NCBI RefSeq assembly: GCF_006351005.1
Contig: NZ_VENP01000036.1
Coordinates: 1 to 32,619 of the forward strand
Source of the DNA: Miniimonas arenae
GTDB lineage: Bacteria > Actinomycetota > Actinomycetes > Actinomycetales > Beutenbergiaceae
Direction of reading: 5' to 3'
DNA length: 32,619 nucleotides
Shown: positions 1-32,619 of the stretch, piece by piece
Layout of the letters: each line of letters begins with the position of its first letter
How positions within the stretch are numbered: position 1 is the stretch's first letter
Program-made: the position numbers and the translations under genes
Notes under the pieces: model-generated
What the model was told of the DNA's origin: nothing
Database searches by the model: none
What the model saw: the letters and a program-made list of their open reading frames with translations, nothing else

Positions 1-402
1 CCCGCGTTCGACGACGTCGCGGCCTGGGTGCCGCGTCCCGACGTGTGGCGCGCGCGGCTCGCCGAGGCCGAGGCTCAGACGCCCGCGACGTTCACGAACA
101 ATGCGTGGACCGTGGGTGCGCTGGAGGCGGCATGGTCGGCGATCGTGCACACGCCGCGTGGTGCGGCCGCTGGTCCGAGTGAGCCGGTGGTCGCGGCGCT
201 GACCACGGCGATCCGGATCGGCCACGACACCGACACCGTCGCGGCGATCGCGGGGGCGCTGCTCGGGGCGCGGTGGGGGACCGGCGCGCTGCCCGAGCGG
301 TGGACGCGGATGGTGCACGGCTGGCCGGGGCTCGACTGGCCGGGGCTGCGGGCGCTCGCGGAGCGCGTGGTCGCGAAGGGCGTCGAGCGCCGGGGCGCGT
401 GA
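1..402 (+). CDS. ADP-ribosylglycohydrolase family protein, C-terminal part (5' end outside the window)
   Basis: The frame is open from base 1 to the TGA at 400-402, so only the last ~133 residues are visible; the GTG at 28 is probably internal. The segment NNAWTVGALEAAWSAI followed by IRIGHDTDTVAAIAGALLGA and a closing HGWPG is the typical C-terminal half of ADP-ribosylglycohydrolases. In that family the GHDTDT-type aspartates bind one of the two metal ions. Members remove ADP-ribose from proteins or small molecules in the cytoplasm; the substrate cannot be told from this fragment. The gene converges on the toxin gene that ends at 416, with 13 bases between the stops. The family assignment is fairly secure, the exact role is not. 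Confidence 0.85.
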   Translation, partial: PAFDDVAAWVPRPDVWRARLAEAEAQTPATFTNNAWTVGALEAAWSAIVHTPRGAAAGPSEPVVAALTTAIRIGHDTDTVAAIAGALLGARWGTGALPERWTRMVHGWPGLDWPGLRALAERVVAKGVERRGA

Positions 403-415
403 TGGGCCTGGGCAG

Positions 416-760
416 TCAGAGGCGCAGGAGGTAGCGGAGCACCTGGTCGACGCGAGCGAGGTCCACGGGGCCCACTCGCCCGAGGACCTCCACCGCGCGG
501 TCGGTCGAGATCGTCCGAATCTGCTCACACTGGACGTACGAGATCACCGGAAGCGCGCCGTCGAGCTCGACGTTCGTGGCGTACCCGCGCCGGGTCCGGG
601 TGATCGGGAGTACGACGGCGAGGCCCACCGCCGCGAGACGGGGGTCGGACACGACGAGCGCCGGTCGGCGCCACGCGGCCTCGTGCCCGATCGGATCGCC
701 GAGGTCGACGAGCCAGATCTCGCCACGCGCCAGGGCTGCGGCCCCGACCGTCGGGCTCAT
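416..760 (-). CDS. MazF/PemK-like toxin (type II toxin-antitoxin system)
   Basis: The 114-residue product begins MSPTVGAAALARGEIWLVDL and continues with GHEAAWRRPALVVSD and VVLPITRTRRGYATNVEL. This is the PemK/MazF fold pattern: GEIWLVDL, RPALVVSD, then the T-R loop. Family members are sequence-specific mRNA endoribonucleases held inactive by the partner antitoxin. The ATG at 760 overlaps the antitoxin stop as ATGA, which implies translational coupling and decides the start; a longer in-frame start at 805 would add an unlikely Arg/Pro-rich tail inside the antitoxin gene. The conserved basic residue after the IT segment is present, so it may be active. It sits directly upstream of, and divergent from, the broken helicase gene. 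Confidence 0.85.
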   Translation of the reverse strand: MSPTVGAAALARGEIWLVDLGDPIGHEAAWRRPALVVSDPRLAAVGLAVVLPITRTRRGYATNVELDGALPVISYVQCEQIRTISTDRAVEVLGRVGPVDLARVDQVLRYLLRL

Positions 761-1026
761 CGCCGCGTCGCGCCGCGGCGGGCAGGTCGGAGGACGTCCT
801 CCCACGACTCCGGCTCGAGCCCGTTCTTCGCAGAGGGCCCGGCAGACGTCTCGAGTTGGAACGCGCCGGCGAGGGCGTCCGACCGGACGACGTCCCAGAA
901 CGCCTCACGCTCGCGGGCGGCGATGGCTCGCTCGACCACGGCGGCGATGCTCGAGCCGTCGTGCGCCGCCAGCGCAGCCAGGCGGTCGCGGAGCTCCTGT
1001 GGGACGCGGATCGTCGTCGAGGTCAC
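757..1026 (-). CDS. Ribbon-helix-helix antitoxin partner of the MazF-like toxin
   Basis: The 89-residue protein starts with TTIRVPQELRDRLAALAA and then SSIAAVVERAI, a classic ribbon-helix-helix DNA-binding segment (beta strand plus two helices) at residues 4-38. The C-terminal half is more polar, ends in an Arg-rich tail and would be the toxin-binding part. In this class the antitoxin represses its own operon and neutralises the toxin. The start is a GTG at 1026: a TATCAT -10 box lies 6 bases upstream, and no Shine-Dalgarno sequence is visible, so the mRNA may be leaderless. The stop overlaps the toxin start by 4 bases. Confidence 0.8.
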   Translation of the reverse strand: MTSTTIRVPQELRDRLAALAAHDGSSIAAVVERAIAAREREAFWDVVRSDALAGAFQLETSAGPSAKNGLEPESWEDVLRPARRGATRR

Positions 1027-1032
1027 CCGGCA

Positions 1033-1038
1033 ATGATA
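1033..1038 (-). promoter_or_regulatory. -10 box of the toxin-antitoxin operon
   Basis: On the minus strand TATCAT (5 of 6 matches to TATAAT) is followed by 6 bases and then the GTG of the antitoxin. An imperfect palindrome, TACATATTCGTA on the minus strand (8 of 12 symmetric), lies just upstream and could be the autoregulatory operator. No clear -35 box is seen. Confidence 0.45.
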
Positions 1039-1126
1039 CGAATATGTAGACGACTCCCTCTACCAGCAGGCTGCGCTCGTTGCGTTGCTCGCTCGGGACG
1101 CGACGTCACGCCGCACGTCGACGTCT

Positions 1127-1138
1127 CCAATAGATTGG
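1127..1138. promoter_or_regulatory. Short perfect inverted repeat with an embedded -10-like box upstream of the helicase gene
   Basis: CCAATAGATTGG is a perfect 5-base inverted repeat around AG. It contains TAGATT, a plausible -10 box for the helicase gene 65 bases downstream. It is AT-rich compared with its surroundings. Whether it is an operator, a promoter or chance is not decidable by eye. Confidence 0.3.
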
Positions 1139-1200
1139 CTGACGTCGCCGTGGGAGGGGTGCGCGTGACGGGGCAACTAAAAGCAGCGCAGGGAGGCCCG

Positions 1201-4200
1201 ATGGAGTGGACGTTCGACGCCAACCCCGCCGAGACCGTCCTCGCCCTCGAGGCCACCCGCATGCAGCAGGCTGCGCTGTTCGACCCGATGCTCGCCGTCG
1301 CCACCAGCAAGGTGGACCCCCTGCCGCACCAGATCCGCGCTGTCTACGGCGAGCTGCTTCCGAAGCCCGGCCCGCTGCGATTTCTCCTCGCGGACGACCC
1401 CGGCGCCGGCAAGACGACCATGGCCGGCCTCTACCTCAAGGAGCTGCTGCTCCGGGGCGACGTGCGCCGTTGCCTGATCGTCGCGCCCGGCGGCCTGGTG
1501 GACCAGTGGCAGGAGGAGCTCGCGGAGCGGTTCGACCTCGAGGCGACCATCCTCTCCCGCGCCCTCGCGGACGAGTCAGCCCACGGCAACCCGTTCGGCG
1601 ACCCCGCCGACCCAACCCAGGCACCCCTGATCCTCGTCGCGCGGATGGACCAGCTCTCCCGCGACGAGGCCTGGCTCGCTATCTCGAAGGCAGCGAGTGG
1701 GACCTCGTCGTGGTGGACGAGGCGCACCGGATGTCCGCCACGTACTCGGGCGGCGAGCTGACCCGCACGTTGCGCTACCGGCTCGGCCAGCTCCTCGGCT
1801 CGATCACCCGCCACCTCCTGCTCATGACGGCCACGCCGCACGCGGGCAAGGAAGAGGACTTCCAGGCGTTCCTCGCACTGCTGGACCCGGACCGCTTCGA
1901 GGGCGCCTACCGCCGCGGCGTCCACCGCGCCGACTACTCGGGCCTCATGCGGCGCATGCTCAAGGAGGATCTGCTCACGTTCGAGGGTCGAAGCCTCTTC
2001 CCCGAGCGGATCGCCACCACCGTGCCGTACGAACTCACCGCCGCGGAGCAGACCCTGTACGAGGAGGTCACGCGGTACGTCCGCGAGCAGATGAACCTCG
2101 CCGATCGCGTCGCGGCCGAGGGTGATGCCCGACGACGTACCACCGTCGGCTTCGCCCTTACCGTGCTGCAGCGTCGCCTCGCCTCCAGCCCGGCGGCGAT
2201 CCACGAGAGCCTAAGGCGCCGTTCCGAGCGGCTGCGCGCCCGCCGGACCGAGCTCTCGAGGCTCGGCGGCGTGCTGGAGGAGATCCACCACGCTGAGCTC
2301 GCCGTCGTCGACTCCACCCGCGTGACGCGGCTCTGGGAGGACCCGGAGGAGGTCGACGTCGAGGAGACCGAGGCCCTCGAGGAGCAGCTGCTCGACTCGG
2401 CGACGGCGGCACGCACGGTCGCCGAGCTCGACGTCGAGCTCGCGGTTCTCGATGAGCTCACCGCACTCGCGGCGCAGGTCCGCGCGAGCGGGACGGACCG
2501 GAAGTGGAGTCAGCTGCGCGGTCTCGTGCTGAACGCGGGGGCGCGCAAGCTCATCGTCTTCACCGAGCACCGGGACACGCTGACCTACCTCACGGACCGG
2601 ATCGCCACGGTGCTGGGGGACGCCTCCGCCGTCGTCGCGATCGACGGCGGGACGCGCCGGAGCGAGCGCCTTGCCGTCCGCGAGCGGTTCACTCACGACC
2701 CGACGTGCCGCATCCTCGTCGCGACCGACGCCGCGGGTGAGGGGCTGAACCTGCAGGCTGCGCACCTCATGGTGAACTACGACCTGCCGTGGAACCCGAA
2801 CCGGCTCGAGCAGCGGTTCGGCCGGATCCACCGGATCGGCCAGCGCGAGGTGTGTCGGCTGTGGAACCTGGTGGCCTCCAACACCCGTGAGGGCCAGGTC
2901 TTCGAGCGCCTGCTGACGAAGATCGAGGAGCAGCGCACGGCGTACGGCGGCAAGGTGTTCGACGTGCTCGGCGAGCAGGCGTTCGGCGAGCGTCCGTTGC
3001 GCGAGCTGCTCCTCGAGGCGGTGCGGTACGGCGAGGACCCGGCGGTACGTGCCCGCCTGGACCAGGTGATCGACGCGAGCGTGGCGCACGGTCTCGCGGA
3101 CCTCGTGCGCGAGCGGTCGCTTGCCACGCCGGAGATCTCCCTCGCCGATCTGCACGCGCTGCGCGCGGAGATGGACGAGGCACGGGCGCGGCGGCTCCAG
3201 CCGCACTACGTCGGCCGGTTCTTCGTGCACGCATTCCGCGCGGCGGGCGGATCGATCCATCCGCGAGAGTCGGGTCGGTTCGAGATCACGCACGTGCCGT
3301 CGAACCTCCGGCTGGCCCGCGTGTCGCCTCGCTACGCCCGAGTCACGTTCGACCCGGCCACGGAGCGTGCGGAAGCCGAGGTCCTCGCGCCTGGGCACCC
3401 ACTGTTCGACGCTCTCGTGGCCGAGACCCTGCGCCGCACCGCCCACACGATCCGGCGGGGCGCCGTGCTCCTCGACCCCGATCCCGGTGCCTCGGCCCGC
3501 CTGATCGTGGCGGTTGCCGAGGAGCTGCACGACGGCGAGGATGCGATGGTCTCGAAGCGCCACTCGTACGTGGCGATCGACGGGGACGGCGGGCGGCTCG
3601 CGGGCCCGGCGCCGCATCTGGACCTGCTAGACCCGACGGACCCGGCCGCGGGCGTCGACCTGCGACGGCTGGCCGACGTCGTCGCAGCCACGCTGTCGCA
3701 GAGCTGGGCGGCACGCGTCGCGGGGTCCGCCCTGGACTGGTCGCGCGAGCACGGCCTGACGACCCACCGTGCGGAGGTCCAGCGCCGCGTTGCCCGCAGT
3801 TCGCTGCACGCGGCCGCGACCTGGGTCGGCATCGCGATCGGCGTCACCGCGACGGTCATTCTGTGGGGGTTGTGGGAGCTTCGGAGCCGACGCGATCGGC
3901 GCCAGGAGCTGCACCGGGCCTGGTGGGACGGCCGGGCTACTGGTCGTGTCGAGTTGCGGGCGGAGATGCGGGCCGAGTTGCGGGCAGAGATGCGGGCCGC
4001 GGCGCCGCCTCCCGTGCCGGATTCTGCACCTCGGCCGCCTGCGACCACCGCGGTCTCACCCGCTGTCAAACCCGCTCCTGCAGCGCCTCCACCACAGCTC
4101 TCCGCCTTGTCGACGGCCACCGATCCGACGCCATCTGCGCCGCTTCGGCCGACATCGCCGCCGAACAGGCGAACGGCGGTCGAACCGCACATCGTGACGC

Positions 4201-4778
4201 GTACGCGCGAGCCCAGCACGACTGCGCTCCGGGACGACTTCGCATCACGGCGACGGCAGTGGTCCACGGCAGAGACGTCACGCGCGCGTGAGCTGTGGGA
4301 AAGCGGCGAGACGGTGGAGAGCGTCGCGCTCGTGATGCGGATCGATCGGTTCGACGTGGCCGAGCATCTTGCCAGCCACTACTACCAGGTCCAGGGGCGC
4401 ATCGGACAGGACGTGAGCCGACCACGCTACGGGCTCCGATACGAGCAGTGGGAGCTCCGCGCGATGGATCGCTTCGGACCGGCTGGCGCGACGTTCGACG
4501 AGCTCGTTGCTCGGCTCGAGCGAGACCGGCTCGGAGTGGCGATGCGCATGCTCGATCGGGGCGTCGGGCGCCCCGGCTGGCGCGAGGCGGAGCCCACGCC
4601 GCGTACTCCTCGCCCAGACGCCGAACGGCGAGTCGTGATCTTTGCCACCGCACCGGAACCTGCTTTGCGACATGCGCGCTCGACCTCACGCCGTCGGCCG
4701 GCCGCTTCCCCATCGAGGATCTGTCCGACATGCCGCATCGAGCTACCAGCCACCGGAGTCTGCGACCACTGCTCGTGA
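1201..4778 (+). pseudogene. SNF2-like helicase (DISARM DrmD-like), frameshifted and with an unrelated C-terminal tail
   Basis: The ATG at 1201 has a good ribosome-binding site (AGGGAGG, 5 bases upstream). Residues 61-73 hold the Walker A motif FLLADDPGAGKTT. The frame then breaks near 1680: RMDQLSRDEAWLA is in one frame and YLEGSEWDLVVVDEAHRMS in the next, so one base (mod 3) is missing between the ATP-binding and DEAH motifs. The second frame carries LLLMTATPH, the helicase C domain and motif VI (QRFGRIHRIGQ), up to about residue 865. Homologues of this SNF2-like family are expected to go on with a charged coiled region and often DUF3883. Here the protein instead enters a membrane helix (WVGIAIGVTATVILWGLW), a Glu/Arg repeat, a Pro-rich linker, two helix-turn-helix-like segments (from WSTAET, ~1019) and a zinc ribbon (CPTC...GVCDHC). 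Family homology is clear; kinship to DrmD specifically is likely but unproven, and no other DISARM gene is nearby. Probably a defence-gene remnant unless the frameshift is an assembly error. Confidence 0.75.
3951..3998 (+). repeat. 24-base tandem repeat, two copies, inside the helicase tail
   Basis: Two 24-base units differ at a single base, and each is made of two similar 12-base halves (GAGTTGCGGGCG and GAGATGCGGGCC types). They encode ELRAEMRA twice, directly after the predicted membrane helix, probably as a short charged helix. Confidence 0.7.
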
Positions 4779-4837
4779 GGGAGTCTCGGGTGGTGCCCGC
4801 ACGACTCTGCCGGACGACGGCTCGGGCAGCGCCGAGC

Positions 4838-4855
4838 CGCAGCCCTGTGGCTGCG
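4838..4855 (+). terminator. Possible transcription terminator hairpin after the helicase gene
   Basis: CGCAGCC and GGCTGCG form a perfect 7-base stem around a CTGT loop, 60 bases after the helicase stop. There is no T-run, as is common in actinobacteria. The rest of 4779-5064 shows no gene I can support on either strand. Confidence 0.35.
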
Positions 4856-5064
4856 CACATCGGAACTGCTCCGAGCCGCGCCCCGTCCGCGGAGCATCGC
4901 GGGGCGGCGAATCGGCGCTTCTCCGCGCCTCACACCCCACCCGGCGGACACAACGCGAGGTCGACCACAGCCACAGCCCTGTCACGAAGCCTTGTCGGGT
5001 CGGAGTCCGTCGGCGAGCGGCGCACGGCCGCATCTCGTGCTCGAGCGCTGGGTGGACACGCGGA

Positions 5065-5898
5065 TCACTCGGGCTGCTCGGACGCGGGGCCGCGGATCAG
5101 GGCAGCCAGCGTTGCCGTCACGAGCGAGCGGCACATCTCGTCGGGGGGATCGCGCTCGGCCATGGCGGCCAGCGTCGTCGCGCCGCAGATGACCACGAGA
5201 TCGCCGAGCGCGACGGACCATCGAGACTCGACGTACTCGGCGCTCGCCGTCCCCACCCGCGACACGAGGCGCCACCGGTTGTCGACCACCGTGGCGCTCG
5301 CCGGAACGTACAGACCGAGCTCTGCGGGCGAGGGCTGAGTCACGACCGACGTGCCGCGGAACCCGGGCGAGAACCTGCCTTCGCCGCGGGGGGTCGGCGC
5401 GACGTCGAACGTGGGGTCCGCGGGCGACAGGCCGGCCTGCGGATCGGTCCAGGCGGCGTGGTCGACAGCGGCCTCGTCCGGGCTGGCGAACTGGAGGATC
5501 GAGAGGCCGATCGCCGGAGTGAGCCAGATGCCGCCCTCCGCGAACGGCGTGCTCCAGTCGCCGTCGTCGGACTCGGGCGGGTCGTCCACCGTGGCGAGCC
5601 CCACCCGTCCGCCGACGTACGCGACGGCGAGGGGCGTCGGGGACTCGACGGGAAGGTCCGCCTCGTCGGCTTCGTCGTCGCCGCACTCGGCCGCGCCCGG
5701 GCACCGCAGGACGTCGACGAGACCGGAGGGCAGCTCGTCGTCGGTCGGCAGCGCGGGCTCGAGGTCGGCGAGCGTCCATGTTCGCAGCGTCGTCGCCGGC
5801 CCGAGCGAGGTCTGCCGTGCCTGTTGCTCACCGCCCGCGCACCCGGTGGCGGCGAGCGCAGCGATGAGCACGAGTATCGTGGTGTCAAAACGCCTCAT
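5065..5898 (-). CDS. Putative secreted lipoprotein of unknown function
   Basis: The 277-residue product begins MRRFDTTILVLIAALAATGC, a short basic start, a hydrophobic stretch and a lipobox (LAATGC) with the modified cysteine at residue 20. It should therefore be exported and anchored to the outer face of the membrane. The mature part is acidic, with several Pro/Glu/Asp-rich stretches and a DELPSGLVDVLRCPGAAEC segment holding two cysteines that could form a disulphide. A repeated theme of ATVVDNRWRLVSRVG and SRWSVALGDLVVICGATT suggests a beta-rich fold near the C-terminus. I do not recognise a domain. A TACTGT box lies 8 bases before the ATG. The gene stands alone between the helicase remnant and the VapBC pair. 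Confidence 0.75.
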   Translation of the reverse strand: MRRFDTTILVLIAALAATGCAGGEQQARQTSLGPATTLRTWTLADLEPALPTDDELPSGLVDVLRCPGAAECGDDEADEADLPVESPTPLAVAYVGGRVGLATVDDPPESDDGDWSTPFAEGGIWLTPAIGLSILQFASPDEAAVDHAAWTDPQAGLSPADPTFDVAPTPRGEGRFSPGFRGTSVVTQPSPAELGLYVPASATVVDNRWRLVSRVGTASAEYVESRWSVALGDLVVICGATTLAAMAERDPPDEMCRSLVTATLAALIRGPASEQPE

Positions 5899-5906
5899 AC
5901 AACGTC

Positions 5907-5912
5907 ACAGTA
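5907..5912 (-). promoter_or_regulatory. -10 box of the lipoprotein gene
   Basis: TACTGT on the minus strand is 8 bases from the ATG at 5898, which would give an almost leaderless transcript. No Shine-Dalgarno sequence is visible in front of this gene, which supports the idea. Confidence 0.4.
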
Positions 5913-6051
5913 ACGCTTGCGAGATCTATTGCCTAGTGAGTCGGGGGCCGGTAGCGCGGAGCCAGGGCGCAAGGGGGCCTGGACAGCGCTCAGCGGGTCG
6001 GCGGGGCCGGCGGGCGTGCGCGACTGCGGAACTGCGGCGGCGTGGGCGCGC

Positions 6052-6486
6052 TCAGGCCACGAGGGGGTTGCGCACGCGCTGCTGCGGGAACCACGAGAAG
6101 TCCCGGTCCGCCGACCACAGCTCGTCGATCCCGTGGGACAGACAGATCGCCGCGATACGGGCATCGTGCACCTTCGGGCCCGCGACGTCCCCGCGCTTCA
6201 GCAGCTCGGTCAGAACGTCGAGATGCTCGGCCGTCTCGCTCAGCAGGTGCACCTGGGGCAGGCTCGTGATAGCCCGCATCGCCTCGAGTGCCACCCCTTG
6301 CGGCGACGGCGGCGTGTAGATGCGGGGGTGAGTCACCACGGCGAGGAATTCGTGCACGCACGGCCACGGGACGGCCCAGGAGGCACCCGACGCCACCAGG
6401 TCGTCCACCACGGCGAGCGCTCGAGTGTGGTACGGGCTGTCCTCACGGTGCGCGTACACCAGGAGGTTCGTGTCCACTGCGATCAC
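6052..6486 (-). CDS. PIN-domain toxin (VapC-like ribonuclease)
   Basis: The 144-residue protein starts MIAVDTNLLVYAHRED, the first acidic cluster of PIN domains. It continues with CVHEFLAVVTHPR (conserved Glu), KVHDARIAAI (conserved Asp) and LWSADRDFSWF (last Asp). All four metal-binding acidic positions of a PIN ribonuclease are thus present, and the length is typical of VapC. Such toxins cut tRNA or rRNA when freed from the antitoxin. The GTG start at 6486 overlaps the antitoxin stop by 4 bases (GTGA), so the two are translationally coupled. The protein is intact and presumably active. The pair lies directly upstream of the Wadjet operon in the opposite direction. Confidence 0.88.
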   Translation of the reverse strand: MIAVDTNLLVYAHREDSPYHTRALAVVDDLVASGASWAVPWPCVHEFLAVVTHPRIYTPPSPQGVALEAMRAITSLPQVHLLSETAEHLDVLTELLKRGDVAGPKVHDARIAAICLSHGIDELWSADRDFSWFPQQRVRNPLVA

Positions 6487-6719
6487 GGCGTCGAGATCCC
6501 GTAGGAGCGGATGATCACGTCGGAGGGGTCGACGTCGGACACGAGGCCGTGTCCGGCGACGGTCGGGAAGTGGAAGTCGATCGGCGGCGCGGCAGTGCGG
6601 CGATCGAGCTCGGCGGTGACCCCTGAGATGACCAGCTCTCGCAGCGTCGTGCGGTGCTCGTGAGCGACGGCGCGGGCGCGTCGCGCGAGCTCGTCCGGGA
6701 TGTCGATCGTGGTCTTCAC
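6483..6719 (-). CDS. VapB-like antitoxin with ribbon-helix-helix N-terminus
   Basis: The 78-residue protein begins VKTTIDIPDELARRARAVAH and THR-rich TTLRELVISGVTAEL, the usual VapB-type ribbon-helix-helix segment (residues 1-40). The C-terminal part (PPIDFHFPTVAGHGLVSDVD) is likely the toxin-blocking arm. The GTG at 6719 is chosen because a TACCAT box lies 6 bases upstream; an ATG slightly upstream is followed at once by a stop and cannot be used. Expected role: neutralise the PIN toxin encoded next and repress the shared promoter, which faces the jetA promoter region. Confidence 0.82.
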   Translation of the reverse strand: MKTTIDIPDELARRARAVAHEHRTTLRELVISGVTAELDRRTAAPPIDFHFPTVAGHGLVSDVDPSDVIIRSYGISTP

Positions 6720-6725
6720 ACCCCC

Positions 6726-6731
6726 ATGGTA
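6726..6731 (-). promoter_or_regulatory. -10 box of the vapBC-like operon
   Basis: TACCAT on the minus strand is followed by GGGGGT and the GTG start, fitting the leaderless arrangement seen for other genes here. The 190-base gap to jetA therefore holds two divergent promoters; for jetA a weak TACCTT at 6867-6872 is the only -10 candidate I see. Confidence 0.4.
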
Positions 6732-6908
6732 GGCCGGACCCGTACTCCCGCATCGGCATCGCGGCGAGCCGTATCGTGGGAGTGGGTGTGGTTGGTGCCG
6801 AGGCAGCTCACGCACGGAGGTACGCACGGCGGCGCGAGCTTCGTCCTCGATGTCAGGGGCAGCGGTTACCTTGACCGAGTCGGAACGGAGCGAGCGATGG
6901 AGGGCGAG

Positions 6909-8378
6909 ATGAGCGGCACCGCGGTGCGACTCGCGGCTCTGGAGCTGCGCCGTGTTCGAGACACCGAGCACCACCCCGGGTGGGCGCTCATCCGGGCCGA
7001 GAACGCCCCCGTCGCCGCGGCGATCCTCGGCACGTACCTCGCGGGGGACGTGCGGCGTCGGCCGGCCGCCGAGCTGGCCGAGCTGGTCGAGAGTGAGCTC
7101 GACGAGCTGCGCGAGGCTGGCTTCGACCTCCCACGTACCGCCCATGCCTACCTGGCCGAGTGGCGCGCCCAAGGACTGCTGATCCGCCGCGCTGCCGACG
7201 AGTCCCGGACGGAGACCTATGAGCTGACCGCCGAGGCGCTGGGGGCCCTTCGCTTCCTCGACCAGCTCCGCACGCCTCGGCAGGCCGCGACCCAGTCCCG
7301 CCTCGCCACTATCTCCGCTGCGCTGCGGTCGCTCGCCGTCGACTCGGACCCCGACGTGACGGTCCGGCTCACCGCCCTCGAGGAGGAGCGCGCGCGGCTG
7401 GACGAGCGCATCGCGCGCCTGCGCTCGGGCGAGGAACCCGTCGTGGACCGCGCGGCCGCGATCGAGCGTGCGCGGGACGTCGTGCAGCTCGCCGAGGAGG
7501 TGCCGGCCGACTTCGCTCGCGTTCGCACCGAGCTCGACGGCGTGAACCGCAGTTTGCGGGAGTCGATCCTCGACGGCGACACGGTGCAGGGCAGGGTGCT
7601 CGCGGAGGTCTTCCGCGGCGTCGACCTCATCGCCGAGTCGAACGCCGGGCGGACGTTCGCCGCCTTCGCCGAGCTCGTGCTCGACGCCGAGGCCGGCGCC
7701 GCGTTCGCGGACGCGGTGGGCCAGGTGCTCGACCGTGAGTTCGCTCGCGAGCTGAGCCCCGCGCAACGACGCTTCCTGCGCGGACTCCTTCCGGCTCTGG
7801 TCGACGCGAGCCTCGAGGTGCAGGTCACCATGGCCGCCTTCGCCCGCAGTCTGCGCCGGTTCGTGCACTCCCAGGACTACCTCAGCGACCGCGTGCTGCG
7901 CCGCGAGCTCACGCAGACGCTGGCCGCGGCCCTCCCCGCCGCCGCCACGACGCGACCGTGGGCGCCGTCGGGCATCGAGCTGTCGCTCACCTCGGTGCCC
8001 CTCGCAAGCGTCGGCGCCATCCAGCTGTACGACCCACAGGAGTCCGAGGTGAGCGGCGACGTGGAGGTGCACGAGGACACCGAGGTGGACCTCGACGCGT
8101 TGCGCGCGCTCGCCCGCGAGACCGAGATCGACATGGCCGAGCTGCGCGCGGCCGTCAACGACGCGCTGGCCTTCGCGCGCGACGTCACCATCGCGGAGGT
8201 GCTCGACCGGCACGGCGCCACCCAGGGCGTTGCGAGCGTGGTGGGACTCCTCGCGCTCGCCGCACGGCACGGCGTGGCGCATCCCGAGGCGCGCGAACGG
8301 GTCGAGTGGACGTCCGTGAGCGGAGTTCCGCGAGAGGCGCGCATTCCTGTCCACACCTTCACCGGGAGGGTTCCGTGA
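6909..8378 (+). CDS. jetA: Wadjet JetA (DUF3375 family), MukF/kleisin-like subunit
   Basis: The 489-residue protein is DUF3375-like: an N-terminal winged-helix-type region (TYLAGDVRRRPAAELAELVE, then GLLIRRAADESRTETYELT and FLDQLRTPR), a helical middle part (residues ~130-330) and a C-terminal region with YDPQESEVSGDVEV. In type I Wadjet systems JetA is the kleisin-like subunit that bridges the heads of the SMC-like JetC. Two ATGs are possible: 6897 and 6909. I chose 6909 because GGAGGG lies 4 bases before it. The stop overlaps the jetB GTG by 4 bases. It is the first of four tightly coupled genes in the standard jetABCD order. Length fits the family and no defect is seen. Confidence 0.93.
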   Translation: MSGTAVRLAALELRRVRDTEHHPGWALIRAENAPVAAAILGTYLAGDVRRRPAAELAELVESELDELREAGFDLPRTAHAYLAEWRAQGLLIRRAADESRTETYELTAEALGALRFLDQLRTPRQAATQSRLATISAALRSLAVDSDPDVTVRLTALEEERARLDERIARLRSGEEPVVDRAAAIERARDVVQLAEEVPADFARVRTELDGVNRSLRESILDGDTVQGRVLAEVFRGVDLIAESNAGRTFAAFAELVLDAEAGAAFADAVGQVLDREFARELSPAQRRFLRGLLPALVDASLEVQVTMAAFARSLRRFVHSQDYLSDRVLRRELTQTLAAALPAAATTRPWAPSGIELSLTSVPLASVGAIQLYDPQESEVSGDVEVHEDTEVDLDALRALARETEIDMAELRAAVNDALAFARDVTIAEVLDRHGATQGVASVVGLLALAARHGVAHPEARERVEWTSVSGVPREARIPVHTFTGRVP

Positions 8379-9169
8379 CCGACACGACCTGGGGGCGCGT
8401 CGCTCCGCCGCCCGACGGCGCGCCCGCCGACGCGGCACCCGATCGCACCACGGAGGCGTTCGAGCTCGCCGACTCCTCACGGCCTGGGCTGTGGCCGGGC
8501 GACCGCGGGAGCCTCGACGCTCCGTCGCGGCGCGCGCTGCTCGCGCTGCTGCGCGGCCCGTACCTCTCCGCCGATCGCCACGGCGACCTCTGGAAGGCCC
8601 TGCTCCGTGACACCGACGCGATCGTCGCGCGCCTGAACGACGTCTACTGCGACCTGGTCGTCGACATCGACGTGGGCGTGGCGTTCGTCCGCAACGTCGA
8701 GCTGCCCGACGGCGGGGCACCCCGCGCGGTGCGCACGGCGCCGCTGACGTTCCTCGACACCGCGATGCTCCTCGTGCTGCGCCAGCACTTCCTGGCGAGC
8801 GACGGCGCAGACCGCGTGATCGTGGGAAAGGACGAGGTCGCCGAGCAGCTCGACGTGTACCGCGGGGCGATGGGCCGCGACGAGTCCGACTTCGCCCGGC
8901 GCGTCAACGCCTCCTGGACGAACATGGACAAGCACGGCTTCACGCAGCGCACCGACGTCGAGGGTCGCGTGGAGATCTCGCCGCTGCTGCGCATCATCGT
9001 CGGGCCCGAGCAGGTCGCGGCCGTGCGGGCGAGCTATGAGCGTATGGCGGCGGGCGGCGGGCCGGCCGAGACGGAGGTCGACCGCGAGGGGGACCCCCGG
9101 CCCGGCGGCGCCAGCAGCGAGGACGCAGGCGGCGGGGTCGACGTGAGCGAGACCGAGGAGGCCTCATGA
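8375..9169 (+). CDS. jetB: Wadjet JetB (DUF4194 family), MukE/KITE-like subunit
   Basis: The 264-residue protein has the DUF4194 pattern: ALLRGPYLSADRHGDLWKAL at the start of the domain (~residue 52), then IDVGVAFVRNVELPDG, a leucine-rich helix (FLDTAMLLVLRQHFL), and a C-terminal WTNMDKHGFTQR...VEISPLLRIIVGPEQV, which is a winged-helix-like end. In Wadjet, JetB binds the kleisin JetA, as MukE does MukF. The first ~45 residues are a Pro/Ala-rich tail of low complexity. The GTG at 8375 overlaps the jetA stop (GTGA), with GGGAGGG just upstream; the stop overlaps the jetC ATG (ATGA). Translational coupling probably fixes subunit ratios. Confidence 0.93.
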   Translation: MTDTTWGRVAPPPDGAPADAAPDRTTEAFELADSSRPGLWPGDRGSLDAPSRRALLALLRGPYLSADRHGDLWKALLRDTDAIVARLNDVYCDLVVDIDVGVAFVRNVELPDGGAPRAVRTAPLTFLDTAMLLVLRQHFLASDGADRVIVGKDEVAEQLDVYRGAMGRDESDFARRVNASWTNMDKHGFTQRTDVEGRVEISPLLRIIVGPEQVAAVRASYERMAAGGGPAETEVDREGDPRPGGASSEDAGGGVDVSETEEAS

Positions 9170-12100
9170 CCAGCGGGAGCGACGCCGTCGTGCACCCCGG
9201 GCAGTGGCGACTGAGCAGGGTCCAGGTGCTCGACTGGGGCACCTTCTCGGGCCTGCACACGGTGGACGTGGCCCGTCAGGGCCACCTGTTCGCGGGCGAG
9301 TCCGGTTCGGGCAAGTCCTCGCTCCTCGATGCGATCGCCACCGTCCTCACGCCGGCGAGGTGGCTCGCGTACAACCTCGCGGCGCAGGATGCGGGCGCGC
9401 AGCGACGCTCCGACCGCAGTCTCGTCACCTACGTCCGCGGCGCGTGGCGCCGTGAGTCCGACCTGGAGTCCGGCGGGACCACCGCGACGTACCTGCGCAC
9501 GGGTGCCACGTGGAGCGGGATCCTCCTGCGCTACGAGAACGGCCAGGGCGACGTGGTCTCGTTGGTGCGACTCATGCACGCCCGCTCGACGGCGAGCTCA
9601 CCTGCCGACGTCCGCCAGCTCCACCTCATCGTGCGCCGCGAGGTGGGGCTGCTCGACTTCGGCGAGCACGTGCGCCACGGGATCGACGTGCGTCGCCTCA
9701 AGCAGGCGTTCGACGCCCCGGGTGACACCGTGACCGATCAGCAGACCGTCTTCACGCAGCGCCTGCGCCGGGTCCTCGGGATCGGGCAGGGGAGCATCGC
9801 GCGCGACAGCGAGAACGCCCTCCTCCTGCTCCACCGCACGCAGGCGGCGCGCAACCTCGGGAGCCTCGACCACCTCTTCCGCACGTTCATGCTGGACGAG
9901 CCCCGGACGTTCGCGATGTCGGACAACGCGGTGGAGCAGTTCGACAACCTCGACCAGGCGCACCAGCGCGTCGTCGAGGCGCGACGCCAGGTCGAGCTGC
10001 TGCGCGTGGCCGAGGGTCCGGCCACCGCGTTCGAGCGGGCGACGAGCGAGGCCGCGACAGCGCACGAGCTGCTCGACGAGCTGGACTCCTTCCACGACCG
10101 CCGCATCGCCGAGCTGCTCGAACGCAGCATCGCCGAGGACACCGCATTGCGTGCGACCCTGGCGGCCGCCATGGACGAGGCCACTCGGTCCGCGGTGCTG
10201 GCCGAGCGAGAGCTCACCGCGGCGCGCCGCGAGGTCGACGACCGAGGCGGGATCGGCGTCGCGCTGGCGCAACGGCGCGTGACCGAGGAGGCCGACGCCG
10301 CGGACCGCGTTCGGCAGCTCCACGAGCGCACCGCCAGCGCGCTCGCGTCCGTCGCGATCCCGATGCCCGACTCCTCGGCGGCGCTCGCCGAGCTGCAGGC
10401 CACGGCCCGGCGCACGCAGGACCAGGCCACCGAGGCGAAACGACGCACCGACCCCGACCTGTACGACGCGCACGACGCGCGAGCTGCGGCGCAGCGCGCG
10501 GTGGTCGAGCTCGAGGGCGAGCTCGAGGCGCTGCGCGGCCGGCGCAGCAACATGGAGCCGCGGCTCCTGGCGACGCGCACCTGGCTCGCGGACGTCCTCG
10601 GAGTCGCCGAGTCGGCGCTGCCGTTCGCGGGCGAGCTGCTGGACGTGGCACCCGAGCACGCAATCTGGCGAGGCGCGATCGAACGCGTGCTGCGCCCGCT
10701 CGCGACCACCCTGCTCGTGCGCGAGGAGCACCTGGACCGCGTCGTGCGCGCGGTCGAGGAGAGGCATCTGGGGACGAGGCTCGTGTACCAGGCCGTGCCG
10801 GCGCACGTCGGAGGGCCGCCGCCCGTGGCCACGGCCGACTCGCTGGTGCACCGGCTGAGCCTCGCACCGCACCCCGCGTCGGGCTGGCTCGCCGTCGAGC
10901 TCGCCGAGCGCTACGACTACGCCTGCGTGGCCACGCCCGAGGAGCTGCGCCGCGTGCGCCGCGGGATCACCGTCGCCGGTCAGGTCAAGGGCGGTCGAGG
11001 GCGGTACGAGAAGGACGACCGCCGCGAGGTGGGTGACCGCAGGTCCTGGGTGCTGGGCTCGGACAACGAGGAGAAGCGCGAGGCCGTTCACGCCGCGCTC
11101 GTCCAGGCGCGCGAGGAGCTCGCGCGCGCAACGGAGGTGGTGGCTGCGCTCCAGGGCCGCGCGGAGCAGCAGACCCGTCGGATCACCGTGCTCGCGGGCG
11201 TGGTCGGGCTTCGGTGGCCCGAGCTCGATCGTGACGGTGCCGCAGCCCGGGTGCGGGACGCCGAGGCCGACCTGGACCGCCTCGTCCAGGGCAACGCCGA
11301 CCTCGCCACGGCGAGGGAGTGGGTCGAGCAGGCTCGGGCCGCGCAGGAGCGCGCCGCGTCCGCGCGCGATGACGCCGCCGGTGAGCTCGCCGTCGTGCAC
11401 CACCGCCTCGCGGAGCGTGAGGGGGAGCTGCGGGTGGTCCGGGCGCGGGTGGCTGGGACCGCGGGGAACCTCGGGAGTACCGACGGCGTGGGCGGGTCTG
11501 TGGCCGGTCGGGACCCGGAGGCGCGTGCGGCGCTGTGGGCGTTGCTCGACGAGCGGTATCGCGCGATCCGTCGCAAGCAGACCCTCGACGGCGTGCGCGA
11601 GTCCCAGGCCAAGGTGCTGAAGGCGCTCACGGACGAACGCGTCGTGGCTGAACGCGAGGCACGCGACGCCGCGAGCCGCTACGAGGACGTCCTGCGGCGG
11701 ATCCGCTCCGAGTTCCCCGCCCTCGCTCCCGACCTCACCGTCTCGGTCGGGGACCGCGCCGGGTGGCGGCGCGTGCGCGAGCAGGTCGAGGGCACGGGTC
11801 TGCCCGAGCACGAGCAACGCTTCGCCGACCTCCTGCGAACCCAGTCCCGCCAGCTCGTGGCCCAGCTCCTCAACGAGCTGCGCGGTGCCCTGCGCGCGGT
11901 CCGCGAGCGGATCGACCCCGTCAACGCCTCGCTCGCGCGCTCACCGTTCGACCGGGACCGGCACCTGCGCATCGTGCCGAGCGAACGACGCTCCCAGGAC
12001 GTCAACGCGTTCCTCGAGGACCTGCGCGCCGTCGCCGACGGCTCGTGGGAGGGCGAGGACCTCGCGGCCGCCGAGGTGCGCTTCGCGGTGCTGCGCCGAC

Positions 12101-12615
12101 TCATGACCCGCCTGGGATCGGGCGAGGCGGCGGATCAGGCGTGGCGCCGCCGGTGCCTCGACACCCGCGAGCACGTCACGTTCCTCGCCCAGGAGATCGA
12201 TCTCGACGGCGTGGTGGTCAACGTGCACGACTCCGGCGAGGGCCTGTCGGGGGGCCAGAAGCAGAAGCTCGTGGTGTTCTGCCTCGCCGCGGCCCTGCGC
12301 TACCAGCTGACCGACGGCGAGGAGGCCGTGCCCCGGTACGGGACGATCGTGCTCGACGAGGCATTCGACAAGGCCGACTCCGCCTACACCCGGATGGCGA
12401 TGGACGTGTTCGTCGAGTTCGGCTTCCAGATGGTGCTCGCGACGCCCATGAAGCTGCTGCAGACGATCGAGGAGTACGTCGGTGCCATCACGTACGTGAC
12501 GTGCCGGGACTTCAAGGAGTCGCAGGTCGGGACGGTGGCGATGCGCCGCCGCGAGGCACCCCCGCGCGTCGTCGCAGCGGGGCCCCTCGAGCCGAGCGCC
12601 CCGGTGGCCGGGTGA
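9166..12615 (+). CDS. jetC: Wadjet JetC, SMC/MukB-like ATPase
   Basis: This 1149-residue protein has the split ATPase head of SMC-like proteins. Walker A is GESGSGKSS at residues 44-52, in the context FAGESGSGKSSLLDAI. The signature motif LSGGQKQK is at 1027-1034 and Walker B IVLDEAFDKAD at about 1061-1071. Between them are long Ala/Arg/Glu-rich coiled coils (~290-450 and ~630-900) around a probable hinge at ~475-560 (LGVAESALPFAGELLDV). JetC forms the ATP-driven loop-extruding motor of the complex and senses the size of circular DNA by extrusion (known for the family). Start and stop overlap jetB and jetD by 4 bases. All catalytic motifs are intact. Confidence 0.95.
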   Translation: MTSGSDAVVHPGQWRLSRVQVLDWGTFSGLHTVDVARQGHLFAGESGSGKSSLLDAIATVLTPARWLAYNLAAQDAGAQRRSDRSLVTYVRGAWRRESDLESGGTTATYLRTGATWSGILLRYENGQGDVVSLVRLMHARSTASSPADVRQLHLIVRREVGLLDFGEHVRHGIDVRRLKQAFDAPGDTVTDQQTVFTQRLRRVLGIGQGSIARDSENALLLLHRTQAARNLGSLDHLFRTFMLDEPRTFAMSDNAVEQFDNLDQAHQRVVEARRQVELLRVAEGPATAFERATSEAATAHELLDELDSFHDRRIAELLERSIAEDTALRATLAAAMDEATRSAVLAERELTAARREVDDRGGIGVALAQRRVTEEADAADRVRQLHERTASALASVAIPMPDSSAALAELQATARRTQDQATEAKRRTDPDLYDAHDARAAAQRAVVELEGELEALRGRRSNMEPRLLATRTWLADVLGVAESALPFAGELLDVAPEHAIWRGAIERVLRPLATTLLVREEHLDRVVRAVEERHLGTRLVYQAVPAHVGGPPPVATADSLVHRLSLAPHPASGWLAVELAERYDYACVATPEELRRVRRGITVAGQVKGGRGRYEKDDRREVGDRRSWVLGSDNEEKREAVHAALVQAREELARATEVVAALQGRAEQQTRRITVLAGVVGLRWPELDRDGAAARVRDAEADLDRLVQGNADLATAREWVEQARAAQERAASARDDAAGELAVVHHRLAEREGELRVVRARVAGTAGNLGSTDGVGGSVAGRDPEARAALWALLDERYRAIRRKQTLDGVRESQAKVLKALTDERVVAEREARDAASRYEDVLRRIRSEFPALAPDLTVSVGDRAGWRRVREQVEGTGLPEHEQRFADLLRTQSRQLVAQLLNELRGALRAVRERIDPVNASLARSPFDRDRHLRIVPSERRSQDVNAFLEDLRAVADGSWEGEDLAAAEVRFAVLRRLMTRLGSGEAADQAWRRRCLDTREHVTFLAQEIDLDGVVVNVHDSGEGLSGGQKQKLVVFCLAAALRYQLTDGEEAVPRYGTIVLDEAFDKADSAYTRMAMDVFVEFGFQMVLATPMKLLQTIEEYVGAITYVTCRDFKESQVGTVAMRRREAPPRVVAAGPLEPSAPVAG

Positions 12616-13874
12616 GCGACTCCCCTCGCGCAGGGACGCGCCGCGCCGGCGACTGGGTAACGCCGTCGGACGTGCGCGCCGTTGCGCAGCGCCGCTACCG
12701 GCGCGACCACGCGACCTGGGCGGCCGGCGGGCGGTCGGCGCGCACCGCCCCCGACGTCATCGACGTCCCGCTGCACCCGCCGAGCGAGCGCGTGGCGCTC
12801 GCCGATCTGCCGGGCGCGACGGCGTGGGCCGAGTCCTGGCGCGCCGCGCACCCCGCGATCGACGTGACGTGGCAGGAGCGACGATGGTCGGCCGTCGGGA
12901 ACCAGCGCGTGCCCGTGCGTGCCCGCGTCGACGGGGCGGACGCGATCGCCGACCTCGCGGGAGAGGGAGCGCGCTGGCGGCGTCTCGAACGGCGCCTCGA
13001 CGGACTAAGGGCCCACTGGTTCGCGCCGGGCGGCTCGAGCGACTCCGACGGGCCGAGCGTCGCCGGGCCTGCCGGGCTGGTCGGGGCACTGCGCCGGGTC
13101 GCCGACGACGTGGCGGGCCTGGACGAGGTCGACCTGGCGCGGGTGGTCACGGTGGTCGACTGGGTGCGCGACCATCCCGAGTCCGGCGCCTACGTCCGGT
13201 CGTTGCCCGTGCGGGGGATCGACTCCAAGTGGCTCGAGGGGCACCGGGCCGTCGTCGAGCGGCTGCACGCTGGGGTCACCGGACGGTCCGAGCTGGGTCT
13301 GCGTCGTCAGAACGACCTGATCCGCATCCGCATCCTGGACGAGGCGGTGCGGCCGGGCGGGATCAGCGAGCTCGCGCTGCCGCTCGCGGAGCTGGCTGCG
13401 GTGCGCTGGCCGATCGCGCCGCAGGCTGCCCTGATCCTCGAGAACGTCGAGTCGCTGGTCGCACTTCCGGACATCCCCGGAGCTGTCGCGGTGCACGGGG
13501 CGGGCCACGCCGTCGGGCGGCTCCGGGACGTGCCCTGGTTGGGCGAGGTGCCGCTCGCGTACTGGGGCGACCTCGACACCCACGGCTTCCGCGCGCTGCA
13601 CCACGCGCGTGAGTCCCTCCCGCGGGTCGAGTCGGTGCTGATGGACGCCGAGACGCTCGACGCCCACCGCGACCTGTGGGGGACCGAACCGGCACCCCAC
13701 ACCGGTGAGCTCCCGCTGCTGACTCCGGACGAGCGGACCGTGCTCGAGGCGTTGCGCGAACACGGCAACGTCCGGCTCGAGCAGGAGCGGATCGCCTGGG
13801 CATACGCCCTGGCGAGACTGCGCGAGCGGCTGGAGGTGCTCACCGGCGAGCAACGACGGACCGGGTACACCTAG
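12612..13874 (+). CDS. jetD: Wadjet JetD, Toprim nuclease (DUF3322/DUF2220)
   Basis: The 420-residue protein has an N-terminal DUF3322-type region (GDWVTPSDVRAVAQRRY, later ERLHAGVTGRSELGLRRQND) and a C-terminal DUF2220 Toprim region. The expected metal-binding residues are visible: a glutamate in LILENVESL (about residue 277) and the D-x-D of YWGDLDTHGF (about 320 and 322). JetD is the topoisomerase VI-like subunit that cuts plasmid DNA after JetABC has extruded it. The GTG at 12612 overlaps the jetC stop. Its TAG (13872-13874) shares CTAG with the TAG of the convergent downstream gene, so no room is left for a terminator. The protein looks complete and active. Confidence 0.94.
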   Translation: MSDSPRAGTRRAGDWVTPSDVRAVAQRRYRRDHATWAAGGRSARTAPDVIDVPLHPPSERVALADLPGATAWAESWRAAHPAIDVTWQERRWSAVGNQRVPVRARVDGADAIADLAGEGARWRRLERRLDGLRAHWFAPGGSSDSDGPSVAGPAGLVGALRRVADDVAGLDEVDLARVVTVVDWVRDHPESGAYVRSLPVRGIDSKWLEGHRAVVERLHAGVTGRSELGLRRQNDLIRIRILDEAVRPGGISELALPLAELAAVRWPIAPQAALILENVESLVALPDIPGAVAVHGAGHAVGRLRDVPWLGEVPLAYWGDLDTHGFRALHHARESLPRVESVLMDAETLDAHRDLWGTEPAPHTGELPLLTPDERTVLEALREHGNVRLEQERIAWAYALARLRERLEVLTGEQRRTGYT

Positions 13875-14575
13875 GCGGTCGGCCGCCCCTGCCAGGTGCA
13901 CACGCAGGCCTCGTTGCCCTCGGGGTCCGCCAGCACCCAGAACGCCGGCGCCGCAGCGTCGGAGACGAGCCGCCCACCCGCCTCGAGCGCCGCAGCGATC
14001 CGCGGCTCGGCCTCGTCGTGGCCGACCGAGACGTCGAGGTGGATGCGGTTGCGCTGCGGCCGGGGCGCGTCCATCTGCTGGAACCAGTAGGCCGGGCCGA
14101 GCCCGTCCGGGTCGACCAGCTCCACGTCCAGCTCGCCGTCGGCCTCCTCGACGTGCGCGTCGTAGCCCAGGACCGCGGCCCAGAACGGCCACACGGCCGC
14201 GATGTCGAGCGCGTCGATGGCGACCTCCTGCACCGACATGCGCGGCGCGGTGGGCACCAGGCCCATCTCCTCGGCGATCACGCTCACCCGCTCGGCCAGC
14301 TCGACGTCGCGCTCGGTGAGGCCGCGCGCGTCGTGGCTGGTGGTGGTCACCGTGACCCGGCCCCAGCGCAGGTGCAGCTCGGGGTGGTGGTGCAGCTCCT
14401 GCGCGAGCTCGGTCACCGCACCCGCGAACTCCACCAGCAGGAGGTAGCTGTCGGACGTGAAGGTGGCGCGCAGGGTGCGCAGCAGCACACGCCAGTGCCG
14501 CTCGTCGACCGACGCCGTCACGTCCGCGTGCCCGAGTCTCGGTGGTCGGCTCCTGGCCGGCCGCCCGTCAGTCAC
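13871..14575 (-). CDS. Pterin-4a-carbinolamine dehydratase domain fused to a VOC (glyoxalase-like) domain
   Basis: The 234-residue protein has two parts. Residues ~20-105 resemble pterin-4a-carbinolamine dehydratases, with the HHPELHLRWGRVTVTTTSHD segment and the preceding FAGAVTELAQEL helix; the HH..H cluster is the usual catalytic signature. Residues ~115-234 form a VOC/glyoxalase-like domain (VAIDALDIAAVWPFWAAVLGY, RNRIHLDVSV, VLADPEGNEACVC). The substrate is unknown; related fusions are common in actinobacteria. The GTG at 14575 overlaps the end of the upstream gene by 8 bases (GTGACTGA), so the pair is probably one operon. It converges on jetD with overlapping stop codons. Confidence 0.8.
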   Translation of the reverse strand: MTDGRPARSRPPRLGHADVTASVDERHWRVLLRTLRATFTSDSYLLLVEFAGAVTELAQELHHHPELHLRWGRVTVTTTSHDARGLTERDVELAERVSVIAEEMGLVPTAPRMSVQEVAIDALDIAAVWPFWAAVLGYDAHVEEADGELDVELVDPDGLGPAYWFQQMDAPRPQRNRIHLDVSVGHDEAEPRIAAALEAGGRLVSDAAAPAFWVLADPEGNEACVCTWQGRPTA

Positions 14576-15194
14576 AGCTGCCGCACACGCCGCTGACCGG
14601 CAGCTGCATGAAGCACGACGGGCAGATCGCCGGTGGCTCCTCGGCGCGGGCCGCGGCGGCCGCCTTCGCCGCGCGCGCCGCGGCCCGCTCCGACTTCTCC
14701 CGGTGCGGGCGAGGGCCCTCGCCGTACCGGTCCACCCACGCCGTCGTCATCCGCGGCTGCGCGTCGTCCGGGACGTCGTCGGCGTACAGGCGGTAGCACG
14801 TGAGCCGGTCGGCGGCCGCTGCGTTCTGGCGCGCGACGTCGTCGGTGAAGCCCCCGAGGTGGCCGTGCGTGATGTACCCGTCGCTCACGCTGCCGTCCGC
14901 GTGCACCACGAGCGAGGTGAGAGGCGGCCGGCCGTCGGTCGAGGTCGCACGCTGCACCGGGCTGAGCACCTTGCCCATCCAGTTGCCCGACAGCATGCGG
15001 GTGCGATACCCCGTCCGCTCGAACAGCTCGTGCGCGAGATCGCCGTACAGGACGTAGCCGCCGTAGCGTCCGGCGACCTCCTCCAGCAGGGGAACTGTCG
15101 CCTCCACCCACGCCTGCACGGCGACGTCGAACTCGACCTGGACCTCTGGCGCGGCGTCGTGCCACGTACCCGGACCCTGGGGCGTCGTCGTCAT
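14568..15194 (-). CDS. Actinobacterial protein of unknown function with C-terminal zinc ribbon
   Basis: The product is about 208 residues. A compact N-terminal domain (YGGYVLYGDLAHELFERTGY, SGNWMGKVLSPVQRAT, PPLTSLVVHADGSVSDGY, ADRLTCYRLYAD) is followed by a long Lys/Arg/Ala/Glu helix and a C-terminal zinc ribbon, CPSCFMQLPVSGVCGSC. I recognise the N-terminal part as a recurrent actinobacterial family without known function; ribbon and basic helix suggest nucleic-acid binding (inference). Two ATGs compete: 15200, only 2 bases after GGGAGG, and 15194, 8 bases after it; the second is better spaced. The ribbon closely matches the one ending the broken helicase at 4722-4775. The end overlaps the next gene by 8 bases. 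Confidence 0.75.
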   Translation of the reverse strand: MTTTPQGPGTWHDAAPEVQVEFDVAVQAWVEATVPLLEEVAGRYGGYVLYGDLAHELFERTGYRTRMLSGNWMGKVLSPVQRATSTDGRPPLTSLVVHADGSVSDGYITHGHLGGFTDDVARQNAAAADRLTCYRLYADDVPDDAQPRMTTAWVDRYGEGPRPHREKSERAAARAAKAAAAARAEEPPAICPSCFMQLPVSGVCGSCD

Positions 15195-15501
15195 CGTCAT
15201 CGCCTCCCGCGTCGGACCTCGAAGGGTTCCCGCCATTCCAGCAGCAGAACGGCCGATCCGCCAGATCGACCGTCCACCCGGCGAGTCACAGACCGATCCG
15301 GGGCGAAGTCTTGACGCCGACCGGGCCCGAGGTTGACTATCGGCGCCAGGTCTAGACCTTCGTCTAGGTAGTTCTGCTGTCTTTCCGCGGAAATCTCGTG
15401 TTGACTGGCCTTGGTTGCCGGACAACTCACGGTGCTGACTTCAAGCGCCGGCCGCACAGCACAGAAACCGCTCCCCGAAGACTCGCCAGGAGGTGAACCC
15501 G
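15195..15501. other. Non-coding region between divergent genes
   Basis: These ~300 bases separate two divergent genes and hold no ORF I believe. They contain a cluster of CTAG sites (described separately) and possible -35/-10 pairs such as TTGACG at 15311 with GACTAT at 15335 for the plus strand, all weak. The AGGAGGT at 15488-15494 belongs to the next gene. Confidence 0.5.
15349..15367. promoter_or_regulatory. CTAG-containing inverted/direct repeat, candidate operator
   Basis: GGTCTAGACC is a perfect 10-base palindrome; four bases further GTCTAG appears again, so CTAGAC and GTCTAG also form a 6-base inverted repeat around CTTC. CTAG is rare in bacterial DNA, so two copies so close are notable. 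It lies about 150 bases before both divergent genes. Confidence 0.35.
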
Positions 15502-15852
15502 ATGTCCGGTCAGCCGCTCGACCGACGGAGCTCCGCCGTTGCCGCACTCCCCGCCGGGAACGTCGCCCGAGCGCTCGTCCACCGGACCTCTCCGCTGGTC
15601 CGCCTCACCCGCTCGACCGCCCCGATCATGCTGTCGCTCGTCGCCGTGTTCACGACGATCTCCCAGAACGGCAGCTACGGCACCGCACCGTTCTGGCTCG
15701 CGGTGGTCCTGACGGTGAGCGCGTTCGGCGGCTGGTGGGAGACGGGGCTGCGTCGGCCCCACGCCGATCGCGTCGAGGCCGCCATCACCTGCGCCGCCCT
15801 CCTGACCTGCGTCTTCGCGGTCGTGCTCGCGCTGCTCGGCCTCTCCGCCTGA
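15502..15852 (+). CDS. Small membrane protein of unknown function
   Basis: The 116-residue protein has a polar, Arg-containing N-terminus (~40 residues) and then hydrophobic segments: IMLSLVAVFTTIS, FWLAVVLTVSAFGGWW and a long C-terminal one (AAITCAALLTCVFAVVLALL). It thus probably spans the membrane three times. The ATG at 15502 is 7 bases after a perfect AGGAGGT. It follows the CTAG repeat region and precedes the amidohydrolase by ~150 bases. I recognise no family; it does not look like an artefact, because the ribosome-binding site is strong and the frame is clean. Confidence 0.7.
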   Translation: MSGQPLDRRSSAVAALPAGNVARALVHRTSPLVRLTRSTAPIMLSLVAVFTTISQNGSYGTAPFWLAVVLTVSAFGGWWETGLRRPHADRVEAAITCAALLTCVFAVVLALLGLSA

Positions 15853-15993
15853 CGCGCGTCCCCCCACGCGCCCCTGACACCTCGCACGTCCTCTGACGTC
15901 GTTCGTCTTCCGACCTGCGCCCGACGGTGAGCGCACCCGCCCGCGAACCTCCCGTTCGCCGTCGCGCACGTCGTGCGGCCCGGGCACCCGACC

Positions 15994-15999
15994 TAGGGT
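15994..15999 (+). promoter_or_regulatory. -10 box of the amidohydrolase gene
   Basis: TAGGGT is followed by 7 bases and the ATG at 16007. The spacing implies a leaderless mRNA and decides against the in-frame GTG at 15998, which would overlap the box. Confidence 0.5.
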
Positions 16000-16006
16000 G
16001 GAGCGC

Positions 16007-17320
16007 ATGTCCGAGACCACGAACCCGACCCCCGACCGCGCCGTCCGCACCCACACCACCCCCGCCGGCTCCGCAGCCGGCTCGCCCCGATCCCGTGTCC
16101 TCGCGATCACCGGTGGCTACGTCGTGCCGGTGGCGGGCGATCCGATCGAGCGCGGAACGGTGCTGGTCACGGACGGGGTGATCTCCGCCGTCGGCGGCCC
16201 CGAGGTCGCGATCCCCGACGGCGCCGAAAGCGTCGACGCGACCGGCTCGTGGGTGCTCCCCGGCTTCGTGGAGTCGCACGGCCACGTCGGCGTGCACGAG
16301 GAGGGCGAGGGCTGGTCAGGCAACGACACCAACGAGATGACGGGCCCCAACGGCGCCCGCCTGCGCGCGCTGGACGGCATCGACATCGAGGAGCTCGGCT
16401 TCCGCGACGCGCTGCGCGGCGGCGTCACCACCGTCGTGGTGAAGCCCGGTTCGGGCAACCCGATCGGCGGACGCACCGCCGCGATCAAGACCTGGGGCGG
16501 TCGCACGGTGGACGAGCAGGTCCTCGCCGCCGACGTCTCGGTGAAGTCGGCGCTGGGGGAGAACCCCAAGCGGGTCTACGGCGACAAGAAGCAGACCCCG
16601 GCCACCCGTCTCGGCGTCGCCGCCGTGATCCGCGACGCGTTCGTGGCCGCGCAGAGCTACGCGGCCAAGCGCGACGCCGCCGCGGCCAAGGACGAGCCGT
16701 TCGAGCGCAACCTCACCCACGAGACGCTCGCGGCGGTGCTCGACGGCACGCTCCTGTGGGACCAGCACTGCCACCGCCACGACGACATCGCCACCGCGAT
16801 CCGCCTCGCCGAGGAGTTCGGCTACCAGCTCGTGGTCAACCACGGCACCGAGGCGCACAAGATCGCCGACGTCCTGGCCGAGAAGGGCATCCCGGTCATC
16901 TTCGGCCCGATGCTCACGTCGCGATCGAAGGTCGAGCTGCGCGACCGCGGGATCGCCAACCTCGCGCTCATCGCCGGCGCCGGCGTGACGGTCGCGATCA
17001 CCACCGACCACCCCGTCGTCCCGATCGACCAGCTCGTGCTGCAGGCCACGCTCGCGGTGCGCGAGGGACTCGACCCGGCCACGGCGCTCGCGGCACTCAC
17101 GCTCAACCCGGCCGCGATCCTGCGGCTCGACCGGCGCGTGGGCGCGCTGGAGGTGGGTCGCGACGGCGACGTCGTGCTCTGGTCGGGCGATCCGCTCACC
17201 GTGGGCTCGCGCGTGCAGCGCGTGTGGATCGAGGGGCGTCCGGTCCTCGAGCCGGGACCCAACGGCCAGCAGCGCGTCGTCGAGCGGTGGGAGCGGTTCG
17301 ACCGGACCGGCTGGCGCTGA
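16007..17320 (+). CDS. Amidohydrolase (imidazolonepropionase-like)
   Basis: The 437-residue protein has the layout of composite-domain amidohydrolases. A beta-sandwich start (ITGGYVVPVAGDPIERGTVL) leads to the barrel with the metal-binding H-x-H in ESHGHVG and a later QHCHRHDD and VVNHGTEAH. A TTDHP motif carries the catalytic aspartate, and the closing segment VGALEVGRDGDVVLWSGDPL returns to the sandwich. The first ~30 residues are a Thr/Pro-rich extension. Members cleave C-N bonds in cyclic amides and similar compounds; the substrate is not predictable here. The sequence GRTAAIKTWGGRTVDEQ with VKSALGENPKRVYGDKK is typical of a conserved actinobacterial/firmicute branch. It is transcribed alone and converges on the next gene. 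Confidence 0.85.
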   Translation: MSETTNPTPDRAVRTHTTPAGSAAGSPRSRVLAITGGYVVPVAGDPIERGTVLVTDGVISAVGGPEVAIPDGAESVDATGSWVLPGFVESHGHVGVHEEGEGWSGNDTNEMTGPNGARLRALDGIDIEELGFRDALRGGVTTVVVKPGSGNPIGGRTAAIKTWGGRTVDEQVLAADVSVKSALGENPKRVYGDKKQTPATRLGVAAVIRDAFVAAQSYAAKRDAAAAKDEPFERNLTHETLAAVLDGTLLWDQHCHRHDDIATAIRLAEEFGYQLVVNHGTEAHKIADVLAEKGIPVIFGPMLTSRSKVELRDRGIANLALIAGAGVTVAITTDHPVVPIDQLVLQATLAVREGLDPATALAALTLNPAAILRLDRRVGALEVGRDGDVVLWSGDPLTVGSRVQRVWIEGRPVLEPGPNGQQRVVERWERFDRTGWR

Positions 17321-17389
17321 CCGGCCGGCGCCGACCCGTCGGAGCTGCGCCGCGGCTCGGCTGATCGTGCGCCGGTCGCCGTCCCCGCG

Positions 17390-17992
17390 TCAGGGCAGCA
17401 GCCGCCCGAGGCGGACGGCGTAGCGCACGTCCTGGGCCAGGAGGAACGCCCCCTGGAGCACGACGGCGAGCCCGTCGCCCCGGCGGCCGGCAAGCCTCCC
17501 GCGGGGGTTGGCCAGCAGGGTGGTGCCCGTGGCGAGGTAGCCGACGTCGAGGGCGGCGTTGACCGCGAGCGAGCGGCGCAGCCGCGTGCCACGGCGCACG
17601 GCGGCGCGTCCGCACTCGGCGTCGGGACCACGGCTCGCGCGGGCGAACCGCACGGCGCCGACGAGGGCGATCACGCCGTCGACCACGGCCCACACGAGCG
17701 TCTGACGGCCGAAGTCCACCGCACGCGGGCGGCCCGTCCGGGCCCCGACCACCCACGTGGCCGCGCCGACGGCGGCCGATCCGGTCGCCCACGCGGCCAG
17801 GGCGCCGAGCAGCTGGCGCTCCTCCTGCGCGACCGCCTCGGCCAGCGTGACGCCCTCGGTGACGGTGAGCTCGTCGATCGACCAGGCGGCGTGCGCGGGC
17901 GAATCGGCGACCTGCGTCTCGTCGGGGTGGGGCTCGCAGGCCGGGTCGCACGGGTCGGGCCGCTCGACGAGCAACGCCTCGTCCTCGGTCAT
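17390..17992 (-). CDS. Integral membrane protein of unknown function
   Basis: The 200-residue protein has an acidic, Pro-rich N-terminus with two close cysteines (PDPCDPACEPHPDE). After a short helix (TLAEAVAQEERQLLGALAAW) come four likely membrane segments: one around GSAAVGAATWVVGA, then LVWAVVDGVIALVGAV, a segment around AALDVGYLATGTTLLA and GLAVVLQGAFLLAQDV. The regular spacing suggests a four-helix bundle. The ATG at 17992 has only a weak ribosome-binding site of its own, but the stop of a 15-codon ORF with a strong one overlaps it (ATGA), so translation may depend on that leader ORF. No function can be assigned. Confidence 0.7.
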   Translation of the reverse strand: MTEDEALLVERPDPCDPACEPHPDETQVADSPAHAAWSIDELTVTEGVTLAEAVAQEERQLLGALAAWATGSAAVGAATWVVGARTGRPRAVDFGRQTLVWAVVDGVIALVGAVRFARASRGPDAECGRAAVRRGTRLRRSLAVNAALDVGYLATGTTLLANPRGRLAGRRGDGLAVVLQGAFLLAQDVRYAVRLGRLLP

Positions 17993-18036
17993 CTCTGCCC
18001 CACTTCCGTGCGCCGGTGATCGGCCCCCGCCGCCAT
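17989..18036 (-). CDS. Candidate 15-codon leader ORF coupled to the membrane-protein gene
   Basis: On the minus strand an ATG at 18036 follows a strong Shine-Dalgarno stretch (GGGGAGAGG, 3 bases before it). The ORF encodes MAAGADHRRTEVGQR and ends in a TGA that overlaps the ATG of the next gene by 4 bases (ATGA). This looks like a small upstream ORF for translational coupling; no attenuator-like run of one amino acid is present. A chance ORF remains possible. Confidence 0.45.
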   Translation of the reverse strand: MAAGADHRRTEVGQR

Positions 18037-18063
18037 GTTCCTCTCCCCGGGCGGCCCGACCTA

Positions 18064-18094
18064 GAGCCGAACGGACAGACCTGTGAGCCGAACG
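18064..18094. repeat. Pair of 10-base direct repeats in a divergent promoter region
   Basis: GAGCCGAACG occurs at 18064-18073 and again at 18085-18094, exactly 21 bases apart, i.e. two helical turns on the same face. The pair lies between the divergent membrane-protein and PAP2 genes, 45-80 bases from the PAP2 -10 box, a fitting place for a regulator that binds as a dimer in tandem. Confidence 0.45.
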
Positions 18095-18139
18095 TCTACG
18101 GCGCCGGGCCGACGCGCACGACGTGCGCCGACGCCTGGG

Positions 18140-18145
18140 TAGCGT
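18140..18145 (+). promoter_or_regulatory. -10 box of the PAP2 gene
   Basis: TAGCGT is followed by 6 bases and the ATG at 18152; no Shine-Dalgarno sequence lies in front of this ATG, so a leaderless transcript is likely. Confidence 0.45.
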
Positions 18146-18151
18146 GGGCCG

Positions 18152-18787
18152 ATGCGTCGGAACCTGGTGCTCTACGGGCTGCTCGCCGTCGTGCTCGGCC
18201 TCGCGATCGGTGTGTGGGTGGAGGCGGCCGGTGGCGGTGCGCTGCCGATCGACGACGTCTGGGCCGCGTGGATGCTCGACATCCGCGTGCCCGTCGGCGA
18301 GACGATCGCGCGCTTCCTCAACGACGTCGGCGGTGGCTGGCTCGGGGTGGTCGTGGTGCCCCTCGTGACGATCGCGGTGCTGCTCGGGCTGCGGCGCCCG
18401 TGGGCCGCGCTGTACTACGCCGTCGCGGCGGTGAGCAGCGTCGCCCTGGTGCAGGGGCTGAAGTGGCTCTTCGACCGCGCGCGACCGGAGGACATGCTCG
18501 TCACCAGCGACGCCGGCTCGTTCCCGTCGGGCCACGTGGCGAACGCCGCGACGATCGCGGTGACGCTCACGGTCATCGCCGCGCGCGCCTGGGTCGCGTG
18601 GCTCGGCGGCGTGTACGTGCTGCTCATGGTGGTGAGCCGGGCATACCTCACGGTGCACTGGCTCTCCGACACGGTCGCCGGCGCCCTGATCGGAGCCGGC
18701 GTCGCCCTCGCCGTCGCCGCGGCGTTCCTGCCGCGGCTCACGGCGGAACGCGAGCGGCACCGGGCGCGCGCCGCCGTCGGGTCTTGA
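18152..18787 (+). CDS. PAP2-family membrane phosphatase
   Basis: The 211-residue protein carries the three PAP2 phosphatase signatures in order: KWLFDRARP (the K-x6-RP motif, ~residues 108-116), PSGH (~128-131) and SRAYLTVHWLSD (~167-178). The conserved Lys, Arg, His, Arg and His/Asp catalytic set is complete. Six hydrophobic segments surround the motifs, as in undecaprenyl-diphosphate or phosphatidate phosphatases; the active site would face outward. The exact lipid phosphate substrate is unknown. The basic C-terminus (ERERHRARAAVGS) is cytoplasmic. It probably has its own promoter, and the next gene starts 73 bases later. Confidence 0.9.
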   Translation: MRRNLVLYGLLAVVLGLAIGVWVEAAGGGALPIDDVWAAWMLDIRVPVGETIARFLNDVGGGWLGVVVVPLVTIAVLLGLRRPWAALYYAVAAVSSVALVQGLKWLFDRARPEDMLVTSDAGSFPSGHVANAATIAVTLTVIAARAWVAWLGGVYVLLMVVSRAYLTVHWLSDTVAGALIGAGVALAVAAAFLPRLTAERERHRARAAVGS

Positions 18788-18810
18788 CGCCTTCGTAGAC
18801 TGGATCGGCG

Positions 18811-18842
18811 GTTCGCCCGCCCTGCTTGCGTCCGTTCGCCCG
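18811..18842. repeat. Two 9-base direct repeats before the membrane-anchored HTH-like gene
   Basis: GTTCGCCCG is found at 18811-18819 and 18834-18842, 23 bases apart, between the TAGACT at 18796 (possible -10) and the ribosome-binding site. The sequence is simple and GC-rich, so chance is possible. Confidence 0.25.
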
Positions 18843-18860
18843 TTCCGCCAAGGAGTCCCC

Positions 18861-19376
18861 GTGCTCGCTGTTCTCGTGGTGCTCCTCGGCCTTCCGCTCC
18901 TCGCGATCGTCTCGATCCGCGCCGAGCGCTGGCTGCGCGAGCGGGAGGACGCCCGCGGCGGCGCCGAGGTCTACACCGACGGCGAGCTCACGCTGTTCTC
19001 CCTCGGCTCGCTGAGCGACGGCGAGCTGGCCCACGTGCTCGAGGCGGAGCGGGCCGCGACGCGCGGCGGCGCGGACTCCGACGGCGCGCACGACATCCGC
19101 GACGGGCACGCCGCGCGCGACACCCTCGGCGCGCACGACGGCGAGCCCACCCTGGCCGCGAAGCGCCGCATGCGGCTCGCGCCCGAGCGGCCCTGGTCTC
19201 GTCAGGAGACCATCGAGCTGCTCTACCGCTACACCGACGGCGAGGGGCTGGGGCAGATCGCGACGGCGATCGGTCGTCCGTTGGAGGCGGTCGCCGGCCA
19301 CCTCGGCGCTTTGATCGGCGACGGCGTGACGTCGCGCTCCGAGGCGGAGGCGGCGCTCCTGCGCCTCGTGGCCTGA
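18861..19376 (+). CDS. Membrane-anchored protein with helix-turn-helix-like C-terminus
   Basis: The 171-residue protein starts with one membrane helix (VLAVLVVLLGLPLLAIVSI) directly followed by a charged stretch (RAERWLREREDARGG). A short acidic domain (DGELTLFSLGSLSDGELAHVL), a polar linker rich in Asp, Gly and His, and a C-terminal module then follow: PWSRQETIELLYRYTDG with RPLEAVAGHLGALI. That module has the three-helix spacing of SANT/Myb-like or helix-turn-helix proteins, with W-S-x-x-E-T and V-A-x-H-L as anchor residues. The same anchors are seen in the tail of the broken helicase (from 4257). The GTG at 18861 follows AAGGAG by 5 bases. Function unknown; a membrane-tethered nucleic-acid-binding role is inferred only. 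Confidence 0.65.
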   Translation: MLAVLVVLLGLPLLAIVSIRAERWLREREDARGGAEVYTDGELTLFSLGSLSDGELAHVLEAERAATRGGADSDGAHDIRDGHAARDTLGAHDGEPTLAAKRRMRLAPERPWSRQETIELLYRYTDGEGLGQIATAIGRPLEAVAGHLGALIGDGVTSRSEAEAALLRLVA

Positions 19377-19421
19377 CGGCCCGAGGTCCCCGCCGGCACG
19401 CGCGGCCGGAGCTCTTCCTGC

Positions 19422-19440
19422 GAACCGAGGTCGTCGGTTC
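19422..19440. promoter_or_regulatory. Perfect inverted repeat over the -35 region of the ABC operon, candidate operator
   Basis: GAACCGA, 5 bases, TCGGTTC: a perfect 7-base inverted repeat. The expected -35 position (17 bases before TACCGT at 19452) falls inside it, so a bound repressor would block the promoter. It could also be a terminator hairpin for the preceding gene, which ends 46 bases upstream, but it has no T-run. Confidence 0.5.
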
Positions 19441-19451
19441 TCGCCCGGGGC

Positions 19452-19457
19452 TACCGT
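19452..19457 (+). promoter_or_regulatory. -10 box of the ABC transporter operon
   Basis: TACCGT is 7 bases before the ATG at 19465, again the leaderless layout, and 12 bases after the inverted repeat described at 19422-19440. Confidence 0.45.
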
Positions 19458-19464
19458 GAAGCCC

Positions 19465-20403
19465 ATGTGCACGTCCGAGTCCGCCGGCCCCGCCGTGGAG
19501 GTCCGCGGGCTGAGCAAACGGTTCGGACGCCACCTCGCCGTCGACGACCTCACGCTCACCGTCGCACCCGGCGTCGTCTTCGGACTGATCGGCCCGAACG
19601 GCGCGGGCAAGACCACGACGCTGCGGATGCTCCTCGACGTCATCCGGCCCACCGCGGGCGTCGTGCGGGTGCTGGGGCAGGACCCGCGCCGGGTCGGCCC
19701 GGCGCTGCGACGCCGGATCGGGTACGTCCCGGGCGACCTGCGCCTGGACGGCCGCGTCACCGGGCGGCGCCTGCTCGCGTTCTACGCCGGGGTGTCCGGC
19801 GGCGTCCGGTCCGGTGAGGCGGACGCGCTGGCCGAGCGGCTCGGCGTCGAGCTGGACCGCCCCGTCCGCACGCTCTCGAAGGGCAACCGGCAGAAGCTCG
19901 GCCTCGTCCAGGCGTTCTGGCACCGGCCGGAGCTCCTCGTGCTCGACGAGCCGACGAGCGGCCTCGACCCGCTGCTGCAGCGTGAGTTCCTCGCGCTGGT
20001 GCGCGAGGCGCGCGACGCGGGGCAGACGGTGCTGCTCAGCTCGCACGTGCTCAGCGAGCTCCAGCAGGTCGCCGACGAGATCGTGGTGCTCGCGCACGGC
20101 CGCGTGGTCGCCGAGGGCGACGTCGCGTCCCTGCGGCTGTCCACCGTGCGGCACGTGCAGGTCGGGCTCGGTGACACCTCGGTCGAGGCGGTGCAGGCGG
20201 CGCTCGCGCCGATCGGCACGCTGCGCGAGGTGGACGTGCGGGAGCAGGGCGGCGCGGTGCGCGTCTCGGCCACGGCCGACGGCGAGATCGATCCGCTGGT
20301 GAAGGCCCTGGCACGGTTCCGGGTCCTCGACCTGTCCGCGCAGGAGCCCGACCTCGAGGAGTCCGTCCTGCGCCTGTACGGGCAGGAGGGGACCGGTGGC
20401 TGA
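19465..20403 (+). CDS. ABC transporter ATP-binding protein (ABC-2 exporter type)
   Basis: The 312-residue protein is a complete ABC ATPase: Walker A GPNGAGKTT at residues 43-51, a Q-loop-like region before RRRIGYVPGDL, the signature LSKGNRQKLGL (an accepted variant of LSGGQ in this subfamily), Walker B LLVLDEPTSGLDP and the H-loop LLSSHVLSEL. The C-terminal ~90 residues are the usual regulatory extension of exporters of this group (drug, lipid or bacteriocin efflux). The ATG at 19465 is preferred over the GTG at 19456, because the latter overlaps the -10 box. The last 8 bases overlap the permease gene, so both form one operon under the inverted repeat upstream. Confidence 0.92.
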   Translation: MCTSESAGPAVEVRGLSKRFGRHLAVDDLTLTVAPGVVFGLIGPNGAGKTTTLRMLLDVIRPTAGVVRVLGQDPRRVGPALRRRIGYVPGDLRLDGRVTGRRLLAFYAGVSGGVRSGEADALAERLGVELDRPVRTLSKGNRQKLGLVQAFWHRPELLVLDEPTSGLDPLLQREFLALVREARDAGQTVLLSSHVLSELQQVADEIVVLAHGRVVAEGDVASLRLSTVRHVQVGLGDTSVEAVQAALAPIGTLREVDVREQGGAVRVSATADGEIDPLVKALARFRVLDLSAQEPDLEESVLRLYGQEGTGG

Positions 20404-21211
20404 GGGGGTGGTCGCCACGCCGCGCCGCCTGCCGGTGCTGCGGCGCGCGCTGGCGGAGTCCTGGCGCGCCGTCGTGGCGTGGGCCGTCGGCATCCTCGCG
20501 GTGCTCGCGCTCTACCTCCCGCTCTTCCCGAGCATCGGCAGCAACGGGGAGATGCAGTCGATCATCGACTCCCTCCCGCCGCAGCTCGTGAGCACGCTGG
20601 GCTACGACGACATCGGCACCGGCGCGGGCTACACCGAGGCGACCTTCCTCGGCCTCATGGGGTTCGTCCTGCTCACGATCGCCGGCATCTCCTGGGGTGC
20701 CTCCGCGATCGGCGGGGCGCAGGAGTCCGGGCGTCTCGAGCTGGACCTGGCCCACGCCGTCGGGCGCGTGTCGTACGCCCTCGAGCAGGCGCTCGCGCTC
20801 GTGGTGCGCCTGGCCGCCCTCGGCGCCTTCGCGGGCCTGGTGATCCTCGCGCTCAACGGGCCGAGCGAGCTCGACCTCACGGTCGGCGGGGTCGTCTGGG
20901 CCTGCGTCGCGCTCGTCGGACTCACCCTGGCGTCGGCGACGGCGGCGCTCGCCGGGGGAGCGGCGTCGGGTCGGCGCGTGGTCGGGGTCGGGACGGGGGC
21001 CGCCGTCGCCGTGGTCGGCTATCTCGCGAACGCGCTCGCGCAGCAGGGCGACACGTTCGCGTGGCTGCGGCCGTTCTCGCCGTACGCGTGGGCGTTCGAC
21101 TCGCCGCCGCTCACCGATCCCGACCCGGCGTCGATCGGCCTGCTCTGGCTGCTCGCGGCGGTGTTCGCGGCAGCCGCGGCCGAGCTGCTGCGGCGCCGCG
21201 ACGTGGGCTGA
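20396..21211 (+). CDS. ABC-2 type transporter permease
   Basis: The 271-residue product has six hydrophobic segments: WAVGILAVLALYLPLF, ATFLGLMGFVLLTIAGISWG, LVVRLAALGAFAGLVILAL, VWACVALVGLTLASATAALA, VGTGAAVAVVGYLANALA and LLWLLAAVFAAAAAEL. A first extracytoplasmic loop (GEMQSIIDSLPPQLVSTLG) and a cytoplasmic stretch with GAQESGRLELDLAHAVGR are typical of ABC-2 permeases. The GTG at 20396 overlaps the end of the ATPase gene by 8 bases. The pair probably makes a 2+2 exporter; the cargo is not predictable. The unusually Ala-rich C-terminus ends in Arg-rich residues inside the cytoplasm. Confidence 0.88.
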   Translation: MAEGVVATPRRLPVLRRALAESWRAVVAWAVGILAVLALYLPLFPSIGSNGEMQSIIDSLPPQLVSTLGYDDIGTGAGYTEATFLGLMGFVLLTIAGISWGASAIGGAQESGRLELDLAHAVGRVSYALEQALALVVRLAALGAFAGLVILALNGPSELDLTVGGVVWACVALVGLTLASATAALAGGAASGRRVVGVGTGAAVAVVGYLANALAQQGDTFAWLRPFSPYAWAFDSPPLTDPDPASIGLLWLLAAVFAAAAAELLRRRDVG

Positions 21212-21217
21212 GGAGCG

Positions 21218-21682
21218 TCAGCGCTCGACGAGGATCCCGTCGGCGTCGCTCCACAGGTGCGCGCCCGGGCGGAACGTCACGCCGCCGATCGTCACCGGGA
21301 CGTCGACCGTGCCCTCACCCGTCTTGCCGCTCGTGCGCGGGTTGGTGCCGAGCGCCTTCACGCCGATGTCCAGCCGGTCGATCAGCAGCGCGTCCCGGAT
21401 GGCGCCGTGGATCACGAGCCCGGCCCAGTCGTGCGCCACGGCAAGTCCGGCGATGACGTCGCCCACGAGCGCCGTCGCGAGCGAGCCGCCGCCGTCGACG
21501 ACCAGCACCGCGCCGTCGCCCGGCGTCTGCAGGACCTCCTTGAGCAGGGCGTTGTCCTGGTAGCACCGCACGGTGCGCACGTGTCCGGCGAACGCGTGCC
21601 GGCGTCCGAACGAACGCAGCTGGAGGCAGAGCGAGACGAGCTCGTCGCCACGTTCGTCGTACACGTCCGCCGTCGCCGCCAT
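21218..21682 (-). CDS. RraA family protein
   Basis: The 154-residue protein has the RraA fold signature: [19 protein letters not shown], then [38 protein letters not shown] and [18 protein letters not shown]. In the family, the G-x-x-RD segment is the oxaloacetate/4-hydroxy-4-methyl-2-oxoglutarate aldolase-type active site, whereas in E. coli RraA inhibits RNase E. Which role applies is unclear. The ATG at 21682 is chosen because the annotated-looking longer frame adds only an Arg-rich stub; a GTG precedes it directly. The gene is monocistronic, with a possible TAGGTT -10 box near 21732, and it converges on the ABC permease with 6 bases between stops. Confidence 0.85.
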
Positions 21683-21832
21683 CACGCACCGTCCTCGACT
21701 CGTCCGACCGGGCACGCCCCGCTGGCTGGGAACCTAGCGCGCGGCGGGGCGGCCCACCCCCGGTATTCGGCGGCGAGATCGCCCGAATGGCACGCGTTCG
21801 TGCAGAGCGGGCGAAGTTCTGCGCCGATCCCG

Positions 21833-21847
21833 GCCCCGCCCGGGGGC
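21833..21847 (-). terminator. Possible terminator hairpin of the first aldo/keto reductase gene
   Basis: On the minus strand GCCCC, CGGGC, GGGGC form a GC-only 5-base stem with a 5-base loop, only 5 bases after the stop codon at 21853. No T-run. Weak, but well placed. Confidence 0.3.
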
Positions 21848-21852
21848 GTGCG

Positions 21853-22695
21853 TCAGAACTCCTCCCACGTCGCGGGGTCCTGGTCGGGGTTCACGCGCTG
21901 ACCGCGCCCGAGCGCCGTGATCGCGGCGAGGTCGTCCGCGCTGAGCAGCGGGGCGAGGTCGAGCGCGGCGAGGTTGGCCAGCCGGCGCTCGGCCGAGGAC
22001 GCCTTGGGCAGCGGGACGACGCCGCGGGCGATCTCCCAGTCGAGCACCACGGTGCCCGGGCCCACGTCGTGGGCGCGCGCGATCGCGCAGATCACCGGGT
22101 CCTCGAGGAGGTCGCCCGCGCGACCCAGCGGACTCCAGGCCTCCGTGCGGACGCCGCGCTCGCCGTCGGCCGCGAGCTGGTCCACCTGCGGGAGGTAGGG
22201 GTGCAGCTCGATCTGGTTGACGCTCGGGGCGACGCCGTGGTCGGCGACGAGCCGGTCGAGGTGCTCGGGCAGGAAGTTGCTCACCCCGACCGAGCGCACC
22301 AGACCGTCGGCCTTCGCCTGCAGGAGCGCGCCGAACACCTCGGAGTACTTGTCCAGGCGGGGCAGCGGCCAGTGGATGAGCACGAGGTCGAGGTAGTCCA
22401 GACCCGTGCGGAACAGCGACTCCTCGACCGTCTGACGGGTGGCCCCGGCCTCCTGGTGGTCGCCCCGGATCTTGGTGGTGAAGCGCAGCCCCTCGCGGGG
22501 CACGCCGCTCGTCCGCAGCCCGGCGCCGACGCCGCCCTCGTTCTCGTAGCGCTCCGCGGAGTCGATCAGGCGGTACCCGTGGCCGATCGCCGCGGCGACG
22601 ACGTCGCGGGCCTCGACGCCGCGCAGCGGCCAGGTGCCGAACCCGATCGGGGGGAGGGTGGTGCCGTCGTTGAGGGTGTGCCAGCCGGGAGGCAC
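21853..22695 (-). CDS. Aldo/keto reductase (start uncertain)
   Basis: The body shows the aldo/keto reductase set: LNDGTTLPPIGFGTW, IDSAERYENE (Asp and Tyr of the catalytic tetrad), TTKIRGDH (Lys), LIHWPLP (His), then GVSNFLPEHLDRL and the NADPH-binding end VPLPKASS. It would reduce an aldehyde or ketone with NADPH in the cytosol; substrate unknown. The start is a problem. In-frame GTGs at 22695 and 22803 have no ribosome-binding site, while an ATG at 22778 with a good context (CAGGAT box 6 bases upstream) is in a different frame. If that ATG is real, a base is missing between 22778 and 22700. I give 22695, 280 residues, as the conservative start. Confidence 0.85.
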   Translation of the reverse strand: MPPGWHTLNDGTTLPPIGFGTWPLRGVEARDVVAAAIGHGYRLIDSAERYENEGGVGAGLRTSGVPREGLRFTTKIRGDHQEAGATRQTVEESLFRTGLDYLDLVLIHWPLPRLDKYSEVFGALLQAKADGLVRSVGVSNFLPEHLDRLVADHGVAPSVNQIELHPYLPQVDQLAADGERGVRTEAWSPLGRAGDLLEDPVICAIARAHDVGPGTVVLDWEIARGVVPLPKASSAERRLANLAALDLAPLLSADDLAAITALGRGQRVNPDQDPATWEEF

Positions 22696-22854
22696 GTCGC
22701 GTGCCGACGGGATCGAGCCGGCGGTGGGGGACTGCTGGTGGACGTGCTGGCGGGCGTCGTGCCGGCGGGGGTCGTCATCACCCCATCCTGCCCCGTTGTC
22801 CACAGAGACGGACGAGGACTTCCGCCGCTCGTGACTAGTGGCCGACGATGGCGC

Positions 22855-23703
22855 ATGGCCCTGATCACCCTCCCGCCGCTGCCGCGTGGCACCGCGCCGC
22901 CGACCACGCGCGTCAGCGTCGGGATGCTCGTCGGGCCGGTCGCGGTCGCCTCGCTCGTCACCCCCGTGCTGGTGTTCATGGCCATCGCCGGGCTGGGATC
23001 GCCGTGGTGGGAGTACGCGCTCGCCTTCGTCGCCCCGAGCGCGATCTGGGTCGGCCTCTTCACCGTGGCGGCGTCGCGGCAGCTCCCCCGGCACGGCGTG
23101 GTCCCCGAGCTCGCGAGGCCCTCGGCCACCGCCGGGGTCGGGCTGGTGGCGGTCGTGGCCGGGTGCGGGCTCGCCGCCGTCGGGATCGCCGTGATGCAGG
23201 AGCTGCTCGCGTACGACCCGCAGGAGCTGTCCGAGGCGACGGGCGACGGTCTCTGGCTCACGTTCGTCGCGCTGTTCTGGGCGGGTGTGATCGGGCTCGT
23301 CGCGCTGGGCGGCGGCGCGCTGATCGTCGCAGCGCTCGCCTACCGGTTCGCGGGGGACCGACTCGCGGCGCGCGGCATCGGGCCGCTGCCGAGTGCCGCC
23401 GCGCTGCGCAACCCCGGCCCGTACGACGGGCGCTATCCCGGACCCGACCCCGAGCTGTTCCCGCGGTCCGCCCGACGGACCGGCACACGCTTCGAAGCCC
23501 GGTCCGAGGCCCGATCCGGAGCCCGGTCCAGCGAGCGGTCTGACACCCGGGCCCGTGCAGGCACTGACGCGCTGTCGGACGCCCGGCCGTTCGCCGGGCT
23601 GCTGACCGGGCCCGACGTACGGTGGATCCCGTGCCAGCAGCCGCGCGAGGAGAGGCCGCGCCCCGCCGCGCGCCCGCCACAGGGGGCCCGGCCGCACCCG
23701 TGA
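22855..23703 (+). CDS. Membrane protein of unknown function with a repeat-rich basic tail
   Basis: The 282-residue protein has four likely membrane helices: VSVGMLVGPVAVASLVTPVL, WEYALAFVAPSAIWVGLFTV, VGLVAVVAGCGLAAVGIAV and WLTFVALFWAGVIGLVALGG. After these comes a PGPYDGRYPGPDPELFPRSARR stretch, then a low-complexity Arg/Ser/Glu tail with EARS-type repeats. The ATG at 22855 is preceded by GACGAT (5 bases away) but has no convincing ribosome-binding site. The stop overlaps the GTG of the next gene by 4 bases (GTGA), suggesting coupled translation. No family recognised; the first ~200 residues look real, the tail is less certain as functional. Confidence 0.65.
   Translation: MALITLPPLPRGTAPPTTRVSVGMLVGPVAVASLVTPVLVFMAIAGLGSPWWEYALAFVAPSAIWVGLFTVAASRQLPRHGVVPELARPSATAGVGLVAVVAGCGLAAVGIAVMQELLAYDPQELSEATGDGLWLTFVALFWAGVIGLVALGGGALIVAALAYRFAGDRLAARGIGPLPSAAALRNPGPYDGRYPGPDPELFPRSARRTGTRFEARSEARSGARSSERSDTRARAGTDALSDARPFAGLLTGPDVRWIPCQQPREERPRPAARPPQGARPHP
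23494..23529 (+). repeat. Three tandem 12-base units in the tail of the membrane-protein gene
   Basis: GAAGCCCGGTCC, GAGGCCCGATCC and GGAGCCCGGTCC follow each other without gaps, encoding (E/G)ARS three times; two more decayed units follow to about 23553. In-frame unit length means copy number could change without breaking the gene. Confidence 0.65.
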
Positions 23704-24659
23704 CGGCGCGCCGCGCGCTCGTCGCGGCCCTGCTCGCCCTCGGCACCCTGGGAGCCCTCGGCGCGTGCAGCCCGTCGCAGCCGGACGCGACGCCGACCGA
23801 GGTCGCGCCCACGACCCCGTCGCCGGCCGTCTCGTCGACACCCGAACCGGCCACGGCCCAGACCGCGACCCCCGACCAGGGCGCCGCACCCTCGGACACG
23901 GCCACCGCCTCGGGTGAGCCGGACGCGCTGCGCGTGCTCGCCGTCGGGGACTCGATCTCGACGGGCTTCAACACGTGCCAGCTGCTCACCCGATGCGACT
24001 CGACGTGGCTGACCGGTCCGGACGGCGTCACCGAGCGGCTCGCCGGCGAGGGCTACGCGCCCACGCTCGTCCTCGCCGCGCTCGAGGGCGCCACCCTCGC
24101 GGACGCGCCGGCGCTGGTCGACCAGGCGCTCGCGGCCGACCCGGGCGAGGTCGACCTCGTCGTCGTGCTGCTCGGCGCGAACGACGTCTGCGCCGGGACC
24201 GACCCGAGCGCGACGTCGAGCGCCACCTCGCCCGAGGCGACGGCGGCCGGCACCGCGGCGCTGCTGGACCACCTCGCCGCCGTGGCGCCGCACGCCCCGG
24301 TCGCGTTCCTGTCCCCGCCCGACGTCGTGTCGGTCTGGGACGCCGCGCACACCGACCCGGTCGCCCAGCGCGCGTGGGCCCAGTGGCGGGTGTGCGCGTC
24401 CGCGCTCGGCAGCGACGACGCGGCGCGCCAGGCGACGGCGCAGCGCGTCGCCGACCTCACGGCCACCGTCGCGGCGGCGTGTGCCGCGCGCGAGCGCTGC
24501 GTGTCCGACGGCGGAGCGATCGCCGCGCTCGACCTCACCGCCGCCGACCTCTCGCCGAACGACTGGTTCCACCCCTCCGCGCAGGGGCAGCGCGACCTCG
24601 CCGTCGCGGCGTGGCCGACGGTGCAGGCCGCCGCGGCGCTCGTGGGGAACGCCGGCTGA
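23700..24659 (+). CDS. SGNH/GDSL-hydrolase-like lipoprotein
   Basis: From the GTG at 23700 the 319-residue protein has a compact lipoprotein signal: TARRALVAALLALGTLGALGAC, i.e. two arginines, a hydrophobic core and lipobox LGAC. A Thr/Pro/Ala-rich linker (~45 residues) leads to the SGNH hydrolase domain: AVGDSISTGF (nucleophile Ser), LLGANDVCAG (block III Asn) and NDWFHPSAQGQ (catalytic Asp and His). It is thus a surface-anchored esterase or acylhydrolase; the substrate is unknown. Conserved cysteines (QLLTRC, WRVC, AAAC, RERC) suggest disulphides. Alternative starts at 23622 and 23631 are possible, since TACGGT lies 7 bases before 23631, but the signal peptide favours 23700, whose GTGA overlap couples it to the preceding gene. 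Confidence 0.82.
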   Translation: MTARRALVAALLALGTLGALGACSPSQPDATPTEVAPTTPSPAVSSTPEPATAQTATPDQGAAPSDTATASGEPDALRVLAVGDSISTGFNTCQLLTRCDSTWLTGPDGVTERLAGEGYAPTLVLAALEGATLADAPALVDQALAADPGEVDLVVVLLGANDVCAGTDPSATSSATSPEATAAGTAALLDHLAAVAPHAPVAFLSPPDVVSVWDAAHTDPVAQRAWAQWRVCASALGSDDAARQATAQRVADLTATVAAACAARERCVSDGGAIAALDLTAADLSPNDWFHPSAQGQRDLAVAAWPTVQAAAALVGNAG

Positions 24660-24667
24660 GGGAGCAA

Positions 24668-24696
24668 GAGGCGCCCGCGGCGCCGGCGCGCGCCTC
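24668..24696. terminator. Possible bidirectional terminator between convergent genes
   Basis: GAGGCGC and GCGCCTC form a perfect 7-base stem around a GC-rich interior in the 35 bases between the converging stops at 24659 and 24695. It serves either strand. No T-run. Confidence 0.35.
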
Positions 24697-25027
24697 AGGC
24701 CTTCCGGTCGTACGCCACGTGCGCGACGGCGCCCGCCGCCGCGGCGACCGTGAACACCGACGGCCACGCACCGATCCTGCGCGCCAGCGGGTGCGAGGCG
24801 ACGAACGCCCCCACGTACGCCGCCGACAGCGCCGCGGTCAGCGCGGGCCCACGCCGGAGCCACTCCCGCCCGGCCAGCACGCCGCCCGCGAGCAGCACCA
24901 CGCCGCCCAGCGGCCGCCGCCGCGTCCAGCGCGCGACGGCGTAGCCCGCCACGAGCGACGCCGCCACGACGGGGGCGGTGGGCAGGACGAGACCGGTCGG
25001 CGCCGCGTGCGCGGGGAGGGTGTTCAC
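24695..25027 (-). CDS. Small membrane protein of unknown function
   Basis: The 110-residue protein has three or four hydrophobic segments (VLPTAPVVAASLVAGYAVA, LGGVVLLAGGVLAG, LTAALSAAYVGAFVA, VFTVAAAAGAVAHVAY) separated by short Arg-rich loops (RWTRRRP, REWLRRGP), which place those loops in the cytoplasm. The GTG at 25027 has a TAGAAC box 7 bases upstream and no ribosome-binding site, so a leaderless transcript is likely. I do not recognise a family. It is divergent from the second aldo/keto reductase; the ~85-base gap carries the GGTGTC repeat. Confidence 0.65.
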   Translation of the reverse strand: MNTLPAHAAPTGLVLPTAPVVAASLVAGYAVARWTRRRPLGGVVLLAGGVLAGREWLRRGPALTAALSAAYVGAFVASHPLARRIGAWPSVFTVAAAAGAVAHVAYDRKA

Positions 25028-25034
25028 GTCTGAC

Positions 25035-25040
25035 GTTCTA
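25035..25040 (-). promoter_or_regulatory. -10 box of the small membrane protein gene
   Basis: TAGAAC on the minus strand, 7 bases before the GTG at 25027. The last base deviates from TANNNT. Confidence 0.4.
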
Positions 25041-25047
25041 CACCTGC

Positions 25048-25101
25048 GGTGTCAGCCACGGTGTCCTCCTCGGGGTTCGCCGAGGTGTCTGTGCTGGTGT
25101 C
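25048..25101. repeat. GGTGTC hexamers on a 12-base period upstream of the second aldo/keto reductase
   Basis: GGTGTC stands at 25048, 25060, 25084 and 25096; the missing position 25072 holds the related GGGGTT. The array ends on the -10 box at 25102. A regular spacing of about one helical turn places all units roughly on one face of the DNA, as expected for cooperative binding of a regulator. Expansion of a 12-base unit is an alternative explanation. Confidence 0.5.
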
Positions 25102-25107
25102 TACGGT
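25102..25107 (+). promoter_or_regulatory. -10 box of the second aldo/keto reductase gene
   Basis: TACGGT is followed by 6 bases and the ATG at 25114, the same leaderless spacing as for other genes in this window. This supports the ATG as the true start although it is out of frame with the body of the gene. Confidence 0.5.
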
Positions 25108-25113
25108 GGACCC

Positions 25114-25967
25114 ATGACCACACAGATCCCCAGCATCGAGCTCACCACCGGCGTGACCTCGCCCGTCGCCCCCAGGTCGGGTTCGGCACGTGGCAGGTCG
25201 AGGCCGACGTCGCCCAGGGCGTCGTCGAGAACGCGCTCGAGGTCGGCTACCGCCACATCGACACCGCCGCCGGGTACTACAACGAGGCCGAGGTGGGCGC
25301 GGCGCTGCGAGCGAGCGGCCTGCCGCGCGAGGAGCTGTTCGTCACCACCAAGCTGCGCAACGGCGACCAGGGCTTCGAGCAGGCGCTCACGGCGTTCGAG
25401 GCCTCGCGCGCCAGGCTCGGCGTCGACGTCGTGGACCTGTACCTCATCCACTTGCCCGTCCCGAGCAAGGACCGCTACCTCGAGACGTGGCGCGCGTTCG
25501 AGAAGCTCCTCGCCGACGGCGCGGTCCGCGCGATCGGCGTCTCCAACTTCCTCGCCCCGCACCTCGAGCGTCTCGTCGCCGGGTCGACGGTGGTGCCCGC
25601 GATCAACCAGGTCGAGCTGCATCCCACCTTCCAGCAGCCCGGCACCCTCGCGGCCGCGCGCGAGCACGGGGTCGCCATCGAGGCCTACTCCCCGCTCGGC
25701 CAGGGCAAGGACGTCAACCACCCGGTCGTGACCGCGATCGCCGAGCGGCTCGGGGTCAGCACCGGCCAGGTGATCCTGCGCTGGCACGTCCAGCACGGGC
25801 ACGTCGTGATCCCGAAGTCCGTCACGCCCGAGCGGATCGCGGGCAACCTCGACCTGTTCTCCTTCGAGCTGTCCTTCGAGGACGTCGCAGCGATCGATGC
25901 CCTGGACTCCGGCGATCGGCTCGGACCGGACCCCGCGACGGCGTCCTTCACCCGGTTCCAGCACTGA
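25114..25967 (+). pseudogene. Aldo/keto reductase, frameshifted near its start
   Basis: The ATG at 25114 (MTTQIPSIELTTGVTSPVAP) gives the proper start of an aldo/keto reductase, but the body (QVGFGTWQVEADVAQGVV) lies in the next frame. The switch is at the run of five Cs at 25169-25173: one more C would join them into one ~284-residue protein. The rest is intact: IDTAAGYYNE (Asp, Tyr), TTKLRNGD (Lys), LIHLPVP (His), GVSNFLAPHLERL and VVIPKSVTPERI. Such enzymes use NADPH to reduce carbonyl compounds. No usable start exists in the body frame before the catalytic residues. The homopolymer position makes a sequencing error the simplest explanation; a true loss or a slippage switch is possible. 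It is paralogous to the reductase at 21853-22695. Confidence 0.82.
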
Positions 25968-25989
25968 CCGCCCCCGGGGAGGCGGGCGG
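25968..25989 (+). terminator. Possible terminator hairpin after the second aldo/keto reductase
   Basis: CCGCCC and GGGCGG pair around a 10-base loop, starting right after the stop codon. GC-only stem, no T-run. Confidence 0.3.
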
Positions 25990-26151
25990 GACTGAGGGTC
26001 AGAGAGGGACAGGACAGCAAGACAGCGGCGAGGCAGCGCCCGTCTCCGCGAGCGCCGTGACCGCTCGCTGAGACGGGCCGCCTCCCCCCGCTGGGGTGCG
26101 CCGGCTGCTAGCATCCGGACCGTCCGCGTTCCCCGCGTCGAAGGGCTCCGC

Positions 26152-26715
26152 ATGTCCACCGTCCAGCAGTCCCCGGAGGCGCAGATCACGAGCGCGGTGC
26201 GCATCGGTCTCGGCCTCCTCGGCCTCGTCGCGCTCGCCGTCGGGATCGCCATCCTCGTCTGGCCCGGTCACTCCGCGGCCGTGGTCACCGGCATCTTCGC
26301 GTTCTACGCGATCGTCGTCGGCATCGTGTACGCCGCGGTCGCCGTCTTCTCGCGGGGTCGGGGCGCCTGGTCCCGGATCGGGTTCCTCGTGCTGGCCGCC
26401 CTCTTCGTTGCCGCGGGCGTCATCGCCTTCGCCAACCTGGAGGCGACCACCGTGTTCCTCGTCACGTTCGTCGCGATCGCCCTCGGTGTGCTCTGGATCA
26501 TCGAGGGGATCGTGTCGTTCTTCGCCCTCAAGAGCTCGCCGAGCAAGGGCTGGACGATCTTCTTCGCGATCCTCAGCATCGTCGCGGGCCTCGTGCTCGT
26601 CACGTCGCCGATCTGGAGCGCCGTGATCCTCTGGCTGTTCATCGGCCTGTCGCTCGTGGTCCTCGGCATCGTCCAGGTGGTGCGCGCGATCTCGTTCGGC
26701 CGCCGCACCGTCTGA
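26152..26715 (+). CDS. HdeD-like membrane protein (DUF308)
   Basis: The 187-residue protein has six hydrophobic helices in three pairs, the layout of DUF308/HdeD proteins: VRIGLGLLGLVALAVGIAIL, VVTGIFAFYAIVVGIVYAAV, IGFLVLAALFVAAGVIAF, VFLVTFVAIALGVLWIIEG, WTIFFAILSIVAGLVLV and VILWLFIGLSLVVLGIVQVV. The WPG segment after helix 1 and W-I-I-E-G after helix 4 are family hallmarks. HdeD is linked to acid resistance in E. coli; in actinobacteria the role is unknown. The ATG is preceded by GAAGGG at a suitable distance, and TAGCAT at 26109-26114 is a plausible -10 box, so this gene, unlike several neighbours, has a leader. Confidence 0.85.
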   Translation: MSTVQQSPEAQITSAVRIGLGLLGLVALAVGIAILVWPGHSAAVVTGIFAFYAIVVGIVYAAVAVFSRGRGAWSRIGFLVLAALFVAAGVIAFANLEATTVFLVTFVAIALGVLWIIEGIVSFFALKSSPSKGWTIFFAILSIVAGLVLVTSPIWSAVILWLFIGLSLVVLGIVQVVRAISFGRRTV

Positions 26716-26760
26716 ACCTCCGCCCGGACCCACCGGCTCAGCCCGAGCCACACTGGTGCC

Positions 26761-27480
26761 ATGGCGCGCGTCGGGACGTCGGGGTGGAGCTATGACCACT
26801 GGGAGGACGTGCTCTACCACGGCGCGCCCGCGCGCGACCGGCTCGCGCGGTACGTCGCCGAGTTCGACACCGTCGAGCTCAACGCGAGCTTCTACCGCTG
26901 GCCCCGGGAGGCGACGTTCGCCTCCTGGCGCTCGCGCCTGCCCGACGGGTTCGAGCTGACCGTGAAGGCGCCGCGCGGCCTCACGCACGCGCGGCGCCTG
27001 TTCGAGCCCGAGGTGTGGGTCGAGCGGGTCACCCGCGGGCTGCACGCCGTCCGGGGCCGCCGGGGTCCGCTGCTGGTCCAGCTGCCGCCGACGATGGAGC
27101 GCGACGACGCCCGCCTGGACTACTTCCTCCGCGTCCTGCCCGCCTGGACGAGGCCCGCCGTCGAGCTGCGCCACCCCTCGTGGCACCACGACGACGTCTA
27201 CGCGCTGCTCGAGCGACACGGTGCGGCGTACGTGGTGATGAGCGGCGCCGACCTGCCCTGCGTCCTGCGCGCCACCGCCCCGCTCGTGTACGTGCGGCTG
27301 CACGGCCCGGACCACCACCACCTCTACGGCGGCAGCTACTCCGACGCCGACCTGCACTGGTGGGCCGACCGGGTGCGGGAGTGGGAGGGCGCGGGGCACC
27401 AGGTCTTCGCGTACTTCAACAACGACGGCGGCGGTCACGCGGTGCGCAACGCGCGGACGCTGCGCGACCTGCTGCGGTGA
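26761..27480 (+). CDS. DUF72 family protein (YecE-like)
   Basis: The 239-residue protein begins MARVGTSGWSYDHWEDVLY and continues with FDTVELNASFYRWP, FELTVKAPRGLTH, GPLLVQLPPTM, PAVELRHPSWH, YVRLHGPDHHHLYGGSYSD and VFAYFNNDGGGHAVRNA. All are DUF72 hallmarks in the family order, on a TIM-barrel-like fold. Function of the family is unproven; conserved charged residues (Glu of VELN, His of RLHG, Asn of YFNND) suggest an enzyme. Length is near the family norm. A CACACT box lies 6 bases before the ATG, hinting at a leaderless mRNA, and a small hairpin (GGCTC/GAGCC, 26735-26749) precedes it. Confidence 0.9.
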   Translation: MARVGTSGWSYDHWEDVLYHGAPARDRLARYVAEFDTVELNASFYRWPREATFASWRSRLPDGFELTVKAPRGLTHARRLFEPEVWVERVTRGLHAVRGRRGPLLVQLPPTMERDDARLDYFLRVLPAWTRPAVELRHPSWHHDDVYALLERHGAAYVVMSGADLPCVLRATAPLVYVRLHGPDHHHLYGGSYSDADLHWWADRVREWEGAGHQVFAYFNNDGGGHAVRNARTLRDLLR

Positions 27481-27514
27481 CGCACCTGAAGCGCCCGACG
27501 GCGAGCCACCCCTT

Positions 27515-27530
27515 CCGGCGTAGACGCCGG
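27515..27530. promoter_or_regulatory. Perfect palindrome upstream of the catalase gene, candidate operator
   Basis: CCGGCGTAGACGCCGG: 7-base arms around AG. The 2-base centre is too short for a stable hairpin, so a dimeric DNA-binding protein is the likelier reason. It lies about 83 bases before the catalase start and close to a possible promoter (TACAGA at 27542). Confidence 0.5.
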
Positions 27531-27588
27531 GAACGCTCGGGTACAGACTGGCGGTGACGACGCGGCTCCAGACCGGTGGGCCCGTCCC

Positions 27589-27604
27589 CCTTCGTCGACG
27601 AAGG
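27589..27604. promoter_or_regulatory. Perfect palindrome covering the catalase ribosome-binding site
   Basis: CCTTCGTCGACGAAGG is fully symmetric. As RNA it can fold into a 6-base stem with a TCGA loop whose 3' arm contains the first bases of the Shine-Dalgarno sequence AAGGAG (27601-27606). It could therefore act as an operator in DNA or as a ribosome-blocking hairpin in the mRNA. Confidence 0.5.
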
Positions 27605-27612
27605 AGCACCCT

Positions 27613-29850
<2,238 letters not shown>

Positions 29851-29854
29851 GACG

Positions 29855-30406
29855 TCAGTGTGCGGCGCAGCTCGCGTAGGCGACGCCGATCGCGAACCGA
29901 CGCGTGTCCAGCAGCTCCAGGTGCGGGATCTCGTGGCCGTCGGGGAACAGCCGACGGCCACGGCCCTGCACCACCGGGTAGGTGTACAGGCGGTACTCGT
30001 CGACGAGACCGGCGGTGATGAGGGCGTGGCACAGCGTGATGCTCCCGGTCACCACGATGTCCTTGCCGGGCTGCTCCTTGAGCGCGGCGACCTCGGCGAC
30101 GAGGTCGCCGCGCAGGACCGTCGTGTTCTCCCAGCCGGGCTCGGTGAGCGTCGAGGACACGACGTACTTGGCGACGTCGTTCAGGTACGCCGTGACACCC
30201 GTGGTGTCGTCGGTCTGCTGCGGCCAGTAGCCGCGGAAGTCCTCGAACGTCTGCCGGCCCAGGACGAGGGCGTCCGCACGGGCGTCGACCTCCTCGTTGT
30301 GCTCCTTGAGATCGGACGCATCGCCGGCCTGCGGGTCGAACCAGTCGCCGAGCATCTCGATCGAGCCGTCGAGGGTGATGTTCTGCGTGATCGCGAGGGT
30401 GCGCAT
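29855..30406 (-). CDS. Dihydrofolate-reductase-like protein (RibD C-terminal family)
   Basis: The 183-residue protein starts MRTLAITQNITLDGSIEMLG and has ALVLGRQTFEDFRGYWP, YVVSSTLTEPGWENTTVL, GKDIVVTGSITLCHALI and VDEYRLYTYPVVQGRGRRLF, the order of the RibD C-terminal/dihydrofolate-reductase-like fold. Such proteins bind NADPH and act as reductases of unknown substrate; they are very common in actinobacteria and distinct from FolA. The ATG at 30406 is preferred to a GTG at 30421, which adds only five residues. The preceding gene on this strand ends 46 bases upstream, so both may be cotranscribed. Confidence 0.88.
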   Translation of the reverse strand: MRTLAITQNITLDGSIEMLGDWFDPQAGDASDLKEHNEEVDARADALVLGRQTFEDFRGYWPQQTDDTTGVTAYLNDVAKYVVSSTLTEPGWENTTVLRGDLVAEVAALKEQPGKDIVVTGSITLCHALITAGLVDEYRLYTYPVVQGRGRRLFPDGHEIPHLELLDTRRFAIGVAYASCAAH

Positions 30407-30451
30407 GTCCGAGTCGAGCACGGTGCGCCGGTCGGGACAAGGGCGGCGCCG

Positions 30452-31240
30452 TCAGTCGAGGTATCCACGGGCGGCGTCGACGGCGTCGCGCCCGTACGAG
30501 GGTCCGAACAGCTCCGCGTGCACGAGCAGCGGGTGCAGCTGGTGGAGCGCGACGCGGTCGCGCCACCCGGGTGCGAGGGGGGACACGCCGTCGTACCCGG
30601 CGAGAATCTCGCCCAGGCGGGGCGCGCCGAACAGGGCGAGCATCGCCAGGTCGGTCTCCGCGTGCCCGCCCTGCGCGGCGGGGTCGATGAGCACCGCGCC
30701 GCCCGCGTCCCACAGCACGTTCCCCGACCACAGGTCACCGTGCAGGCGCGCCGGCGCGTCCAGCGCGAGGAGCCCGGGCTGCGGGTGGTCGAGCTCGCCG
30801 CCGGCGAGCCGGTCCGCGACGCGCTCGATCACCGCGGCGCCGGCTGCGGTCACACTCCCGCGCCCGACGGCGGAGCGCAGGTGGGGCAGCACGCGGCAGC
30901 GCGCGTAGAACGCGCCCCAGGTGGCGGGTGCCGTTCGGGCGTCGGCGGACGTCGCGAGGACGGCCGCACCGATCGTCCCGTCGCCGCCGGAACCGGGCGG
31001 TGGCGCACCCCAGAACGCCGCTCCCGCGGCGTGCATCCGGGCGAGCGCCGCGCCGAACGCCGCCGCGGCGGAGGCGTCCGGGCGTCCACCGTCGGGCACG
31101 CGCTCGAGCGTGAGGCGCGCGCCGTCGACGGCGTGCACGGCCACCACGCGGGGCCCGCCGTCGGCCGTGGCGAGCCACCGCAGACCTGCCGCCTCACGGG
31201 CGGCCGCGCTCGCCGTCGGGCATCGCTTGACCCAGTCCAC
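30452..31240 (-). CDS. Fructosamine kinase family protein
   Basis: The 262-residue protein resembles fructosamine/ketosamine-3-kinases: AREAAGLRWLA near the start, RLTLERVP (hinge of the nucleotide pocket), a middle helix region FYARCRVLPHLRSAVG, the catalytic loop RLHGDLWSGNVLWD (Asp and Asn) and the metal-binding LIDPAAQGGHAETDLAML. Family members phosphorylate sugar adducts on proteins or amino acids, which leads to their removal. The length is close to that of bacterial homologues. The usual N-terminal glycine-rich loop is shortened, as in many bacterial members. GTG start at 31240, with TAGGCA upstream on this strand. It is divergent from the GTPase gene. Confidence 0.88.
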   Translation of the reverse strand: MDWVKRCPTASAAAREAAGLRWLATADGGPRVVAVHAVDGARLTLERVPDGGRPDASAAAAFGAALARMHAAGAAFWGAPPPGSGGDGTIGAAVLATSADARTAPATWGAFYARCRVLPHLRSAVGRGSVTAAGAAVIERVADRLAGGELDHPQPGLLALDAPARLHGDLWSGNVLWDAGGAVLIDPAAQGGHAETDLAMLALFGAPRLGEILAGYDGVSPLAPGWRDRVALHQLHPLLVHAELFGPSYGRDAVDAARGYLD

Positions 31241-31254
31241 ACGAGAAGCATGCC

Positions 31255-31260
31255 TACGAT
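31255..31260 (+). promoter_or_regulatory. -10-like box of the GTPase gene
   Basis: TACGAT lies 51 bases before the GTPase start. Read on the other strand the same region contains TAGGCA for the kinase gene, so the two divergent promoters overlap and may compete. Confidence 0.3.
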
Positions 31261-31311
31261 CGAGGCCAGTCCGGTCAGGGTGGCTCGGCCGGCACGAGCC
31301 AGGAGGTGCAC

Positions 31312-32466
31312 GTGAGGCTTGGCGACGACGTCTTCCGCAGCAGGTTCCGCGAGGAGTACGAGAAGCAGGACCTGGCGATCGGCCGGTTCAACCTGGCGAT
31401 CTTCGGCAAGACCGGCGTGGGCAAGTCCACGCTGCTCAACGCGATCTTCGGCGAGGAGGTCGCGGCCACGGGAATCGGCGAGCCGGTGACCAAGGGGTCG
31501 CGGCTCTACCTCGACACCCACGGCCACCTCGGCATCCTGGACACTCAGGGGCTCGAGGTCGGCAAGAACACCAAGGAGCTCATCGCGGAGCTGGACACCG
31601 TGATGAAGCAGACCCGGTCCCGGCCGCTGGAGGAGCAGCTGCACGTGGCCTGGTACTGCGTGCGGGGCATGGACCGGCGGTTCGAGGACTCCGAGGCCGA
31701 CTTCATCGAGCGGCTGCGCGCCGTGGGGCTCCCGGTCATCCTCGTGTTCACGCAGGTGCCGATGCGCGACGGCGTGTACCACCCCGACGCGATCACGCTC
31801 GCCGACCAGGTGCTCGCGCGCGGACTGCCGATCGTGGACCGGCGGGTGTTCCTCACCAACGCGGTGGCCGACCCGTTCACGGGTCAGCAGCCGCACGGCC
31901 TGCACGACCTGCTCGATGCCACCTTTCGGGTTGCTCCGGAAGGAGCTCACCTCGCGCTCGCCGCAGCCCAGGCGATCGACGCAGCTGCGAAGGCCCGGCT
32001 GGCTCGGCGGGCGGTGAGGACCGCCGCGGCGAGCGCCGCCGCTGCGGCCGCCGTGCCGATCCCGTTCTCCGACGCCGCGCTGCTCGTCCCCGTGCAGCTC
32101 GCGATGATGGCGCGGATCGGTCGAATCTTCTCCGTCCCGTTCGGCCGCGCCGCGCTCATGTCGACGCTCGCGACGACGGCCGCCACGCAGGGCGGTCGGG
32201 CCGCCTTCACCGGGCTGCTCAAGATGGTGCCCGGCGCGGGCAGCGTGACGGGCGGGCTCGTCGGGGCGTCGGTCGCGACGGCGTTCACCTACGCCATGGG
32301 CGAGGCGTGGATCAACGTGTGTGCCCGCGCCTCCAAGGGCGAGTTCACCGATGTCACCGGCGCGCTGGACAACGCCCGGGTGAGGAAGGCGTTCCTGGAC
32401 GTGTTCTCACGGTGGGTCAAGCTCGACTCCAAGCAGCGCAAGGAGCTGGAGAAGGAGCTGGAGTGA
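31312..32466 (+). CDS. GTPase with C-terminal DUF697-type region
   Basis: The 384-residue protein has a P-loop GTPase domain: G1 GKTGVGKST at residues 32-40, a threonine in VTKG (~60) for G2 and DTQG (77-80) for G3. The G4 position reads LVFTQVP instead of the usual N-K-x-D, so guanine specificity is unusual. The second half (from ~215) is Ala-rich with hydrophobic helices (AASAAAAAAVPIPFSDAALLVPVQLAMMARIG, and GGLVGASVATAFTYAMGEAW) like DUF697-containing GTPases that sit at membranes. It ends in a charged helix (KLDSKQRKELEKELE). The GTG at 31312 follows AGGAGG by 5 bases. Biological role unknown; members of this group are often linked to membrane or stress functions. Confidence 0.85.
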   Translation: MRLGDDVFRSRFREEYEKQDLAIGRFNLAIFGKTGVGKSTLLNAIFGEEVAATGIGEPVTKGSRLYLDTHGHLGILDTQGLEVGKNTKELIAELDTVMKQTRSRPLEEQLHVAWYCVRGMDRRFEDSEADFIERLRAVGLPVILVFTQVPMRDGVYHPDAITLADQVLARGLPIVDRRVFLTNAVADPFTGQQPHGLHDLLDATFRVAPEGAHLALAAAQAIDAAAKARLARRAVRTAAASAAAAAAVPIPFSDAALLVPVQLAMMARIGRIFSVPFGRAALMSTLATTAATQGGRAAFTGLLKMVPGAGSVTGGLVGASVATAFTYAMGEAWINVCARASKGEFTDVTGALDNARVRKAFLDVFSRWVKLDSKQRKELEKELE

Positions 32467-32479
32467 GGGCGGCGGGCCG

Positions 32480-32497
32480 GGGCGCTGTCCGGCGCCC
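32480..32497 (+). terminator. Possible terminator hairpin after the GTPase gene
   Basis: GGGCGC, TGTCCG, GCGCCC: a perfect 6-base GC stem 13 bases after the stop, with an outer GGGCGG/CCGCCC pair (32467-32472 with 32496-32501) as an alternative fold. No strong T-run. Confidence 0.4.
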
Positions 32498-32545
32498 GCC
32501 CGTGCTTGTGACCGGGGCCGCGGTTAGGGTCGGTTCAGTGTCAGG

Positions 32546-32619
32546 GTGACAGTGCCGCTTCGCGGTGGTTGGGTCCTGATCACCAGTCGTCTGACTCGTA
32601 GGGTCGCTGCCTTCGTGGC
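32546..32619 (+). CDS. Possible start of a further gene cut by the window end
   Basis: TAGGGT at 32525-32530 is a good -10 box. A GTG at 32546 opens a frame that stays open to the edge (VTVPLRGGWVLITSRLTRRV, then AAF). A GTG at 32538, at the expected leaderless distance, stops after three codons, and its TGA overlaps the GTG at 32546. A 5-base inverted repeat (TGTCA/TGACA) covers this spot. Only ~24 codons are visible, so this is tentative. Confidence 0.25.
   Translation, partial: MTVPLRGGWVLITSRLTRRVAAFV

Follow-up and report, generated by a model that had tools for sequence, protein, structure and literature searches.

Does a long open frame in Miniimonas arenae, one that begins as a SNF2-like helicase and ends in a zinc ribbon, encode a helicase of a new kind, or does it only give that appearance? 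The window analysed here, 32,619 bases long, is one whole contig of a draft assembly that totals 3,402,690 bases in 148 contigs and has a completeness rating of 99.73%. Near position 3790 the original prediction had noticed an abrupt switch from helicase to a hydrophobic helix, a Glu/Arg stretch, a Pro-rich region, an HTH-like pair and a four-cysteine ribbon just before the stop, and this description holds. What the switch means is a different matter. We favour, at a probability of roughly 0.78, a decaying hmaA remnant that has lost both of its ends, carries a frameshift and happens to run in frame into a portion of an unrelated gene. The apparent new architecture of helicase plus membrane helix, HTH and ribbon is very probably not real as a functional unit.

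The helicase is HmaA

The best PADLOC match of the helicase in a profile search is HmaA (PDLC00659). Residues 158-865 of the frame-3 open reading frame align with positions 217-942 of the 1176 in this model (E 7.8e-250, 830 bits), and residues 2-158 of a frame-1 reading frame, counted from base 1201, align with positions 67-215; the next-ranking family, DrmD, reaches 262 bits. By this model the Snf2 core is present, yet it is spread across two frames. HmaA has been described as the helicase component of Hma, a candidate defence system whose three genes encode a helicase, a methyltransferase and an ATPase (PMC8565338), and which was subsequently put among the DUF499-centred BREX-related systems (PMC12839542). 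The Type-1 helicase of those systems is taken here to be the counterpart of the present HmaA. Its architecture, as laid out in PMC12839542, comprises an N-terminal TUDOR domain, the Snf2 core, an inactive REase and an alpha+beta domain, with an active C-terminal PD-(D/E)XK nuclease in 79% of Type-1 taxa; the same paper refers to an experimental study said to confirm a phage-defence role for HmaA. Among solved structures, the closest by sequence to the core profile is RapA, a remote match to the helicase C-terminal lobe (E 1.2e-19, about 100 positions) that covers part of the core only.

For comparison, the second part of the helicase core was searched against the organism's own genome and related ones (n=199). 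A match was found in 116 of the 199, the majority being more distant helicases, and nine close HmaA relatives were chosen from this search for profiles and alignments. Each of the nine is a single uninterrupted reading frame of 1145-1273 aa between stops, and they are 46-59% identical to the second core piece over the matched part. As a broader control we used 80 HmaA loci from genome contigs, the best 80 of 532 confirmed stretches, which together with the nine close relatives make 89. The present gene thus resembles the HmaA/Type-1 BREX-related helicase in its Snf2 core (model positions 67-942), the second piece of which shares 48-58% identity with the nine intact relatives. It differs from an intact HmaA in being frameshifted, in lacking the N-terminal and NOV_C domains and in carrying a foreign tail, and the genome around it differs from one with an Hma system in matching neither HmaB nor HmaC.

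The helicase homology changes frame at base 1671

The helicase part of the locus is made up as follows.

1201-1671, plus strand: first piece of the HmaA core, in frame 1, with the Walker A motif (DDPGAGKTT); PDLC00659 E 1.5e-62; positions 71-229 of the relatives' profile
1671, plus strand: frameshift, where the homology leaves frame 1 and continues in frame 3, zero profile positions being lost
1671-3791, plus strand: second piece of the HmaA core, in frame 3, from the DEAH box to the region preceding the C-terminal coiled part

The original prediction read everything up to about 3790 as one SNF2-like helicase. The homology does end at about 3791, but its first ~155 residues (about 1207-1671, Walker A included) lie in frame 1 and only the remainder in frame 3, so this is not one protein. 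The frame-1 reading frame runs from an ATG at 1201 to a stop at 1761, with clear homology from about 1207 (WTFDANP) to 1671; the frame-3 reading frame spans 1206-4778, and its portion 1206-1670 is out of frame relative to the helicase. Several measures place the change at the same point. In hmmsearch with the core profile of the nine relatives, position 229 in frame 1 is followed by position 230 in frame 3 at base 1671. When the nine relatives are compared by tblastn, the frame-1 match ends at 1662-1668 in seven of nine rows and runs on to 1713 and 1746 in the remaining ones; the match resumes in frame 3 between 1662 and 1698. Codon scores, for which nine further genes from the window served as training set, rank frame +1 at the top for 1207-1670 (0.42) and frame +3 for 1683-3791 (0.39), with the other frames at 0.05 or less.

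Because the homology switches frame at 1671, the Walker A motif and the DEAH box (VVDEAHRM) lie in different frames, and HmaA is not found here as one uninterrupted reading frame. With these two motifs separated in this way, no working helicase is expected. Programmed frameshifting at 1671 was considered and set aside: no slippery heptamer is seen there by eye, and the nine relatives have no frame break at this point. Apart from this, the second core piece is well preserved, with no stop across about 700 codons and with changes at six of the 190 columns in which the nine relatives all agree (the leave-one-out range for those nine is 1-29). Thus, unless the frameshift is a sequencing error, the decay is recent. 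The contig does not appear to be generally full of frame errors, since JetA-D, encoded elsewhere on it, match their models near full length, each in a single reading frame.

Both ends are missing and neither partner is found

The damage extends beyond the frameshift. A profile of the N-terminal domain of the nine relatives (about 60 residues) gives no credible match in the six frames of the window, the best having an E value of 0.69 at 23.6-24.7 kb; the absence of this domain went unnoticed in the original prediction. From its position we infer that it corresponds to the TUDOR domain of PMC12839542. Among the control HmaA loci (best 80 of 532) it lies in the same reading frame as the core in 77 of 80, the exceptions being one locus with the domain in another frame (L088), one whose reading frame runs off the contig (L085) and one for which none is shown (L123). 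The left end of the remaining homology is not perfectly sharp, as four of nine tblastn rows extend upstream of the clear start of the alignment, to 1117-1192.

The loss at the other end is larger. The relatives run about 230 residues beyond the point equivalent to 3791, and NOV_C (PF13020) was found there in all four that were scanned. The corresponding C-terminal profile has no credible match in the six frames of the window (the top hit, on the opposite strand, has E 0.33), nor did an alignment search with the C-terminal part, run without a positive control, give a match in the organism's own genome. In the same best 80 of 532 HmaA loci, the C-terminal domain is in the reading frame of the core in 78; of the other two, L088 again carries it in a different frame, and L100 is cut short by the end of its contig. 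Since the core profile was cut at the junction, its end there is so by construction, and the end of homology at about 3791 rests instead on the PADLOC match (to residue 865, model position 942 of 1176) and on the alignment of the nine relatives. The repeated exception, L088, comes from Tsukamurella sp. PLM1, in a record titled as a complete genome, and is a second disrupted hmaA, with its N- and C-terminal domains in reading frames other than that of the core.

The models for the HmaB methyltransferase and the HmaC ATPase (PDLC00660 and PDLC00662) have no match in the organism's own genome, although each search was positive in one of 14 control genomes, that of Thermotoga maritima. Within the fetched neighbourhood of HmaA, HmaB is present at 67 and HmaC at 42 of the 80 loci (best 80 of 532), and among the 47 of these that are at least 13.8 kb long the counts are 43 and 32. 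Neither partner lies in the fetched stretch at 13 of the 80 loci, or at four of the 47 long ones. About a fifth of Type-1 taxa are without a fused nuclease and a defence role has been reported for HmaA itself (both according to PMC12839542), so that absence of the nuclease or of the partners alone is not proof of decay. Even if the frameshift were a sequencing error, the gene would, as far as the searches show, be without its N-terminal domain, its nuclease-like domain and both of its partners.

The tail is unrelated to HmaA

Beyond the junction, the frame of the second helicase piece continues into the following parts.

3795-4775, plus strand: tail with no relation to HmaA, continuing the frame of the second helicase piece and followed by a stop codon at 4776-4778
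3813-3881, plus strand: hydrophobic, probably transmembrane helix, AATWVGIAIGVTATVILWGLWEL, judged from the sequence and an AlphaFold helix
3950-3999, plus strand: Glu/Arg repeat, which is a 12/24-bp tandem repeat in the DNA (Tandem Repeats Finder: period 24, 2.1 copies, 96% matches)
4011-4199, plus strand: Pro-rich stretch in which frame 3 has no coding signal (codon-position GC 0.70/0.75/0.67; codon score -0.61 in +3)
4266-4556, plus strand: two HTH-like repeats, similar to the C-terminal end of a GHKL ATPase-sigma70 protein
4668-4775, plus strand: C-terminal zinc ribbon, ICPTCRIELPATGVCDHCS and then the stop, of the form C-x2-C...C-x2-C

Frame 3 stays open for 327 codons of tail and ends in a recognisable ribbon, so the tail is coding at least in part. 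Its codon score is the best of the six frames for 3795-4010 (-0.01) and for 4200-4640 (0.09), about zero in both. Over the Pro-rich part the score lies clearly below zero, as it does over the final 135 bases, where the ribbon can still be recognised. The AlphaFold model made from the single sequence is poor (mean pLDDT 54), its fairly confident parts being confined to the long initial helices and the ribbon: tail residues 2-44 are helical, with block pLDDT values of 71-91, and the last 17 residues, in the ribbon, have values of 82-83.

The tail is not a regular part of the family. Although it was conceivable that ordinary members all carry it, tblastn with the default low-complexity filter finds no match to it at E <= 1 in any of the 89 HmaA loci (best 80 of 532 plus the nine). 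The junction is accordingly seen at none of these loci, and searches of genome contigs and viral contigs, which reach close relatives only, yield no relative of the tail. The reading that a defence gene has recombined with another gene, also offered by the original prediction, is thus supported, the usual C-terminal domain being kept in 78 of 80 loci and the tail found in 0 of 89. Searched apart, tail and helicase give separate hits, which points to a local fusion, as the original prediction had proposed to read such an outcome. No description of a helicase-tail fusion was found in the papers retrieved on Hma, on defence-island decay or on DUF499/SNF2 helicases, which does not prove that none exists.

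Database searches with the tail were likewise empty against Pfam (E <= 1), PADLOC (E <= 0.01), plasmids and phages (E <= 0.01) and, by sequence, the PDB (E <= 1); a fold search with the poor model returned a meaningless best E of 2.3. A few weak profile hits were rejected, namely phrog_3356 (PHROGs, transposase; E 0.006, residues 155-189), phrog_3201 (PHROGs, tail fibre; E 0.12) and gliding_GltJ (NCBIfam; E 0.0025, 17 bits against a cut-off of 450). We also dropped the idea of a phage or plasmid gene, for which phages and plasmids (E <= 0.01) and viral contigs (close relatives only) offer no supporting match.

The individual parts are more informative. In the family set, which holds 24 genomes (the organism's own, sole representative of its genus there, and 23 others), the ribbon of about the last 35 residues recurs at the C-ends of separate proteins in seven of the 23 other genomes (E 7.7e-7 to 3e-4), with 42-60% identity and likewise directly before the stop. 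A weak second copy lies in the window itself, at 14574-14684 on the minus strand (E 0.006). Judged from these sequences, the ribbon is more than a chance resemblance, as it recurs before the stop on separate proteins. Such stand-alone proteins with a C-terminal ribbon of the CPxC...CDxC type (L034-L042 and window 14571-15227, minus strand) match the last ~35 residues of the tail, and their likeness is limited to this end.

The HTH-like part alone matches two of the 346 other genomes in the order-level set (347 scanned, the organism's own included). The better match, in G308, has an E value of 1.9e-6 for one genome of 347 searched and holds in direct comparison; the other, in G293 (E 2.4e-4), was viewed by eye only. 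The direct comparison sets the HTH-like pair against the C-terminus of the GHKL ATPase-sigma70 protein encoded at locus L148 and gives 29% identity over 100 columns, with E 3e-8 for that single comparison. The likeness consists of the two HTH-like repeats at the C-terminus; the L148 protein differs from the present gene in having no helicase by Pfam, and no membrane helix or ribbon was seen in it. In plasmids the HTH-like part gives one weak match (E 0.7), and the HTH-like end of the L148 protein gives none in plasmids or viral contigs. The membrane-helix part matches none of the 23 other family genomes. Matches to it in 15 of the 346 other order genomes (E <= 0.01, best 1.7e-4) were dropped: the 11 loci inspected, one of them empty, showed other hydrophobic or Arg-rich stretches, several with internal stop codons, and four of the 15 were left unread.

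A decayed gene or a working fusion

The preferred reading combines these results. Deletion or illegitimate recombination would have fused hmaA, truncated at its 3' end, with a portion of an unrelated gene, the two being in frame by chance. That gene part would code for the membrane helix, the HTH-like pair and the zinc ribbon, and would have lost its own start. Any product made from the tail would then be a small protein started within it, for instance at the in-frame ATG at 3966, and not a membrane-bound translocase. The idea of a membrane-tethered DNA translocase, as first put forward for this locus, finds no support because the helicase is split between two frames, both end domains (N-terminal and nuclease-like) are lost, and HmaB and HmaC were not found.

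It might still be argued that the frameshift is an assembly error and that the locus encodes a working fusion, in which membrane helix, HTH-like pair and ribbon replace the nuclease of an HmaA core to give a membrane-tethered translocase. The well-kept second core piece, with only six of 190 invariant columns changed, would suit such a protein, as would a junction that is in frame and a ribbon that is intact up to the stop. Such a fusion, however, would also have to do without the N-terminal domain; the HmaB and HmaC models have no match in the genome, the junction was found in no other genome searched, and of the four segments of the tail, two have a codon score no better than about zero and two a clearly negative one. 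We therefore regard it as quite unlikely. Still further down the scale, and highly improbable in our judgement, is the specific protein that would result if the two frames were joined by sequencing error or frameshifting: a membrane-anchored Snf2 translocase with the helix and the HTH-like/ribbon part in place of the nuclease, acting without HmaB or HmaC.

Misassembly, at 3791 or at the left end near 1200, could instead have brought two unrelated stretches together, a thought invited by a draft of 148 contigs in which the window is one whole contig. A chimera of this kind should leave its other half somewhere, unless the source lies outside the assembly, yet the missing C-terminal part was found on no other contig (in the search without a positive control) and HmaB and HmaC likewise had no match, which makes this quite unlikely. 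The tail might also be a gene in its own right, intact and lying behind the helicase remnant, that uses an internal or unusual start codon. Frame 3 being the best of six for 3795-4010 and 4200-4640, if with scores around zero, the codon-position GC and a ribbon that abuts the stop, like those of the stand-alone proteins, would all fit. Against this, there is no in-frame ATG, GTG or TTG in 3720-3869, the first such codon, a TTG at 3870, falls within the final third of the membrane helix, and no promoter-like site was found in 900-5100 when one sigma-70 consensus was used; we hold an intact tail gene to be about as improbable as misassembly.

A decayed hmaA joined to a foreign gene part thus remains our preferred explanation, and it carries a caution: in high-GC DNA, an open frame that passes through a frameshifted, truncated defence gene into unrelated sequence can mimic a new fusion protein. 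The locus also illustrates an Hma system of which a remnant of the helicase is what is left, while a seemingly complete Wadjet operon persists on the same contig.

Neighbourhood of the remnant and related loci

The Wadjet operon, of type I, occupies 6654-13874 on the plus strand, with JetA, JetB, JetC and JetD near full length against the PADLOC models. Just upstream of the helicase remnant, at 416-1026 on the minus strand, are a PemK/MazF-like toxin and a ribbon-helix-helix partner. Downstream, at 5065-5898 on the minus strand, lies a protein that looks by eye like a putative lipoprotein and has no Pfam match. Since this flanking protein was found in none of the 346 other order genomes, no empty site can be defined for a comparison of synteny. 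No convincing repeats that could explain recombination were found. There is a 14-base exact direct repeat at 1064-1077 and 1264-1277, which may be either chance or a trace of the event; its first copy lies about 140 bases beyond the left end of the remnant, its second within the remnant.

The second ribbon in the window belongs to a protein of 219 aa (14571-15227, minus strand) that ends in this tail-like zinc ribbon and has no Pfam match. Two ribbon-ending proteins occur on one contig in two of the seven family genomes that have them. Finally, the protein at L148 (3499-6804 of that locus, plus strand), from another family of the same order, unites a GHKL-type ATPase (HATPase_c_3), sigma-70 regions 1.2, 2, 3 and 4 and the HTH-like pair in a single chain, and adjoins a C5-cytosine DNA methylase. 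A sigma factor fused into what appears to be a restriction-type locus may merit a look in its own right.
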